A program made the translations under genes and the position numbers. The notes beneath the pieces were generated by a model, which did not search any database, was not told the DNA's origin, and saw only the letters and a program-made list of their open reading frames with translations. 64,000 nt of DNA from an uncultured Caldilineaceae bacterium. Its GTDB lineage: Bacteria > Chloroflexota > Anaerolineae > Caldilineales > Caldilineaceae. Where the stretch lies: NCBI GenBank assembly GCA_951812725.1, contig OX638330.1, forward strand, positions 372,001 through 436,000, in the 5' to 3' direction. Below, one piece after another: positions 1-64,000 of the stretch; within the stretch, counting starts at the first letter, position 1; every line of letters starts with the position of its first letter.

Positions 1-647
1 AGCGGCTCCAGCATGACGGCCGCGACCTCGCCCGCATGTTCATCCAGCAATTGCCCCAACGCCTCCAGATCGCCGTATGGGAAAGGGATGACGGTGCCGG
101 CCAACACCTTTGGGACGCCGATCGGTTCGATGCCGGCAAACGGAAACTCGCCGGTGACGGGGTCCGCTTCGTAGTTTGCCGCCTGATACCAGTCGTGCCA
201 GCCGTGGTAGCCGCAGAAAATGATCTTGTCGCGGCCGGTCGTACCCCGGGCAATGCGCGCGGCCGCGGCACAGGCCTCCCCCCCGCCCTTAGTGTACCGG
301 ACCATTTCCGCGCTCGGGATCGTCTCGACCAACTCCTCGGCCAGTTCGATCTCCAAAGGGCTGTTTAACGAGTAAAGGCTGCCCCGCTTGATCTGCTCTT
401 CGACCGCCCGGTCAACCACATCGTCGGCATGCCCCAGAATGACAGCCCCGACTGAGCTCATCCAGTCAATGTATTCGTTTTCGTCAACGTCGATGAATCG
501 AGAGCCTTTGGCGCTCTGCGCATAGACAGGGCTGATGCCACTGGCATAGCGGCTCGCCCGCCGGCTGATCAGTTGCGTCCGTCCGGGGATCAGTTCACTG
601 GCGCGTTCGTAGATCTCGTAAGACCGGGTAACAGAATACTTGGACAT
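1..647 (-). CDS. Class-III aminotransferase, glutamate-1-semialdehyde aminomutase-like (3' part outside window)
   Basis: About 215 residues of a PLP-dependent fold-type I aminotransferase are visible; the rest, including the PLP lysine, lies beyond base 1. The protein starts MSKYSVTRSYEIYERA and shows hallmarks of the GSA-aminotransferase branch: the early 'ELIPGRTQLISRR' segment, 'IDVDENEYIDWMSSVGAVILGH', 'TKGGGEACAAAARIAR' (phosphate-binding turn) and 'GYHGWHDWY'. GAGGAG lies about 7 bases before the ATG, which fixes the start. It is the last visible gene of the long minus-strand operon, 66 bases after the GH172 gene. In this context it more probably acts on an amino sugar or keto acid than in haem synthesis, because no other haem genes are present. 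That role is inference; the family call is strong. Confidence 0.88.
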   Translation of the reverse strand, partial: MSKYSVTRSYEIYERASELIPGRTQLISRRASRYASGISPVYAQSAKGSRFIDVDENEYIDWMSSVGAVILGHADDVVDRAVEEQIKRGSLYSLNSPLEIELAEELVETIPSAEMVRYTKGGGEACAAAARIARGTTGRDKIIFCGYHGWHDWYQAANYEADPVTGEFPFAGIEPIGVPKVLAGTVIPFPYGDLEALGQLLDEHAGEVAAVMLEP

Positions 648-713
648 GAGTTTTCTCCTCTGCCAATCGTTGATCGCCGCGTGCTCGGTCTGTCAACGCA
701 ATCGGTGAATCTA

Positions 714-2267
714 TCAGTCGGCCCAGTCATCAGCCGACGGCCGCAGCAGAGTCCCGTCAGGCAGACGGGCCGCGAATGCAAAACACCAAGCCCCCCAACT
801 TAGGCTGCGGTGATTGTTCAGCTTAAGAGCGATCCTGTTACGGCCGCGTTTCAATGCCACCGTCACCTGCCGCGACTCGAAAAAGCGGTGATTGGTGCGC
901 GGCAGTACTGTCTCACCGTTCAGCTTGACGATCAGGTCATCGTCCCAGGCGAATTGAATAACTGCCTCCGTATCCGCCGGGCTTTCCAGCCAGGCAAGCG
1001 CGCACGCCGCCGCCGGCCATGTGCGTGCAGCCTCCTTGTTATCCGGCCGGAACACGTGTCCGAAATCAATGAATCCGTCAATGGCATCGCGCCGAACCCA
1101 ACGCGCGATATGCTGTTCAGGCTTGAGCGCAGACGGCTGCCGCCACGGTGAATCCGCTTCGAAGCCCCCGTCCCAGGTCGCGCCGGGATCGAACGCCTTC
1201 TCTGCCTCCAGTTCTCCGGACATGGCCTGCCCATTCGCATCCTCGAACGGCCCGCACAGCCACCAGCTTCCGGTCGTCTTCAATGGAATATCACACGTGC
1301 CCCGGCGCAGCTCAAGCTCAGGCTCTCCGGTCCGCAGCGTCAGGCCGCTGATCGGGGCCGGTTCAATCTGATCCCACGGCGGCATGCGGAAGAAGGGGCG
1401 ATGAGGTTCGGTCTGATACCAGTAGGCCGTGCTGCAAATGTCGTTGCCCACGCTCCCAAAACGGAAATGCAGATGTTGACTGAACGGAACGGCGTCCGTT
1501 TCAAAGAAACGGTAGGCTGCCAGACTATGGTAGGCTCTGGCCGGGCCAAGGTCTTCATGCACGTAATAGGGCATGCCCTGGTAAAGTGATGTATCGGGCT
1601 TGTGTAGCACGCCCCCGCTTCCGACGCCAAAGGTGTCCTCTCCGCCGCTGCCGCGCAGGAAGGCCGGATCCTTCTCTCCATCGACATAGATATTGTCGGC
1701 TCCACCGTGGGACCAGCGCGCCGCATCATCGCGAACCCGCACCCCATAGGTGAAGCCCAGGAGCCTGCCCTCTCCCTCCGCGTCGAGCACGGTATAATCC
1801 TCGCCAAAAGCTTCGCAGGGGTATTCACGCCGCCACTGCGCATGGAACCTGAGCGGCTCTTCGAGTGTGCCCTCGGGATATTCGTGCCACTCAATGTGCC
1901 AGAACAAATCCAGACCCTTCGGGCTGACCTCAACCTCGATCCGGGCCTGTGAAGAAAACGGCATCTGAAAGAAACTGGTGTAGGTGTCCTGATCCGAAGT
2001 GACGAGATAAAGGCTGTTTATGGGGTACATGACCACCCCGTGGCACAGCCCGAAAAAATCCCCGATCGGGGATTCGACGCTGGGCTCCTCTTCGCCGTCC
2101 CAGTAGATCCGCAGTATCGCCCGGCGGTTAAGCCGCGCGCCCATCCAAATCCGCTGAATGCAGCCGGGACCTTCCAATGTTGCCAGTTCGATCCGCTCGC
2201 CTTTGACTTCCGGAACTGTAGCCAGAATCCGCCTCGGTTTGAACACTTTGGGAAGTTGTAGATCCAT
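714..2267 (-). CDS. GH172 (DUF2961) glycoside hydrolase with C-terminal beta-sandwich
   Basis: This 517-residue protein belongs to DUF2961, now GH172, whose characterised members act on furanosides (difructose dianhydride, D-arabinofuranosides, D-fucofuranosides). Family signatures run in order: 'LEGPGCIQRIWMGA' near residue 35, 'SPIGDFFGL' near 65, 'DNIYVDGEKDP' near 190 and a 'GSGGEDTFG' version of the family GxGxED motif near 205. Residues from about 335 form an extra jelly-roll-like module ('WWLCGPFEDANGQ', then 'DDLIVKLNGETVL') resembling accessory sugar-binding domains. No signal peptide is visible, so it is probably cytoplasmic and acts after import. It lies 37 bases downstream of the fused ATPase in the same operon. 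The exact substrate is unknown. Confidence 0.85.
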   Translation of the reverse strand: MDLQLPKVFKPRRILATVPEVKGERIELATLEGPGCIQRIWMGARLNRRAILRIYWDGEEEPSVESPIGDFFGLCHGVVMYPINSLYLVTSDQDTYTSFFQMPFSSQARIEVEVSPKGLDLFWHIEWHEYPEGTLEEPLRFHAQWRREYPCEAFGEDYTVLDAEGEGRLLGFTYGVRVRDDAARWSHGGADNIYVDGEKDPAFLRGSGGEDTFGVGSGGVLHKPDTSLYQGMPYYVHEDLGPARAYHSLAAYRFFETDAVPFSQHLHFRFGSVGNDICSTAYWYQTEPHRPFFRMPPWDQIEPAPISGLTLRTGEPELELRRGTCDIPLKTTGSWWLCGPFEDANGQAMSGELEAEKAFDPGATWDGGFEADSPWRQPSALKPEQHIARWVRRDAIDGFIDFGHVFRPDNKEAARTWPAAACALAWLESPADTEAVIQFAWDDDLIVKLNGETVLPRTNHRFFESRQVTVALKRGRNRIALKLNNHRSLSWGAWCFAFAARLPDGTLLRPSADDWAD

Positions 2268-2304
2268 TTTTTGCCTGCCTAGAACTGAATGACTGCGTCT
2301 TATG

Positions 2305-4488
2305 TCAATCGACTCCGTCTACACCCGAAAGGGTCAACTCCTCCTGTAGGTGGCAAGCGCTCCAGTATCCCTGCCGTCCTGGAACAGGTCTCAAGCGGGG
2401 TTCTTCCACCGCGCATATCTCCTGACGATACGGACAACGTGTATGAAATCGACAACCGGCTGGCGGAGCGCTGGGATCAGGTAACTCGCCCGCGGCGATG
2501 GCGCGGCTGGATTGAACCCCAGGGTCGGGGAGGGGAATCGAAGCGAGCAGAGCTTCGGTGTACGGATGGACAGGCCTCGAGCAGATGGCCTCTGTGCTCC
2601 CGATCTCCACAATTTGGCCCAGGTACATCACCGCAATTCGATCACTGATGTGGCGTACGACCGCGATGTCATGGGCGATGAAGAGCATCGTCAGGTCCAA
2701 CTGCTGCTGAAGGTCCATCAGCAGGTTCAGAACCTGTGACTGCACCGACACATCCAGCGCCGAGACCGGTTCATCCGCCACCAGAAAAGCCGGTTCGGTT
2801 GACAGCGCCCTGGCTATCGCGATGCGCTGGCGCTGCCCACCGCTGAAAGCGTGGGGGAAACGGCTCTGGTGTTCGGCCCGCAGCCCCACCATTTCCAGCA
2901 ATCTGCCCACGTGGGCATCTACCTCCTTCCCCCTGGCGATCTTGTGCAGAATCAAAGGCTCCCCCACGATGTCGCGCACATTCAGGCGTGGGTTCAACGA
3001 TGATTGGGGATCCTGAAAGACCATCCCCATGTGGCGCCGCACACCCTTCATTGATGGCTCCGGGATATTCGTTATATCCTGCAGTTCACCATTCATCCTG
3101 AACTGGATACTGCCTGCCGTCGGGTCGACCAGACGGGTGATCAGGCGGCCCACGGACGTCTTGCCACACCCCGACTCGCCGACCAGGCCGACGATCTCTC
3201 CGCGGTAGATCGTCAGATCGACATCGTCTACAGCCTGGACCGTGCCCACCTTTCGACGCAGGATGCCCTTGTAAATCGGATAGTGGAGCGTCATCTCTTT
3301 AACTCTGACGCCAACATCACTGTCCACTGTAATCTTTCCCTCAGCGGACCCGTCCGCGACCGTAAACCGCTCGACACCGACCTTCGCGGCGGCCATCGCC
3401 GCTGCACTGCGCTCTGATTCTACGCTTGGCAGCGTGGACGATTTATCTTCCTCGACATCGACCGGCCCAGTATCGGCAGATTCGAGCGTTATAGCGCTGG
3501 CCGGCTCCGGCGAGTCATAGAGCCAGCATTTGGCCATATGTTGTTCGCTCAGAGCGATGAGCGGCGGTGTCTCCTGGCAAATGGGCATCACCTCGGGGCA
3601 GCGGTCGGCGAAAACACAACCCTGTGGCGCCAAAGCCAACTCAGGCACTACACCTTTCAGTGACTGCAAGGGCGTCTTTGGCTCACTTTGCAGGCTGGGA
3701 ATGGAGGACAATAGGCCTTGCGTATAGGGGTGAGCCGCCTGCTCGAATACCTCCTGCACTGTCCCGGTCTCGACGATGACGCCCAGGTACATCACCGACA
3801 CACGGTCGGCTGTGCTCGCCACCACCCCCATGTTGTGCGTGATCAACAGAACCGACATGCCAAGCCGGTCACGTAAGTCTCTGATCAGTTCCAGGATCTG
3901 CGCCTGAATGGTGACGTCCAGCGCCGTCGTCGGCTCGTCCGCGATCAGGAGCTGCGGATGGCAGGCCAGAGCCAGCGCAATCATCACCCGCTGCCGCATG
4001 CCGCCCGACAACTCATGCGGATACCGGCTGAGGAGCTGGCCGGGCTGCGGAAGCCCCACCATCTCAAGCATCTCCTCCGTGCGAGCGTATGCCCCATTCA
4101 GGCTGATCTCTTCGTGCTCGAGAATCCCCTCAGCCACCTGGCTCCCAACCGGCATCATCGGATGTAACGAGCGCATCGGCTCCTGAAAAATCATCGAAAC
4201 CTCGCGCCCCCGTATCCGCCGCAGCACCTGCGTATTCCCCCGGTTGACTAGCATATTCACTTTGCCGGCGCGAGTATTCAACCAGATCTCGCCGCCTTCG
4301 AAGACAGCCGGCGGAGAGGGCACAAGTCCGACCACGCTGCGGGCCGTGACGCTCTTGCCGCAACCGCTCTCCCCCACCAGTCCTACAATTTCGCCCTCCT
4401 GCACTGCGAAACTCACACCGTTCACGGCCCGCGTTGTACCTACGACCGATCGAAAGCTCAGCTGCAGGTCTTTGATTTCGAGAATCAT
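2305..4488 (-). CDS. Fused oligopeptide/oligosaccharide ABC ATPase (DppD-DppF in one chain)
   Basis: This 727-residue protein has two complete nucleotide-binding domains of the Dpp/Opp type. The first half has Walker A GESGCGKS (39-46), signature 'LSGGMRQR' and Walker B 'LLIADEP', and ends in an oligo_HPY Cys module ('CVFADRCPEVMPIC'). The second half has GESGCGKT, 'FSGGQRQR', 'FLVADEP' and a second oligo_HPY module ('CRFHTRCPYRQEIC'). About 60 low-complexity residues link them. ATG at 4488 (or 4494) is chosen because the domain begins directly there; the TTG at 4548 would add 20 unrelated residues. It powers the DppB/DppC permease of this operon and is the only Dpp-type ATPase in the window, so it may also serve the other two Dpp-type importers (inference). 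Confidence 0.95.
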   Translation of the reverse strand: MILEIKDLQLSFRSVVGTTRAVNGVSFAVQEGEIVGLVGESGCGKSVTARSVVGLVPSPPAVFEGGEIWLNTRAGKVNMLVNRGNTQVLRRIRGREVSMIFQEPMRSLHPMMPVGSQVAEGILEHEEISLNGAYARTEEMLEMVGLPQPGQLLSRYPHELSGGMRQRVMIALALACHPQLLIADEPTTALDVTIQAQILELIRDLRDRLGMSVLLITHNMGVVASTADRVSVMYLGVIVETGTVQEVFEQAAHPYTQGLLSSIPSLQSEPKTPLQSLKGVVPELALAPQGCVFADRCPEVMPICQETPPLIALSEQHMAKCWLYDSPEPASAITLESADTGPVDVEEDKSSTLPSVESERSAAAMAAAKVGVERFTVADGSAEGKITVDSDVGVRVKEMTLHYPIYKGILRRKVGTVQAVDDVDLTIYRGEIVGLVGESGCGKTSVGRLITRLVDPTAGSIQFRMNGELQDITNIPEPSMKGVRRHMGMVFQDPQSSLNPRLNVRDIVGEPLILHKIARGKEVDAHVGRLLEMVGLRAEHQSRFPHAFSGGQRQRIAIARALSTEPAFLVADEPVSALDVSVQSQVLNLLMDLQQQLDLTMLFIAHDIAVVRHISDRIAVMYLGQIVEIGSTEAICSRPVHPYTEALLASIPLPDPGVQSSRAIAAGELPDPSAPPAGCRFHTRCPYRQEICAVEEPRLRPVPGRQGYWSACHLQEELTLSGVDGVD

Positions 4489-4638
4489 ACCCATTCCGTC
4501 TGGCTGCACCGGACTCCAGCGGTCAGCAACTCCAATGGAAAGCGGCAAATGGCAAAAGGAGAGAAGCTACACTGACAAACGGCCCTCTGCCTCGGCTGGC
4601 CGGCCCAGACCTTCGGCGGGCGAGCCAACCAGAGGCGT

Positions 4639-5760
4639 TCAGTAGCGGGAATGCGGGTCAACTGCATCGCGCAGTCCGTCCCCGACAAAGTTGAATGCCA
4701 GCACGGTGACAATCACAAAGGCGACCGGTGAAATCAGCCAAGGCGCCACCCCCAGCACAGATACTTTCTGTGACGCTTGCAGCAAGACCCCCCAACTAAC
4801 CGCCGGCGGCCGCAACCCAAGCCCCAAAAAGCTCAACGCGGTCTCGCCGAGGATCATCTCCGGGACCGACAACGTAGCGGCAACGATGGCATAGCTGAGG
4901 TTGGCGGGAAAGAGATGGCGTCGGATGATCCACCACCTGCCACCGCCACCCATGCGCGCCGACAGCACATACTCCTCGTTCTTCACCGACAGTGTCAAAC
5001 CGCGCACAATACGCGCCAGGCTGCCCCAATTCAAAATAGAAAGGATGATCGTGATGAAAAAGAAGATACGCCGCGGGCTCCAGTCAAGCGGAAGAAGCGC
5101 TGACAGGGCCAGCCACAACGGGATGCTGGGGAAGGATAGCAGGACCTCGATCCCGCGTTGAATCGCCTGGTCCACGAACCCGCCAAAATAGCCGGAGATC
5201 ATGCCGATAATGATGCCCAACACCAGGCTGATGGCGACGCCGCACAGCCCGATCGTGGTCGAAAGGCGCGCCCCATAGATCACGCGCGAGAAGAGATCCC
5301 TGCCCTGGTTATCCGTCCCAAGCAGAAAGATCTCGCCCCCCTCTGCGCCAAACAGGTGCAGGTCGCTCTCTATGAACAGGAACTTGTACTCGTCGCCGCG
5401 GACGAAGAGGCGCAGAGGGTACTTCTCGGCCGTGTCCGCAATGTAGGTCCGCCTCAGTGTCTCAGGGTCCCTTCCCTTTGTGTAGGCATATACGAAGGGC
5501 CTCAAATGCAGTCCCCCCTCAGCATCTACCATCCGGGGAAGCCGGGGCGGTGCCAGAATATCCCCAAAGCGGGTTGTTTTGCCATAGGGCGCGAAGAACT
5601 CGGCTCCCAGGGCCACCACATAGAGCAAGGCAAGAATCCAGAAGCCGACAACGGCGAGCCTGTTTCTGCAGAAGCGCAGATACAGCAGTTGTCTGTAGGA
5701 GACCTGCTGGGTTACGAAGAGATCAGAAATGACTTCTGTATCACCGCTGATTGCAGCCAT
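4639..5760 (-). CDS. ABC transporter permease, DppC type
   Basis: This 373-residue inner-membrane permease of a family-5 (dipeptide/oligosaccharide) importer has an N-terminal transmembrane helix near residues 36-54. A long extracytoplasmic insertion of about 90 residues follows (around 55-145), as in the extended DppC subgroup. Then comes 'LLGTDNQGRDLFSRVIYGAR', typical of DppC, and four or more further helices. The EAA coupling loop is 'SARMGGGGRWWIIRRHLFP', followed by 'GETALSFLGLGLRPP'. It pairs with DppB at 7995-8990, unusually separated from it by a glycosidase-like gene and a mobile element. No clear Shine-Dalgarno precedes the ATG; it begins 34 bases after the upstream stop, suggesting coupled expression. 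Confidence 0.93.
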   Translation of the reverse strand: MAAISGDTEVISDLFVTQQVSYRQLLYLRFCRNRLAVVGFWILALLYVVALGAEFFAPYGKTTRFGDILAPPRLPRMVDAEGGLHLRPFVYAYTKGRDPETLRRTYIADTAEKYPLRLFVRGDEYKFLFIESDLHLFGAEGGEIFLLGTDNQGRDLFSRVIYGARLSTTIGLCGVAISLVLGIIIGMISGYFGGFVDQAIQRGIEVLLSFPSIPLWLALSALLPLDWSPRRIFFFITIILSILNWGSLARIVRGLTLSVKNEEYVLSARMGGGGRWWIIRRHLFPANLSYAIVAATLSVPEMILGETALSFLGLGLRPPAVSWGVLLQASQKVSVLGVAPWLISPVAFVIVTVLAFNFVGDGLRDAVDPHSRY

Positions 5761-5794
5761 TTTGAATGGTGATTCTCGATCTGATTAGCCTGCT

Positions 5795-7363
5795 CTAGTC
5801 GAGCGGCTCGAAGAATGTCAGATCAGCCCCGAAGTTTGCCATTGCCTCGACCTGATCTCCGCGCATAAGCGTCCGAATTCGTCTTACGCGGTGTACGAGT
5901 ACGATTTCCTGTAATGGCAACGGAAACTCCAATGAGAGCATCTGATTGACAGGAGGCTCGGCAATCATCATGTAGCCGTTGGTAAAGCGCGGCGTTCCGG
6001 AGAAACCCCCTATCTCAATCGTCTCCGGGTCTACCCACGGCGGCACCCGCACAAAAAGCGGGCCAGGACGCTTTACCGCGATGCGGAGGGCAGGATGCGT
6101 GTAAGGAGACTCGATCCTGATGGCATCTGTTTCATGGTCGAACAGGAGGTTGACCCAGTGACCGGTCTCGTCAAACCGGGCCACCTCTCGATATGCCTCA
6201 CACAAGGAGCCAACCGCGCCCCCAACAATGTCCATATTGAAGCTGATTAGCTTCTTTCCAAGCGGCGCGTGCCCGTAAGGCGCCGGAAAGCCGAAGGCGC
6301 CGTAGTGTCGGGCCGCCACATCCCGTTTCCCATCTTCGTTGTCCGGGTTTGGAGGATCTTCGATAAAAGAGATGTCTCGCAACTGCGACGGCAGCAGATG
6401 TCCCCGTAAGATGCGTTCGGCGTCATGGTAATACTCGGAGTAGCCCCATCGTCCCAGAATGAGCGCGGTCTCAAGAATGTCTCCCGTGTTGTTCACCTCG
6501 CCGAGATCGGAAGGCCTCTCCGGCAGGCTGGACTCGATCACCCATCCCAGAGCATCGCGGATCTCCCAGAGGCCGTTGTCATAGAACGCCCGGACGCGAC
6601 GCATCAGAACAGAGTCCCGCATCAGGTCGGCCAACTGCGCGAGCGATGACATCACACAGGTTGTCGAATGCGTATGAGGTCCGAATCTGTCCCGGTCGTA
6701 GCTGCCGTCCTCGGTAAAGAAACTGCCTATCGCCTTCTCTTTGAGAACAACCGCCAACTCCAGGGCCGGCGCATACCCCGTCGCACGGTAATACTTGACC
6801 AAAGCACCGATGGCGCGGCCTAAACCGACAATGAAAGACGATTCTGATAGGACATTCAACCCCATTCCTGCTTCCATGCGTTCACTGTCCCACCCGCGGC
6901 CGGGATCCCAGTTCTCGAAAATCGCGGCGATACTCGCCTCGGCCAGTTGGCGGGCTTGTGCCGAATCGCGAAACTTCGCCAACGCATAGAGCGCGTGGAA
7001 CCCTTCACGAATGTGATGCGGACGAAAGTTAACGAGCCTGCCGCCGATTCTGTCTCGGTTCAGCGGCAGCGGCAGCGGCCCACTGTAGGAGAAGAACGCG
7101 GCACCTGCAAGTTTGTCTACACAGTCCTCTGCGACAACGATGCCGGCAGCCTCTTCAGCATTCAACAGAGCATTCAGATGCCGTCCCGGAACGTGTGCCT
7201 CATTGTTCCACGAGCTGAAAGTCAGCTCAGCCGCGGGGCGAACTGACGAACCGAAAAAGGGAATATCGTTGTCATCGGCATTGAATACGCTGCACATTGT
7301 CCGACAGCCGAGCCGAATGGCGTCGCCAATATCCGTGGTGTTTACGTGGTTCAATCGCGCCAT
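5795..7363 (-). CDS. (alpha/alpha)6-barrel glycosidase-like protein, distantly GH127/DUF1680-related
   Basis: 522 residues with no signal peptide. The middle is rich in alternating helices with conserved aromatic/acidic motifs ('NFRPHHIREGFHALYALAKF', 'NNTGDILETALILGRWGYS'). The C-terminal 100 residues look like the beta-sandwich of DUF1680 proteins ('RPGPLFVRVPPWVDPETIEI', then 'FTNGYMMIAEP'). In GH127 beta-L-arabinofuranosidases the ETCA and CC motifs bind zinc and supply the nucleophile; here the aligned position reads ETAL and no CC pair is present. So either chemistry differs or the family assignment is only structural. Its position inside an importer operon with GH172 supports intracellular glycan breakdown. 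GAAAGG lies upstream of the ATG. Family assignment is tentative. Confidence 0.6.
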   Translation of the reverse strand: MARLNHVNTTDIGDAIRLGCRTMCSVFNADDNDIPFFGSSVRPAAELTFSSWNNEAHVPGRHLNALLNAEEAAGIVVAEDCVDKLAGAAFFSYSGPLPLPLNRDRIGGRLVNFRPHHIREGFHALYALAKFRDSAQARQLAEASIAAIFENWDPGRGWDSERMEAGMGLNVLSESSFIVGLGRAIGALVKYYRATGYAPALELAVVLKEKAIGSFFTEDGSYDRDRFGPHTHSTTCVMSSLAQLADLMRDSVLMRRVRAFYDNGLWEIRDALGWVIESSLPERPSDLGEVNNTGDILETALILGRWGYSEYYHDAERILRGHLLPSQLRDISFIEDPPNPDNEDGKRDVAARHYGAFGFPAPYGHAPLGKKLISFNMDIVGGAVGSLCEAYREVARFDETGHWVNLLFDHETDAIRIESPYTHPALRIAVKRPGPLFVRVPPWVDPETIEIGGFSGTPRFTNGYMMIAEPPVNQMLSLEFPLPLQEIVLVHRVRRIRTLMRGDQVEAMANFGADLTFFEPLD

Positions 7364-7617
7364 AACCTGTCTTACCTTTCCCGTGACTTGACACAGTTAA
7401 GCGACGCCGGCAGGAACCAGAAACGCAAGAGAGGAAAGATACCGGCTTCGGGCCCTTATGCTGGAGGAAACTACTCAGCCACAACTGATTTGCGATCCTG
7501 AATGAGGCAAGCGAAGGCGACTCGCTCCTCACTTCACTTCTCTTCTCACACCTATCCTCGATCAATCGCTGCAGTCTCTGACCACTGATCACCGACCACT
7601 GACCACTGCAGTTGCGG

Positions 7618-7700
7618 GCGGTCGGGCCTTCGGCCCTCCCTTGTGCAGGGGCTGCGCCCCCGCAACGCCCCCCTACAAAAACATGCCTCACCGACCGTGT
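7618..7700. repeat. Dispersed GC-rich double-hairpin core, copy 1
   Basis: About 83 bases nearly identical to copies at 15590, 36361 and 63305. Two palindromes stand out: GGGCCTTCGGCCC and GCAGGGGCTGCGCCCCCGC, followed by the CCCCCCTACAAAA tract and CATGCCTCACCGACCGTGT. On the minus strand it can be read as a short 'MRHVFVGGRCGGAAPAQGRAE' peptide, which is an artefact of the repeat. Confidence 0.9.
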
Positions 7701-7764
7701 TTACTCTTCCCCAGCATCGTGTCTGGCGAACGGAGTCTACTCCCCCACTTGCCGATTCAACCCA

Positions 7765-7849
7765 CCGACCCCTGACCCCTGACCCCTGACCCCTGCAGTT
7801 CCGCGCCCCCGCAACGCCCCCCTACAAAAACATGCCTCACCGACCGTGT
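7765..7849. repeat. CCCCTGA tandem run and partial second core copy
   Basis: At 7770-7798 the heptamer CCCCTGA is repeated four times. From 7806 to 7849 the right half of the core (CCCCCGCAACGCCCCCCTAC and CATGCCTCACCGACCGTGT) is repeated exactly, so copy 1 of the element contains an internal duplication of its core. Confidence 0.85.
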
Positions 7850-7994
7850 GCCTTCTTCGCAACCTGTCGGCTGGCGAGCATGGCGGCGGCTGCACACCAG
7901 TTGCGTCACCATGAGCCTGAATGGTTCCAAGGATGACTGGCTGGTCAACTACTGTGACTTAGTAGCTACAACTGGATAAGGAAATGTCGTTGTA

Positions 7995-8990
7995 TCAGTT
8001 TTCCAGACGGATTCGGGGATCCAACCAGGCCAGGGTCAGGTCGGCCAGAAAGTTGCCGACAACGAGAGCGAATGTCAGCAGCACGATAATCGTGCTCGCC
8101 AGATACATGTCTTCGCTCATCAGTGCGTTCAGGAGCAGAGGCCCGACAAGCGGCAGCAGCAATACAAGCGATACGATGGTTGCACCACTGATTATGCCCG
8201 GAAAACTCAATCCTATGCTGGAGACAATCGGGTTGATGGCCACTCGCAAGCCATGCTTGAAATAGACCTTCGCGCTCGACAACCCTTTCATCCGCGCCGT
8301 GTCCATGTACGGTTCGCTCAACACATCCAACATCTGCGCACGCATGACGCGAATCGTGCCGGCCGTCCCCGCGGTACCAATGATGACCACAACGACCCAG
8401 ATGTGTTTAAGAAAGTCGACCAGTTTGCCCCACGACCACGGCGCAAACAGATACTCCGCCGAAAAAAGCCCGCCCACACTGGTCGATCCAAATACCATGA
8501 CCGAAACAAAGAGAATGATCAGGGCCAGGAGAAAGTTGGGGGTGGCCATGCCGATGAATCCAATTATCGTAAACAGGTAGTCCCATCCCGAATACTGTTT
8601 AACAGCCGACAACATGCCGATCGCGATTCCCACCACCATGATGAATACCAGCGTAACAAAGCTGACGGCCATGGTCAGCGCCAATCGCTCGTTCAGCAGA
8701 TCGGCGATCGGCTGTTTCATCACCATCGAGTATCCAAAATTGAAAGTGATAATGGAAGAAAGCCAGCGCCAGAACCTGACAGGCACGGGCTTGTCCAGCG
8801 CAAACCGCTCGATTACCGGCCGAACTTGCGCTTCGATCTGCTCCGGAGCAAGCCTTTCCGCCTCAAGCTGCCCGCGCAAGACCGTCGAATAGTCGCCCGG
8901 CGGCAGCTCAACCACGATAAAGCTGACAATAGAGCTGAGCAGCAAGACCAGTAGCATGTTCAACAACCGGCGGATGATGAACTGCTGCAT
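7995..8990 (-). CDS. ABC transporter permease, DppB type
   Basis: This 331-residue integral membrane permease starts 'MQQFIIRRLLNMLLVLLLSS', the classic DppB N-terminus, followed by 'FVVELPPGDY', which takes the place of the usual MPGDP motif. About six transmembrane segments follow. The EAA loop reads 'DTARMKGLSSAKVYFKHGLR', and the protein ends 'LAWLDPRIRLEN', the usual DppB C-terminal signature. AAAGGG sits 6 bases before the ATG. It follows the SBP gene of the operon by 130 bases, and that spacer contains a transcribed-strand hairpin. It forms the translocation pore with DppC at 4639-5760. Confidence 0.95.
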   Translation of the reverse strand: MQQFIIRRLLNMLLVLLLSSIVSFIVVELPPGDYSTVLRGQLEAERLAPEQIEAQVRPVIERFALDKPVPVRFWRWLSSIITFNFGYSMVMKQPIADLLNERLALTMAVSFVTLVFIMVVGIAIGMLSAVKQYSGWDYLFTIIGFIGMATPNFLLALIILFVSVMVFGSTSVGGLFSAEYLFAPWSWGKLVDFLKHIWVVVVIIGTAGTAGTIRVMRAQMLDVLSEPYMDTARMKGLSSAKVYFKHGLRVAINPIVSSIGLSFPGIISGATIVSLVLLLPLVGPLLLNALMSEDMYLASTIIVLLTFALVVGNFLADLTLAWLDPRIRLEN

Positions 8991-9066
8991 CGTTGCCCTT
9001 TCTACATTTGAAGAAAGAGAGAGTTCCCAAGAAGAGAGAAATGCAGAGAGAAGAGCGAGAAAATGC

Positions 9067-9095
9067 GAGGAGCGAGAGGTGTTCTCTCACTCCTC
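9067..9095 (-). terminator. Intra-operon hairpin after the SBP gene
   Basis: On the transcribed strand GAGGAGTGAGAG pairs with CTCTCGCTCCTC over 12 positions, one being a G-U wobble, around a 5-base loop. No T tract follows, so it looks like an mRNA-stabilising or partial-termination stem between the SBP and permease genes rather than a full terminator. Its arm is related to hairpins at 20012-20068 and 48131-48181. Confidence 0.6.
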
Positions 9096-9120
9096 ACGCC
9101 TCTTTCCTCACCCTCGCTCA

Positions 9121-11079
9121 TTACCCTTCATCAATCCAGAACTGATGGAACCAGGTGTCCCCTTCGTCGGGATTGATGACCACGATCTCATCCGTTCCAA
9201 ACCGTCCCCAGACGCCGCGCAGCCTCTTGCTGACGCCGATTGGTTTCGGGCTGTTCTGCACAAACCCCATGCCAAAGAGTTGGTCGGCCAGGAGTAGCTT
9301 GTGGCTGCGCAAGGCTTCGCTGCGCTCCGCATCGTCGGTCGTGGTAAAGCAGATTTCCTCCAACTCAAACAGCTCGCGCAAGGCGCCGGTAGGCTCTACC
9401 CCAGGCCGATCAGCCTCCGGCTTGTCCCGATTACGCCACCAGGACGCATTAGACGGGGCAAACCCGTGGGCGCCCGTGCCGATGATAAGATCCCACAACC
9501 AGGTGCCGCCCCACCAGCCGAGAATATATACTTCAAAGTCCCGGTTCTTGATCCTCTCAGCCCGCACCGGGTGCTGTACGCCTTTGGGCAGAGAGCGTAC
9601 ACCGACATCATTCCAGAATTCGGTGATGATCTCGAAAGTTTCGTCTGAACCCGCCGGCCACCCGGGTACGAAGTAGGCGATTAAGGTCATCTTTGTGCCG
9701 TCGGCGAAGGTCCTGTAGCCCTCATCGTCCCGATTGTCCAGGCCAATGGCATCCAGCATTTCGGACGCTCTGTCCGGATCATAATCGATCCACTTGCCAT
9801 CGATATCCGGGTCGTACTTTCCCGATTCGTTGATGCCCTGACCGATTTCTCCAAAACCACCGTAAATCGTTTCCAATATCAGGTTGCGGTCTACAGCAAT
9901 AGACAGAGCCCGTCGGAAGTCCGGTTCGCCAAGAACTTCAGCCCAGTTTGGATCGACGTGGGCCGTATTGAAGCCGATGCCCAGGTTGTTTTCCCGGACG
10001 TAAAAGAGCGTGTCGATCTGCGACTTCTCTTCATTTTCCTTGAACAGGATGATGTCCGTTCCGGTGGTAACGCGACGAATGTAGTCCGTCTCGCCGGCCA
10101 GGAATTTGAGCCTCTCGGTCTCCCCGTCCGCATCCCCCAGCAGGAAATTCTCGCAATAGTCCGTGTAAGGCAGCTGCCGGCCTTCCCTGTCAACCACCCA
10201 GTAGTACGGATTGCGCTCCAGCCGGACCAGCTGCCCCTCTTTGTAGTCCACGATGCGCCACGGCCACAGAACCGGTCGCTCGGGATCCTCCAGATATCGC
10301 GGCAGCCGCAGCGCGTCAACCATCTCCTGGAACTGCTCCTTGGGATCCTTGCCGTCAATCGGGTTGAAGGCTGGGTGGAACTGTTCCATATAGTGCGGCG
10401 CGCAACTGTCTATCGGCGTGTTTTCGCCGCCGGAGAAACCCTGCGTCTCCAATAGGAAGAGGGGCTTGGACTTGCTGAAATTGATCTGTAGCGTGTAGTC
10501 GTCAACCGCGACCAACTCGTCGCCGGCAGGATCCAGATTGTACATGCTCCACGGGGAGTCAGTGAACTCCGATGTCACAATGTTGTCCCACCACCACACA
10601 ATATCGGCCGTCGTGTAAGGCGCACCGTCCGACCACTTGGCTCCCTTTCGCAGGTAAAACGTCAGAGACGTGGAATCATCCGAGAACTCCCACCCCTCTG
10701 CAAAGTGCGCCACAAATTCGCTGCGATCTGAAAGCAGCCGTGCGTAGTTGATCTGGGCCAGCATGTCGATGTCCTTGACATGGCCCAGCTTCAAAGTCCC
10801 GCCGTAACGTGCTTCCTCGGGCTCGAGGATCTGCACATCCTTGGCATCCCAGACTAATGGATTCTCGGGCAGGCGCTCTTCGAGTGGCGGCAAGGCGCCC
10901 GACTCGACCATCTCGGCCAGCATCGGCGCCTCCGGTCCGGAAGCGGCTGCCGGCGCCGCCTCCACCTCCGCGGGCGCGGCTTCCTGCACCGCGGGGGCGC
11001 ATGCCGCCATGACTGCGCCTGTCGTCGCTAGCGCAGATAGTCGCAAAAACGTACGACGCGTGATCTCTCGCTCTAACAT
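9121..11079 (-). CDS. ABC importer substrate-binding lipoprotein, family 5 (DppA/OppA-like)
   Basis: 652 residues. The ATG at 11079 is preceded by GGAGGA 6 bases upstream and opens a twin-arginine lipoprotein signal: RR at 8-9 ('ITRRTFLRLSA') and lipobox 'VMAAC' with Cys27. An Ala/Pro/Glu linker follows, then a long SBP_bac_5 domain: 'FYLRKGAKWSDGAPYTTADI' and 'FRRALSIAVDRNLILETIYG' are family hallmarks. It is larger than the usual 500-550 residues, as in the subgroup seen with bacterial oligosaccharide importers. It should be lipid-anchored outside the membrane and feed DppB/DppC. It is the first gene of the operon, 140 bases downstream of a near-consensus promoter. The ligand is unknown; glycosidases downstream suggest an oligosaccharide. 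Confidence 0.95.
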   Translation of the reverse strand: MLEREITRRTFLRLSALATTGAVMAACAPAVQEAAPAEVEAAPAAASGPEAPMLAEMVESGALPPLEERLPENPLVWDAKDVQILEPEEARYGGTLKLGHVKDIDMLAQINYARLLSDRSEFVAHFAEGWEFSDDSTSLTFYLRKGAKWSDGAPYTTADIVWWWDNIVTSEFTDSPWSMYNLDPAGDELVAVDDYTLQINFSKSKPLFLLETQGFSGGENTPIDSCAPHYMEQFHPAFNPIDGKDPKEQFQEMVDALRLPRYLEDPERPVLWPWRIVDYKEGQLVRLERNPYYWVVDREGRQLPYTDYCENFLLGDADGETERLKFLAGETDYIRRVTTGTDIILFKENEEKSQIDTLFYVRENNLGIGFNTAHVDPNWAEVLGEPDFRRALSIAVDRNLILETIYGGFGEIGQGINESGKYDPDIDGKWIDYDPDRASEMLDAIGLDNRDDEGYRTFADGTKMTLIAYFVPGWPAGSDETFEIITEFWNDVGVRSLPKGVQHPVRAERIKNRDFEVYILGWWGGTWLWDLIIGTGAHGFAPSNASWWRNRDKPEADRPGVEPTGALRELFELEEICFTTTDDAERSEALRSHKLLLADQLFGMGFVQNSPKPIGVSKRLRGVWGRFGTDEIVVINPDEGDTWFHQFWIDEG

Positions 11080-11218
11080 GGGTATTCCTCCTTGTGGTGA
11101 TCTGCCGAGGGTGATACTTTCGCAAAAATCACGAGGACACGACGTGTTTGCAGGAGCGTCAAACAATAATTCGCTACTGTTTCTGCAATGTCGTCGGAGG
11201 AAAATGGGGAATAAATAA

Positions 11219-11247
11219 AGTATAAATGATGAAATTCCGCTTGTCAA
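11219..11247 (-). promoter_or_regulatory. Sigma-70-type promoter of the GH172 operon
   Basis: On the minus strand TTGACA (11247-11242) is followed after 17 bases by TATACT (11224-11219), a nearly perfect housekeeping promoter. Start of transcription would fall near 11212, leaving a leader of about 130 nt before the SBP ATG at 11079. Confidence 0.8.
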
Positions 11248-11519
11248 AGCGAATTTCTGTCGCCCCACCGCCAGCTTGGAATACACCTGGCAGTCCGAAC
11301 TGCAAGGCTCGGTAGCGTGGATCGCACTGCCTGCCAGCCTCCGGGCGAAGGTTGACCAGCGGCATATCAAACCGTCTTGTAAGTCAGGCTCGCTGACGCC
11401 CCCCAAGCAGCGGGTAACGCCCCTTTCGAGTTCGTCGGGATTGTTGGAATAGCGGTAGCGTCAAACTGTGGGTAAGAGCGCCACCGCGGACATGAACAGC
11501 AAGCGGCGGCTAGCGGGGT
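11248..11519. other. Non-coding spacer upstream of the operon promoter
   Basis: No gene, repeat or hairpin could be supported here. Open frames that run through it are extensions of the SBP frame before its real start. Confidence 0.5.
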
Positions 11520-12686
11520 CTAACGTTCGAAGACCTGCTCGTCCTCTTCCAGGCCGGCCAGTACCTCTGTGCGTTCACCGTCGGTTACGCCCAGGGTAAT
11601 GTCGACCTCAATCGTGCTTTCGCCTTCTTTGACCAGCGCGTAGCGCCGGTTGAAGTAACTGTGGATCGCGACGTTGGGGATGGTCAATATGCCCTCTTTG
11701 CGCTCCACCACAATGCGCAGGTCGGCCAGGGCACCGATATCCAACGCCAAGTCAGGTGCAGTGAACTCGACTCGAACCGGCAGCCCTTCATCGGCGCCGC
11801 TAGGCGTTGAGACCTGAATAAGCTGGCCCGAGACCTCACGCTGCGGGTAGTCGCGGAAGCGGATCGTCACAGCCTGCCCGATTCGCAGCTTCGGCAACTC
11901 CTCCTCGCCGGGCGACGAGCTCCTGATTTCCAGCGCGTCGGGAGCCGCCAGCCCCATAACAGGTGCGTATTCCGCGATCAACTGCCCGGCTTCGCCGTCC
12001 GTGTAGCGGACTACCCCGTCGAATGGCGCCAGCAACTGCGCCTGCTCAAAACGATCCTGAAGCATCTCTACGTCGATTGCCTTGAGTTCAGCTTCCGCCT
12101 GGTGGAGCGCAATCTCGCGGTCATGCTGGTCCGCCAGCAGCATCAACTTCGTCTCCGCGGCCGCCACCGCCAGTTCCATGCGGGCGACGTCGGCCTCCGC
12201 CGCGCCGCCGCGCCCCTGCTCCAGTGCAAGTCTTCCCAAGTCCAGGGCCGCCTGCGCCTCCGCTAAGGCCAGCTCCTTGGCTCCCTGGGCCGCTTGCACC
12301 CGCAGCCGGGCGATTTCCAGCTGTTTCTCCGCTTTGGCAAGTTCATGCGGCAGAAAGCCGACATCCAGTTCCGCCAACAGTTGACCAGCCTCTACCATAT
12401 CGCCCGGTTCAACATGAAACCCGTTCAGACGGCCGCCGATGCGAAAGGAAAGGTTCACCCGTTGCAGTGAATCCACCAGGCCCAGCAGCGTCACGCTATC
12501 AACGATATCGCCTCGTTCAATTCGATGGACCGCTTTGGGGAGGGGTACGGGCGTAGGGATGGGCGTAGGTGTAACCAATACATCGCCGGGCAGCTGTTCG
12601 CAGCCGGCCATCAGCGCGGCCAGCAGCATACAGAAAGCCAGCAACGTAGCCTTCTGCTTCGCATAGCCAATCTTATCTCGAATCAT
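11520..12686 (-). CDS. HlyD/RND-type membrane-fusion (adaptor) lipoprotein
   Basis: 388 residues. The start ATG at 12686 has AGAAGG 8 bases upstream; longer frames would translate a microrepeat. Signal peptide with lipobox 'ALMAGC' (Cys29), then a TPIPTPVPLP linker. Next come a biotinyl-lipoyl-like half motif ('GDMVEAGQLLAELD'), an Ala/Glu-rich coiled-coil hairpin (about 105-195), the second lipoyl half ('LLAPFDGVVRYTDGEAGQLI') and a beta-barrel domain. This order is that of MacA/HlyD adaptors. Such proteins join an inner-membrane ABC or RND pump, but no MacB-like or RND gene lies nearby, so the partner is elsewhere or absent. It lies downstream of the Gfo/Idh gene on the same strand. Confidence 0.88.
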   Translation of the reverse strand: MIRDKIGYAKQKATLLAFCMLLAALMAGCEQLPGDVLVTPTPIPTPVPLPKAVHRIERGDIVDSVTLLGLVDSLQRVNLSFRIGGRLNGFHVEPGDMVEAGQLLAELDVGFLPHELAKAEKQLEIARLRVQAAQGAKELALAEAQAALDLGRLALEQGRGGAAEADVARMELAVAAAETKLMLLADQHDREIALHQAEAELKAIDVEMLQDRFEQAQLLAPFDGVVRYTDGEAGQLIAEYAPVMGLAAPDALEIRSSSPGEEELPKLRIGQAVTIRFRDYPQREVSGQLIQVSTPSGADEGLPVRVEFTAPDLALDIGALADLRIVVERKEGILTIPNVAIHSYFNRRYALVKEGESTIEVDITLGVTDGERTEVLAGLEEDEQVFER

Positions 12687-12704
12687 CGTGAAGACCTTCT
12701 CGAC

Positions 12705-12752
12705 CTCCCGACCGTCCACTGACCACCGACCACTAACCACTGACCACTGCCC
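12705..12752. repeat. ACTGACCACT microrepeat beside a stop codon
   Basis: A degenerate run of CACTGACCAC / CACTAACCAC units fills the gap between the Gfo/Idh stop codon and the adaptor start. The same motif recurs at 7576-7612, 15864-15893, 36521-36548 and 63262-63300. Confidence 0.75.
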
Positions 12753-13838
12753 TTACGCCGTTTCCTCTGGTCTGACCTCGCGTCCCTCTTGCGCCGACAG
12801 CTGCGCCGCGCGACAAAACCGGAGTATCGCCTTGCCCTCCTCGCCGCTCAGCTCTGACTGCCGCCCTTCTGCAACTGCGTCAACGAAGTCATGCACGCCG
12901 GCCACGAAACTGGCGCCCCAATCCGAGTCTACCTCGGGGAACGCCGTGGTTTCACCGTCCCGGTACATTTCCACCGCAGGCCTGTCCAGCAGCATCGAGG
13001 TACAGCGGTTCACCCAGATAAAGCCGCGCGAGCCGGTCAGCTCGACCCACTCGTCCTCAGGGCGGCCGTACTTGGTTGGAACCAGCATGTCGTCGGAGGT
13101 GACTGCTTCGTATGAGCCGTACTTCTCAGCATCCTTATATTTCCAAATGACCACGGCCGGACTGTCGAGCATCCAGCCATGCTGGATGGGGCGGTGCGTG
13201 ATCCAGGCAAACACCTTTTCCGGTGCGCCCATGAACCACTGCGCAATCGAGAAAAGATGGTATCCATAGTCGAGAATCACCCGGCCTCCGCCGCTCTGGG
13301 CCGCGTCAAAGCGCCAAACCCAGCGCCTGTAGGGTATCTCCCAGTCCTTCCCTGACGTACCCTGCACGCACTTGATCCTTATTGAGAGCGGCTCACCGAT
13401 CGCGCCGGCGTCGAGCAGCTGCTTGGCCTTGACCAGGGGCGGGTAGAAGCGAAAGTTTTCGAACACGCGCATCAGCTTGCCCGCGCGTGCCGCCGCCTCG
13501 ATCATGGCATCGCACTCGGCAACGCTGATCGCCATCGGCTTCTGTACTGAAACGTGCTTGCCTGCTTCCAGCGCGGCGATACCCATCTCCGCATGCAGAT
13601 GGTGAGGCGTAATCACCTCCACCGCGTCCACGTCGGGGTCGGCGAGCAGGTCCCGATAATCGGTGTACGTCTTTCCAATCTGCCACTCGGAGGCGCGCCG
13701 CTGCAGCTGTGCCTCGTCAACATCGCAGATGGCGTGAAGTTCCGCTTTGGGGTTGTCTTTGTAACCGAGGTAGTGCAGGTCGGTGATGGCGCCGGCGCCG
13801 ATGAAGCCTACGCGCAGCTTCTTCGCTCCGCCGCTCAC
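12753..13838 (-). CDS. Gfo/Idh/MocA family oxidoreductase
   Basis: This 361-residue NAD(P)-dependent dehydrogenase has an N-terminal Rossmann motif 'GFIGAGAI' (11-18) and then 'VITPHHLHAEMGIAALEAGK' and 'VQKPMAI'; the latter carries the family lysine, although the usual EKP is QKP. The C-terminal alpha/beta domain includes 'GGGRVILDYGYHLFSIAQWF' with the histidine-containing sheet typical of the family. The GTG start overlaps the TGA of the preceding ThDP-enzyme gene (GTGA), indicating translational coupling. The family acts on sugars, inositols and related polyols; the substrate here is not evident. Confidence 0.92.
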   Translation of the reverse strand: MSGGAKKLRVGFIGAGAITDLHYLGYKDNPKAELHAICDVDEAQLQRRASEWQIGKTYTDYRDLLADPDVDAVEVITPHHLHAEMGIAALEAGKHVSVQKPMAISVAECDAMIEAAARAGKLMRVFENFRFYPPLVKAKQLLDAGAIGEPLSIRIKCVQGTSGKDWEIPYRRWVWRFDAAQSGGGRVILDYGYHLFSIAQWFMGAPEKVFAWITHRPIQHGWMLDSPAVVIWKYKDAEKYGSYEAVTSDDMLVPTKYGRPEDEWVELTGSRGFIWVNRCTSMLLDRPAVEMYRDGETTAFPEVDSDWGASFVAGVHDFVDAVAEGRQSELSGEEGKAILRFCRAAQLSAQEGREVRPEETA

Positions 13839-15475
13839 TGTTCCGCCTCAAACATGCGCGCTGACGGTTCCATGATCGGCCACGGCAGCGTTCCAGGCAG
13901 TTCAATCAATGCACTCTTATCTGCTTCAATCGCCTTTGTGACGGCAGGCCCAAGCTGCTCGATTGAATCCACACGGCAGCTATCGACGCCAAACGCCCCC
14001 GCCAGCGCCACGAAGTCCGGGTTTACAAGGTCGACCGCGTGCGCTGCACCGTAGCGGGCCTCCTGCTGCGGCCGCAGAACACCGTATGCAGAGTCGTTGA
14101 AAACTATCGTGACAATCGGCGTATCCAGCTGCACAGCGGCTGCCAGTTCCTGGCAGTTGAACATGAATCCACCATCGCCGCAAAGGGCCACCACCGGTCG
14201 GTCCGGTTTGGCTACCTTTGCCCCGATCGCGGCTGGCAGCCCAAAGCCCAGCGTGCAGAACCCCCACGGGTAAATGTTTGTGCGCGGCTCATAAATGTCG
14301 AGCAGGCGCCTGCACCAGTACGCCGCCACCGTCAAGTCGCTCACGATGATCGTCTCCCGCGGCAGCGCCTTCCGCAGCGTCTGCACAAGTTCCACGCCTT
14401 CGGGCGCTCGGTCCTGACAGTAGTGCCATACCCTCTGACGCAGCTCGGCGATCCCAGCTTCGATGCCATTCTCCTGCCCGCGCACATTCCGTAACTGCCC
14501 ATTGATCAGTTGCAGCGCCGCGCGTGCATCACCAACAACGCCGACCGTGGCCGGGTAGTTGCGGTCGATCTCCTCCGGATCGATGTCGATGTGGATCAAC
14601 GACTCCGGCAAGCGCAACCCCCAGCGATCACTCTCTTCCTCAGTAAAGCGCGTGCCCACCGCCAGCATCACATCAGATTCGGCCAGAAACGCCCGCGCCG
14701 CAGGATGCAAAATAGTCGCGCCCGCAGCCAGCGGATGGTCGTCCGCAACCGCCCCCTTGCCCAGCACGGTCGTAAAGATCGGCGCCTGCAACCGCTCGGC
14801 CAGCTGACGCAACTCGGCGCCGGCACCGCTACCGATCACGCCCCCGCCCGCCCAGATGACCGGCCGTCGCGCCGCTCGCAGCAGCCCCGCCGCCCGTTCG
14901 ACCTGCTCCGGGTCCGGTGCTAACCGATTCACAGCAGCAGGCGCGGGAATCGTCACATCGTCACTTTCGTCCAGCGTATCGCAGGGAATCTCCACCGCGA
15001 CCGGTCGCGGCCGGCCGTTCTGCATTTGCGCGAACGCCTCCCGCATCACACCGGGAATCTCCGCCACCGTGTTCGCGCCCGCCCGCCACTTCGTCACCGG
15101 CGCGAAGCTCCCCAACTGGTCCTGGCACTCGTGCAGATAGCCCTTGTCCAGCCCGATCCCTTCCGCCGGGATCTGGCTGGCAATGCACAGAACGGGCGAT
15201 GAATCGCTGTAGGCCGTTCCCAGCGAGGCCAGCGTGTTGAGGGCGGCCGGTCCGGTTGTACTCAGGCACACCCCAACCTCGCCGCTGGCCCGCGCGTAGC
15301 CATCGGCCATAAAAGCCGCGCCCTGCTCATGGCGGGCAAGAATGTGCCGGATGCCGCCCATTTCCAACAGCGCATCGTATATCCCCAAATTATGCGTCCC
15401 CGGAATGCCGAACGCTGTGTCGACACCGTGCGCCTCAAGGGACCGCACAACTGCTTCACCACCGGTCATGCGCAT
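13835..15475 (-). CDS. Thiamine-diphosphate-dependent enzyme, acetolactate-synthase large-subunit-like
   Basis: 546 residues with the three-domain ThDP layout. The N-terminal PYR domain has the cofactor-activating glutamate in 'ILARHEQGAAFMADGYARA' (Glu50). The central domain has 'RRPVIWAGGGVIGSG'. The C-terminal PP domain has the ThDP/Mg motif 'GDGGFMFNCQELAAAVQ' ending in 'NDSAYG'. Nearest classes are IlvB-like carboligases and 2-oxoacid decarboxylases. No IlvN regulatory subunit and no ilv genes are nearby. The coupling to a Gfo/Idh dehydrogenase suggests a catabolic 2-oxoacid or inositol-type route rather than branched-chain amino-acid synthesis (inference). ATG at 15475; a second in-frame ATG lies 6 bases later. 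Confidence 0.9.
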   Translation of the reverse strand: MRMTGGEAVVRSLEAHGVDTAFGIPGTHNLGIYDALLEMGGIRHILARHEQGAAFMADGYARASGEVGVCLSTTGPAALNTLASLGTAYSDSSPVLCIASQIPAEGIGLDKGYLHECQDQLGSFAPVTKWRAGANTVAEIPGVMREAFAQMQNGRPRPVAVEIPCDTLDESDDVTIPAPAAVNRLAPDPEQVERAAGLLRAARRPVIWAGGGVIGSGAGAELRQLAERLQAPIFTTVLGKGAVADDHPLAAGATILHPAARAFLAESDVMLAVGTRFTEEESDRWGLRLPESLIHIDIDPEEIDRNYPATVGVVGDARAALQLINGQLRNVRGQENGIEAGIAELRQRVWHYCQDRAPEGVELVQTLRKALPRETIIVSDLTVAAYWCRRLLDIYEPRTNIYPWGFCTLGFGLPAAIGAKVAKPDRPVVALCGDGGFMFNCQELAAAVQLDTPIVTIVFNDSAYGVLRPQQEARYGAAHAVDLVNPDFVALAGAFGVDSCRVDSIEQLGPAVTKAIEADKSALIELPGTLPWPIMEPSARMFEAEQ

Positions 15476-15508
15476 CGATCAGTAACTCCTGTAGATTGTA
15501 GACAGAGG

Positions 15509-15792
15509 GTAACTACTCAGCCGCAACTGATTCGCAACCCTGAACGAGGGGAGCAAAGGCGTTCTTTCTTCCCTCACTGTTATATTGTGGGCGGTCGGGC
15601 CTTCGGCCCTCCCTTGTGCAGGGGCTGCGCCCCCGCAACGCCCCCCTACAAAAACATGCCTCACCGACCGTGTGCCTTCTTCGCAACGTGTCGGCTGGCG
15701 CGCTTCCGGCGGCTATACACTAGTTGCGTCACCAAGAGCCTGAATGGTTCCAAGGATGACTGGCTGGTCAACTGCTGTGGCTCAGTTGTTAC
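15509..15792. mobile_element. IS66-type MITE, copy 2 (284 bp)
   Basis: The best-preserved copy. The left end is GTAACTACTCAGCCGCAACT; the right end read in reverse is GTAACAACTGAGCCACAG. The flanks are GACAGAGG (15501-15508) and GACAGAGA (15793-15800), an 8-bp target duplication with one mismatch. It contains one hairpin core (15590-15673) and the right module GCCTGAATGGTTCCAAGGAT shared with copy 1. It lies between malG-type permease and ThDP-enzyme genes on the same strand. No transposase is encoded. Confidence 0.85.
15590..15673. repeat. Dispersed GC-rich double-hairpin core, copy 2
   Basis: Near-identical to copies 1, 3 and 4, with the GGGCCTTCGGCCC and GCAGGGGCTGCGCCCCCGC palindromes in the same order. 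Confidence 0.9.
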
Positions 15793-15863
15793 GACAGAGA
15801 AATGTACACATCGGCGAGAGTTGTCTGTCGGACAGCATCGCGACGAACCGTCACCCATCGCAG

Positions 15864-15893
15864 TCACTGACCACTAACCACTAACCTCCGCAG
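15864..15893. repeat. ACTGACCACT microrepeat beside the permease stop codon
   Basis: Units CACTGACCACTAACCACTAA lie directly 3' of the MalG-type permease gene (stop at 15894-15896), as at 12705-12752. Confidence 0.7.
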
Positions 15894-16760
15894 TTACGCC
15901 TTCAAGCCGGTCATGGCAATGCCGCGGATGAAGTAACGCGAGGCAATGCTGTAAATCAACATGACAGGCGCGACCGTCAACATCGAGCCTGCCGCCCACA
16001 TCTCATAGCGTGTCCACCACAAATTGCGCAGGCCGGCCAGCACCAGCGGGAGCGTCTGCTTGTCCTGGCTGCTGAGTACGATCAGGGGCCACAGGAAACT
16101 GTCCCAATTGACGAGGAAGACAAAGACGGCAAGCGCCGACATCGGTGACATCGACATCGGCAGCACCAAAGTGAAGAAGATACGCCACTCGGACGCGCCG
16201 TCAATCCGGGCCGCATCGATCAACTCGAACGGGATGCTCTCCATGAATTGGCGCATGAGAAAGATGCCGAACGCCGTATAAAAGCCGGTTACGATGATGC
16301 CGCCCAAATTGTCCGCCAGGCCGAAGCTGTTTGCTATTGTGATATACAGCGGCACCATTATCACCGCGAAGGGCACCATCATCGTCGAAAGGACGATGGT
16401 GAAGAGTACCTCCTTGCCCGCAAAACGATACTTGGAAAAGATATACCCCATTACCGCCGACGTGTAAACGGATACGACCGTTACTGATACAGCCGAAACA
16501 ATGCTGTTGCGAAATGCAGCATAAAAGTTCACCCGGCCCAATATCTCGTCATAGTTCCGCAATGTCCACGTTTCGGGCAGGAGCTGCCTTGATTCGACCA
16601 GCTCCTTGAACGGCTTTAGTGAAGCAAAGACCATCCATATGAATGGGAAAATGGCTACCACAACCATTCCAAGTAGAAAAATCTGTAAGATACTTTGTGA
16701 GATGTCAAAGCGTCTGGCCGGCTGGCGCCGCGCTGGTCCTGTCTTGCCTATAACTGCCAT
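15894..16760 (-). CDS. Carbohydrate ABC permease, MalG type (CUT1)
   Basis: 288 residues, six predicted transmembrane helices beginning 'ILQIFLLGMVVVAIFPFIWM'. The family sequence 'SLKPFKELVESRQLLPETWT' follows helix 1. The EAA loop is 'DAARIDGASEWRIFFTLVLP', which contacts the ATPase, and the protein ends 'YFIRGIAMTGLKA', the typical MalG C-terminus. GAAGGA lies about 9 bases before the ATG. It works with the MalF-type permease just upstream and the SBP at 20088-21494 to import a sugar, probably an alpha-galactoside given the GH36 gene in the operon. No ATPase gene is in this operon; the MalK-type protein at 43055 is a candidate partner. Confidence 0.95.
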   Translation of the reverse strand: MAVIGKTGPARRQPARRFDISQSILQIFLLGMVVVAIFPFIWMVFASLKPFKELVESRQLLPETWTLRNYDEILGRVNFYAAFRNSIVSAVSVTVVSVYTSAVMGYIFSKYRFAGKEVLFTIVLSTMMVPFAVIMVPLYITIANSFGLADNLGGIIVTGFYTAFGIFLMRQFMESIPFELIDAARIDGASEWRIFFTLVLPMSMSPMSALAVFVFLVNWDSFLWPLIVLSSQDKQTLPLVLAGLRNLWWTRYEMWAAGSMLTVAPVMLIYSIASRYFIRGIAMTGLKA

Positions 16761-16839
16761 AACGGTCTGTCCTTCAACGTTGGGTGGCTGATAATCACTG
16801 CCAGGTTCCGATCCAGACGCCTATGAAGAGTCCCGGCCA

Positions 16840-17796
16840 TTAGTATGTCCACGAGGGACGAAGCAGTTTGATCTGCAAAATGCTGATAGTCAGGATAAAC
16901 GCGAATTGAAATAGGGAGGCGGCCGTGGCTGTGCCGAAGCGGATGTCCAAAAAGGCTTCCTGATACACGAGCAAGTTGTACAGGAAGGTGGAGTTGCCCG
17001 GACCCCCCTCCGAGCCAAACAAGACGGTGGGAAGCGTGAATTCCTGCAAAGAGCCGATGGCAAGCAGAACTGTGACTAACAGGATTGTATGGCTCATCAG
17101 CGGCATGGTGATTAGCCAAAACTGCTGCCACGGGTTGGTTCCGTCCACCAGGCCAGCGTCGTACAGTTCCGATGGAATGTTCAACATGCCTGCCGTGAGG
17201 ATGACAACGAAGAAGCCAAGCCCTTTCCAGGTGGCAATGACGACAGCCGTCGGTAGCGCCGATGAGGAACTGGATAGCCACTGCAGTTCAGGCAGCCCAA
17301 CTGAACTAAACAGTTTGTTCAGCTGTCCAACCTCCGGGTCCATCAACATTTTGAATAGCAAAGAGACTGCCACCAGCGACACGACTACTGGAACAAAGAT
17401 CAACGCCTGATAGACGTTACGCCCCCGCTTGACCTTGGACAAACAGACAGCGATTAGCATGGCCAAAGGCAGATGGAATATGAACGAATAGACGGCCCAC
17501 AGAATCGTATTCTTCACCGAGACCCAGAACAGGGGATGCTGAGAGATTTTGATAAAATTGCCCAGTCCGACAAATGGGCTGTTGCCGGGGTCCAGCAGCT
17601 TGTAGGCGACCGTTGACATGCGGAAGGCCTGTATGATCGGCCCGAAACTGAAAATCCAATACCAGATCAGCAACGGCAAAATCATCGTGAAGCCAAACCA
17701 GAACTGCGGCTTGCGTAGCGTCCTCATAACAGCGAACCAAACGCCCATCGTCTCAGCTCGGCCTGAGGGTCTGCCCTCATCTGCAACTGTAGTCAT
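16840..17796 (-). CDS. Carbohydrate ABC permease, MalF/UgpA type (CUT1)
   Basis: 318 residues, six predicted helices. Markers: 'FGFTMILPLLIWYWIFSFGP' at helix 1, 'PFVGLGNFIKI', and the EAA loop 'YDAGLVDGTNPWQQFWLITM'. The C-terminal part includes 'GSEGGPGNSTFLYNLLVYQEAF', as in UgpA-like permeases. The ATG at 17796 has only a weak ribosome site; a second Met at residue 17 would also suit the topology. It lies 56 bases after the GH36 gene and 79 bases before the MalG-type gene. Confidence 0.94.
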   Translation of the reverse strand: MTTVADEGRPSGRAETMGVWFAVMRTLRKPQFWFGFTMILPLLIWYWIFSFGPIIQAFRMSTVAYKLLDPGNSPFVGLGNFIKISQHPLFWVSVKNTILWAVYSFIFHLPLAMLIAVCLSKVKRGRNVYQALIFVPVVVSLVAVSLLFKMLMDPEVGQLNKLFSSVGLPELQWLSSSSSALPTAVVIATWKGLGFFVVILTAGMLNIPSELYDAGLVDGTNPWQQFWLITMPLMSHTILLVTVLLAIGSLQEFTLPTVLFGSEGGPGNSTFLYNLLVYQEAFLDIRFGTATAASLFQFAFILTISILQIKLLRPSWTY

Positions 17797-17852
17797 TTTC
17801 AGTTTCCGTTTTCAGTCATGGATGAGCGTCTGTGAAGCCTTCCCGGCGCCAC

Positions 17853-19964
17853 CTAATCTACTGCTTCAACGATCAGCAGCTCCGAAGTCAGAGCGGTTTC
17901 CAGGCGTGACGCGATGCCTGTCCGCGTAAGTGCCATTCCGTCGACTTCGCAGCTCTCAGAACTGTTGTCAAATGTGACGCGATAGCGCCGGCCCGGATCG
18001 ATCCCCCTGAAGCGCAGCAAGTACTCCGGTTCCGCCGGGTCGCTGAGACGAAACAGCCCCGCAATCGCCCGCGTCCGATCCTGCGATGCCAGCTCCAGCA
18101 CGCCCCAACCATGCGGATCAAACCCTTTGGCGACCGGAGTATGGTGATAAATGCGGCTGGTCGCGTGGATGGGCCGGACGAAGTTTTTGTAAATCTGCAC
18201 TGCATTGTGAATGCGAGCCTGTTGGACTGCGTTTGGCGTGGCGTCCTTGAGGTGGAACCAGTTCAGCGAAGGATGCACGAACAGCTGCAGACGGAACTGG
18301 AAATCCAGCTCAGCCGTGCGTTGCCCCGACTGGCCCATCCCGGCAAGTCGGTCTACCCGCTCCGGCGGCAGCGCCATCGTCATCCCGTTTGTAATCGTAA
18401 AGGCGCGCGGCGCAATCTGCCAGTCGGTTACCCAGGTATGATCAAAATAGCGGACCATGCCCAAATCGGTGCGGGCGCCGCCGCTGGCGCAGTTCTGGAA
18501 GATCACATCCTTGTGGCGTGAGGAGAGGCGGGCGTAGATGCCGTAGACCGCCTCGTAATTACGCCAATACGCGTTCTCAACGAATCCCGACTGCTCACTG
18601 TATCCACCCGCGCCAATGTTGCCGATGTTGTAGTCCAGGCGGAAGAGATCCAACTCGTGCTCCACGATCAGACGGTCGATCTCGCTCTCCATCCATTCGG
18701 CAACTTCAGGTCTGGTAAGATCGATCATGCCGCCCAGCCCGCCCTCTCCACCGTACGGCCTGGCCAGCCATTCAGGATGCTCCCTGGCGATTCTGCTTTC
18801 CGGGCCAACCCGTTCCCCGTCCATCCACAGGCCGAACTTCATGCCCTTGCCGTGCACATAGTCCCGAAACGGCTTCAGGCCCCCTGGAAAACGCTCCAGG
18901 CTGACATGCCAATCTCCAACCGTCGCGTGCCAGCTGCCATTGGGCGGCGTGTACCAACTGGCGTCGATCAGAAATACCTCCGCGCCCACGTCGGCGCAGG
19001 CGTCGATCTCGGAAAAAATAAGCTCCGGCGTCAGCTCCTGCTCCGGCCCGATACCGCTGACGACCAACCCCGCATGTTCGGGATTCTGGGGCGGAATGAC
19101 GCTTGTCCGCAAATGTTCGTGCAGCGCGTGGATACAACTGTCGAAATCGCCGATCACAACGCCCAGGTGCATCTCCGGCGTGGTTACGGTCTCGCCGGGC
19201 GCGATGACTCGCAGCGGCGCAGGTCCGTCCGGGCCGCCGCGAAACCAAAGCCGCGACTGCTCCCGGCTGTTGCCGTCATCCAGGTCAAACTCGAAGGCAT
19301 ACCCCCCCGACCACGCCAACGTACCCACAAATTGCTCGCCGCTATGGTGATTGCGCAGCACAAAGAAGGGATGTCTGTGGCGGCCGCGACGGTAGCGGCC
19401 ATCGATGCGGTATCCCGCGTACGGCAGCGCCCGCCAGTCGAAGTCGCCCTCATTGCCCCAGTGGGTGTCGATAAAATAGCCCACCGAGTAAGGCGACGCC
19501 TCGTCATCAATGTCGTAAGCACATGTCTGCAGGACGCCGCTCCAGGGGAAAGCTGCCGAAAGCGCGGCCGGCTGCTCAGAGCGGTTTTCGATTTCCAGCC
19601 AGCGCGTCAGGATCGGCGTGCCGTCCAGGACTGTGTGGACACGAACGACCACCGGGCGCACCGTATGGCGCAGTTCCAATACCGCCGTCAGCCCACTCTC
19701 TTCCTCAGTTTGCGAGAAGTCACTCCATTCCCAGTGGGAGCGCAGAAGCTGCCCGTCCACTTCGACCCAGAACGCCTGCGGAGCCGGATGCGCAGCCGCG
19801 TCAAATCGCTCCGGTTCAGGATTCGTGTAACCCGAACCGTTCCAACCCCGCCCCACCAGTTGTCCGCGGCTCAATGATTCCTGGTAGGCTGCAAGTCCCG
19901 ACCGGTAGGTGATGGTGGGGTCCGGGTCGTGGGAAAGGAAGATATCGGCGAACGTCTCGGTCAT
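17853..19964 (-). CDS. GH36 alpha-galactosidase
   Basis: 703 residues, in the usual size range of bacterial GH36 enzymes. An N-terminal beta-supersandwich (about 1-290) precedes the TIM barrel. The barrel carries 'LIDASWYTPPNGSW' near 333, the substrate-binding strand 'MKFGLWMDGERVGPES', the nucleophile aspartate in 'LDLFRLDYN' (Asp444), 'NCASGGARTD' at 491-500, and the acid/base aspartate in 'HTWVTDW' (Asp514). The nucleophile motif is RLDYN rather than the common KWDMN. No signal peptide, so it is cytoplasmic and cleaves imported galactosides. It is placed between the SBP and permease genes, tying hydrolysis to import of raffinose- or melibiose-like sugars. Specificity is inferred. Confidence 0.92.
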   Translation of the reverse strand: MTETFADIFLSHDPDPTITYRSGLAAYQESLSRGQLVGRGWNGSGYTNPEPERFDAAAHPAPQAFWVEVDGQLLRSHWEWSDFSQTEEESGLTAVLELRHTVRPVVVRVHTVLDGTPILTRWLEIENRSEQPAALSAAFPWSGVLQTCAYDIDDEASPYSVGYFIDTHWGNEGDFDWRALPYAGYRIDGRYRRGRHRHPFFVLRNHHSGEQFVGTLAWSGGYAFEFDLDDGNSREQSRLWFRGGPDGPAPLRVIAPGETVTTPEMHLGVVIGDFDSCIHALHEHLRTSVIPPQNPEHAGLVVSGIGPEQELTPELIFSEIDACADVGAEVFLIDASWYTPPNGSWHATVGDWHVSLERFPGGLKPFRDYVHGKGMKFGLWMDGERVGPESRIAREHPEWLARPYGGEGGLGGMIDLTRPEVAEWMESEIDRLIVEHELDLFRLDYNIGNIGAGGYSEQSGFVENAYWRNYEAVYGIYARLSSRHKDVIFQNCASGGARTDLGMVRYFDHTWVTDWQIAPRAFTITNGMTMALPPERVDRLAGMGQSGQRTAELDFQFRLQLFVHPSLNWFHLKDATPNAVQQARIHNAVQIYKNFVRPIHATSRIYHHTPVAKGFDPHGWGVLELASQDRTRAIAGLFRLSDPAEPEYLLRFRGIDPGRRYRVTFDNSSESCEVDGMALTRTGIASRLETALTSELLIVEAVD

Positions 19965-20011
19965 GGTCTAAGTTCCATTCGAGGTTCGGTGCGAAAGAGG
20001 GGTGCGTGAAG

Positions 20012-20068
20012 AGGAGAGAAAAGTGAGAGCCGAGGGCGCGACGCCGCAAACTCTCACTCCTCTCTCCT
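20012..20068 (-). terminator. Long hairpin after the sugar-binding protein gene
   Basis: Arms at 20012-20029 and 20051-20068 pair over 18 positions around a 21-base loop. The two imperfect positions become G-U wobbles only on the transcribed (minus) strand, which argues for an RNA structure. It lies in the spacer between the SBP stop and the GH36 start, so it probably attenuates transcription or protects the SBP mRNA. The arm TCTCACTCCTCTCTCCT recurs exactly at 48165-48181. Confidence 0.7.
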
Positions 20069-20087
20069 GTACTAAATCAAAACTTGT

Positions 20088-21494
20088 CTACGGTTCCATA
20101 CCCAGCTCGCGGACGTCACTGACCCATTCTTCGTACTGAGCCTCACAGCGCGACTGGATCAACTCCACTGCTTCTTCGCTGCCAATGTTCCCCTGCCGCA
20201 CCTCGGAAGCTCCTTCCGTGATGGCCGAGCCGATCTCTGCGATGGAGCCGAAGCCCACGCCTTCGAACCGGGTCAGGGGCTGCAGATGCTCCTGCAGGAC
20301 CCTGGCCATGCCAACTGCAGGTCCGTCGGGATCAGGCTCGGAGAAGTGGTCATAAACGCCGACCAGGTCCTTCCAGGAAGTGTGGGGTGCGCCCCCGTAA
20401 ATCTTGGCGTATTCTACCTGCCCTTCGTGCGTGACCAACATGCGCAGAAATTCGACGGCCATATCAGGATTCTTGGCCTGCTTCAGCGAGATGAATCCCC
20501 ATCCCCCCTCACCGGCGAAGATCGGCAATTCGCCTTCAAAGACCATTGGCGCGCCGCACATAAGGTAAGTGTAGCCCAGTTCCCAGGACATCGGCAGCGA
20601 CGGTGTGCCGTTGCCTCGTGCCAGCGCAACCTTGCCGGCCAAAGCGGCGTCGACGTGGCTCTGGTCCAACTGTGTTTCGATGCCCATCTCCACCGGCGTC
20701 TCGACATACAGCCGCATCGCCTCCATACCTTCTTCGGTATTGATGTGGAACTGCTTGTTTTCAAGGTCCCACCAGTCCTGGCCTTTCTTGTCGAGCAGCG
20801 TTCGCAGAATGCCGAGATAACTCATGTCGTCCCAGCCCTGACTGCTCAGGCCCCACCTGGTTACCTTTCCGTCCTCTTCGATCTGTAACGCCTGTGCCAA
20901 CTCCCACATGCTGGCGTAGCTCTCGAAGAAGACTTCTCCGTTCAGCGGCGGATACTGGTCTTCCAAACCCAGTGCAATGACATCTTCGCTGGGAACGTTT
21001 ACCATGTTGCCGACACCGTTGGCCTCGGTTGGTACGCCCCAAATCTCGCCTTGCCAGGTATAAGCGCCAATAGCATCGCCGACAAACGACTCTTCCGGGT
21101 CTACGCCCATATGGTTGTAGACCTGCTCCGTGCAGGGGACCAGCGCCTGGTGCAGATGCAAACTGGTCAACTGCTCGCCCATGATGCAGGCAACATCCGG
21201 CTGTGTCCCGGCAGCTAGCGCAGCAATCACTTTGGGTGGGATCGGCCAAGCCTGCGGCTGAACTTCGTACGTCCCTCCGCCTTGCGACTCGAAAAGGTCA
21301 GCAAGTCGTTGGTACGCCGCCACATGGGGGTCGTACTGCAAGCCCCACAGCACACCCTGCCGCTGCTCACTGGGTATGGCCGCGCCTTCGCTGCCTGGCG
21401 CAACCGGCGCCGCGCACGCGGCCAGAAGGCCTACTCCCATTACACCTGCCGTCGTCCTCAGAACATCTCTGCGGCTGTACTGCTTCCTCGACAT
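20088..21494 (-). CDS. Sugar-binding lipoprotein of CUT1 ABC importer (SBP family 1)
   Basis: 468 residues. The ATG at 21494 has AGGAGG 7 bases upstream. Twin-arginine lipoprotein signal: 'YSRRDVLRTTA' (RR at 8-9) and lipobox 'GLLAAC' (Cys27). The mature part has extracellular SBP_bac_1 features: 'YQRLADLFESQGGGTYEV', 'ALAAGTQPDVACIMGEQLT', 'GVPTEANGVGNMVN' and late 'GEGGWGFISLKQAKNPDMAV', as in maltose/lactose-type binding proteins. It is the first gene of the GH36 operon and probably binds an alpha-galactoside. A hairpin after its stop codon likely gives higher SBP than permease expression. Confidence 0.94.
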   Translation of the reverse strand: MSRKQYSRRDVLRTTAGVMGVGLLAACAAPVAPGSEGAAIPSEQRQGVLWGLQYDPHVAAYQRLADLFESQGGGTYEVQPQAWPIPPKVIAALAAGTQPDVACIMGEQLTSLHLHQALVPCTEQVYNHMGVDPEESFVGDAIGAYTWQGEIWGVPTEANGVGNMVNVPSEDVIALGLEDQYPPLNGEVFFESYASMWELAQALQIEEDGKVTRWGLSSQGWDDMSYLGILRTLLDKKGQDWWDLENKQFHINTEEGMEAMRLYVETPVEMGIETQLDQSHVDAALAGKVALARGNGTPSLPMSWELGYTYLMCGAPMVFEGELPIFAGEGGWGFISLKQAKNPDMAVEFLRMLVTHEGQVEYAKIYGGAPHTSWKDLVGVYDHFSEPDPDGPAVGMARVLQEHLQPLTRFEGVGFGSIAEIGSAITEGASEVRQGNIGSEEAVELIQSRCEAQYEEWVSDVRELGMEP

Positions 21495-21549
21495 GTCTCG
21501 TCCTCCTGAAAGTGATGAATGTGAACCGACGTAAAGTTGTAAATTGGCT

Positions 21550-21579
21550 GGTATAACCATCATCGCGCCATTTATTCAA
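21550..21579 (-). promoter_or_regulatory. Candidate promoter of the GH36 operon
   Basis: On the minus strand TTGAAT (21579-21574) is followed after 18 bases by TATACC (21555-21550), about 55 bases upstream of the SBP ATG. Both hexamers deviate slightly from consensus. Confidence 0.4.
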
Positions 21580-22186
21580 AGTGCCGTTGCACCTGCGTCG
21601 TATGACGCCCTGGCGTAAGGCGCCTGAGTCTTACAGCCCTGATAAGAGTACTGAAAAGTGCGGTCCGGGTCACTGCAATTTGCCCCAAAGAGCATATCGC
21701 TACCGTGCAAGCGGATCAGCGCCAGCGTCTTTGCGTGGCTTGCCGCCTATTGAGATGTTTGAACCGTCGATCCTCCGGTTATGCGAGAGGTTGGACTAAG
21801 AAGTTGAAACAGTGTGCGTGTGGGATCGGACAGGATCGAAATCGTCTTCACAGGTGACGGTCGTCACGTTTTGTTGGATTACGGGGCGAAGTTGAGAGAA
21901 AGTTGTGAATTGACGTGTCTGGCGGTCTTACTATACAATCGTTTTTGGTTGTCGCCAACTGCAAAAAAAATACAGTTAGCTGACACCAATAAGGTGGCGC
22001 CGCTATCTTAGCACTGTCGTCAGCAAATTCACAACAGCAAAAAAAGTAGGTCGGTTGCCGCCGGGGACGCTGTCTATGCCCTGTCGAATCGTCGACTGTT
22101 CCCCGCTACGCCAGGAATCGACGGTGAGACTTCCGGGCACAGGATGCCACCCAACGCTGACGCGCAAATCAACAGGAGGGGGAGTC
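21580..22186. other. Divergent intergenic region between two SBP genes
   Basis: Contains no convincing gene. It holds a plus-strand promoter (21910-21939) and an inverted repeat AACTG-(A-rich 11 bases)-CAGTT at 21957-21977 that could be an operator or leader hairpin. Confidence 0.55.
21910..21939 (+). promoter_or_regulatory. Promoter of the orphan family-5 SBP gene
   Basis: TTGACG (21910-21915) is followed after 18 bases by TACAAT (21934-21939); TATACA at 21932-21937 gives a 16-base spacer alternative. The transcript would have a leader of about 240 nt before the ATG at 22187. Confidence 0.6.
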
Positions 22187-23770
22187 ATGATGCAGAGAAC
22201 GACTTGGAGATGGATGGCGTTGGTTCTCGTGTTGGCAATGGTGCTTTCGGGCTGTCAACCAGTACAACCGGCCGCCTCCGGTGACGACGCCGCAATGGCC
22301 GGCGAAGAGGTGGTCATCGCCGTCGGCATCGAGCCGGTCAGCCTGGACGCCTGGCGCTCCTTCGCCGGGACCGGCGGACCCGGATTCCGCAACGCAATCG
22401 AACAGCTGATCAACCGCGATTTCACCACCGGTGAGTTTGTCCCGATCCTGGCCACGTCCTGGGAGAGAATAAACGACACCACGATCCGCTTCACGCTCCG
22501 TGAAGGCGTGACATTCCATGATGGCTCGCCCTTCAACGCCGAAGCCGCCGCCGCCAGCATCAACCACACCTTCGATGCCGATAACGCCTTCGACCTGCTC
22601 GATTTCCTCGGCACAATGAGCGCAACCGCCGTCGACGAATACACGCTGGACGTGTCGACCCCGGAGCCCGACCCGATTCTGCTCGGCAAGGTCGAGTGGG
22701 TGGGCATCTCATCCGCCAGGCAACTGGCCGAAGATCCCGACTCCTACCATACTGAGATTATCGGCACCGGCCCGTACAAGTATGTCGAGTGGCGCAAAGG
22801 TGAGTCAATAACCTATGAGGCCAACCCGGACTGGTGGGGCCTCTCCAACACCGACGACGCGCGCGGTGCGCAAACCTTCCAGAACATTACCGTTCGATTC
22901 CTGCAGGAGGATCAGGTGCGGTCCGCCGCCGTGCAGGCCGGTGAGGTCGATCTGGCCCAGTTCGTAACGCCCGAACAGTGCCAGCTGCTCGACGAGAATG
23001 CTGACACCAGCTGCGTGTCGGCCCCCAGCGTCGAAACAATCTTCATCCGCATGGATACCAATAGTCCCCTGCTGTCGGACCGCCGCGCCCGCCTCGCACT
23101 GCAGCTGGCAATTGACAAGGAAGCCATCGTCGATAGCATTCTCGGCGGCGCCGCCTCTGTCGCCAGCCAGATCGTAAACTCATCCGCCACCGGTCACGAT
23201 CCCAGCCTGGATCCCTATCCATTTGACCCAGACCAGGCGCGCGAGCTCCTGGCCGCCGCGGCCGCAGACGGCGTGCCCGTCGATATGGAGATCACGCTTG
23301 GCGCCCGCCATGCCGTCTTCCCCAGAATAGACGAGGTCATCCAGGCCGTTGCCTCCATGCTCACCGATGTCGGTTTCAGCGTAACCACCACCTTCTACGA
23401 TCCCGAAGGCTTCGGACAGGTGATGCTGATCAACATCAAGGACGTTCCTGTGGAGCGCAACTTCGTCGCCATCCATCTGCATGGCAATGAGATCATGGAT
23501 TTCCACTCCTCCTACCGCTTCTACTACTCCTGCGAAGGCATCCTTTCCGTCTACTGCAACGAGGAAGCCGATGCCGTCTGGATGAAGGCGAATCCGTTGA
23601 CAGGCGACGAGCGTGAAATGACGCTGCAGGAGCTCAGCCGGATCGTGCACGAGGACGTCGCTATCGGCTACCTCGGCCATCTGGATCTCGCATACGGCGT
23701 CGGTAGCCGGATCAATTGGGCGCCGCAACTCGACCATCGTATTCTCGTCAAGGAGATGACGCTCAAATAG
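22187..23770 (+). CDS. Orphan family-5 substrate-binding lipoprotein (nickel/oligopeptide type)
   Basis: 527 residues. AGGAGG precedes ATG at 22187 by about 7 bases. Sec-type lipoprotein signal: 'WMALVLVLAMVLSGC' with Cys23, lacking the RR motif of most SBPs here. SBP_bac_5 hallmarks are 'RFTLREGVTFHDGSPFNAEA' and 'RLALQLAIDKEAIVDSILGG'. No permease or ATPase gene is adjacent; the next genes encode a tiny membrane protein and a ferredoxin reductase. So it either shares the permeases of another cluster or is a solitary receptor. A strong hairpin follows the stop codon, closing the unit. Confidence 0.93.
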   Translation: MMQRTTWRWMALVLVLAMVLSGCQPVQPAASGDDAAMAGEEVVIAVGIEPVSLDAWRSFAGTGGPGFRNAIEQLINRDFTTGEFVPILATSWERINDTTIRFTLREGVTFHDGSPFNAEAAAASINHTFDADNAFDLLDFLGTMSATAVDEYTLDVSTPEPDPILLGKVEWVGISSARQLAEDPDSYHTEIIGTGPYKYVEWRKGESITYEANPDWWGLSNTDDARGAQTFQNITVRFLQEDQVRSAAVQAGEVDLAQFVTPEQCQLLDENADTSCVSAPSVETIFIRMDTNSPLLSDRRARLALQLAIDKEAIVDSILGGAASVASQIVNSSATGHDPSLDPYPFDPDQARELLAAAAADGVPVDMEITLGARHAVFPRIDEVIQAVASMLTDVGFSVTTTFYDPEGFGQVMLINIKDVPVERNFVAIHLHGNEIMDFHSSYRFYYSCEGILSVYCNEEADAVWMKANPLTGDEREMTLQELSRIVHEDVAIGYLGHLDLAYGVGSRINWAPQLDHRILVKEMTLK

Positions 23771-23845
23771 GCTCGTGTAAATCCCCCGTGGATCGCGGCC
23801 TTTTGCGAAAGCGGTTTCCGCTACTGTAGTTTCTCGTTACATATC

Positions 23846-23875
23846 GACCGCGGCGCTGCCGCCAGCGTCGCGGTC
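23846..23875 (+). terminator. Stem-loop terminator after the orphan SBP gene
   Basis: GACCGCGGCGCTG and its partner CAGCGTCGCGGTC form a 13-bp stem (one G-U) with loop CCGC, followed by AATCTTTG. It is strong in stem but has only a weak T tract. Confidence 0.6.
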
Positions 23876-23888
23876 AATCTTTGCAACT

Positions 23889-23912
23889 GCCTGGGCCGGG
23901 CACAGCCCAGGC
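23889..23912 (+). terminator. Second hairpin downstream of the SBP gene
   Basis: GCCTGGGC and GCCCAGGC form an 8-bp stem with an 8-base loop. There is no T tract, so termination is uncertain. Confidence 0.35.
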
Positions 23913-23984
23913 TAAGACTGGACCTTGAATTGTACAAGCGCTTACGCGTTACCACCGGAGCGCAGGATATAGTGGAGACTGACT

Positions 23985-24197
23985 ATGAAGGATAGCAGCC
24001 GGACAGCCATGATCGTAGCGGGGATAATAGCAGGCGCGCTGCTGGGCGGCCTGTTTGCCTGGCTATCCAGCGCTCGCACCGAAGAGAGCGGCGAGACCGC
24101 CATCGAAGCCATCGGCCCGGCCGAATACTTCCAACTGGGCATCGGCGTTCTGACCCTGGCGCGACAGTTTCAATCTCTGCTCCAGCGAAAATTGTAA
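23985..24197 (+). CDS. Small single-pass membrane protein, unknown function
   Basis: 70 residues. One transmembrane helix of glycine/alanine-rich character (about 8-27, 'AMIVAGIIAGALLGGLFAWL') with GxxxG-like packing, followed by an acidic stretch and an amphipathic C-terminus. GTGGAG lies about 8 bases before the ATG. The N-terminal pattern resembles small YtxH-like or glycine-zipper proteins, but the similarity is too general for naming. It ends 56 bases before the ferredoxin-NADP reductase gene on the same strand and may be cotranscribed with it. Confidence 0.65.
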   Translation: MKDSSRTAMIVAGIIAGALLGGLFAWLSSARTEESGETAIEAIGPAEYFQLGIGVLTLARQFQSLLQRKL

Positions 24198-24253
24198 AAT
24201 TCGCCGCTGTATTGTAATTTGAACGCAGAATCCAGATACAAAGGAACATTGCG

Positions 24254-25729
24254 TTGACCCTGACAGCAAGACTCGGCAGTAGCAGCAGACCAGTTAAGAT
24301 TGCAATCATCGGCGCAGGACCTTCCGGCTTCTACGCCGCCGGCGCCCTGTTGCGGCAAAAAGAGACCCACGTTTCGATCGATCTCTTCGACAGGCTGCCC
24401 ACACCTTACGGCCTGGTGCGCTACGGCGTGGCCCCCGATCACCAGAAGATCAAGTCTGTCACCCGCATCTATGAACGCACCATGAAAGACAGACGCGTTC
24501 GCTACTTCGGCAATGTCGATCTCGGCTCCGACATCACGCACGCCGAGCTGAAGTCGCACTATGATCAGATCATCTACGCGGTTGGAGCCCCGTCCGATAA
24601 AAAGCTCGGCATTCCCGGCGAAGACCTGCAGGGAAGCTTCTCCGCCACCGAGTTTGTGGCCTGGTACAACGGCCATCCCGACTTTCGCCACTTTCAGTTC
24701 GATCTGAGCGTCGAAAGTGTCGCCGTGATCGGTGTCGGCAATGTCGCGATGGATGTAACTCGCATCCTGGCCAAATCGGTCGCTGAATTGGAGACTACTG
24801 ACATCACCGACTACGCCCTGGAGGAGCTGCGGGAAAGCAATGTCAAACGCATTCACATCTTTGCCCGGCGAGGGCCGGTGCAGGCCAAATTCACCAATCC
24901 GGAGATTAAAGAGCTGGGTGAGCTGGAGATAGCCGACGTGATCGTCAACCCTGCCGACCTGGTTCTCGACGATGCCAGCCAGGCCGAGATGGAAGGGGAT
25001 CGCACAGCCCGGCGCAACATGGAAACGTTGCACGACCTGGCGGAACGCGGGGCCACAGGCAAACCGAAGCAGATCATCTTCCACTTCCTGCGCTCGCCAA
25101 CGGAGATTACCGGCTCTGGCGGCGCGGTCAGCGCAATGACGACCGAAAAGAACGCCTTGCATGCTACCGAAACGGGCTATGTATCCTGCCGCGGCATCGG
25201 CACTTACGCTGAGTATGACGTAGGGTTGGTCTTCCGCTCGATTGGCTACCGAGGAGTACCGATTCCAGGCGTTCCGTTTTTTGATCGTTGGGGTATCATA
25301 CCTAACGAAAAGGGACGGGTGACCGCCGAACATGGCGGCGCAGTCGTACCCGGCGAATACACCGTCGGTTGGGCCAAGCGCGGCCCTACCGGCGTAATCG
25401 GCACCAACAAGCCGGACGCCGGCGAAACCGTAAAATTGATGCTGGAGGATGTGAAAAACAGCGCCGTCGCGTCATCTCCTGACGGCTCTGCCGCAGCCAA
25501 TCATAGGGGCCTGCACACTGGCGGGGAACCACGCCCAGGTGACATCACTAACCTTTTGCAAAAAAGGGGCGTTGCCTTCGTTTCATTTGCCGACTGGCAG
25601 ATTCTGGAGCAGATCGAGAATGAACGGGGTGCGCTGCGGGGACAACCGCGGGCGAAAATCACCGACGTCGACGAGATGCTCCGCTTGATTCAGTCCGCCA
25701 AAAAAGAAGCCGCGGCACTGCCCTCATAG
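24254..25729 (+). CDS. Ferredoxin/adrenodoxin-type NADP(+) reductase (FprA family)
   Basis: 491 residues. It starts with TTG, the only suitable start before the FAD-binding motif, and has AAAGGA 8 bases upstream. The FAD Rossmann motif is 'AIIGAGPSGFYAAGALL' (GAGPSG at 20-25). 'LPTPYGLVRYGVAPDHQKIK' is diagnostic of adrenodoxin-reductase-like enzymes. The second dinucleotide (NADP) motif is 'AVIGVGNVAMDVTRIL'. The C-terminal 'GPTGVIGTNKPDAGETVKLM' binds flavin. It transfers electrons between NADPH and ferredoxin in the cytoplasm. No ferredoxin or P450 gene is adjacent. The reading frame is full length and intact. Confidence 0.95.
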   Translation: MTLTARLGSSSRPVKIAIIGAGPSGFYAAGALLRQKETHVSIDLFDRLPTPYGLVRYGVAPDHQKIKSVTRIYERTMKDRRVRYFGNVDLGSDITHAELKSHYDQIIYAVGAPSDKKLGIPGEDLQGSFSATEFVAWYNGHPDFRHFQFDLSVESVAVIGVGNVAMDVTRILAKSVAELETTDITDYALEELRESNVKRIHIFARRGPVQAKFTNPEIKELGELEIADVIVNPADLVLDDASQAEMEGDRTARRNMETLHDLAERGATGKPKQIIFHFLRSPTEITGSGGAVSAMTTEKNALHATETGYVSCRGIGTYAEYDVGLVFRSIGYRGVPIPGVPFFDRWGIIPNEKGRVTAEHGGAVVPGEYTVGWAKRGPTGVIGTNKPDAGETVKLMLEDVKNSAVASSPDGSAAANHRGLHTGGEPRPGDITNLLQKRGVAFVSFADWQILEQIENERGALRGQPRAKITDVDEMLRLIQSAKKEAAALPS

Positions 25730-25791
25730 CGCACTGCCCACAGCGCCTTTCAACCACGACTGTGCGTCCCACTTTCAACCACTAACAGTCC

Positions 25792-27285
25792 TCAGCCGGT
25801 CTCTTCCCTGTCATCTTCAGCCCTCGGTTCGAGGAGCGCATCCATCTCCTGCGTCTCCTCTTCGCCTTCCCCATCTTCGGCCTGATTTCCCTCCGCCCGA
25901 TAGGTGGGAATCTCGTCGAGTTCTGCGTTGCCCGCATTCACCTCATCCACCGCGCTCCCCTCAACCTCCGTTTCAGCAAGCGCATGAGATTCATCAGGTC
26001 CCGACGTTTCATCAATCTCCCACGCATCTGATTCGGGCGTCAAACTAACCGGAACATGGGCAGGCAAGGAGGCCTTGATCTCTTCATCACTACCATCTCC
26101 CCAGTAGGAAGTGACCGAAGCCAGCACCGGCAGATCATCCAGACTGAGAATTGACTTCGTTCTCTTTAGCACTGCGATCCTCTCTTCCTCGGCAACCAAG
26201 CGCTCTCGGGGCTCAGGTTCCTGTATTTCGGGCGCCGCCAGGAGCGCTTCAGGCCCTTCTGGCAACTGATTCATCTTCTTGTAAAGCTGCGCCAGCGCCG
26301 GGCCGACCGCATCCAGGGGAAGGTGGCTTCGCACCGGCGTGTCTGATGTCTCCCACAACTCGGCCAGCGCCTCAAAATCCCACACTGCAGACAGTACACT
26401 CTCTGTGCGAGAATTCGACGCCTCTACCAAAATGCCGCTTGCGCGGGGGGTAAGCTCCTGTGGAGCCAGCACCGACGAGCGGCCCACAAACGGGTCTCGC
26501 TGTCGACGGCTGAACTCGTTATGGCCGACCAGAAAGCTGATAGCGGCGAACAGTTGGTTGTCCTGCATCCGCGCCAGCATCCCGGCCCGCAGCTTTTCGT
26601 ATAGGACCCGATCGGTAGCCGCGCCCTGGGCGACAAGAAGCTCCGCACCCTGGTATGCCAGCAGCCGCCCTACTTCCGGGTAGAGCAAGTCGCCGCCCAG
26701 CATCAGCCCGATCTGCCCGACCGGCGTCGGAATTACGTTCCACTCGTGGCCGCTCTGGGCCAGATCCTCGTCTTCAGGATGCAGCACCCGCTTGGCCTGG
26801 TAGCCCAGCCGCTCGCCGCCAGGCCCATAGACCACCGCCAAGTTGCGCAGCACCCCGTCCAGAGGGTCCGGCAGATAGGCGCTCGGCGCAACCAGGGTTA
26901 CATCAAATTCCCGCGCCAGCTCTCCAAAAACCCCGTCATAGGCATCCCACACCATCTCCGGCTGCGTCGTCAGCAGCGCGCCCGCCATCTGGCGAAAGTC
27001 GGAATTCAGCCACCCCGCAAGCGCGCCCGAAACGCCGCCGCTGACCTTTTGCCACAGGCCTGTCTGCCGCCGCCGCGCCAAATCTGCCCGCTTGAGCAGA
27101 TTCGCCTGAAAGCCGCCGAGAAGCGGCGGGATCACCATCACGCCGGCCAGTTCAGGGAATACCACCAGCCGCGCCCTCTTGTTCTCCGCAGCCCGCATGA
27201 ACCGGCGTAAATCGTCCCGGTACTCGTCCAGCGTCTGCGGCAGCCGCATCTTCTGCTGGATACAGGCGACAACGAGCGTTTTCAT
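25792..27285 (-). CDS. Nitrilase-superfamily protein lacking the catalytic cysteine
   Basis: 497 residues. The N-terminal 300 align with carbon-nitrogen hydrolases: 'MKTLVVACIQQ', the catalytic glutamate in 'LVVFPELAGV' (Glu45) and the lysine in 'GYQAKRVLHPE' (Lys165). The nucleophile motif, normally G-x-x-x-C-(Y/W)-D, reads 'IGLMLGGDLLYPE', with Gly197 in place of Cys, so amidase chemistry is not expected. Residues from about 340 form an acidic, low-complexity tail of more than 150 residues ending in many Glu/Asp. The ATG at 27285 is chosen because the domain begins there; no ribosome site is evident. It lies 54 bases after the Gfo/Idh gene, same strand. Possible roles are binding or scaffolding. 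Confidence 0.8.
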   Translation of the reverse strand: MKTLVVACIQQKMRLPQTLDEYRDDLRRFMRAAENKRARLVVFPELAGVMVIPPLLGGFQANLLKRADLARRRQTGLWQKVSGGVSGALAGWLNSDFRQMAGALLTTQPEMVWDAYDGVFGELAREFDVTLVAPSAYLPDPLDGVLRNLAVVYGPGGERLGYQAKRVLHPEDEDLAQSGHEWNVIPTPVGQIGLMLGGDLLYPEVGRLLAYQGAELLVAQGAATDRVLYEKLRAGMLARMQDNQLFAAISFLVGHNEFSRRQRDPFVGRSSVLAPQELTPRASGILVEASNSRTESVLSAVWDFEALAELWETSDTPVRSHLPLDAVGPALAQLYKKMNQLPEGPEALLAAPEIQEPEPRERLVAEEERIAVLKRTKSILSLDDLPVLASVTSYWGDGSDEEIKASLPAHVPVSLTPESDAWEIDETSGPDESHALAETEVEGSAVDEVNAGNAELDEIPTYRAEGNQAEDGEGEEETQEMDALLEPRAEDDREETG

Positions 27286-27339
27286 CGGAGCTGGACTGTC
27301 CGTTCCCCTACTACGCAATACGAAACACGCATTACGATA

Positions 27340-28407
27340 CTATCCCTTATACGCCCCGATAATGTCAATGATCAATCCCACATCCTTGCGCGCATGCTCC
27401 AGAGACGTGCGTGACGCCTTGCCGTTGACAATGCAGTCGTGGAAGTGGCGCAACTCTTGCACAAAAGCGCTGTCCCAGTCGATATACGGTTCGCTGCGAT
27501 ATGTGGTGCCCTCGCTGTCGATCCCCTGGATCGACAGCGTAGACAGGATCCCCCGTGAAAAGCCGGTCGGGTAGGACACGACCACACGCTTATCGTCGCC
27601 GTAGATCTCCAGCGTCTCCTTGAAGTCCCACAGATCGGGCAGATCGATCCACGTGCCCAGACAGCGGGCTCCGTTCTCGTAGACCAATGTGAATGTAACC
27701 GCGCGTCCCTCCTGCCAGATCTCCGTATGCGTCACCTCGACCGGCAGGCCCATGATCTCGCGCAAGCCATACAGATCGTGGATCATACTGCCCGCCAGCA
27801 AATGGAAGGCGCGCTCCACGTGGGGGGCCACGTCGCCGATAGCCTGCTGTCGCGCGGCCTGCCGCCCCGCAATCGCGCTATCCATCGCCCCCTCCGGCAG
27901 ATCGCCAAAACTGCGCACGTCGAACTGTTGCAGGTGCAACGCGTTGTCCGGGTGCATATGATTGATTTGCACAAAGCGCACATCTATGTCGGCCGCTTCC
28001 TGCTTGGCCCGCTCAAATGCTGGGTCATAGACTTTCATATAACCCGCTTGGCCCACCTTCCCGGCTCGCTTGCACGCCTCGATCATTTCGTCGCATTCCT
28101 GCAAAGAAAAGCAGACCGGTTTTTCTACAAATGCGTGCTTACCCGCATCGAAGGCATCAACGGCCACACCCTTTTTCGGGTCCGTCTGGCACAGTATCAC
28201 GGCCTCCACATCACTCGCCAGCAGATCGCGATAATCGGTAAAGTGCTGGGGCACGTGAAAACGGTTAGCCACATACTGGGCCGCGCCGGCCGACACGTCG
28301 CAGACCGCCGTCACCTCGAACTCATCCTGTAATTCCTTCAAATTGGGCATATGATGGACCTGGGCGATGGCCCCGCATCCGATGACGCCAATCTTCACTC
28401 GTCTCAC
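27340..28407 (-). CDS. Gfo/Idh/MocA family oxidoreductase
   Basis: 355 residues. The Rossmann motif is 'IGVIGCGAIAQVHH' near the N-terminus; 'FTDYRDLLASDVEAVILC' and the 'FVEKPVCF' catalytic-lysine motif follow. The C-terminal domain has 'AGSMIHDLYGLREIM' with the expected histidine and 'GTWIDLPDLWDFKETLEIYG'. The GTG start at 28407 has GGAGAA about 10 bases upstream; another GTG three codons later is possible. It likely oxidises a sugar or polyol derivative. An IS982 element now separates it from the cupin gene of what appears to have been one operon. Confidence 0.92.
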   Translation of the reverse strand: MRRVKIGVIGCGAIAQVHHMPNLKELQDEFEVTAVCDVSAGAAQYVANRFHVPQHFTDYRDLLASDVEAVILCQTDPKKGVAVDAFDAGKHAFVEKPVCFSLQECDEMIEACKRAGKVGQAGYMKVYDPAFERAKQEAADIDVRFVQINHMHPDNALHLQQFDVRSFGDLPEGAMDSAIAGRQAARQQAIGDVAPHVERAFHLLAGSMIHDLYGLREIMGLPVEVTHTEIWQEGRAVTFTLVYENGARCLGTWIDLPDLWDFKETLEIYGDDKRVVVSYPTGFSRGILSTLSIQGIDSEGTTYRSEPYIDWDSAFVQELRHFHDCIVNGKASRTSLEHARKDVGLIIDIIGAYKG

Positions 28408-28466
28408 TTTCTTTTCTCCGGTCGCTGGTCGATGGCTGACGGTGGGTAGGTAGGTGAAGGACTATT

Positions 28467-29480
28467 AGGGCCTTATGCTAGTTGGGAAAGGCCAATTGCT
28501 TGATTTGCAGATAGTCAGGTACGCCCAAGAGGCGGTTGATATAAATGCAGAGGGTATGTGCGGTCAATTTTGTGTATAAGCGTGCACAAAGGCCTCTGAG
28601 CGTGTGAGCGTGGTTGGTTTCAATCGAGAACTGTGCGTTGAGTTGACTGGTGACTGTTTCGATGATTTGGCGGACCGAGTCGTAGAGGCGAGAGAGGTGT
28701 GCCGGGATCTGTTTTTTCTGGTTTTTGCGCTTCTTGGTGAGAAGACGGATGCGATTGTATTGCCAGAGTTCCTCAGCTGCCGGTGCACTGACGTAGGCCT
28801 TGTCGCCGATGACGATGCGGTTGTCGTGTTCTGCAAGGAGTTCGCGACCGACAGCCAAGTCGCGTTCGTTAGCCGGAGCTAACTCGAAGTCGATAATAAG
28901 GCCACCCATCGTGATCAGCATATGCAGCTTGAAACCGAAGATCATCATCTTCTTGGAGGGAACGGGCCCATAATCGGCCCCCCAATCGGACCATTTGGCG
29001 CGCGCTTGTGGCGCCAGATGGAATTGAACCACAGGAATAGGCAGGCTATCGATTACACAATGCACGTCCCTGTAGAGTTCCGTCCTGGCCAACATCATGC
29101 GTCGCATTTCATTGATGACCCCCATCAAGTTACATCGCCGCCGATTGAAACGGCTCTGCTCCGGCAAAATCGGAAACTTATCCCGATGTGCCTGCATATG
29201 ATTGAGTAACTCTGTTTCCACATCCCATCCCACACATTCGCCGATGAGACAAATCGCGATCAATTCACTGTCGCTACACTCAGGCTCCGGCCCCGGTCGT
29301 CTCAGCTGTCCTTCCAGTTCCTTGTACATGTCGTCAACGAGCACATACACGCATAGACAGAAGTCGTCAAAGTGGGCTATCATTCGCTTGGTCCCCCTGG
29401 TGAGCTACCTTGGTTGGTCGAGACTTCCAAAGTTATCTCACCAGGGGACTTTTTTCAACCGCTAACTAGCATAAGGCCCT
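28467..29480. mobile_element. IS982-family insertion sequence (1,014 bp, intact)
   Basis: Ends are perfect 17-bp inverted repeats AGGGCCTTATGCTAGTT (28467-28483 and, inverted, 29464-29480). ATT flanks both sides (28464-28466 and 29481-29483), a short target duplication in line with the variable duplications of this family. A single intact transposase gene fills the element on the minus strand. The right end lies at the cupin stop codon. Confidence 0.9.
28478..29383 (-). CDS. IS982-family transposase
   Basis: 301 residues, the usual length. N-terminal 'FDDFCLCVYVLVDDMYKEL', then 'CSDSELIAICLIGECVGW' and 'FPILPEQSRFNRRRCNL' are characteristic of IS982 transposases. A DDE-type catalytic core follows: 'VIDSLPIPV' gives the first Asp, 'IVIGDKAYVS' the second, and 'SQLNAQFSIETNHAHTLRG' contains the Glu region. 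It is undamaged and ends within the left terminal repeat. The element appears recent because both termini are identical. Confidence 0.95.
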   Translation of the reverse strand: MIAHFDDFCLCVYVLVDDMYKELEGQLRRPGPEPECSDSELIAICLIGECVGWDVETELLNHMQAHRDKFPILPEQSRFNRRRCNLMGVINEMRRMMLARTELYRDVHCVIDSLPIPVVQFHLAPQARAKWSDWGADYGPVPSKKMMIFGFKLHMLITMGGLIIDFELAPANERDLAVGRELLAEHDNRIVIGDKAYVSAPAAEELWQYNRIRLLTKKRKNQKKQIPAHLSRLYDSVRQIIETVTSQLNAQFSIETNHAHTLRGLCARLYTKLTAHTLCIYINRLLGVPDYLQIKQLAFPN

Positions 29481-29481
29481 A

Positions 29482-30132
29482 TTATGGACCGGTATAATCC
29501 GTGTCCACAGTGCGCGAGGTAAAGCTGTTCCAGACATCCGCCAGCGCGAAGCCGCTGCGGAAGGCCGGGTAAAGAGATGCCCACATCGCATCGCGGGCTG
29601 CATGGGCCGCGGCCTCATCCCCTGCCGCGCGCGCCGCCTTAAAGGCTGCAATCTGCTCCCGCTGGGTCTGTGTATTCGTTTCGACCGCAGACAACCATGC
29701 TTCGGCGGCGGCCAGCTGCTGATCAAGAATCTCGTCAGTCGGGGTCGTCCGATCCGGCTCTACGTCGTATGACGTATTCAACGCAAAACGAGGCGGCTTC
29801 TTTGTACCGTCTTCATTCCAGTAGGTATGGGTAGGCTGAATGTGCGGCGTCACCGACAGGTACATAATGACAGGCTCGTCCCCCACATTGCGCACCTGGT
29901 GGTCCTCATCGGTAAGTGCGATGCAGAGTTGGCCCGGCCCCAAGACCTCGGCATGACCCTCGATTGTGAACTCCGCCTGCCCTTGCAATATGAGAAAAAT
30001 CTCATGGCCCAGATCATGGGTATGAATCTGCGCCGTATGGCCTACCTCGAACTGCAAAAAGCGGGCCCGGATCTCCGGCGTTGTCAGCACGTTACGTATG
30101 TCTTTATGAAAGTCCAGAACCTGAAAGGGCAC
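29482..30132 (-). CDS. Cupin-domain protein with C-terminal helical tail
   Basis: 216 residues. A single cupin barrel spans about 20-110 with metal-binding motif 1 'GHTAQIHTHDLGHEIFLILQ' and motif 2 'GPGQLCIALTDEDHQVRNVG', so a metal ion is likely bound. The last 80 residues are helical and Ala-rich ('LDQQLAAAEAWLSAVE'). It lies 100 bases after the DppC gene, in the same direction. Its TAA stop straddles the IS982 target duplication, so the coding sequence just survives the insertion. The function (isomerase, dioxygenase or sensor) cannot be decided from sequence. Confidence 0.85.
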   Translation of the reverse strand: MPFQVLDFHKDIRNVLTTPEIRARFLQFEVGHTAQIHTHDLGHEIFLILQGQAEFTIEGHAEVLGPGQLCIALTDEDHQVRNVGDEPVIMYLSVTPHIQPTHTYWNEDGTKKPPRFALNTSYDVEPDRTTPTDEILDQQLAAAEAWLSAVETNTQTQREQIAAFKAARAAGDEAAAHAARDAMWASLYPAFRSGFALADVWNSFTSRTVDTDYTGP

Positions 30133-30232
30133 AGCTCTCTCCTTGTTCGTTTTTCGCTATCAGTTGGCGGCTCAACTATTCGTTGCAAACGGGAACTGCC
30201 GGGAAGACGCTGCAAGCAACTGGACGGCCTCC

Positions 30233-31162
30233 TTAATCTATCCGCCGCCGCAGCTTCGGGTCGAGGAAATCTCTGAACGCGTCGCCAAAGAGATTGGCGG
30301 CCATGATCGCAAAAGTGATCGCCAGGCCAGGGAAGATTACAAGCCACCAGGGGGGACGAAACGCGGCTGCCAGCACGCCGCCCAGCATATTGCCCCAACT
30401 CGGCGCCGGCGGCGGAATGCCCATCCCCAGAAAACTCAGTGCCGACTCGGCGAAAATGGCGCCTCCCAGATGCAACGTCGCCACCACCAGGATCGGCGCA
30501 ACCGCCTGCGGCGCAACATGGCGCACCATGATCCGGATATTCGACGCCCCATTTACCATGGCGGCCTCGACGTAGGAGGTCTCCTTGATCGAGAGCACCA
30601 CCGCGCGCGTGATGCGCGTGGCCGAGGGAATGCTCGTTACCGAAATGGCAACGATTACGGTAAACAGTCCCGCCCCCAGGACGACAAGCAGCAATAGCGC
30701 CAATATCAGACCGGGAAAGGACATCAGCACATCCACAACGCGCTGGCTGATTAGATCAAATCGCCGGCCCATATAGCCGCTGGCAACGCCCCACACAAAG
30801 CCGATCAGGTCCCCAATGAAGACGGACGTGATACTCACGATCAGCGTAATGCGCGTCCCGTATATGATTCTACTCAGAAGGTCCCGACCCAACTGATCGG
30901 TGCCCAGAATGTGCTCCCCGGTCGGCGCGGCGCGTATGGCGCTGTAGTCGGCTTCCAGCGGATCGAAAGGGGAGAGAAGAGGCGCAAAGACCGCCAGGAT
31001 GAACATCAGCACCCAGACGCCCACGGCGAACATCCCGATCGGCGAGGACTTCGTAAAGCGTCTTACCGCGCCGCTGAAACGCAGCAAAACATTGGGGCGC
31101 TGGCCTTCAATATCGAGAACAATACCTTCGGAATCGGCAGGCGGTGCGCTCGTCATAGCCAT
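30233..31162 (-). CDS. ABC transporter permease, DppC type
   Basis: 309 residues from the ATG at 31162, preceded by GAGGAAG; upstream codons in the frame are not family-like. 'SPIGMFAVGVWVLMFILAVF' forms helix 1. 'HILGTDQLGRDLLSRIIYGT' is the DppC signature after the short external loop, and the EAA loop is 'EAAMVNGASNIRIMVRHVAP'. The end 'FGDAFRDFLDPKLRRRID' is typical. It follows the DppB gene by 88 bases. No ATPase gene is present in this operon. Confidence 0.95.
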   Translation of the reverse strand: MAMTSAPPADSEGIVLDIEGQRPNVLLRFSGAVRRFTKSSPIGMFAVGVWVLMFILAVFAPLLSPFDPLEADYSAIRAAPTGEHILGTDQLGRDLLSRIIYGTRITLIVSITSVFIGDLIGFVWGVASGYMGRRFDLISQRVVDVLMSFPGLILALLLLVVLGAGLFTVIVAISVTSIPSATRITRAVVLSIKETSYVEAAMVNGASNIRIMVRHVAPQAVAPILVVATLHLGGAIFAESALSFLGMGIPPPAPSWGNMLGGVLAAAFRPPWWLVIFPGLAITFAIMAANLFGDAFRDFLDPKLRRRID

Positions 31163-31250
31163 TTCGGCTTCCTCAATGGGTGGATAGCGACATGTACTCA
31201 GAAGGCCGCGGCTATTGTAAACGCCGCCGCCGACCACAACGCCCTATCCA

Positions 31251-32210
31251 CTATTCGTAGCGAATGCGGGGATCGAGAAACGCGTAACTCAGGTCAACAA
31301 GAAGATTGATAACGACGTAAATCAAACCATACAGTAGAACGAGGTTCTGGATCATCATCCAGTCCCGCTCAGTCATACCCTGCACCAGCAGCTTTCCAAG
31401 GCCCGGTACCGCAAACGCGGTCTCGACCGAAACCGCGCCGCCCAGCAGCCCGCCCAACGCCAACCCGGTCGTGGTTACGACCGGAAGTAATGCGTTCTTG
31501 AAGACATGGCGCCAAACCACCATGGCCTCCCGCAGACCCTTGGCCCGCGCCGTGCGAATATAATCTTCAAACAGCACTTCAAGCGCCGCCGACCGCGCCA
31601 TGCGCGCCGTCGACGCCGACAGCCCCAATCCCAGCGCCAGCGCCGGCAACACTGTCATCGAAAGATTGCCTAACGGGTCCTCCCATAGCTGAATAATTGT
31701 GATCGGAGGCCGCCAGGTAAACACGAGTACGGTGAAAAGAATAATCAGCAGCCCCAGCCAGTAGCTCGGCACTGCAATAAAGACCGTGATACCAACGCGC
31801 GAAAGATGGTCCATCATCGTATTCCGCCACATCGCGCTGAGCATCCCGAGCGGTACCCCGATCAGCCAGGATAACAGCACTGCCATGACCGCAATCTGCG
31901 CCGAAATCGGGCCCCGCCGCAGGATCATGCCGCTGATCGGCTCCTTATTCCAGAACGACGAGCCCATATCGCCGCTGATTACCTGCGCCATCCACTCCAG
32001 GTACTGTATGTAATAGGGCTGGTCCAGCCCCAGGCTGGCGCGCACCGCCTGCAGCTCCTCTTCACTTAGGACATATATCCCGTCCGACTCCGACACGATC
32101 AACTGTAGCGGATCGCCGGGAATCACCCGCATTGCCAAAAAAATCAAAACCGTGACGCCGAATATAGTCGGGATGGCAATGAGTATGCGGTTAAGAAGAT
32201 ATTTCGACAT
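31251..32210 (-). CDS. ABC transporter permease, DppB type
   Basis: 319 residues from ATG at 32210 ('MSKYLLNRILIAIPTIFGVT', classic DppB start); a GTG 30 bases earlier is less likely. 'FLAMRVIPGDPLQLIV' carries the MPGDP-like motif, 'ASLGLDQPYYIQYLEWM' is next and the EAA loop is 'RTARAKGLREAMVVWRHVFK'. It ends 'LSYAFLDPRIRYE'. Together with DppC and the SBP at 32394 it forms a family-5 importer; a divergent GH172 gene suggests an oligosaccharide or furanoside ligand. Confidence 0.95.
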   Translation of the reverse strand: MSKYLLNRILIAIPTIFGVTVLIFLAMRVIPGDPLQLIVSESDGIYVLSEEELQAVRASLGLDQPYYIQYLEWMAQVISGDMGSSFWNKEPISGMILRRGPISAQIAVMAVLLSWLIGVPLGMLSAMWRNTMMDHLSRVGITVFIAVPSYWLGLLIILFTVLVFTWRPPITIIQLWEDPLGNLSMTVLPALALGLGLSASTARMARSAALEVLFEDYIRTARAKGLREAMVVWRHVFKNALLPVVTTTGLALGGLLGGAVSVETAFAVPGLGKLLVQGMTERDWMMIQNLVLLYGLIYVVINLLVDLSYAFLDPRIRYE

Positions 32211-32393
32211 GAGCGATTGGAGGGAGTCTGCGAACTTCACGGAATGGGCGGCGCAACAGCCCGGCGAACGGGCCTGGTCGCGCCGCCCAATAGATGTTCA
32301 ACTGTCCGTTCCCTGCGCGTAACCCCTAGTTAGCATCCGGTTGCCGCGACCTGTAGCAGCTCTGACCACTGATCACCTGCAACCGCCGCGCCT

Positions 32394-34112
32394 CTACGCA
32401 TCAGGGTCGATCCATACCGTCTCCATGCGGCCCCACTCGGCAAAGACCCGCGAGTCCAACGCCAAACCTTTGACCCGGTTGTTCCACATCGGCAGGTGAT
32501 AGGTGTAGCCGACCAGGTACTCCGGCGGGTTCTCGTCCAGCAGATTCTGCGCATCGGCGATCTGCCCCGTCCGTGTCTCGACGTCCAACTCCACGTCTAT
32601 ACTGCTCAGCAGTGTGTCGAAGTCCGGATTGCTGTAACCGCCGAAATTCTGTGAACCTCCAGTGGCCCACCACAGGTTGCCGCGCGGCGAGATGTCAGAG
32701 ACTGAATGCCCGCGCGTGTGAACCATCAACTGATAGTTGCCCGACTGCTGTTCCGAGCCAAGCAGCGCGCGTTCGACGATGCGAATGTCAGTCTCGATGT
32801 TCAGTTGGCGCTTGAGCATATCCTGGAATGCGGGGGCCAGCAGTTCACCCTGCGGCCCGGCCGCCGCCAACAGTTCGATCCCTTCCAGACCATCACCGTA
32901 ACCGGCATCGGCCAACAGCTGCTGCGCCGTCGCGACATCCTCTTCCTTATCGGCCCTGTAGCCCGGCATCGTCGACAACTCTTCAGGGGTTGTGGCGTAC
33001 GGATCGCCCTGCGGTACCCAGCGAGTAATGTTGATCAACTCCTGCGTACCGAACGCCGCCGCCAGGTTATGCTTGCTCACCGCCAGATGGATCGCCTTGC
33101 GCACGCGTGGATCGTCAAAAGGAGCCTCGCGGTTGTTGATGAATACCCAGTACGCGCCGAAGTTGGCCAGCTGGTTGGCCTGCACGGAGTCAGGCCGATT
33201 CTTGCCCTCGTCCCATGTCTCTTTAGCGACGTTCCACGACATGTCAGCCTGATCGGTGAGCACGGCAGTGCCGCGGTCGGACCAAGCCGGCACGTGCAAC
33301 ATTTCCAGCCCGTCTACGTAGGGCAGCTCCGGATCCCAATAGTCGGGATTGCGCTCCATGATCCACTTCTCGGCCGGCAGATGGTCGACAAAGCGGAACG
33401 CGCCCGTTCCAGGGGCGATAACTTCACGCAGATCGTAGTTGTTTTCCTCCAGCGACTTCTTCGAGTAAATCAGCGCATTGGTGGGCGTCAGAAGATTGAG
33501 GAAGAATGGCCGCGGCGAATTCAGGTTGAAACGCACCGTCATGTTATCCACAGCCTCGACCGAGTCAACAAATGTGAAGTTGGCCTTCAACGGGCTGACA
33601 ATGCCTTCCGGCGGGTCAATGATTCGATTGAACGTCGCCGCCACATCCGCGGAGGTGAACGCTTCGCCGTCATGGTACTTAACGCCCTCTCTCAAGGCAA
33701 AGGTGTACGAAAGGCCGCCCTCGCCTACCTCCCAGCTCTCGGCCAGGTCGGGAATGATCGTGCGCAGTCCGTCTACCAGATTGTTGCGTACCAGATTGTT
33801 GTACATGTGCGATAGGACATGGGTGCCGCCGCCCTGGTGGGCATCAAAGTGCGACATCGTCACGCCGAAGGCCGTCCGCAGTATGCCCCCGCGTTGCGGG
33901 TTGCCATCCGGGCGCATCATGCCTGCTCCGGTCGCAACAGCCTCAGGTGTCGGCACCGCCGTCGGCGCGGCCGCTGGGGCGGCCATTTCGGCCGGCGCGC
34001 CAGCCGCGCAGGCTGCCAGTGCAGATGCAGCCGCGCCCGCGGCCATCATCTTCAGGAAAGTACGGCGGCCAACGTTACGTGCTCCATTGTCCGTGTTCTG
34101 CTGACGTGTCAT
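32394..34112 (-). CDS. Family-5 substrate-binding lipoprotein of the second Dpp-type importer
   Basis: 572 residues. The ATG at 34112 has AGGAG 8 bases upstream. Twin-arginine lipoprotein signal 'VGRRTFLKMMAAGAAAS' (RR at 16-17) with lipobox 'ALAAC' (Cys35), then a 30-residue Ala/Pro/Thr linker. The SBP_bac_5 domain has 'TFALREGVKYHDGEAFTSAD' and 'RKAIHLAVSKHNLAAAFGTQ'. It is the first gene of an operon running through DppB, DppC, cupin, (IS982), Gfo/Idh and the nitrilase-like gene. A degenerate ACTGACCACT run lies just 3' of its stop. Confidence 0.95.
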   Translation of the reverse strand: MTRQQNTDNGARNVGRRTFLKMMAAGAAASALAACAAGAPAEMAAPAAAPTAVPTPEAVATGAGMMRPDGNPQRGGILRTAFGVTMSHFDAHQGGGTHVLSHMYNNLVRNNLVDGLRTIIPDLAESWEVGEGGLSYTFALREGVKYHDGEAFTSADVAATFNRIIDPPEGIVSPLKANFTFVDSVEAVDNMTVRFNLNSPRPFFLNLLTPTNALIYSKKSLEENNYDLREVIAPGTGAFRFVDHLPAEKWIMERNPDYWDPELPYVDGLEMLHVPAWSDRGTAVLTDQADMSWNVAKETWDEGKNRPDSVQANQLANFGAYWVFINNREAPFDDPRVRKAIHLAVSKHNLAAAFGTQELINITRWVPQGDPYATTPEELSTMPGYRADKEEDVATAQQLLADAGYGDGLEGIELLAAAGPQGELLAPAFQDMLKRQLNIETDIRIVERALLGSEQQSGNYQLMVHTRGHSVSDISPRGNLWWATGGSQNFGGYSNPDFDTLLSSIDVELDVETRTGQIADAQNLLDENPPEYLVGYTYHLPMWNNRVKGLALDSRVFAEWGRMETVWIDPDA

Positions 34113-34522
34113 CGGTTTGGCTCCTGTTCTCTTGGTGATTAGCCGAATGACCTGAGTACGAAGCGCCTCCACACTTGTAACCCGCGCCCCTGGTGCGTCG
34201 GTGCAATTCCCGCGAATAATCAAGTTCCTGGAATCGGCGCCAACTGGTGGAGTACTGTTTTCAAATGGGATTCACTTTGGCTCAGGGATCATGGTACATT
34301 ATAGGGGAAGAGAAGATCAGCGTCAAAGACGGCCGCCTCTCCATAATTCAGTCCGGCCTCGCCTGCTTTCAGGCCGATAACAAGCGCACCTTCCGGCACG
34401 ACAGGCCCAGCCAGTTTTCCACTCCCCGATCCCAAAGAGCACGCATCAGCGGGCCGCTGAGATCTCCCGGAGCGTTATGCGCAATCCATTCGAAAACCAA
34501 CACCTTACGGAGCGCCAAACCA
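34113..34522. other. Divergent intergenic region (SBP / GH172)
   Basis: No gene is supported. An open frame continues upstream of the GH172 start, but its translation is not family-like. It should contain both divergent promoters, but no clear pair of hexamers was found. Confidence 0.45.
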
Positions 34523-35659
34523 ATGCAACCCGATATCTCATCCATCAGCCCAGCGCGCAGCGGGCGCGCCTCCTCCTGGGACACAACCGGTCGCAACGCC
34601 GACGCCTGGACCATCCCCGCCGGCGAATCCCGTGTGCTGGCAGACATCAGCGGGCCGGGCGTCATCACCCATATCTGGATGACCCAGCGCAACCACTACC
34701 GCGACTGCCTGCTGAAAATTACCTGGGACAATGCCCCGCATCCGAGCGTGCTAGTGCCGCTGGGAGATTTCTTTGGCCTGGGCAGCGGAATCGTCAACTC
34801 CTATCAGTCGCAACTGTTTACCGCCTCCACCCGCTGGAACAACCAGTTCGAGACCGGCTGCGCGCTCAACTGCTATGCGCCAATGCCTTTCCGCGAGCGA
34901 GCCCTTGTGGAACTCGTCAACGAGAGCAATGAAGATCATCGCCAGTATTTCTATGTGGATTACGAGCTGGTCGACGAGATGCCGCCCGAACGAGGCTACT
35001 TCCACGCCGAGTTCCGGCGCGCCAATCCCTTCGGCGGCTGGGGGCACGAGATAACTGTCAACAGGCCGGAGGCGAATGTCATTAACAAAGAGAGGCAGGC
35101 CTGGGATGACAACTACGTCATTCTGGAGACCCAGGGCCGCGGCCACTACATCGGCTGCACCCTGTCCGTCACCAACTTCCAGGGAACCTGGTGGGGCGAA
35201 GGTGATGACATGATCTGGGTGGATGGCTACAAGTGGCCGCCCGACATCCACGGCACCGGCAGCGAGGACTATCTGAATCAGGCCTGGGGCATGCAGAGAA
35301 ACGCCTTTCTCCGCAACGGCTCCTCCATCTTCGAGGAAGACACCGGCGGCTATCAGTCCTCATACGTCCTGCATCTGGAGAACCCCGTGCGCTTCCAACA
35401 AGAAGTGAAGGTAACAATCGAGCACGGGCACGGCAACCATCTCGCCAACGAAATGTCATCCGTGGCCTACTGGTATGCGGCCGAGCCGACTAAGCCGGTC
35501 GAGCCTCCCCCTGTGGCGCAGCGGCAACCGGTGTTGCGCGACAATCTCGGCAACTGGCTCTACGACAGTGGTAATCAGGTGGCGAGCCGGGTCGTCCCTA
35601 TCAACGAGGAAATGCAGGCCATGAAGGAGCGCTGGGCCAGGGCGAACAACGCTGGCTGA
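34523..35659 (+). CDS. GH172 (DUF2961) glycoside hydrolase
   Basis: 378 residues, the standard single-domain length of GH172. The start 'MQPDISSISPARSGRASSWD' matches the family N-terminus, which decides for the ATG at 34523 over upstream codons. Motifs in order: 'DISGPGVITHIWMTQ', 'VPLGDFFGLGSG', 'GWGHEITVNRPE', 'GEGDDMIWVDGYKWPPDIHG' and 'TGSEDYLNQAWG', the conserved acidic GxGxED site. It lacks the C-terminal beta-sandwich of the copy at 714-2267. Family members are exo-acting furanosidases that form oligomers; the substrate here is unknown. It diverges from the second Dpp-type importer operon and is tail-to-tail with the flavin reductase gene, 6 bases apart. Confidence 0.9.
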   Translation: MQPDISSISPARSGRASSWDTTGRNADAWTIPAGESRVLADISGPGVITHIWMTQRNHYRDCLLKITWDNAPHPSVLVPLGDFFGLGSGIVNSYQSQLFTASTRWNNQFETGCALNCYAPMPFRERALVELVNESNEDHRQYFYVDYELVDEMPPERGYFHAEFRRANPFGGWGHEITVNRPEANVINKERQAWDDNYVILETQGRGHYIGCTLSVTNFQGTWWGEGDDMIWVDGYKWPPDIHGTGSEDYLNQAWGMQRNAFLRNGSSIFEEDTGGYQSSYVLHLENPVRFQQEVKVTIEHGHGNHLANEMSSVAYWYAAEPTKPVEPPPVAQRQPVLRDNLGNWLYDSGNQVASRVVPINEEMQAMKERWARANNAG

Positions 35660-35665
35660 ATCGTA

Positions 35666-36163
35666 CTAACTTTCATCCGACGGCGTCATCTGCCGGTATT
35701 TCCCGCCGTAAAACAGCACCGGTTCGCCCGCGTCATGCTCCAGATATTCGACCTGCCCAATGTACAGCGTATGGTCGCCGGCCGTGTGCGCATCCACCAC
35801 CTTGCAGACAAAGTAGGCCAGGGCATCAGGCAGAACCGGGTAGTCTTCGCGGCGCTCAAAACGGACTTCCAACCCTTCAACCGGCCAGCCGGCGAAATGG
35901 CTGCTGAAATCCTCCTGATCGTGGCGCAGAATGCTGACCGCATAGCGGCCGGTCTGCGCCAACAGGTCATGCAGCCTCGCCTTGTGCCCGACAGAGATGA
36001 CCAGCAGAGGTGGATCCAGTGAGACCGACATGAACGCATTGGCGGTCATACCGTGAACGTCTCCGTCCAGTTCGGTTGTGACGACGGTGATGCCGGTGGC
36101 GAACAGGCCGCAGGCATTGCGCAATTCACGAGGGTCTATCGCGGCAGAGCTGTTTTCAGTCAT
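35666..36163 (-). CDS. Flavin reductase-like FMN-binding protein
   Basis: 165 residues of the DIM6/NTAB flavin-reductase fold: 'RELRNACGLFATGITVVTTE', 'HGMTANAFMSVSLDPPLLVI' (FMN phosphate and isoalloxazine contacts), 'RYAVSILRHDQEDFSSHFAG' and 'DHTLYIGQVEYLE', ending with 'PVLFYGGKYRQM'. It reduces FMN with NAD(P)H, often for a two-component monooxygenase, but no monooxygenase gene is adjacent. The ATG at 36163 is chosen because the family N-terminus starts there. A MITE lies just upstream, within the likely promoter region. Confidence 0.9.
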   Translation of the reverse strand: MTENSSAAIDPRELRNACGLFATGITVVTTELDGDVHGMTANAFMSVSLDPPLLVISVGHKARLHDLLAQTGRYAVSILRHDQEDFSSHFAGWPVEGLEVRFERREDYPVLPDALAYFVCKVVDAHTAGDHTLYIGQVEYLEHDAGEPVLFYGGKYRQMTPSDES

Positions 36164-36360
36164 AGGTAAGTCCGTAGCGCGTGTCGGGTGAGGTGTGCGC
36201 AGCGTAAAGTCAAAATCTGCCTTCACCGCAGCGCATCGATTTCGCCAATCCTAATCGGTATCCTTTTCAAACTCAAGTCGAAACTACGCAGCCACAACAA
36301 ATTTGCGATCCTGAACGAAGCGAGCGAAGGTGATTGCTCTTTCCGCACTTACTGTTTTAG

Positions 36361-36444
36361 GGCGGTCGGGCCTTCGGCCCTCCCTTGTGCAGGGGCTGCG
36401 CCCCCGCAACGCCCCCCTACAAAACCATCGCTCACCGACCGTGT
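36361..36444. repeat. Dispersed GC-rich double-hairpin core, copy 3
   Basis: Identical in order and nearly in sequence to copies 1, 2 and 4; the end differs slightly (CATCGCTCACCGACCGTGT instead of CATGCCTCACC). Confidence 0.9.
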
Positions 36445-36647
36445 GTCCTCATTCCAGCCGTGCGGCTCCAGCAGCGTGTCTAGCCAACAGTGTCTCCTCC
36501 CCCACTTGCCGCCTCCACCCACCGACCATCGACCGCTGATCTCCGGTGTTCCACTGACGACTGGTGTTCCACTGAAAACTAAAAACTGACTACTAAAAAC
36601 TGCAGTTCCGACCTTGTGTCCTCATTCCAGCCATGCGGCTCCAGCAA
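36442..36647. repeat. Direct duplication within MITE copy 3
   Basis: The segment TGTGTCCTCATTCCAGCC, followed by a copy of GCGGCTCCAGCA, occurs at 36442-36473 and again at 36615-36646, with microrepeats between. Confidence 0.75.
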
Positions 36648-36764
36648 CCTGGCTGCCGCCAACCGAATACGCATTCAGATAGCCTGAATGGCGGCAGGGA
36701 TAAAGGGCTGGTCAAGACAGGAACTGTATATGGCTTAGTAGTTACCTCAAATCTACCTTCAGAA

Positions 36765-36792
36765 TTGACAAATAGACGGTCAATGGTAGGAT
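36765..36792 (+). promoter_or_regulatory. Promoter of the epimerase/FAH genes
   Basis: TTGACA (36765-36770), a 16-base spacer and TAGGAT (36787-36792) preceded by TGG, an extended -10. It begins 19 bases beyond the right end of MITE copy 3 and about 83 bases before the ATG at 36875. Confidence 0.55.
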
Positions 36793-36874
36793 ACCACGAA
36801 ACTGACTGTACCGTGCAGCCGGGGAAAGCTGTCCCGGCACAAAGAGAATGGCAAACCGCATATGACGAGCGTGA

Positions 36875-37837
36875 ATGATGGCTGAAGAAAGATTTTTCGT
36901 GACCGGCGCGCTGGGCTGCCTCGGCGCCTGGGTCGTGCACAATCTGATACGCGAGAATCTCCCCGTAACCGTCTACGACCTCGGTTCCAACACACACCGG
37001 CTCGAGTTGCTGATGGAGCCGGACGAAATTGCCCGAATTCAGTTTGTCCAGGACGACATCACCGACACCGAGGCCGTCGCCCGTGCCGTCGAAGCAAGCG
37101 GGGCCAACCGCATCATTCATCTGGCCGCATTGCAGGTGCCTTTTTGCAAGGCCAACCCCTCGCTGGGCGCGGCCGTAAACGTCGTCGGCACTGTCAACGT
37201 CTTCGAAGCGGCCAAACGGGCCGGCATTTCGTCCTTAGTCTACGCCAGCAGCATGGCCGTCTACGGTGGGGCCGAACTCTACGGGCCGGAAGTGCAGGAC
37301 GGCGACCCCTTCCACCCGCTCAATCTATACGGAGTATACAAAGAGGCCAACGAAGGTACTGCCCGCATCTACTGGCAGGACGACGGTATCGCCAGCCTGG
37401 CGCTGCGGCCCTACACCGTCTACGGCCCGGCCCGTGACCAGGGCATGACCTCCACCCCCACCCAGGCCATGCTGGCAGCGGCCAAGGACGAAGACTATCA
37501 CATCTCCTTCGGCGGCACCTGCGGCTACCAGTATGCCGATGATGTTGCACAGACATTCATAGCGATGGCCCGCCTGCCCTACGAAGGCGCATCAGTCTTC
37601 AACATCCGCGGCAGCGTTGCCCATATGTCGGAAGTCGTAAACGCAATTGTCGCCGCCGAGCCTCGCGCAGCCGGCCGCATTACCTATGAGGATGCCCCCC
37701 TTCCCTTCGCAGAGGCCCAAAATGAACAGCCCTTGCAGAACCTGCTAAGCGAAGTCCCTTACACACCCCTCAAGGAAGGCGTCGCCCGCACAGTTGACCA
37801 TTTCAGGCAGGCGCTCGCCGCCGGCAAGATCGAATAG
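36875..37837 (+). CDS. NAD-dependent epimerase/dehydratase (extended SDR)
   Basis: 320 residues. The NAD-binding motif is 'FFVTGALGCLGAWVV' (TGxxGxxG), then 'DDITDTEAV' and 'RIIHLAALQVPFCKANP'. 'LVYASSMAVYGG' gives the catalytic Ser and 'NLYGVYKEANEG' the Tyr-xxx-Lys pair. 'LRPYTVYGPARDQGMTS' matches sugar-nucleotide epimerases and uronate/aldose dehydrogenase-like SDRs. The next gene is an FAH-family hydrolase 100 bases downstream, which suggests a role in a sugar-acid degradation route, not cell-wall sugar synthesis (inference). Confidence 0.9.
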   Translation: MMAEERFFVTGALGCLGAWVVHNLIRENLPVTVYDLGSNTHRLELLMEPDEIARIQFVQDDITDTEAVARAVEASGANRIIHLAALQVPFCKANPSLGAAVNVVGTVNVFEAAKRAGISSLVYASSMAVYGGAELYGPEVQDGDPFHPLNLYGVYKEANEGTARIYWQDDGIASLALRPYTVYGPARDQGMTSTPTQAMLAAAKDEDYHISFGGTCGYQYADDVAQTFIAMARLPYEGASVFNIRGSVAHMSEVVNAIVAAEPRAAGRITYEDAPLPFAEAQNEQPLQNLLSEVPYTPLKEGVARTVDHFRQALAAGKIE

Positions 37838-37937
37838 TCGTTTCTCCCATCCGTGCCGCGCATCCCGCGCTTTTCAGACCGGGGCGCATCCACCCTAACT
37901 TAACCCATTCCAGCGAATTCGCCGAGGAGCAGAACAG

Positions 37938-38744
37938 ATGAGATGGTTGCGGTTTGAGCATAACGGAAATACAGTCTACGGCGTCGCCAGCGGCGACACC
38001 ATCGAAGTCACCGACGCCAGCTGGTGCGACATTCTGGCCGGCAACACCGGAACGGTGACCGACTCGGTCGACAGGAGCAGCGTCAAGCTCCTCTGTCCCA
38101 TGGACCGGCCCGGCAAGATCGTCGCTATCGGTCTGAACTATCTGGACCACTGCCGTGAAACGAATACCCCGCCCCCGAAAGATCCCGTCATCTTCACAAA
38201 GTTCACGACCAGCATCGTTGGCCCCGGCGACGAGATCGTCTGGAGCCCGAAACTGACCGCAGAAGTGGACTACGAGGCCGAACTGGCTGTCGTGATCGGC
38301 AAAACCGCCCGCCATGTCAGCCGCGCCGACGCGCTCGACTACGTGGCCGGCTACACCTGCTCCAACGACGTCAGCGCCCGTGACCTGCAGTTGGGCGACC
38401 CCCAATGGATCCGCGGCAAAAGCCTCGACACTTTCTGCCCCATCGGCCCCGCCTTTGTAACCGCCGACGAGGTGCCCGATCCCCAGGATCTCGGCATCCG
38501 CTGCCTCCTCAACGGCGAAGTCATGCAGGAAAGCAACACACGCGAGATGATCTTCGGTGTAGCCGAACTGATCGAGTTCAGCTCCGATGCATTCACCCTG
38601 GAGCCGGGAGACGTTATCCTCTCCGGCACCCCGCACGGCGTCGGCATGGGCCGTGACCCACAGGTCTGGATGAAGGACGGAGATAACGTCGTCATCGAAA
38701 TCGAAAAGCTCGGCCGCCTCGAGAACAACTGCCGCATGGTGTGA
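37938..38744 (+). CDS. Fumarylacetoacetate hydrolase-family protein
   Basis: 268 residues with GAGGAG upstream of the ATG. The FAH fold signature is clear: 'IVAIGLNYLDHCRE' (His71), 'KFTTSIVGPGDEIVW', metal ligands in 'VDYEAELAVVIGK' (Glu113, Glu115) and Asp144 in 'CSNDVSARDLQ', then 'GKSLDTFCPIGPAFV' and 'GDVILSGTPHGVG'. The family cleaves C-C bonds of diketo acids or acts as hydratase or decarboxylase; close relatives hydrolyse 2,4-diketo-3-deoxy sugar acids. Its partner genes are the epimerase upstream and a sugar importer downstream. A strong terminator follows. Confidence 0.94.
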   Translation: MRWLRFEHNGNTVYGVASGDTIEVTDASWCDILAGNTGTVTDSVDRSSVKLLCPMDRPGKIVAIGLNYLDHCRETNTPPPKDPVIFTKFTTSIVGPGDEIVWSPKLTAEVDYEAELAVVIGKTARHVSRADALDYVAGYTCSNDVSARDLQLGDPQWIRGKSLDTFCPIGPAFVTADEVPDPQDLGIRCLLNGEVMQESNTREMIFGVAELIEFSSDAFTLEPGDVILSGTPHGVGMGRDPQVWMKDGDNVVIEIEKLGRLENNCRMV

Positions 38745-38774
38745 CCCCTGCCATTGCTTTCCTCGATCCGCTCC

Positions 38775-38804
38775 AAAAAGCCCTGGCCCTAGCCGGGGCT
38801 TTTT
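38775..38804 (+). terminator. Rho-independent terminator after the FAH gene
   Basis: AAAAAGCCC pairs perfectly with GGGCTTTTT, with an inner GGC/GCC stem, and ends in five Ts. Because the A tract mirrors the T tract it can work in both directions. Confidence 0.92.
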
Positions 38805-38984
38805 CATGTGCGCGTGTTGCGCAGGAGCTGAAGCCGCCCATGAACTTTCAGGACCGACCCTGCCGCGAAAAAAGGCCTGACCTCTTCCGCAGCGATACAT
38901 CCACCCCCGCTGACTATACTTTTCCCAGACTTTAACCGACGATTAGCCGAATCTTGCTTTGGCCTTAACAATCCCCTGCGACAC

Positions 38985-39013
38985 TTATCCACAGTGCCAA
39001 AACATGGTATAGT
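38985..39013 (+). promoter_or_regulatory. Extended -10 promoter of the CUT1 sugar importer operon
   Basis: TATAGT at 39008-39013 is preceded by TGG (extended -10); TTATCC lies 17 bases upstream as a weak -35. The ATG of the SBP gene is 75 bases downstream. Confidence 0.55.
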
Positions 39014-39088
39014 AGCCCCACCAACAGAGTGTGATTTCTGATCCGTGGTAGCACTCTATACCCCACTTAGTTGAATAAGGAGATTTCC

Positions 39089-40528
39089 ATGAATCGTCAA
39101 CGTCTCGTATTGCTGGCGCTCGTGGCCGCGCTAGCGCTTATCGTCTCTGCCTGCGGAGCGCCCGCAGCCCCCGTTCAGGTCGATACCGGCGCCGCTGAAG
39201 AGGAGGCCGCGCCGGCCGCCGCCGATGAGATTATGACCGTCAACCTCGTGGCCCGCTGCAAGGCCAGCCCGCCCTACGAAAACGGCCGCTGCGACAACCT
39301 GACCGCCGCCGTCGACGCCGCCAACGCCGTGCTGGAAGCCAGCGACGACAACCGCCGCATCGCCTTGGAAACCATCCAGGACGACACCGGCTGGGGCGAC
39401 TACAAGACCGAGTTTGAACTGGCTTCGGACGCCGGTGAAGCCCCCGACATCATCGTCTCCGGCCACGAGCATATCGGCGATTGGGCCACGGCCGGCTACC
39501 TGGTCGACATCTCCGAACAGGTCAACAGCGGCGAATTTGCCGAATTTGAAGACGTCATCGACTCCCTCTGGGAATCGACCATGCTCAACGGCAAAATCTG
39601 GGGCATCCCCCAGGACGCTGAAGCCCGCCCCCTCTACTTCAGCAAGTCACTCCTGACGGAGCTGGGCTGGGGCGCGGAGGAAATTGAAGCCTTGCCGGGC
39701 CGCATCGAAAGCTGTGACTTCACCTGGCAGGATATGTTTGACACCGCTGAACAGGCAGTGGCGGCCGGGGTAGTCAAAGAGGGCGAGGGCTGGTGGCACC
39801 GCCCCTCCAACGGGCCCGACTTCCTCTACTACTACTTTGCCGCCGGCGGCGAAATAGAGAGCGATATGGACGCCCTCGTCTTCGACACCGCCGCCGCTCA
39901 GACCGTCTATGAACTGCTCCACAACGCCGTCCACGACCGCAAAATCATCACCGCCAACAAGCTGGACGGCGACTGGGACTACCACAAAGAGTACACCGCC
40001 AGCTTCACCAACGTGATGTTCGTCTTTGAGGGCACCTGGCGCTGGGCAAGCTGGCACACCAACTATCTCCAGGATGTGGGCGGCGAAGAGTATCTCTTCG
40101 AAAATGTCGGCTTCGCACCGATTCCCTGCATGGAAGGCGGCATCGGGCGCCCCATCACCCTGACCCATCCCCTGGTATACATGATCAGCAGCCAGAGCGA
40201 GTACCCGGACCTGGCCCTGCTCCTGCTAGCCAAGACGACGGTCAAGGAGTTGAACACGCCCTACGCGGTGGAAAGCGGCCACCTGGGAATCCTCGAGTCG
40301 CAGGCCGATCACGAGGCCTACACAAGCGCTGAGTTCCTGAGTGCCACGCTGTCCCTGTTGGAGCACACGACCTTCCTGCCCAACAGTCCCTATTGGAGCG
40401 CCTGGTCGGAGGCCTACTACCTCGGCATTCAGGCTGTCGAGTCCGGCGATCTCTCACCCGAAGAGGCGATTGAGGTCGTGATCGATCAACTCCAGAACGA
40501 ACTGGGCGACAACGTGATTATTGAGTAA
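39089..40528 (+). CDS. Sugar-binding lipoprotein of CUT1 importer (MalE-like, SBP family 1)
   Basis: 479 residues. ATG at 39089 has AAGGAG 6 bases upstream. Sec lipoprotein signal 'LVLLALVAALALIVSAC' (Cys22), no RR motif. The mature part resembles maltodextrin-binding proteins: 'ELASDAGEAPDIIVSGHEHI', 'GKIWGIPQDAEARPLYF', 'FTNVMFVFEGTWRWASWH', 'GRPITLTHPLVYMISSQSE'. It heads the only sugar importer here that has both permeases and an ATPase. A perfect 11-bp hairpin after the stop probably sets the SBP/permease ratio. Confidence 0.94.
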   Translation: MNRQRLVLLALVAALALIVSACGAPAAPVQVDTGAAEEEAAPAAADEIMTVNLVARCKASPPYENGRCDNLTAAVDAANAVLEASDDNRRIALETIQDDTGWGDYKTEFELASDAGEAPDIIVSGHEHIGDWATAGYLVDISEQVNSGEFAEFEDVIDSLWESTMLNGKIWGIPQDAEARPLYFSKSLLTELGWGAEEIEALPGRIESCDFTWQDMFDTAEQAVAAGVVKEGEGWWHRPSNGPDFLYYYFAAGGEIESDMDALVFDTAAAQTVYELLHNAVHDRKIITANKLDGDWDYHKEYTASFTNVMFVFEGTWRWASWHTNYLQDVGGEEYLFENVGFAPIPCMEGGIGRPITLTHPLVYMISSQSEYPDLALLLLAKTTVKELNTPYAVESGHLGILESQADHEAYTSAEFLSATLSLLEHTTFLPNSPYWSAWSEAYYLGIQAVESGDLSPEEAIEVVIDQLQNELGDNVIIE

Positions 40529-40556
40529 GTGAAGTAAGACCTGCGTACTGCAACAA

Positions 40557-40587
40557 GGAGAGTAGGGCGCCCCCGCCCCTACTCTCC
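40557..40587 (+). terminator. Perfect hairpin between SBP and permease genes
   Basis: GGAGAGTAGGG and CCCTACTCTCC form an 11-bp stem with loop CGCCCCCGC in an 85-base spacer. No T tract follows. It is suited to partial termination or 3' protection of the SBP message. Confidence 0.7.
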
Positions 40588-40613
40588 GCTTCTACCCCCT
40601 TCGCAACCGGCCC

Positions 40614-42041
40614 ATGGTGACGAATCAGACAGAAACAGCAATTCAGGTCCCCCGCGCCGGCCGCGGCCGCTGGCTACTACTGGCTGCCGGTCTGCTGCTG
40701 CTGGGCTGTATCGTTCTGCCCTGGCTGCGCTTCGTCATTATCGCCGATCAGCGCGTTGCCCTCTCGCTGACAGGTCAACAGGCCGCAACGATTGGCGTAG
40801 TAGAAACGACCGACGGCGGGCTTCTCTATCGCAGCTCGTTCTGGTTCTTATTTGCCCCCTTGGCCGGCGCCATCGGGTTGGCGCTGGGGGCGATCAACCT
40901 CTTGCCGGGCCGTTCCGCGCCCTGGCACGGACTCTTCGCCGTCCTCATCAGCGTAACCGCGTCCGTTGCCGTCTGGGGCGCATTCGCCGCCTCGCAAGAA
41001 ATCGCGCAGAAGCAGAAAGTGGCTGTGGAGGCCCAGTTGGGGCTGTCCGTTGCCTTCATGGCGTTGCTGCTGCTACTCGTCGGCGGCCTCATCCTGCTGC
41101 GGGAAGCCAGCGGCCAGAAACCCGCCTTCCGCGCCGCGCTCGACGCCCTGAACTTCATGGCGCCGGGCTCGTTGTTGGTCATCGTCTTCTTCTTTCTGCC
41201 TGCCATCATCCTCTTCATCCTCAGCCTGACCGATCTCTCCAGCGCCAACTTCAGCGAGCCTTGGACCTATGTCGGCTTCGACAACTACAAGCGCATGTTC
41301 AGCGACCGCTTCTTCCCCAAGATCCTGCGCAATACATTCCAATATGTCATCCTGACCCTGCTGTTCTTTAACGTTGGCCTGGCGCTCCTGCTCGCCCTCC
41401 TGACGGCCCATGTCAGCCGGCGGGTTGGCTTCTTTTTCCGCCTGCTGTGGCTCCTGCCCCGCATCACACCGTCCGTCGTCTACATCGTGATGTGGCAGCG
41501 CATCGCCCAGCAGCCCCCCTACGGCATTCTCAATCAGATTCTCGGCTTGTTCGGCGTCGAAAATCAGCCCTACTGGATCCCGGAATCGCCGTGGGTATTC
41601 GTCGTGCTCGTCAATGGCTTCGTCGGCGCTTCGTTTGGCATGATCATCTTTACCTCCGCCATCGAAGCGATCCCTGCCGACCTGATCATCGCCGCCAAAG
41701 TGGACGGCGCCGGCAACCTGGCGCTCATCCGTGACATTACCCTGCCTCTGCTGCGCTGGCCCCTGCTGTTTGTCGTCACCTACCAGACACTCTCGCTGCT
41801 CGTCTCGTTCGAATATATCCTGCTGCTCACCAACGGCGGGCCGGGCCTGTTCACGACCGAAGTGTGGGCGCTGACCGCCTACAAGCGCGCCTTGCAGACC
41901 TATTTCGGTTCGAACCAGTGGGCCTATGGCGCGGCCTGGGGCTTTGTGCTCGTTCTCATCGGCGCCATCCTCTCTGTAACCTATCTGCGGGTCTTCCGCT
42001 TCAACGATCTGGTCCAGGAGCCGAAAATCGATGTGTTGTGA
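40614..42041 (+). CDS. Carbohydrate ABC permease, MalF type with four-helix N-terminal extension
   Basis: 475 residues, longer than the usual ~300 for CUT1 permeases. Residues 19-42, 76-97, 105-126 and 142-162 are extra hydrophobic helices, reminiscent of the extended N-terminus of E. coli MalF. The permease core starts near 181 ('FMAPGSLLVIVFFFLPAIIL') with 'YVGFDNYKRMFSDRFF' and EAA loop 'IAAKVDGAGNLALIRDITLP'. 'LLLTNGGPGLFTTEVWALTA' is the typical late motif. The start ATG has no strong ribosome site. It pairs with the MalG-type protein downstream. Confidence 0.94.
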   Translation: MVTNQTETAIQVPRAGRGRWLLLAAGLLLLGCIVLPWLRFVIIADQRVALSLTGQQAATIGVVETTDGGLLYRSSFWFLFAPLAGAIGLALGAINLLPGRSAPWHGLFAVLISVTASVAVWGAFAASQEIAQKQKVAVEAQLGLSVAFMALLLLLVGGLILLREASGQKPAFRAALDALNFMAPGSLLVIVFFFLPAIILFILSLTDLSSANFSEPWTYVGFDNYKRMFSDRFFPKILRNTFQYVILTLLFFNVGLALLLALLTAHVSRRVGFFFRLLWLLPRITPSVVYIVMWQRIAQQPPYGILNQILGLFGVENQPYWIPESPWVFVVLVNGFVGASFGMIIFTSAIEAIPADLIIAAKVDGAGNLALIRDITLPLLRWPLLFVVTYQTLSLLVSFEYILLLTNGGPGLFTTEVWALTAYKRALQTYFGSNQWAYGAAWGFVLVLIGAILSVTYLRVFRFNDLVQEPKIDVL

Positions 42042-42125
42042 GATGCGGGCGGCGTCTGCGCCAACGCTTTCTGAAAGAACCTTCTGTGCGGAACGAATCT
42101 GCGCAGGGGAACGGAGGGCCGAAAA

Positions 42126-43054
42126 TTGCATGACGGATTAGGGCCCGTAAAGGGCGCGGGGACGCTCTCCACTGTCCAGATGACGCTTCAATCCAGGCGC
42201 ATCACACCCGGACAAGCGCTCCCCTACCTGCTGCTCACAGTTACTATCCTGCCGATTCTGGCCGGCTATGCCTGGGTCCTGGTCGCCACCTTCTCTCAAC
42301 GCACCAACGGCCTTCTCCCTATGGATGCTCAGGGAAATCTCGGCGGCCTGACCTTCGCAAACTGGACGTTCCTGTCCGAGCCGGACGTGTGGAAGGCCAC
42401 GCTCAACTCCTTTGGCATTGGCATGAGCATGGTCGTCGGCGTCGGCTCCATCTCCGCCCTCGCCGCCTACGCGCTTTCCCGCATGAACTTCCCTGGCCGC
42501 AAAGGTTTCCTGGGCATGACCATGGTCCTCCATGCCTTTCGGCCTGAAATGCTCCTGATCGCTATCTTTCAGGTGCTGCTGTTCATCGGTGGCATCCCTC
42601 TTATCGGCAATCTGTTCGGCTTCAATACCGTCGGCGGCGTCGCCCTTGTGATGGTGACACTGGACCTCCCGTTGGGTATCTGGCTGATGAAAGGCTTTTT
42701 CGACAACCTCTCCTGGGATATGGAGCGGGCTGCCCTCATCGACGGCGCCAGCCGCTTTCGCGTATGGTGGGAGATTCTGTTGCCGCAGATTCGCCCCGGC
42801 CTGGCTGCCCTCTCCATCTTCATGTTCATTCAAGGTTGGAACGCCTATCTTATCCCCTTTACCTTCACAATCGGCTCGAAAGTCGCCACTCTGCCGGTCT
42901 ACATCAACAGCTTCTCCGGTGATACCAGTCTCGTCAGCTGGAACAGAGTAGCGGCCATCGGTCTTTTCCAGCTGATTCCTGTTCTGATCTTTTTTATCTT
43001 CACCCAAGAGGCTCTGCTGAATATCTACGGCGGCGGCAGCAAAGGGGGAAACTA

Positions 43055-43055
<1 letters not shown>
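42126..43055 (+). CDS. Carbohydrate ABC permease, MalG type
   Basis: 309 residues from a TTG start with GGAGGG 8 bases upstream; the out-of-frame ATG 4 bases later stops after three codons, and an in-frame ATG at 42180 lacks a ribosome site. Six helices starting near 'LPYLLLTVTILPILAGYAWV', EAA loop 'ERAALIDGASRFRVWWEILL', and late 'FIFTQEALLNIYGGGSKGGN'. The stop codon TAG shares its last base with the GTG start of the ATPase gene, showing translational coupling. Confidence 0.94.
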
Positions 43056-44146
<1,091 letters not shown>

Positions 44147-44154
44147 TGGTCTTC

Positions 44155-45405
44155 ATGCAACGACGCGTAAACCCCTATGCAATTGCCGCCAGCGCGCTCT
44201 TCGCCGCGTTCTTCCTCGCGGCCTGCTTCTCGAAGAATTCGCCTGCATCCGACAACCGCGATACCGCCAATGAAAGTTCCGAAGACGGCTCTGCCGCGCT
44301 GCAAGAGCCGCTCATCGAAACCGTCCTGACCGGGCTGGCCAATCCCCGCGGCGTCGTCGTCCTGCCGGACGGCTCGCTGATGGTGGCGGAGGCCGGCAGC
44401 GGCCAGAATACCGTCGATCCCCAGAAGTGGACCGGCAAACTCACCCACTTCCAGGACGCCAACCAGGATGGCGATTTCAGCGATGAAGGCGAACGCACCC
44501 TCTGGTTTCGCCACCTGCCCACCTACAACGCGCTCAGCGTTTACCATACGTGGCGCGATGAGGTAAGCGGACCAGGCGATCTGCTGCGCCACACTGACGG
44601 CCACCTCTATCTCAGCGTCGACGGCGGCCATGATCGCATCGGCCTCTACGAGATCAGCCCCTATAAACGCATGGGGCGCAATCTCTCCGCGCTGAGCAAC
44701 ATGACCGGCATCGCCTTCTCGCGCGATCATACCCTGATCTATCTGGCCGAGAGTACCGCCAATGCGCTTTCCTCTGTCGATATTGCCGATGGAACGCGCC
44801 TCAACATCACGCATTTCGGCGCGCTTGCCAGCGGCCAGCAGTCGGTGCCCACCGGCTTGGCCGTAGACCCGCACAGCGGCGATCTGCTGGTAGCGCTCTT
44901 CTCCGGCGCCCTGGCAATTGAAGGTGAGACTGTCCCCTTCATCCCGGGTGACAGCGCAGTCGTGCGCGTAGACCCCGAAACCGGCGCGATAGAAGACGCA
45001 GTTCTCGGCCTGACAACCGCGATCGATGTCGCAGTCGATGGAGATGGCAACATCTATGTCGTCGAGATGTGCAGCGGACCCGCCGACCCGATTGAACCCA
45101 CCCACGATCTCTTCGACCCGGACCAGGCCGCCCTCCACGGCGGCTATCTGCGCTACAGCGGACGCGTCAGTGTCTTTGCACCATCCGGCCAGTCTGACTC
45201 CGGCCCTCTCCAGGCCGGCGTCGATTCCACCATTCTGGCCGACGGACTGGACATGCCCACCAATATCACCCTCGCACCTGACGGATCGCTCTATATTTCC
45301 ACCGGCCAGGGCACACCCAACCGCCCAATCCCCGGCCCCGACGGGCCAACGCGCATCGTCGGCGAGGTGATTCGCATTACCTGGCCCGACGAGAATTCGC
45401 GCTGA
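44155..45405 (+). CDS. Beta-propeller lipoprotein, ScyD/ScyE- and SMP-30-like
   Basis: 416 residues. Signal peptide 'MQRRVNPYAIAASALFAAFF' with lipobox 'FLAAC' (Cys23). NHL/SMP-30-like blade repeats follow: 'GLANPRGVVVLPDGSLMVAE', 'TGIAFSRDHTLIYLAEST', 'TGLAVDPHSGDLLVAL' and 'MPTNITLAPDGSLYISTGQG', a six-bladed propeller typical of ScyD/ScyE-family proteins, sugar dehydrogenases and lactonases. It follows the ATPase gene with the stop codon immediately before, in frame with GTG 44146; ATG 44155 best fits the signal peptide. It may be an extracytoplasmic lactonase or sugar-binding partner of the importer. Function is inferred from fold only. Confidence 0.82.
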   Translation: MQRRVNPYAIAASALFAAFFLAACFSKNSPASDNRDTANESSEDGSAALQEPLIETVLTGLANPRGVVVLPDGSLMVAEAGSGQNTVDPQKWTGKLTHFQDANQDGDFSDEGERTLWFRHLPTYNALSVYHTWRDEVSGPGDLLRHTDGHLYLSVDGGHDRIGLYEISPYKRMGRNLSALSNMTGIAFSRDHTLIYLAESTANALSSVDIADGTRLNITHFGALASGQQSVPTGLAVDPHSGDLLVALFSGALAIEGETVPFIPGDSAVVRVDPETGAIEDAVLGLTTAIDVAVDGDGNIYVVEMCSGPADPIEPTHDLFDPDQAALHGGYLRYSGRVSVFAPSGQSDSGPLQAGVDSTILADGLDMPTNITLAPDGSLYISTGQGTPNRPIPGPDGPTRIVGEVIRITWPDENSR

Positions 45406-45416
45406 GTTGCCTGACT

Positions 45417-46580
45417 CTAAACCACCGGATGCGCGTGCAGAACCTCCTCCAAAATATCGACGCCCCAGCCCGGGCCGGAAGGAGTGGTCATCTGCCCCTC
45501 GATGATCTCTGGTACGTTTGTCACCATCTCATCCTTCCACGGCACGTCGTCGATATCGATCTCCATAATCTTCACATTCGGCAGCACCGCGCACAGGCTC
45601 GCGCTGATGAACGAGGACAGATGGCTGTAGTAGTTGTGCGGCGCGATGTTCATCTGGAACGTCTGCGCCAGTTCTCCCACCCGCTTCGACGGCGCAAAGC
45701 CGTTCCAGGGCACGTCCACCATCAGATAATCTGACGACCGTGCCTGCAGGTAAGGCAGGAACTGGCGCTCGTAGTAGAGCGTCTCTCCTGTGCAAATGCG
45801 GGTGCTCGTCTTGCGCCGCACCTCCGCCAGCGCCTCCGGCTCGTAGAGGTCGATCTCCAGCCACATCAGGTGAAGCGATTCCAGCGCGCGGGCGATCTCC
45901 AGACAGCTTTCCGGCTTGAAGTTGAAGTTCAGGTCCAGCAACAGGTCGAACTGCGGCCCGACCGCGTCACGGAATGTGCCTATCAGTGTAACGATATGAT
46001 CGATCAGTTCGTTTGACGCTACCTGGTCGGTAGCCCCTTCCGGATTCCGCCCCGGAAAGTAGACGAAGCCAGGATCGCCCGGAAAGAGGATGTTAGTCTT
46101 CAGCGCGGTAAAGCCCTTCGAAACCACCTCCCGTCCCAGCGCAGCAACATCCTCCATCGAACGCAGCGGCGGCGTGCCCATCAGCTCATGCACGCGAATC
46201 CGGCTCGTCCCGCAATGTGACCAATAAACGCGCGTGTAATCCCTCGTCGGCCCGCCAAAGAGTTCGACCACCGAGCAGCCCCGCGCCCGCGCCGCGATAT
46301 CCACCAGCGCCAGCTCGATGCCGGCGATAGCCTTTGCGCCGATCCCGCCCGGGCTCGACTGAAACGCCCGATACATATCCCACCAGCGTTGCTCGAAGGC
46401 CCTCGGATCGAGACCCATCACCACCGGCGTCAGATCCCGGATCGCGCCTGTCACCCCGTTCACGGCCTGGTCGCTGCACTCCCCCCAGCCCGTGACGCCT
46501 TCGTCCGTCTCCACCTTCACCAGGATCCAATTGCGCCAGCCAGCGTCAACGATAAAGGGCGTAACTGCTGTGATCTGCAT
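45417..46580 (-). CDS. Mandelate racemase/muconate lactonizing enzyme family dehydratase
   Basis: 387 residues of the enolase superfamily. The capping domain is N-terminal ('GVTGWGECSDQ'), then the modified TIM barrel with metal ligands Asp216 ('LLLDLNFNF'), Glu242 ('MWLEIDLYEP') and Glu266 ('CTGETLYYE'). Lys161 in 'FTALKTNILF' and the His315/Asp289 dyad ('NIAPHNYY', 'YLMVDVPW') are the likely acid-base residues. This set fits acid-sugar dehydratases (galactonate/gluconate-like). AGGAGGA lies upstream of the ATG at 46580, which fixes the start. The gene converges on the beta-propeller gene (11 bases) and diverges from the AraC regulator, a plausible controller. Confidence 0.93.
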   Translation of the reverse strand: MQITAVTPFIVDAGWRNWILVKVETDEGVTGWGECSDQAVNGVTGAIRDLTPVVMGLDPRAFEQRWWDMYRAFQSSPGGIGAKAIAGIELALVDIAARARGCSVVELFGGPTRDYTRVYWSHCGTSRIRVHELMGTPPLRSMEDVAALGREVVSKGFTALKTNILFPGDPGFVYFPGRNPEGATDQVASNELIDHIVTLIGTFRDAVGPQFDLLLDLNFNFKPESCLEIARALESLHLMWLEIDLYEPEALAEVRRKTSTRICTGETLYYERQFLPYLQARSSDYLMVDVPWNGFAPSKRVGELAQTFQMNIAPHNYYSHLSSFISASLCAVLPNVKIMEIDIDDVPWKDEMVTNVPEIIEGQMTTPSGPGWGVDILEEVLHAHPVV

Positions 46581-46708
46581 CGAATATTCCTCCTCTGAAT
46601 TGCGCACGACCGATTACCGTCCATGCGCTCGGTGATAAATCTCTTTGCAACGATCAACCAGAAAGCAGAAACAGCAAGAATGGGATAGTTTGCCCTAAAT
46701 CATTCTGC

Positions 46709-46714
46709 TATACT
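46709..46714 (+). promoter_or_regulatory. -10 element giving a leaderless AraC-type mRNA
   Basis: TATACT lies only 6 bases before the ATG at 46721, so transcription should begin at or beside the start codon. No ribosome-binding site is present, consistent with leaderless translation. No clear -35 is visible. Confidence 0.5.
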
Positions 46715-46720
46715 GGCCGC

Positions 46721-48124
46721 ATGACGATCCAGAAGGCAGTGCAGACGCGTGAGGAGACGATCCTCCATCATCGTGAGCGCCTCAACGCCGTTCTCCTCCA
46801 CATCCAGGAGAACATGGACGCGCCCCTGACGGTCGAGACGCTGGCCGACGTCGCCGGCTTCTCGCCCTACTACTTCCACCGCATCTTCGCCGCCTACCTC
46901 CGCCAGACAACCAGCGACTACGTGCGCCGCATCCGCCTCGAATGGGCCGCCCGCCGCCTCATCCTCACCCTCGAACCGGTGACGCAGATCGCGCTGGCCG
47001 CAGGCTACGAGACCCCTGCCGCATTCAGCCGCGCCTTCAAAAAACAGTTCAAGGTAAGCCCCCGCACCTTCCGCACACTGCGTCGCCCCACTCTATACGC
47101 CGCCAACTGGGAGCCGCTTCTGCTGCAACCTGAATTTCGCCAGCGGCCCGATCACGAACTGGTCTACATCCCCTGTATTGGCGCCGAAGCGGCCAGCGAG
47201 ACCATCTGGACGACCCTTATCCAGCATGCATCTTCGGCAGGAGAAGGCGGAGTGGCCGCTTTCGACCCCATTGAACCGCACGCATACGTTCAGGTCTGCC
47301 GCGACCGCCCTAACGCCGGCACTTCCGCTAGCGACAAAACGCGCCTTGATGCCGGTATTCTTCTCGACGAGAACGCGTCCATCCAGCCTCGCAAACCGGT
47401 CGACGTTCAGCATCTCGACGGTGGTGTCTACGCCGTATTTCATCACGACGGCCGTCGCCGCGACGCCATGTGGCAGGCCATCTACAAGAGCTGGCTGCCG
47501 CAAAGCGACGTTCGCCTGCGCGACGCGCCCTCCTATGCAGAAAGCGCCGCCCCTCCCAGCACTGACCGCCGCCAGGACCAATCCATCGCCTTCTACATTC
47601 CCATCAACGGCTCGCTATACGAGCTACAAAAAAAGGAGACACATATGTCCCCCACAGTCAGCACAACACAACAGCCGGACCGCCACATGCTCAGCATCAC
47701 CCGCCATGTCAATATCGACGAGCTGCACAACCACCTGCGCGAATCCTATGAGCAGCTCGCGGCCCTGGTCGCCGAATCGGGCGTTGAACAGGATGGCAAG
47801 CCGGTCGCCATTTACCACGGCGAAGTCAACCAGGAGAAAAACGGGCCGGTCGAAGTCGGCATCCCTGTCAAAACCGTTCCCCCCGTCAGCGGCGAAATCA
47901 AAAGCGGAACCCTGCCCGGCGGCTCCATCGCCTCCACGTCGCTAACCTTGCGGCAAGCGCATTTCCCCGAGATACTGGGCTACTACGACGCCGTCTACAA
48001 ATGGATCGAGGAGAACGGCCATCAGATCGCCAACTCCCCGCGCGAGGAATACGTGACCAGGCCCATGGACAAAGAAGCCGGCATGGATCAACCATTCCTG
48101 GAAATCGCCTGGCCCTACAAGTAA
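46721..48124 (+). CDS. AraC-family regulator with two tandem GyrI-like effector domains
   Basis: 467 residues. An AraC/XylS double helix-turn-helix spans about 15-118 ('LADVAGFSPYYFHRIFAAYL', 'IALAAGYETPAAFSRAFKKQ'). A GyrI/SOUL-like ligand-binding domain follows (about 145-306, 'VYAVFHHDGRRRDAMWQAIY'). Then an unusual second GyrI-like domain (312-467, ending 'DQPFLEIAWPYK'). At the junction an A7 tract (47628-47634), AAGGAG and ATG 47645 form an internal start that would yield the second domain alone (159 residues). The usual protein ends after the first GyrI domain, so this is a gene fusion, or a sequencing error at the A run hides two adjacent genes. It likely responds to a small amphipathic ligand and may regulate the divergent dehydratase. 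Confidence 0.88.
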   Translation: MTIQKAVQTREETILHHRERLNAVLLHIQENMDAPLTVETLADVAGFSPYYFHRIFAAYLRQTTSDYVRRIRLEWAARRLILTLEPVTQIALAAGYETPAAFSRAFKKQFKVSPRTFRTLRRPTLYAANWEPLLLQPEFRQRPDHELVYIPCIGAEAASETIWTTLIQHASSAGEGGVAAFDPIEPHAYVQVCRDRPNAGTSASDKTRLDAGILLDENASIQPRKPVDVQHLDGGVYAVFHHDGRRRDAMWQAIYKSWLPQSDVRLRDAPSYAESAAPPSTDRRQDQSIAFYIPINGSLYELQKKETHMSPTVSTTQQPDRHMLSITRHVNIDELHNHLRESYEQLAALVAESGVEQDGKPVAIYHGEVNQEKNGPVEVGIPVKTVPPVSGEIKSGTLPGGSIASTSLTLRQAHFPEILGYYDAVYKWIEENGHQIANSPREEYVTRPMDKEAGMDQPFLEIAWPYK

Positions 48125-48130
48125 ACGAAG

Positions 48131-48181
48131 AGGAAAGAGGAACTGAGGCAAGAGTAAACTCCTGTCTCACTCCTCTCTCCT
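48131..48181. terminator. Hairpin between convergent AraC and PhyH genes
   Basis: AGGAAAGAGGAACTGAG (left) pairs imperfectly with TCTCACTCCTCTCTCCT (48165-48181). The right arm is identical over 17 bases to an arm of the hairpin at 20012-20068. It sits just after the AraC stop and before the PhyH stop, consistent with bidirectional 3'-end formation. Confidence 0.55.
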
Positions 48182-48194
48182 ATCCCCTGGCCCT

Positions 48195-49037
48195 TCACTC
48201 TGCCTCTGCCGGGCTATGCTCCTTCAACCACATGCGCAAGGGCACGTCTTCGTCCGTCGGCGAAAAACGACCGTTTGCATTCACGCTCCAACCCAACAAC
48301 TGGCGTCGGATCGGGCTGCAGCTATCCCACAAGCTCTCGACCGTCATGTCATCTTTTGTGCGTAACCAGCGGTATCCATAGCCGTAAAACAGAACTCGGC
48401 GGGTAATATCGGACCAGTTGGGGCTGGCCGTATGCCAAAGACGGCGATCAAAAAACACCGCATCGCCCGGCTTGGCCAGCACCGGCGTCGCTCCCTCCGG
48501 CTGCCCGATTCCATTCTCCGGCCTGTCGATCGTATCCCGTACATGACTCCGGGGAACTACCCAAAAGTTGCCCCTTCCCGGCTCACTGGTGTCTGACAGG
48601 AAATAGGCTACCTTCAGCGACAAACGCGGCCGCGGATGACTCTCCATCTCCACGTTGACCCGGCCGCTGTCCTGATGCCAGTGGAACGTCTTGTCGTTCG
48701 GCGCCTCCCCGTTCGGCGGCGTCACGATCAGATGCGCGTGATACAGGAAGATGTTCCAACCCAGGATTCCCCATACCTTGGGCAGGACCCGTTCGTAATC
48801 CACCAGACCCGTGAAATATGGATCATCGGGGATGAAATTGGGGTAAAACAGCGCCTTGCGCGGTTCGTGCCCCTCTGTCAACTTGGCCTCGTGGATGCGC
48901 TCAGTCAAGGCGACGCCATGTTCCACCTGCTTCGGCGTCAGGGCATTCCTGACATAAAGCAAACCGGTCTCGTTGAAATTCCGCCGTTCTTCCTCCGTCA
49001 AGCAGTGTTGGAGAGAGGCGGCGCTCAGTCCAGACAT
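48195..49037 (-). CDS. Phytanoyl-CoA dioxygenase (PhyH) family Fe(II)/2-oxoglutarate oxygenase
   Basis: 280 residues. The double-stranded beta-helix has the iron facial triad: His121 and Asp123 in 'TFHWHQDSGR' and His202 in 'RRLWHTASPNW'. Arg213/214 in 'DITRRVLFYGYG' should bind 2-oxoglutarate. 'GRGNFWVVPRSHVRDTIDRP' is a typical PhyH segment. AAGGAG lies about 7 bases before the ATG. Family members hydroxylate very diverse small molecules; the substrate cannot be predicted. It stands alone on its strand, with its own probable promoter at 49078-49105. Confidence 0.93.
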   Translation of the reverse strand: MSGLSAASLQHCLTEEERRNFNETGLLYVRNALTPKQVEHGVALTERIHEAKLTEGHEPRKALFYPNFIPDDPYFTGLVDYERVLPKVWGILGWNIFLYHAHLIVTPPNGEAPNDKTFHWHQDSGRVNVEMESHPRPRLSLKVAYFLSDTSEPGRGNFWVVPRSHVRDTIDRPENGIGQPEGATPVLAKPGDAVFFDRRLWHTASPNWSDITRRVLFYGYGYRWLRTKDDMTVESLWDSCSPIRRQLLGWSVNANGRFSPTDEDVPLRMWLKEHSPAEAE

Positions 49038-49077
49038 AGTGCTTCTCCTTTATGCAGTTTTTCTGGCTCGCTCTTCA

Positions 49078-49105
49078 AGTTTAGCACGAATTGGCTGAAG
49101 GACAA
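49078..49105 (-). promoter_or_regulatory. Candidate promoter of the PhyH gene
   Basis: On the minus strand TTGTCC, a 16-base spacer and TAAACT preceded by TGC (extended -10), about 41 bases upstream of the ATG. Confidence 0.5.
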
Positions 49106-49404
49106 CCAGACTGGAAAACCGCATCTGAAATGAATCAAGTGTGGGATCAGGATCGTCTCCACTTGGGTTCGTTGAGATTCAGGAAAGACAGTTCAAAATG
49201 AAACAAGAAACAGGACGCCCGCGGGCAGGATTGTTCCGTTTCTCGCGTAATTCTCGGGTCAAACGACCACGCTCTGCGGCGACCACAAATGGTGTTCTTC
49301 GCGGCCCTGTGGGGATCAAAAAGGTGTTCTTCGCATGCTTCACGGCAGTGAATCCTTCACCAGGAACTCGCCCCACCGTGGCCGCACCCCCATATTTTGG
49401 ACGC
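49106..49404. other. Non-coding spacer
   Basis: No family-like protein is encoded in either strand of this divergent gap; reading frames present are short and compositionally random. Confidence 0.5.
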
Positions 49405-49433
49405 TTGACCGAGATTCGTCAAAAAATTATAAT
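49405..49433 (+). promoter_or_regulatory. Near-consensus sigma-70 promoter of SBP-DppB-DppC-SDR operon
   Basis: TTGACC (49405-49410), 17 bases, then TATAAT (49428-49433). The leader before the ATG at 49553 would be about 113 nt. Confidence 0.82.
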
Positions 49434-49552
49434 TTATCTGAATCATAGTGTTGGAAGTGAATCCAGAACCATCAGGATCGTGTCGCGAGGTTGCCTGCCA
49501 GGCATCCTTTGGGCTATCCGCAAATCCACCCTCATTTACAAGGAGAATAGCC

Positions 49553-51178
49553 ATGGGAAGCAGTTCACTGAACCGACGAGAGTTCTTGCGCTGGACAGGT
49601 GTTTTAGCGGGGCTTGGTACGCTTAGTGCCTGTGTCCCTCCAGCAGCCGCGCCGGCGGCTGAGGAAGCTGCCCCTGCAGCCGCCGGTGGAATTACTCGAG
49701 GGGGTTCGTTGGTACACTCCTATACGAGTGGCCTCGGGACCATGGATCCCCAGCTTACCCAGTCAATTAATCACGTGTTTTACGATGCAGTATACAACGG
49801 GCTGGTGCGGCTGGAATTGGAAGATTCCGAAACCGGGAAATTCAAAATTGTAGGCTCGCTGGCCGAATCGTGGGAACAGCCGGATGCCAAGACGATCATC
49901 TTCACCCTGCGCCAGGGCGTTAAATTCCACGACGGCAGTGATTTCGACGCTGAAGTGGCCAAGTGGAACTTTGAACGTCAGCGAGATCACCCCAAATCGC
50001 AGCGCAAATCAAGTCTGGCCTTTATCGAGTCCGTGGACGCGCTGGACAGCCACACGCTGCAGATCACCAGCGCACAGGACAATGCAGCGCTGTTGAGCAC
50101 CCTGGCTTTCGGCGCCGCCGGGTTGGTGCATATAGGGTCAAAGGCTGCTTTTGATGAGATGGGCGAGGAAGGCATTGCCAGGCAGGGCGTCGGCACCGGC
50201 CCCTTCCGCGTCAAGGAATGGGTCACCGACGACCGCATTGTCCTTGAACGCAATCCTGACTACTGGGAGATGGGCGAAGATGGCCAGCCGCTGCCCTACC
50301 TGGACGAGGCCGTTCTGCGTGTCATCCCCGATCCCACCGTCTCGCTCGTGGACATGCGCGCCGGTACGCTGCATCTCATGGAACTTGTACTCCCGAAAGA
50401 TGTACAAACCATCGAGGCCGATCCCGATCTGCGGATTGACGCACTGCCTTGGGCCGGTTTGAATCTCTTCCTGGTGGGGTACAATACCAAGAGGCCTCCC
50501 TTTGATGACGTCCGAGTGCGCATGGCCGCCAACTATGGCATCGACCGCGAAGGTATGGCAAAGGCGCTTGGCTTCGGTGCCGCCACCGGCCACTACTATC
50601 CTTACTACACTGAGGGAACGCTCGGTTTTGACCCCTCCGTCGAGCGCTACGAATATAACCCGGACAAGGTGACTGAGTTGCTCACCGAAGCCGGCTATCC
50701 TGACGGTCTTGACCTTGAACTGCTGGTTATTGCCAGGGAGCCGGAGGCCACCATCGGCGAGTTCGCCCAGCAAATGTGGACCGCCGTGGGCATCAGGACC
50801 GAACTGAAGCTGCTGGAGCGGGTCGCCTGGGGCGAACTGTTGCAAAGTACCGAAGACTTCTCGGCAACATTCTGGCGCGGTCAGCTTTGGCCGTCAGTCG
50901 ATCCAGAGTTTGCGCGGCCTGTGCTGGGGTGTGGCGCTACCTCAAACTGGAGCTTCTTCTGCGATGACGAGATTGAGGCAGCGCTGGACGAGGGTCTGAC
51001 GACATCCGATCCGGCCGAGCGCAGTGAAATCTATAGTCGCATGTGGCGGGTCGTCCATGAGAAAGCGTACGTATCCGGCGGATATCTGATCCCCAGTTTC
51101 GTCGCCTACCGCAAAGAGGTTAACGGGCTGTCCTACAACTTCCAAGACCCGTACCTGGGGAATATCTGGCTGGCATAG
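49553..51178 (+). CDS. Family-5 substrate-binding lipoprotein of the third Dpp-type importer
   Basis: 541 residues. The ATG at 49553 has AAGGAG 7 bases upstream. Twin-arginine lipoprotein signal: 'SLNRREFLRWTGVLAG' (RR at 8-9), lipobox 'TLSAC' (Cys27). The SBP_bac_5 domain shows 'IFTLRQGVKFHDGSDFDAEV' and 'VRMAANYGIDREGMAKALGF'. It heads the operon SBP-DppB-DppC-SDR and follows a near-consensus promoter. The ligand is unknown; no glycosidase accompanies this importer, so a non-sugar ligand (peptide, opine) is possible. Confidence 0.95.
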   Translation: MGSSSLNRREFLRWTGVLAGLGTLSACVPPAAAPAAEEAAPAAAGGITRGGSLVHSYTSGLGTMDPQLTQSINHVFYDAVYNGLVRLELEDSETGKFKIVGSLAESWEQPDAKTIIFTLRQGVKFHDGSDFDAEVAKWNFERQRDHPKSQRKSSLAFIESVDALDSHTLQITSAQDNAALLSTLAFGAAGLVHIGSKAAFDEMGEEGIARQGVGTGPFRVKEWVTDDRIVLERNPDYWEMGEDGQPLPYLDEAVLRVIPDPTVSLVDMRAGTLHLMELVLPKDVQTIEADPDLRIDALPWAGLNLFLVGYNTKRPPFDDVRVRMAANYGIDREGMAKALGFGAATGHYYPYYTEGTLGFDPSVERYEYNPDKVTELLTEAGYPDGLDLELLVIAREPEATIGEFAQQMWTAVGIRTELKLLERVAWGELLQSTEDFSATFWRGQLWPSVDPEFARPVLGCGATSNWSFFCDDEIEAALDEGLTTSDPAERSEIYSRMWRVVHEKAYVSGGYLIPSFVAYRKEVNGLSYNFQDPYLGNIWLA

Positions 51179-51218
51179 CCGGTTCCATCTGGGCGGGGAA
51201 GTCATACAAGGAGGCGCC

Positions 51219-52169
51219 TTGGGACGGTATCTCCTGCGCCGAATAGTCCATTTTGTGCCCGTGTTGTTCGTGGTCTCGCTCATTGCCTTTACGGTGACGC
51301 TTCTCTTGCCCGGCGATGCTGCGCTGGCCATGCTCGGCGAATCAAATATCCATGACAAAGTAGCCTACGAGGCCATGCGCACTGAACTGGGGTTGGATCA
51401 GCCGATTCCAGTCCAGTACGCGAAGTGGTTGGGGCGAGCGCTCACAGGCGACCTGGGTCGGTCCATCCGTACCGGTGAGCCGGTATTGGAGGGCCTGCTG
51501 GCCCGCCTTCCAGTGACGCTCCAACTGACGGCTATGGTTATGGTCCTTGCCCTGATGTTCGGCCTGCCGCTGGGCATCGTATCGGCCTTGTATCCAAACT
51601 CCAAGGCCGATACGGTGACCACGGTTCTGGCCGTAGGCGGGGCCGCCGTTCCCGACTTCTGGTTGGGGATCCTGTTCATCTACTTCTTCGCGCTGTGGCT
51701 TAGAGTTGTGCCGCCCTCGGGATACGTGCCCCTCACCGAAGGGCTGTGGCCCAATGTCAGGTCCATGCTGCTTCCGGCACTGTCGTTGGGCATGTACCTG
51801 ACGGCAATCACAATGCGCCAGACACGCTCTTCGCTCATCGAAGTCATGCAGCAGGAGTATGTAACTGTAGCCCGGGCCAAGGGACTGCGGGAGCGGGTTG
51901 TCGTCATGCGGCACGCCCTCAAGAATGCTCTGATTCCCGTGGCCACCGTCATCGGTTTGCAGGTGGGGCGCCTGTTTGGCGGTGCCGTTGTCGTGGAGAC
52001 GATCTTTGCGCTGCCGGGGCTGGGCCGCGTGGCCGCCAACTCCATCTTCTTCCGCGATTTCCCCATGTTGCAAGGTGCCATGCTCGTAATGGCCGTCGGC
52101 GTACTCGCGGCAAATCTCCTCACCGACCTGCTCTATGCCTTTGCCGACCCGCGTATCCGCTATACGTAG
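51219..52169 (+). CDS. ABC transporter permease, DppB type
   Basis: 316 residues from a TTG start with AAGGAGG 5 bases upstream. N-terminus 'MGRYLLRRIVHFVPVLFVVS', 'FTVTLLLPGDAALAMLG' (PGD motif), 'ELGLDQPIPVQYAKWLGRAL', EAA loop 'TVARAKGLRERVVVMRHALK' and C-terminal 'LLYAFADPRIRYT' are all DppB features. It follows the SBP gene by 40 bases and is followed by a 305-base gap before DppC. Confidence 0.95.
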   Translation: MGRYLLRRIVHFVPVLFVVSLIAFTVTLLLPGDAALAMLGESNIHDKVAYEAMRTELGLDQPIPVQYAKWLGRALTGDLGRSIRTGEPVLEGLLARLPVTLQLTAMVMVLALMFGLPLGIVSALYPNSKADTVTTVLAVGGAAVPDFWLGILFIYFFALWLRVVPPSGYVPLTEGLWPNVRSMLLPALSLGMYLTAITMRQTRSSLIEVMQQEYVTVARAKGLRERVVVMRHALKNALIPVATVIGLQVGRLFGGAVVVETIFALPGLGRVAANSIFFRDFPMLQGAMLVMAVGVLAANLLTDLLYAFADPRIRYT

Positions 52170-52474
52170 CGGCTGTGTCAAAATATGAGTTGAGCCGCCA
52201 ACTCGGGCATCGAAATGCCTTGCGCGGACGGGATTATGGCAATATCCGTTCCATACGGGCCTCTTGAAGGGCGGGTTTCGCAGTTCCAACGTGGTCGAAC
52301 GACTGCTACTCAGGGGAGATTCGGGCGTGTGAGTAGCCTTCAAATGTCGTTCACAGCCGGCGAAAAGGGCGAAATGCTTAGCAGCGACTTCTCACTCTCC
52401 CTCTGAGACAGTGAAGACCGGACACATCTGATCTACAACCTCTGATTATTACCTTCACAGCCGGAGGAGGTCTG
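52170..52474. other. Unexplained 305-base spacer between dppB- and dppC-type genes
   Basis: No gene, repeat or hairpin could be supported. Such a gap is unusual inside this type of operon, where other copies show 90 bases or fewer. Confidence 0.5.
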
Positions 52475-53380
52475 TTGACTCGCAAAGATGCAATGACTCA
52501 GTTCTCGGGAGACTTAGGGTCTGTTCAACCGCGCCGAATCAGAGATTTCCTAGATCGATTTCTGAGAAGCCGCGGAGCCGGCTTTGGGGTAGCGGTACTG
52601 GTTGTTCTGTTACTCACAGCTCTCACGGCAGACCTGATTGCTCCCTACGATCCGGTCCAGTTCCAGGATGCCGATGTTCTGGAACAGCCCAGTCTGAGGC
52701 ATCTTCTGGGTACCGACCAACTGGCTCGCGACACCTTGAGTCGTGTCATCCATGGCGCGCGTGTCTCAGTGCAGGCCGGTGTTGGCGCGGTGGGATTCGC
52801 ACTGGTGATAGGTGTGTTCATCGGCCTCCTGGCCGGCTACTATGGCGGGTGGGTCGACGACGCTCTTATGCGGCTGGTTGATGGCTTCTACGCCTTCCCA
52901 CTGCTGCTGCTGGCGCTGGCCATCGCCTACAGCCTGGGGCCTGGCCTGAACAATACCCTGGTTGCCATCGGTGTCGGCTTTACACCCCATTTCGCGCGTC
53001 TGACGCGGGGCCAGGCCCTTTCAGTGCGCGAGCGTGAGTTCGTCTCCGCTGCCCGCGTAACCGGCGCCCAGCCATGGCGGATCATGGCCTACCACATCTG
53101 GCCCAATGTGACGGCAGCTATCATCGTGCAGGCCTCGCTGCTGGTTGGCCAGGCCATCATTACCGAAGCGGCTCTGAGCTTTCTGGGTCTCGGTGTGGAG
53201 CCGCCTACCGCGAGTTGGGGTTCGATGCTCAAGGTCGGCTACCAGTACCTGGATCGATCGCCCGTCCTTTCCTTCGCGCCAGGCTGTGCCATGTTTGTCA
53301 CAGTGCTGGGCTTCAACTTCCTGGGCGATGGACTCCGCCATGCCCTCGATCCACGACTGTGGCAACGTGGTGTGGCATGA
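52475..53380 (+). CDS. ABC transporter permease, DppC type
   Basis: 301 residues from TTG with GGAGGAGG upstream; ATG 18 bases later is an alternative. Helix 1 is 'GVAVLVVLLLTALTADLIAP'. 'HLLGTDQLARDTLSRVIHGA' is the DppC signature, the EAA loop is 'SAARVTGAQPWRIMAYHIWP' and 'ITEAALSFLGLGVEPPTASW' follows. It ends 'GDGLRHALDPRLWQ'. It completes the third Dpp-type importer, which has no ATPase gene of its own. Confidence 0.95.
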   Translation: MTRKDAMTQFSGDLGSVQPRRIRDFLDRFLRSRGAGFGVAVLVVLLLTALTADLIAPYDPVQFQDADVLEQPSLRHLLGTDQLARDTLSRVIHGARVSVQAGVGAVGFALVIGVFIGLLAGYYGGWVDDALMRLVDGFYAFPLLLLALAIAYSLGPGLNNTLVAIGVGFTPHFARLTRGQALSVREREFVSAARVTGAQPWRIMAYHIWPNVTAAIIVQASLLVGQAIITEAALSFLGLGVEPPTASWGSMLKVGYQYLDRSPVLSFAPGCAMFVTVLGFNFLGDGLRHALDPRLWQRGVA

Positions 53381-53433
53381 CAACTGCTTCGAGAGACCCT
53401 GAGAGAGAACCTTAGAGAGAGAGAGACAAACAA

Positions 53434-54210
53434 ATGAAACTCAGGAATCGGACAGCGCTCATTACCGGGGCCAGCCGCGGCATAGGAAGGGCAATCGCCC
53501 TGGCATTTGCCGCCGAAGGCGCTGACCTGGCAATCACCGCCCGTTCGCATGAAGACCTGGAACTACTGAGTTCAGAAGCCGGCGCAATGGGCGTGCGTTG
53601 TGTCACGGTAGCGGCCGATCTTTCGAATTCGCACTCGATTGAGACGATCTTCAGCCACGTCAATCAGGCGTTCGGCCACGTGGATATTTTGGTCAATAAC
53701 GCCGGCGTCGGCAGCAGCATTGACCCCAAGCCGCTGATCCATTTCGACGATCAGATATGGGACTTGACGTTCCAGGTCAATGTAAAGGCGCCATATCTGC
53801 TCTGCAAGCAGTTCGTACCCAACATGATCGAGCGCAAATACGGTCGGATTATCAACATTGCATCTCTGGCTGGTAAAGCGGGGCTGCTTCACGGCTCGGC
53901 CTATTCGGCAAGCAAGCACGCTCTGCTGGGAATGACCCGCTCGCTCGCCGCTGAAGTCGTCGGTGAGGGCATTACGGTCAATGCCATCTGTCCGGGAGCA
54001 GTACGTACCGTCACCAATGAACCCAGAATGACCTACGACGCGCGCCGCTTGGGAAAGTCTGTCGAGGATTATGAGGCTACCATGACCCCGCTTGGACGCA
54101 GACTGGAATCTGAAGAAATTGCCCCTATGGCGGTCTATATGGCCAGTGACGAAGCATCTGTCATTACAGGCCAATCCTTCAATATTGATGGCGGGGTCTT
54201 CATGTGGTAA
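53434..54210 (+). CDS. Short-chain dehydrogenase/reductase (classical SDR)
   Basis: 258 residues. Cofactor motif TGASRGIG (11-18), 'DILVNNAGVG' with NNAG at 88-91, and the catalytic Ser144, Tyr157 and Lys161 ('NIASLAGKAG', 'AYSASKHALLG'). 'ITVNAICPGAVRTVTNEPRM' and 'ASVITGQSFNIDGGVFMW' complete the fold. No acidic residue follows the glycine motif at the expected NAD position, so the cofactor may be NADP (Arg15 is present). A GA-rich tract precedes the ATG. It lies 53 bases after DppC and is probably the catabolic enzyme for the imported substrate. Confidence 0.94.
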   Translation: MKLRNRTALITGASRGIGRAIALAFAAEGADLAITARSHEDLELLSSEAGAMGVRCVTVAADLSNSHSIETIFSHVNQAFGHVDILVNNAGVGSSIDPKPLIHFDDQIWDLTFQVNVKAPYLLCKQFVPNMIERKYGRIINIASLAGKAGLLHGSAYSASKHALLGMTRSLAAEVVGEGITVNAICPGAVRTVTNEPRMTYDARRLGKSVEDYEATMTPLGRRLESEEIAPMAVYMASDEASVITGQSFNIDGGVFMW

Positions 54211-54390
54211 ATCGGGCCCGGCTGTGGACTTGACCTCCCCAACGGTCTCGACGCACCCGCTATTGACCTGCTTTTCACTGTAAACCAACGCGCATAGCTA
54301 TCGAACTCTTTTGCCCCGGCGCCTCCACGCGCCCACTCCCTTCGCCTTGCCACCCCAAAATCGGGGACGCAGACATATTCCCAAAACGGT

Positions 54391-54418
54391 TTGCCAAATG
54401 CTATATATGTGCTACCCT
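54391..54418 (+). promoter_or_regulatory. Weak candidate promoter of the third CUT1 importer
   Basis: TTGCCA, a 16-base spacer and TACCCT preceded by TGC. The match is modest, and transcription from the upstream operon is also possible. Confidence 0.3.
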
Positions 54419-54508
54419 ATTCTGTGACCACCTCAGGAACCCCGATTTGTAACGTTTCTCGTCCCATCTGCCCACTCCAAGTTGATATCTGCAGGAGGAA
54501 AACAAATC

Positions 54509-55891
54509 ATGCAAAAGAAAGGTTTCAGCCGCAGAGAATTTCTTTCACTCGTCGGCGCCACCGGCGGCGCAGCCCTCCTGGCCGCCTGCCAGCCCGTTAC
54601 CACCTCTACCGATGGCGACGGAATGGAGGCCGCCATGGAGCCGGTGACTGTCTCGGTCCAGTCCGGTTGGCAGACCGGTAGTGACAGCGACGTCTGGACA
54701 CCGTGCATCGAGCTATTTGATGAAAAGGGTACGCACATCTCGATCGATATGATCCGCCTCCACGTGACCCCAGAAGACACGATGACAGCCGTGGCCGGCG
54801 GCACCGCACCTGACGTATACCATCGCTACATCGGCGGTTTCGCCGAGTTGATGGCGCGCGGCGTCATGCTTCCCCTCGACGACCTTATCGCCGCAGTCGA
54901 GGATTTCGACCCGGACATCTACATGGGTTCTCAGTGGGACAACGGCAAGTGGGACGGCGTTACCTATGGTATCCCCGTTCTCGAGGGGGGCGCCATGCCC
55001 GCCATCTGCTGGCATAAGCACCTTATCGAGGAAGCCGGCGGCGATCCCGAAGTCGGCCCCAGAACCTGGACCGAACTGTTGGAAATGTCCCGCGCGCTCC
55101 TCAAGTTTGACGACGACGGCAACCTGGTCCAGGCCGGCTTCGACCCCAAAGACGCCTATGGGTTCACCGTCATCGCCTGGCCGGTCGTCTTCGACGAAAA
55201 CTTCATCTCCGGGGACAAGCGCACCTTCACCTTTGACTCCGACGCGTGGGCGGAGGGCCTCAACATCATCGCCCAGTTCTGGCTTGATGCCGGCGCAGAC
55301 AAAATGCAAGCCTTCGCTGATCAGTGGCCTTATTGGACCGGCTATGCGTCGAGTGGCTTTAACAACGCCAAGCGCGGCATGATCATGAACGGCAACTGGA
55401 TGCCCGGCGCTATGCGGAACGTCGTTGACGTTACCGGCGTTGAGCTGGACACGATCGGCTACGGCTTCCACCCCAACCTGAATGAGGGTCTCAAGGCCAT
55501 TGACTTCGGCACTGGGCATACACTCTTCATGCCCCGCTCCACCCAGGTCGCTGAAGACGCCCTCACGTTCATGATACACATGACCAGTGTCGAAGTCGGC
55601 CTGATAGAATTCGAGATCCGCGCCGCCGCTATGTGGAGCAAACCGCTGCTCGACGCCATCGATCTTTCCTCTGTTCCCGGCCTGCAGTGGTTCTTCGACG
55701 CACCGCTCGAAGCCGACAGGCTCTGGAGCCCCAGCGAGTTCCTCACGCCCGTCCAGTCCCAGGTCGAGAACCTGTGGCAGCGGGCCATCGAAGAGACAAT
55801 CGTCGGCGCCAAGTCTGCTGAGGATTCCCTCTTCGACATCAACGCCGAGCTTCAGCAGTCCCTCGACGAGTACTGGGAGACCCAGGGCTAG
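54509..55891 (+). CDS. Sugar-binding lipoprotein of the third CUT1 importer
   Basis: 460 residues. AGGAGG lies about 10 bases before ATG 54509. Twin-arginine lipoprotein signal 'GFSRREFLSLVGATGG' (RR at 8-9), lipobox 'LLAAC' (Cys27). SBP_bac_1 features: 'EDTMTAVAGGTAPDVYHRY', 'WDGVTYGIPVLEGGAMPA', 'NAKRGMIMNGNWMPGAMRNV' and 'STQVAEDALTFMIHMTS'. It precedes MalF/MalG-type permeases. A double-stem hairpin after the stop codon resembles the arrangement of the other CUT1 importer at 39089. Confidence 0.94.
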   Translation: MQKKGFSRREFLSLVGATGGAALLAACQPVTTSTDGDGMEAAMEPVTVSVQSGWQTGSDSDVWTPCIELFDEKGTHISIDMIRLHVTPEDTMTAVAGGTAPDVYHRYIGGFAELMARGVMLPLDDLIAAVEDFDPDIYMGSQWDNGKWDGVTYGIPVLEGGAMPAICWHKHLIEEAGGDPEVGPRTWTELLEMSRALLKFDDDGNLVQAGFDPKDAYGFTVIAWPVVFDENFISGDKRTFTFDSDAWAEGLNIIAQFWLDAGADKMQAFADQWPYWTGYASSGFNNAKRGMIMNGNWMPGAMRNVVDVTGVELDTIGYGFHPNLNEGLKAIDFGTGHTLFMPRSTQVAEDALTFMIHMTSVEVGLIEFEIRAAAMWSKPLLDAIDLSSVPGLQWFFDAPLEADRLWSPSEFLTPVQSQVENLWQRAIEETIVGAKSAEDSLFDINAELQQSLDEYWETQG

Positions 55892-55914
55892 TCTCTCCGC
55901 CGTAGTGAACCAAC

Positions 55915-55951
55915 CGGGTCACGCTTGACCATTTGGAAATGGCGTGACCCG
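55915..55951 (+). terminator. Double-stem hairpin between SBP and permease genes
   Basis: CGGGTCACGC (55915-55924) pairs perfectly with GCGTGACCCG (55942-55951); inside, CATTT-GG-AAATG forms a second stem. CTTTCTTTG follows. A likely partial terminator that lowers permease relative to SBP expression. Confidence 0.75.
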
Positions 55952-55998
55952 CTTTCTTTGTCCTCCGCATCAAGCAATTCGACTACATAGGAATCGGA

Positions 55999-56958
55999 AT
56001 GTCGTCCACCGGTCTGAGCGCAGAACCACCAAGCCTGGATCCCGGCGGGAGCGCTGCGCTCCTTAGCAGGCAAGCAAAACGCCGGCGCTTCCGCCGTCGT
56101 ACCTTGCCCTACCTCTTCATCTTCCCGTGGATCCTGGGCGTAATTATCTTCCAGGCCTACCCAATCCTCGACTCCTTCTACCACAGCTTCACCATTTACG
56201 ACGTTTTCCAGCCCGCCAAGTGGATCGGAATCCGCAACTACGTAAACCTGGTAGAAAACGCCTATACACGCAAAGCGCTGTTGAACACGTTGCTCTACGT
56301 GGGAGTCTCCGTTCCGGGCGGACTGGTGGTCGGCCTCCTGCAGGCGCTGCTGCTCAACGTCAAGGTGCGCGGCCTCCAGCTTTTTCGCACGCTGGCGATC
56401 GTGCCCGGCACCGTACCTGTGGCCGGCGCCGCCGCAGTGTCGCTCTTTATCTGGAGCCCTTCCTTGGGTCTTATCAATAGTTTACTCAAAGCCTTTGGCC
56501 TCCCCTGGCGCCAAGCTTGGCTCTCCGATCCGGTTATGGTCAAATGGATTTTCATCTTCATGACCATCCAGGGCGGCATTGGCATGCTCATCTTCCTGGC
56601 CGGGCTGCAGAACGTGCCGCAAGAGCTCTATGACGCTTCCAAGATCGACGGCGCGAAGTCGCTGCAAACCCTGTTCAGCGTCACGCTGCCGATGCTGACC
56701 CCCTACACACTCTTCAACCTGCTGACCAGCCTCATCGGCGCGTTTCAATACTTCGCCGGCCCCATGTTAATGACTGGAGGCGGCCCGGCTGGCGGCTCTA
56801 CATTCTACGCCCAGCTTATCTATGAAAACGCCTTCAAATATTTTAAGATGGGCCACGCGGCCGCGCTCGCATGGATTCTGTTCGTCATCTGCGTTGTGAT
56901 CGTTGTCTCCGTCTTCCGCTCGTCCGCAAGTTGGGTCTACTATGAGGGAGGCAACTGA
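55999..56958 (+). CDS. Carbohydrate ABC permease, MalF/UgpA type
   Basis: 319 residues. 'LPYLFIFPWILGVIIFQAYP' is helix 1, followed by 'KWIGIRNYVNLVENAY', six helices in all. EAA loop 'YDASKIDGAKSLQTLFSVTL'; 'GGGPAGGSTFYAQLIYENAF' is typical of UgpA-like permeases. It ends 5 bases before the MalG-type gene. No good ribosome site before ATG 55999, suggesting low expression, in keeping with the hairpin upstream. Confidence 0.94.
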   Translation: MSSTGLSAEPPSLDPGGSAALLSRQAKRRRFRRRTLPYLFIFPWILGVIIFQAYPILDSFYHSFTIYDVFQPAKWIGIRNYVNLVENAYTRKALLNTLLYVGVSVPGGLVVGLLQALLLNVKVRGLQLFRTLAIVPGTVPVAGAAAVSLFIWSPSLGLINSLLKAFGLPWRQAWLSDPVMVKWIFIFMTIQGGIGMLIFLAGLQNVPQELYDASKIDGAKSLQTLFSVTLPMLTPYTLFNLLTSLIGAFQYFAGPMLMTGGGPAGGSTFYAQLIYENAFKYFKMGHAAALAWILFVICVVIVVSVFRSSASWVYYEGGN

Positions 56959-56963
56959 CCAGT

Positions 56964-57863
56964 ATGGCCGGAGTTTCTACTGCCCGGCGGGGGACTGGGC
57001 AAAGAGGCGGCCTTTCTATAGGAATGCGCCACAGCCGCTTCATCCAGCACACGATAGCCTATCTGCTGATTGCCCTCTTTCTGGCCGTCGCGCTGATGCC
57101 CCTGGCCTGGATGTTCAGTGCCGCTTTCAAGACGCTGGAGCAGACGCGCATCACCATCCCCATCCAGTGGATCCCCAACCCCGTCACCCTCCAGAACTTT
57201 GCCGACGGTTGGCAAGAGAGGGACTGGTTGCTCAACCTGCGCAATACCCTGATGCTCGCCGTCTTCGTCGGTGTGCCAACCATGATTTCGTGTACGCTGG
57301 CGGCCTATGCCTTCGCCCGCATGAAATTTCGGGGCAACGAGTTGTTGATGCTGCTCAACATCAGCCTCATGCTTATCCCGGACATGGTAACAATGGTACC
57401 CCGCTATGTGATGATGGCGCGCATGTCCTGGATCGGAACTTGGTTGCCGGCAGTCGTTCCTTCGATGTTGGCGCTCAATCCTGCAATGGTCTTTGTGCTG
57501 CGCCAATTCTTCCGTGCCGTCCCCAATGAACTCTCCGACGCCGCCCGCATCGACGGCTGCAATGATCTGGGCATTTATTGGCGTATCGTCCTGCCCCTCG
57601 CCAAGCCTATCCTGGCCCTCCAAATCGTACTCATCACCTCCTGGGCCTGGAATGACCTGCTCTTCCCTCTCCTCTACCTTAAAGAGAGGAGCATGCAAAC
57701 TCTTACCCTCGCCATGATGGGCTTCATCGGCACCCGCGGCGACACCAGATGGGGACAGATGATGGCCATGTCCGTACTTATGTCCCTGCCGATGATGGCG
57801 CTCTCCTACTACGGGCAGCGCTACTTCACCGAAGGCTTCACCCTCAGTGGCATCAAGGGATAA
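56964..57863 (+). CDS. Carbohydrate ABC permease, MalG type
   Basis: 299 residues. 'AYLLIALFLAVALMPLAWMF' is helix 1, then 'IPIQWIPNPVTLQNFADGW', EAA loop 'DAARIDGCNDLGIYWRIVLP' and C-terminal 'YYGQRYFTEGFTLSGIKG'. GAGGGAGG lies upstream of the ATG; a second ATG at 57024 is possible. Third MalF/MalG pair in the window; no ATPase adjacent. Confidence 0.94.
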   Translation: MAGVSTARRGTGQRGGLSIGMRHSRFIQHTIAYLLIALFLAVALMPLAWMFSAAFKTLEQTRITIPIQWIPNPVTLQNFADGWQERDWLLNLRNTLMLAVFVGVPTMISCTLAAYAFARMKFRGNELLMLLNISLMLIPDMVTMVPRYVMMARMSWIGTWLPAVVPSMLALNPAMVFVLRQFFRAVPNELSDAARIDGCNDLGIYWRIVLPLAKPILALQIVLITSWAWNDLLFPLLYLKERSMQTLTLAMMGFIGTRGDTRWGQMMAMSVLMSLPMMALSYYGQRYFTEGFTLSGIKG

Positions 57864-57958
57864 CCCGCCTCCTCAAAATTGCCTATGCACACCCTTCGGT
57901 ATACACTCCTGTATACGCTGCGGGAATTTCACTTTATTCACCTTCGGTATCCAATTTC

Positions 57959-58522
57959 ATGTCATTTTTCACTTCAAGTCGGGAGCGCCGCCTCTGGCTC
58001 TGGACCCTCGCCGTTGTAACCGCAATCTACTCGACACTCGGGCTCGCGCGTACTCTCGCCGGGCATCTGCGAACAAACGGTCTGCTCGAAACCCTTTTCT
58101 TGATCAGTTTTATCCTGGTTGGGGCTGTTATCCTGGTCTACGGGCTGAAGGTGCGCCCAGGTGGCCTGGAGATCGGGGTCGCGCTCGGCGTGGCCGCCGT
58201 TTACATCCTCATCTTCGTGCGCATGGGGACCCCGGAGGAGCGCACGCATCTCATCGAATACGGCGTTCTGTCCATATTCATCTACGAAGCGCTCAAAGAA
58301 CGCGCCAGTCACGGCCGACGAGTCCCCGTGCCCGCTTTGCTTGCAATTATAGCCACTTCGTTAATCGGCCTTATCGACGAAAACATCCAGGCCTTTCTGC
58401 CCAATCGCGTCTACGACCCACGCGATCTCCTCTTCAACGTCCTCGCCGCCGTCATGGCCGTCGCCGCCAGCATGGCCCTCTCCTACGCCCGACGCTGGCG
58501 ATTCAGAAACTCTCCCGAATGA
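57959..58522 (+). CDS. VanZ-like membrane protein
   Basis: 187 residues. Four or five hydrophobic helices ('RLWLWTLAVVTAIYSTLGLA', 'LFLISFILVGAVILVYGL', 'ALLAIIATSLIGLIDENIQA') and the VanZ-type motif 'DENIQAFLPNRVYDPRDLLF' followed by 'NVLAAV'. VanZ-family proteins are poorly understood membrane proteins, some linked to glycopeptide tolerance. ATG 57959 is chosen because upstream codons are not membrane-like; no ribosome site is seen. The preceding 90 bases contain two GTATAC palindromes and repeated CTTCGGTAT. Confidence 0.78.
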   Translation: MSFFTSSRERRLWLWTLAVVTAIYSTLGLARTLAGHLRTNGLLETLFLISFILVGAVILVYGLKVRPGGLEIGVALGVAAVYILIFVRMGTPEERTHLIEYGVLSIFIYEALKERASHGRRVPVPALLAIIATSLIGLIDENIQAFLPNRVYDPRDLLFNVLAAVMAVAASMALSYARRWRFRNSPE

Positions 58523-58570
58523 GGGCCAACATCAAGCCGGAACACGCCCCTGCCATCCCCCGCGCCCACC

Positions 58571-58613
58571 GTAGGGGCAGGCCTTGTGCCTGCCCTTGTG
58601 CCTGCCCTGCAGG
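58571..58613. repeat. GTAGGGGCAGGCCTTGTGCC-type repeat
   Basis: GGGCAGGC-CTTGT-GCCTGCCC forms an 8-bp hairpin, followed by another TTGTGCCTGCCC unit. It lies just 3' of the PhyH gene and 5' of nothing coding; repeats of this kind are common intergenic families in several bacterial phyla. Confidence 0.6.
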
Positions 58614-58620
58614 CCAGACC

Positions 58621-59529
58621 TCAATAGAACTTGCTATACCCCAGCGCCGGCCGGTAATTCAGAGTTTCATCCCTTGACGGCCACGTTACGTCGTAGCCCA
58701 CAGGCGGCTGATAGGGGAAAGGGACCTCTTCGCGCCCGTAGTTGCTCTCCCTCCTAAGATCGATGGCGTGCATCATCAACCGCAGACGGTCATCGATCCA
58801 GCTCTGGGGTACTGTCTGACCAGGCCTGAGATACGACCCATCCGACCTGGGTTCACCCTGGCGCGCAGCTGCGCCCAGCGAATGGAAAGCATAGTAGAGC
58901 GTGCGCCGCAAACTGTCGGCGCTGTTCCGCCTGGAACCATGCACCAACTTGACATTGTGAAACAGCACGTCGCCCGCCTTGACCGGCAGTTCAACCAGGC
59001 CGGGAAAGTCGAAGCCCTGCGCCACCACCTCCTTTACGGGCAGATTCAGCTTATGGCTGCCCGGCGCGGCCAGCAGGCAGCCGTTCTCCGGTGTGGCATC
59101 GTCCAGATAGTAGTCGACGTTGAACGCCATTTCCATCACATCCGGCTGGCTGGGATCGCCGTCGCAGTGGACCGGGACCTCCTTGCCGTTTCCCGGCACC
59201 TTGAAAACAAACGCCTCCGCCTCACAGATGAAGTCATCTCCCAGCAGCCTCTGCACCACCTGCAGGATCAACGGATGCGCCAGCAGCTTGATAAACGAGT
59301 TGTTCCTGGCCTTGGGGAAGACATACTGCACACGGTGGAACACAACCTCACCCGTATCCGGCAGCGCATCAAAGAAATAGTCGCTCTCGGGTTCCTTGCC
59401 CTCATAGCCCCCTTCAATGATATAGGCCGAGTCCTCCTGCAAGACCGCCAGCTCTTCAGGGCAAATCGCTTGCGGCAAGAGGACGTAGCCGTCCCGATCA
59501 AATCGGCCAGCGATTTCTTCAATGTTCAT
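58621..59529 (-). CDS. Phytanoyl-CoA dioxygenase (PhyH) family oxygenase
   Basis: 302 residues. 'FDRDGYVLLPQAICPEELAV' is the usual N-terminal segment. The iron triad is His121 and Asp123 ('VPVHCDGDPSQ') plus His197 ('NVKLVHGSRRN'), and Arg208/209 ('DSLRRTLYYAFHS') is the 2-oxoglutarate site. 'ENGCLLAAPGSHKL' is diagnostic. It is the last gene of the unit starting with the sugar-isomerase-like gene, so it may hydroxylate a sugar-derived or osmolyte substrate. Substrate unknown. Confidence 0.94.
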   Translation of the reverse strand: MNIEEIAGRFDRDGYVLLPQAICPEELAVLQEDSAYIIEGGYEGKEPESDYFFDALPDTGEVVFHRVQYVFPKARNNSFIKLLAHPLILQVVQRLLGDDFICEAEAFVFKVPGNGKEVPVHCDGDPSQPDVMEMAFNVDYYLDDATPENGCLLAAPGSHKLNLPVKEVVAQGFDFPGLVELPVKAGDVLFHNVKLVHGSRRNSADSLRRTLYYAFHSLGAAARQGEPRSDGSYLRPGQTVPQSWIDDRLRLMMHAIDLRRESNYGREEVPFPYQPPVGYDVTWPSRDETLNYRPALGYSKFY

Positions 59530-59683
59530 GTCGTATCTTCTGTTGTGTGAGAAGCCGGAATCGGCTCCACCGCCAAAGTCAGCACTGCTTCATGGAAGTG
59601 TGCAGTCGCTGGTTGGCAACCCTTTGCGGCCGGAAACGAGCCATGTATAAGGAATAGAAAGCTGTCTTTCTTCGACGTTCACC

Positions 59684-60730
59684 TCAATCCTCGCCGTAGT
59701 CGAGCACGATCTGCAGGATTTCCTGTGGGTGTTTGTCGATCATTTCATAGGCCGCCGCCGCGTCCCCATGGTCAACCACATCCGTAATCAACCCGTCCAG
59801 ATTCAACTTGGGCATCAGCGACAGCACCGCATCCATGCGCCGCGCGGCCGTCCACCGGTGCGACAGCTCAGGGCTGATGCCGGCTATCTGCGACGAAATC
59901 AGCTGGATGCGGTTGTGGTGAAACTCCGCGCCAGGGTAGACGTTGGCCAGCGCGCCCGCATACCACGACATCACGATCACCTTGCCGTTGTAACAAACCG
60001 TGCGGATCGCCTCGTTCAGAGCGCGATCACTGGCCGAAAACTCGAACACCACGTCCGCGCCGCGATTGTCAGTCAACTCCCTCACTGCCATCGCAATGTC
60101 CCTGACCTCGCCCGCATTGAAGACAAGGTCCGCGCCGCTCACCCGCTTGGATATCTCCAGCCGCTTCTCGATCAGGTCCACCGCGATCACCGGTGCCGCG
60201 CCCGACAGCTTGGCCCACTGCACCGTCAGCTGCCCCAGGATACCCTGGCCAAAGACCACCACGCACTCTCCCAAATGCAGGTCCGCGTCCAATATGCCGT
60301 TGAAAGTCGTGTTCAGGACGGCTGTGAGCACACCTGCCCTTGGATCGATTCCCTCCGGCAGCTTGAACACCGAACCCACTGGCAGTACATGCGCCGACTG
60401 GTGCGGGGCAAAGCTGAACACAACATCGCCCTCATCAAACGCCTTCACATCGCTCCCCACCTCCGTGACCACGCCCACGCACGCGTAACCGTAACGCAGA
60501 GGGTATTCCCACTCGGGCTCTTCGCTTTCCACAAACAGCCGCGTACGGCGGTCCTGCTTCCGCTGCCACATTGGCGCGTGGCCGCGATAGACATTCATCT
60601 CCGTCCCATGACTGATGCCCGAATAAAGCGAGCGCATCGCCACTTCTCCCGCGCCCGGGCCAGCGATCTCATCCTCGACCAGACTTACCTCTCGCAGCCC
60701 CGTAATTTCAGCAGCCCTTATCTTGATCAA
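59684..60730 (-). CDS. Medium-chain dehydrogenase without zinc ligands (BchC-like)
   Basis: 348 residues from a TTG start. It has the MDR fold: 'SLYSGISHGTEMNVYRG' near 35 and the NAD Rossmann motif 'VVFGQGILGQLTVQWAKLSG'. The GHE motif of zinc alcohol dehydrogenases is replaced by 'YGYACVGVV', and the four structural-zinc cysteines are absent. Similar zinc-lacking proteins include the BchC-like dehydrogenase group. It starts 19 bases after the isomerase-like gene and is probably cotranscribed with it, so oxidation of a sugar or polyol is plausible (inference). Confidence 0.86.
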   Translation of the reverse strand: MIKIRAAEITGLREVSLVEDEIAGPGAGEVAMRSLYSGISHGTEMNVYRGHAPMWQRKQDRRTRLFVESEEPEWEYPLRYGYACVGVVTEVGSDVKAFDEGDVVFSFAPHQSAHVLPVGSVFKLPEGIDPRAGVLTAVLNTTFNGILDADLHLGECVVVFGQGILGQLTVQWAKLSGAAPVIAVDLIEKRLEISKRVSGADLVFNAGEVRDIAMAVRELTDNRGADVVFEFSASDRALNEAIRTVCYNGKVIVMSWYAGALANVYPGAEFHHNRIQLISSQIAGISPELSHRWTAARRMDAVLSLMPKLNLDGLITDVVDHGDAAAAYEMIDKHPQEILQIVLDYGED

Positions 60731-60749
60731 TGTCTTACCTGCCTCTCGC

Positions 60750-62174
60750 TCACTGAGCCATATCGTTCACAACCTCAAATCCCAACAACTGCCCCAGGTC
60801 CTCAATCTCGTCCACCCAGTCCCCGTAAAACAGGACCCTGTGCCCGCCCGGTGTCAACGGGTGCTCCGCCTTCATACAGTTGCGCAGCAGCCGCTTCGCA
60901 TCGGCAACCTGGATCGCCACCGATGTCCTGCAGTCCCGCTGCACACTCACATTGCTGTCAATGACCCCCGTAAAGACATACATGCGGTCGAACGGCACAT
61001 ACTGTGCGATCGTCACCGTCCGCCCCACCTCCATCTGCACGTTCACACACGTGCTCCGATACAGCCCCTGGTGATTGCGAAACGCGTATTCGTCAGCCTC
61101 CTCGCCGTCCCATCCCCCCAGCTTCGTCGCACTGAAATCGTGCGACATCCCGATCAGATTCCGCCCCGTATCGATATGAATATGGCCGATAAAGCCCGGT
61201 CGGTCCGCGAGATACCCGATCAACAGCTGCGTGATCGCGCTCGACAGGTCCAGCTGGCAGATCCCGGCCAGCCCCTCGTCGTTCAGCATCGAAAACGCCA
61301 GGCACGGCAGCGGATACGGCCCGCTCCCCATACAGATGCCGTGCTCGGCAATACCCTGCGCCTCCTCCTCCGCCAGGATCTGCTTGAGTCCCAGGTACAA
61401 CTTGCACGATTCGACCACGTCCTCCCTCGTCGGTTCGACCACATCCGTGGCCCCCGCAATCCTCCCCTGCGCCAGCGCCTCCGCAGCCTCAGCATCGGCG
61501 TTCTGGTAGGCCGCGATCAGCCGCTGAGGCGGGATATCCTTGATCTCAAGCCCCAGCCTCTCCTTCGTCTGCCTGATAAAGCCGTCGCTCAACGGCGTCA
61601 GGTCGGAAAAAAGATGGATCCCGCCCCACCCTTCCTCGAACCACCTGCGGCTCGACTCCACCTGCTTCGGCGTATGCGACTGCTGGTACAGCACCTTCGA
61701 CTGCCCCATCTTGTGAATAGCCTTCAACACGCCGACCTTCTTCCCCACGTCCGCGAAATCCGACGAAAGCACGGGAATCACATTGCGTTTACCCTTCACC
61801 GGCACGAAATTATGCAGCCAACCCAGCGGCGAAAGCGGCGTCTCCGTCGGATTGAACATCACCGTCGGCTTGCCCCAGCTCGCAATCTCCTTCTGCATCA
61901 CATTCGGAAACAGGCCCAGAATGAAAGCAAGGACACCGTCCTCGTCCCCCACATTCGCACCCGCCTCTTCCAACTCCGCTCGCGTCCGCACCAGCCTCTG
62001 TCCCGTAAACTCCACCTCCCGCTCGTACGCCTTCAGCTCATCCCTGTAACGCGCGGCCACGCTCTCGTGGCTGAACGAACCCTGATAAATCGGCCACGCC
62101 TCATTCTCCTCCCCCGGGAACGAGTCGCCTCTCGGGCTTCCCAGAAACAATGTCCGAATTTTCGTCTTTTTCAC
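60750..62174 (-). CDS. L-fucose/L-arabinose isomerase-like protein
   Basis: 474 residues from GTG with GGAGG upstream. Sequence organisation resembles fucose/arabinose isomerases: a Rossmann-like N-terminal half, then 'YPLPCLAFSMLNDEGLAGIC', 'QLDLSSAITQLLIGYLADRP' and 'HIDTGRNLIGMSHDFSATKL' towards the middle. At the metal site, where many relatives have an acidic C-E-x-D arrangement, this protein has C-Q-L-D, while the histidine region 'MSHDF' is present. It may therefore be a divergent isomerase with altered metal binding. It heads the unit with the MDR and PhyH genes. Confidence 0.7.
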   Translation of the reverse strand: MKKTKIRTLFLGSPRGDSFPGEENEAWPIYQGSFSHESVAARYRDELKAYEREVEFTGQRLVRTRAELEEAGANVGDEDGVLAFILGLFPNVMQKEIASWGKPTVMFNPTETPLSPLGWLHNFVPVKGKRNVIPVLSSDFADVGKKVGVLKAIHKMGQSKVLYQQSHTPKQVESSRRWFEEGWGGIHLFSDLTPLSDGFIRQTKERLGLEIKDIPPQRLIAAYQNADAEAAEALAQGRIAGATDVVEPTREDVVESCKLYLGLKQILAEEEAQGIAEHGICMGSGPYPLPCLAFSMLNDEGLAGICQLDLSSAITQLLIGYLADRPGFIGHIHIDTGRNLIGMSHDFSATKLGGWDGEEADEYAFRNHQGLYRSTCVNVQMEVGRTVTIAQYVPFDRMYVFTGVIDSNVSVQRDCRTSVAIQVADAKRLLRNCMKAEHPLTPGGHRVLFYGDWVDEIEDLGQLLGFEVVNDMAQ

Positions 62175-62277
62175 GACAACCTCCTCTTGGAAACCGGCCG
62201 TTACATTTAGGCGCCTGAAACTGGAACCGGGAGGCGTTCAACAAGCTTGTATCGGCCGCCCCGAAACTCCGGCCCCA

Positions 62278-63117
62278 CTAAGCCGCAGAAGGCTCCTCTG
62301 CCCGCAGCACTGCAACGAAGTACGCCCCAACCCCAACAACAATCAGGCCCAGTACAAGCCCCAGCGGCAGGTAGCCCACCGCCTGCAACTCGGCGGCCGC
62401 GGTCGCGATCAGGTCTGCGCTCGGTTCGCAGCCGGCCAGCTTCTCCCCTGGCGGCCACGGCCCCAGCGGCCAGCCTTCACTATTGCCGAACGGCATCGGC
62501 TCCCACTGCCATCCCGATGGCCAGGGCTCACCCTCGCCAGGCGTGGTCACGCACATGCGGCGCAGCGCGCGCACGTTCTGCAGTTGCGACGCTCGCGTCG
62601 CCGCCGTGACGACGAAGTAGGCCGCGACCACGCCCACACCGATAGCCCAGTTACGCAGAATCCCGCGATACCTGATCACAGGGAGCTTCAAGATCACACA
62701 CAGCAGAAAGACCGCCGAGACCACGAGACCCAGCATCCAGTCCTCCACCCGGTCGCCCTGCCCCAGAATCCAGGGCGGCAGAAACACGGCCACAAACAGG
62801 AACATGTAGAGCCCGTTCAGAATTGCCATCCCCACTACAATCATCTGTACCTTGGCGTTCCGCCACCAGGCCAGCGGAGCAAGCGTGACAAAGAGAATAT
62901 TGAAGTGGTCGATAAAAGCCATGCTTGGAATGCCCAGCGCCGCGCCCAGGCTCAGTTGCAGGTCGAACGCGTCGTTACGCGCCGCACCACCATCCAGTCC
63001 AAGTCCAAACGTATAAATGGTGAACTCATATCCCGGGTACCCAAAGGCAAGAGCCAGCCACAAGAGTGTCAGTAGAACGTTCGAGACGATGAGCCTGATC
63101 TTTGTTCCCGTCGACAT
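62278..63117 (-). CDS. Polytopic membrane protein of unknown function
   Basis: 279 residues with about six hydrophobic helices: 'IVSNVLLTLLWLALAFGY', 'LGIPSMAFIDHFNILFVTLA', 'GMAILNGLYMFLFVAVFL', 'LGLVVSAVFLLCVILKL', 'IGVGVVAAYFVVTAA' and 'LGLVLGLIVVGVGAYFVAVL'. An external loop between the last two is rich in Trp, Pro and Gly ('PWPSGWQWEPMPFGNSEGW'). ATG 63117 has GGGAGAG upstream; earlier codons do not look coding. No family was recognised. It lies 103 bases upstream of the isomerase-like gene. Confidence 0.72.
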   Translation of the reverse strand: MSTGTKIRLIVSNVLLTLLWLALAFGYPGYEFTIYTFGLGLDGGAARNDAFDLQLSLGAALGIPSMAFIDHFNILFVTLAPLAWWRNAKVQMIVVGMAILNGLYMFLFVAVFLPPWILGQGDRVEDWMLGLVVSAVFLLCVILKLPVIRYRGILRNWAIGVGVVAAYFVVTAATRASQLQNVRALRRMCVTTPGEGEPWPSGWQWEPMPFGNSEGWPLGPWPPGEKLAGCEPSADLIATAAAELQAVGYLPLGLVLGLIVVGVGAYFVAVLRAEEPSAA

Positions 63118-63304
63118 TTCCGATTCTCTCCCTTGAGTACTTGAAGATGTGAAGGCGGCCCTGGCCGCACGAGCGCACCCCAATATGAGGGTGAACTCTC
63201 TTGTACCTCCGGAATCGACTGGACACGGCCCAGTCCTCACATCCATCCCCGATAAATCGCCCATTCACTGACCACTGTCCACTAACCACTGGCCACTGCA
63301 GTTT

Positions 63305-63386
63305 GGCGGTCGGGCCTTCGGCCCTCCCTTGTGCAGGGGCTGCGCCCCCGCAACGCCCCCCTACAAAACCATGCCTCACCCACCGG
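63305..63386. repeat. Dispersed GC-rich double-hairpin core, copy 4
   Basis: Same order of palindromes as the other copies; slightly changed at the 3' end (CATGCCTCACCCACCGG). Confidence 0.9.
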
Positions 63387-63667
63387 TGCGCCTCATTCGC
63401 AGCGGTGTGCCTGTTCGGCAGTGTGCCCGTCGCCAACCAACGACGTTTCGAAGAATTTCTGACCAACGTCGGCGGTGAAGGGTTGGTCAAGCATGGCGCC
63501 AAAAACAGAGGGCTGATAACATGAAAACTGTGCTATAACAGTCCTGGTCCATTCAACAAACAAAGTTCCTTGTACGGGTGGGGTCACGAAAAACAAATAA
63601 CTGACCACTCTTTACTCAGACAGCGGCTGTCCAAAAATCTGGGATGCTCCTCCCGCCCCGGCCCTGC

Positions 63668-63697
63668 TTGTCTCTTGCCTCAAAACGGTTGTACAAT
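63668..63697 (+). promoter_or_regulatory. Candidate promoter of the last PhyH gene
   Basis: TTGTCT, an 18-base spacer and TACAAT at 63692-63697, 38 bases before the ATG. Confidence 0.45.
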
Positions 63698-63734
63698 TTT
63701 TCTACGCATCCAGGCTACTATCGAAGGCAAAACC

Positions 63735-64000
63735 ATGAAAGTAACCCACGCGCAGAAACTTGAACTCTACGAGAAAGGCTATGTGCAAATTCCTGGCGCT
63801 GTTCCCACTGTAATGGTCGACGCCGCCGTCAAAGCCATCAACCATTCCTTCGGCAACGGCATCGATCCGGCCAAGATGATCACCTTTCAATCGCGGACAT
63901 TCTGCCCTGAATTGCGCGAAACGCCCGAGATTACCGATCTCTACAATCGGACGCCGGTCAAAGCGCTGGCAGAGTCGTTGATAGGCGCCGGTAATCTGAA
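63735..64000 (+). CDS. Phytanoyl-CoA dioxygenase family protein (5' part only)
   Basis: The first 88 residues are present: 'MKVTHAQKLELYEKGYVQIP' followed by 'GAVPTVMVDAAVKAINHSFG', then 'FQSRTFCPELRETPEITDLY' and 'LAESLIGAGNL'. This start is typical of PhyH-like oxygenases, where the helix 'EKGYVQIPGAVP' precedes the beta-helix core. The catalytic residues lie beyond the window. AAGG lies before the ATG. It is the third PhyH-family gene here. Confidence 0.75.
   Translation, partial: MKVTHAQKLELYEKGYVQIPGAVPTVMVDAAVKAINHSFGNGIDPAKMITFQSRTFCPELRETPEITDLYNRTPVKALAESLIGAGNL

Follow-up and report, generated by a model that had tools for sequence, protein, structure and literature searches.

The window examined here, a stretch of 64,000 nt in the single-contig, 5.95-Mb genome of a member of the Caldilineaceae (Chloroflexota), carries on its reverse strand a gene for a nitrilase homologue (positions 25792..27285; 497 codons plus a stop codon, ATG start) in which glycine stands where the catalytic cysteine is expected, and the question it raises is whether the product is a decaying enzyme, an enzyme of another kind or a protein kept for a role other than hydrolysis. 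In a Pfam scan of the 497-aa protein the sole match was CN_hydrolase (E 2.3e-12, residues 6-276), while the NCBIfam matches were weak and far under cut-off, every one of them being to a nitrilase-superfamily model. An AlphaFold2 model based on 49 homologues gave a pLDDT of 89.7 and a pTM of 0.89 for residues 1-345, and comparison of this predicted core with nitrilase-superfamily structures returned Z-scores of 27.6-30.7, the best match being 6mg6 (Z 30.7, rmsd 2.6, 272 residues). That is, domain content and predicted fold both assign the protein to the nitrilase superfamily. The model also contains an insert of three helices (residues ~52-108; 26962..27132, reverse strand; pLDDT ~61-92, less confident at ~71-90) between the strand bearing the Glu residue and helix 109-127, and Cys-bearing relatives have inserts at the same place.

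Two of the three residues of the Glu-Lys-Cys (E-K-C) triad expected of an active enzyme are present in the window protein, and the third is not. As an earlier note on this DNA had stated, Glu45, the general base (codon 27151..27153, reverse strand), is kept within FPEL, and Lys165 (26791..26793, reverse strand) within YQAK, whereas the nucleophile position in LMLGGDLLYPE is Gly197. This residue, encoded by GGC at 26695..26697 (reverse strand), falls in the alignment column of the catalytic Cys, where the window protein reads IGLMLGGDLLYPE; the sequences VYICYD and LAICYD are found there in canonical enzymes encoded by this genome. The structure prediction that the note had proposed places Gly197 right after strand 190-196 and as the first residue of helix 197-201, which corresponds to the place of the nucleophile elbow. 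Among the 49 rows of a diverse homologue alignment, position 197 is Gly in 46 and Ser, Asp or Asn in one each, and never Cys; Glu is found at position 45 in 41 rows (changed in eight) and Lys at position 165 in 40 (changed in nine). The possibility that another Cys or a Ser has taken over at the site was rejected on the basis of this alignment and of the location of the protein's only Cys. Cys8 (27262..27264, reverse strand) lies in strand 1, away from the active site, and is not conserved, its column holding Cys in 34 of the 49 homologues and Ala, Val, Ser or Thr in the others.

Catalysis by the superfamily route, which proceeds via a Cys acyl-enzyme (PMC9913352), is very unlikely. The protein could in principle still be an enzyme using another nucleophile, e.g. 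activated water or Glu45, or catalysing another reaction, given that Glu45, Lys165, Asp199, Pro203-Glu204 and Arg207 are strongly conserved in the Caldilineaceae, where retention of Glu45 and Lys165 might reflect residual or altered chemistry. We regard this as highly improbable in view of the absence of Cys or Ser from the site, of the free variation at the neighbouring position 198 (Gly in the window protein; G, N, S, E and others in the alignment) and of the loss of Glu45 and Lys165 in relatives.

The gene was present in all 25 family genomes searched first (best E-values from ~1e-115 down to 0) and in 35 of 37 genomes in a wider sample. Checking of orthologues, as the earlier note had recommended, revealed Gly at the nucleophile position in all of the 37 distinct close orthologues, among which each of the four Gly codons occurs (GGC 29, GGG 4, GGA 3 and GGT 1), meaning that the codon has drifted without any change of the residue and that chance is excluded. 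Furthermore, Nei-Gojobori comparison with six orthologues (rough for pairs of high dS) gave dN/dS values of 0.03-0.09 for the core (residues 1-345) and 0.25-0.44 for the tail, indicating that the core is an actively maintained domain and that the tail changes quickly, though still under some constraint. A recent mutation, a decaying pseudogene or a sequencing error can be given practically no weight, since Gly recurs across dozens of different assemblies although its codon has changed synonymously, core dN/dS stays below 0.1 and the reading frames are intact; nothing was found in favour of such an explanation.

The family of long proteins to which the window protein belongs (hereafter the long family) extends, according to a class-wide profile search of 396 genomes, to many other families of Anaerolineae. 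There the Cys column holds Gly, or else Ser, Asp or Asn (L191, L193 and L201, respectively), but never Cys, and the Glu45/Lys165 pair is also replaced in some cases (A/A in L185, R/R in L187, Q/A in L188), a drift that would be expected once the chemistry was gone. When 400 genomes were sampled across the phylum only three passed 1e-50, all of them from the same class; the long family thus looks restricted to the Anaerolineae. Plasmid records yielded distant CN hydrolases only. Loss of the nucleophile is ancient and common to some twelve families of this class, if not more, and a recent single base change, such as that from TGC to GGC put forward in the earlier note, does not explain it. The note's other suggestion, a stable pseudoenzyme, fares better: the catalytic residue is lost across an orthologous family that is maintained by selection, none of the 49 homologues keeps Cys and no second Cys occupies the site, so that the status of conserved pseudoenzyme is well supported.

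What such a protein might do instead is suggested in part by its C-terminal extension. Residues 346-497 (25795..26250, reverse strand) form the acidic tail described in the earlier note, with 29% Asp+Glu and a net charge of -34 compared to -4 for residues 1-345, and are predicted to be disordered, with a pLDDT mostly below 50. Long acidic tails are found in most, though not all, long-family members across the class. Within the otherwise variable tail, most Caldilineaceae rows keep a first motif (LDDLPVLASVTSYW in the window protein, residues 382-395; 26101..26142, reverse strand) with the consensus LDxLPVLASVT..W. A second motif, ETQEMDAL (residues 477-484; 25834..25857, reverse strand; consensus ETxEMDAL), characterizes Caldilineaceae-type rows, ETxEMD being present in 34 of the 34 that reach the C-terminus. 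Back-translated DNA patterns of both motifs matched no place in the window genome other than this gene; one match to a tail-motif pattern in another genome (G026) lay outside any relevant ORF and seems fortuitous. Docking sites have this appearance, with short stretches conserved inside disordered acidic sequence, and we infer that the two motifs may act as such. Some long members from other families have basic-aromatic ends such as RKFRWPWQRR, KRWRFPWQN and RRRRFPWQK (C-termini of L180, L183 and L186; L196 and L197), which could possibly make contacts with a membrane or a partner.

One alternative combines tail and pocket in a ligand sensor, in which the pocket around Glu45 and Lys165 would bind a metabolite, either an amide or a carboxylate, and the signal would be relayed by the tail. 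Both residues are kept in the Caldilineaceae, and Cys-to-Ala amidases bind amides in crystals, to judge from the titles of structures 6ypa, 4izs and 5ny7. However, Ala, Arg, Gln or Gly replaces these two residues in several families of the same clade, which argues that the chemistry of the pocket is not needed for the role shared by the family, and we consider a sensor of this kind unlikely.

The closest relatives of the long family that keep the E-K-C triad are proteins of ~370 aa with the sequence PVCMDxTYxET. In many Anaerolineae their gene directly follows that of a ~300-aa inactive homologue, in which the Glu is replaced, the Lys is changed to Gln and the Cys is replaced mostly by Gly (tandem pairs L208 and L211-L231; e.g. 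L244:6639-8584 and L247:5931-7945). In five loci (L238, L244, L247, L248 and L249) the end of one frame and the start of the next share 4 bases, and in one genome (G496) the pair is fused as one ORF (L211/L246; L246:6412-8454), possibly through an assembly effect. Overlap and fusion together suggest that the tandem members are physical partners. In genome G520 (L227:1313-2447) the usually active member also lacks the Cys (LLGAD). Phylogenetic analysis separated the long family and the two kinds of tandem member, inactive and active, into three clades with bootstrap values of 100 each, the long family being a single clade at 100/100 and sharing a superclade with the tandem pairs at 99/95; that the inactive tandem member and the long family go back to one shared loss was neither demonstrated nor rejected (p-AU 0.45). 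Because the closest Cys-bearing relatives sit in inactive/active tandem pairs that overlap or are fused, the window gene is likely to descend from an inactive subunit that partnered an active one.

This arrangement raises the possibility that the window protein is itself a regulatory subunit, i.e. that it joins one of the cell's active nitrilases in mixed oligomers and turns that enzyme on or off. Such a role has a precedent in the prozyme that activates trypanosome AdoMetDC (PMC5201418), and the window genome does encode at least three canonical Cys nitrilases, although these are only distantly related to the window protein. In addition, no E-K-C partner of the tandem sister type was found in the Caldilineaceae, profile A3 at an E-value of 1e-25 retrieves no gene of the window genome but this one, and it stands alone at its locus, with no adjacent active nitrilase paralogue. 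A present-day regulatory subunit hence seems rather unlikely to us, even with the five overlapping loci and the fusion in its sister families.

The gene neighbourhood was of little help in this respect. The window gene is flanked by genes for a Gfo/Idh/MocA protein and a pyridine-nucleotide oxidoreductase; the latter (24254-25729, forward strand) is convergent with the pseudo-nitrilase gene and is the most widely kept neighbour (18 loci, three of them outside the genus). This convergent gene aside, gene order is conserved within the genus only, and loci of other genera have LexA/RecO, isopropylmalate-synthase-like, DNA pol III or transporter genes instead. A neighbourhood that is not kept beyond the genus names no pathway, and as a clue to function it was rejected. 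A DDE transposase gene (28478-29383, reverse strand; PF13612/PF01609) between a cupin gene and the Gfo/Idh/MocA gene has no counterpart at the matching place in related loci.

Taken together, we favour, with a probability of roughly 60%, a stable nitrilase-superfamily pseudoenzyme that works as a scaffold or adaptor and is possibly ligand-gated. The earlier note had already proposed a scaffold or sensor; conservation of the tail motifs and coupling of the inactive and active sister genes make this proposal more concrete. According to such a scheme, the core would form the usual nitrilase oligomer and its pocket could bind a ligand that it does not hydrolyse, while the disordered acidic tail would display ETxEMDAL and LDxLPVLASVT..W for docking of a partner protein. 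The tailed family probably arose from the inactive subunit of an inactive/active pair of the kind still carried by other Anaerolineae, or has an ancestor in common with that subunit.

Other nitrilases lacking the nucleophile were found in the phylum. A 270-aa Gly-type family (L056-L073, L122, L127 and L129), which keeps the Glu and mostly the Lys and reads GWD for CWD, is spread over the class and often adjoins lspA and an rluD-like gene, and it was not found in the window genome. A single clade of all Gly lineages was rejected in the case of this short family, which is clearly separate in the tree. Likely GNAT fusions from two Caldilineaceae, identified as GNAT by length and by the plasmid annotation of relatives rather than by a domain scan, have Gly or Ser in the nitrilase domain and have lost the Lys (L234 and L235), while L232 and L233, from outside the Caldilineaceae, keep both Lys and Cys; L123 is a Gly-type GNAT relative and L126 keeps the Cys. 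These comparisons indicate at least three losses of the nucleophile in Chloroflexota. A bolder version, which we offer tentatively and hold to be less probable than its opposite, is that Chloroflexota repeatedly turned nitrilases into non-enzymes in three to four lineages (long-tailed, tandem inactive, short and Caldilineaceae GNAT fusions), that the tandem pairs are obligate inactive/active heteromers and that the tailed family arose from them as a free-standing hub for signalling or assembly.

These observations have a practical side, as homology-based annotation will label long-family genes as hydrolases, and they warn against transferring amidase function by homology. Moreover, a class-wide, selected family that lacks the nucleophile, with tail motifs of its own and coupled pairs among its sisters, provides a natural system for the passage from an enzyme fold to a regulatory or scaffold protein.

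The nitrilase superfamily has been described as uniformly Glu-Lys-Cys (PMC9913352), and in partial coverage of the literature we found no paper describing nitrilase pseudoenzymes as such. With canonical members (PF00795; the Pyrococcus amidases 1j31/3ivz, N-carbamoylputrescine amidase and Nit2) the window protein shares the fold (Z ~30), the Glu and Lys positions and D-x-x-[YF]-P-E after the elbow, but it differs in lacking the nucleophile and in having the helical insert of ~55 residues and an acidic tail of ~150 residues with conserved motifs. The inactive tandem member belongs to the same superclade, has likewise replaced the Cys and carries REVQANQ..G, which matches RMQDNQ of the long family; unlike the window protein, it also lacks the Glu and the Lys, has no long tail and adjoins an E-K-C partner. 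The short Gly-type proteins share the change from Cys to Gly and the retained Glu and, mostly, Lys, but have neither insert nor tail. Functions that outlast catalysis are known for Nit1, whose C-to-A variant retains tumour-suppressor activity and whose binding to Fhit apparently requires its last 13 residues (PMC9913352), and Cys-less amidase mutants still bind ligand according to the titles of 6ypa and 4izs. The mycobacterial Lnt homologue BCG_2279c (PMC3850990) also has a CN_hydrolase domain in which the catalytic Cys is naturally replaced, and a contributive role has been proposed for it; it differs in that the replacement is Ser, that the protein is of the apolipoprotein N-acyltransferase type and that it is a single case. 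Finally, the trypanosome AdoMetDC prozyme is likewise a conserved dead paralogue of an enzyme, though its fold is unrelated and its partner is known.
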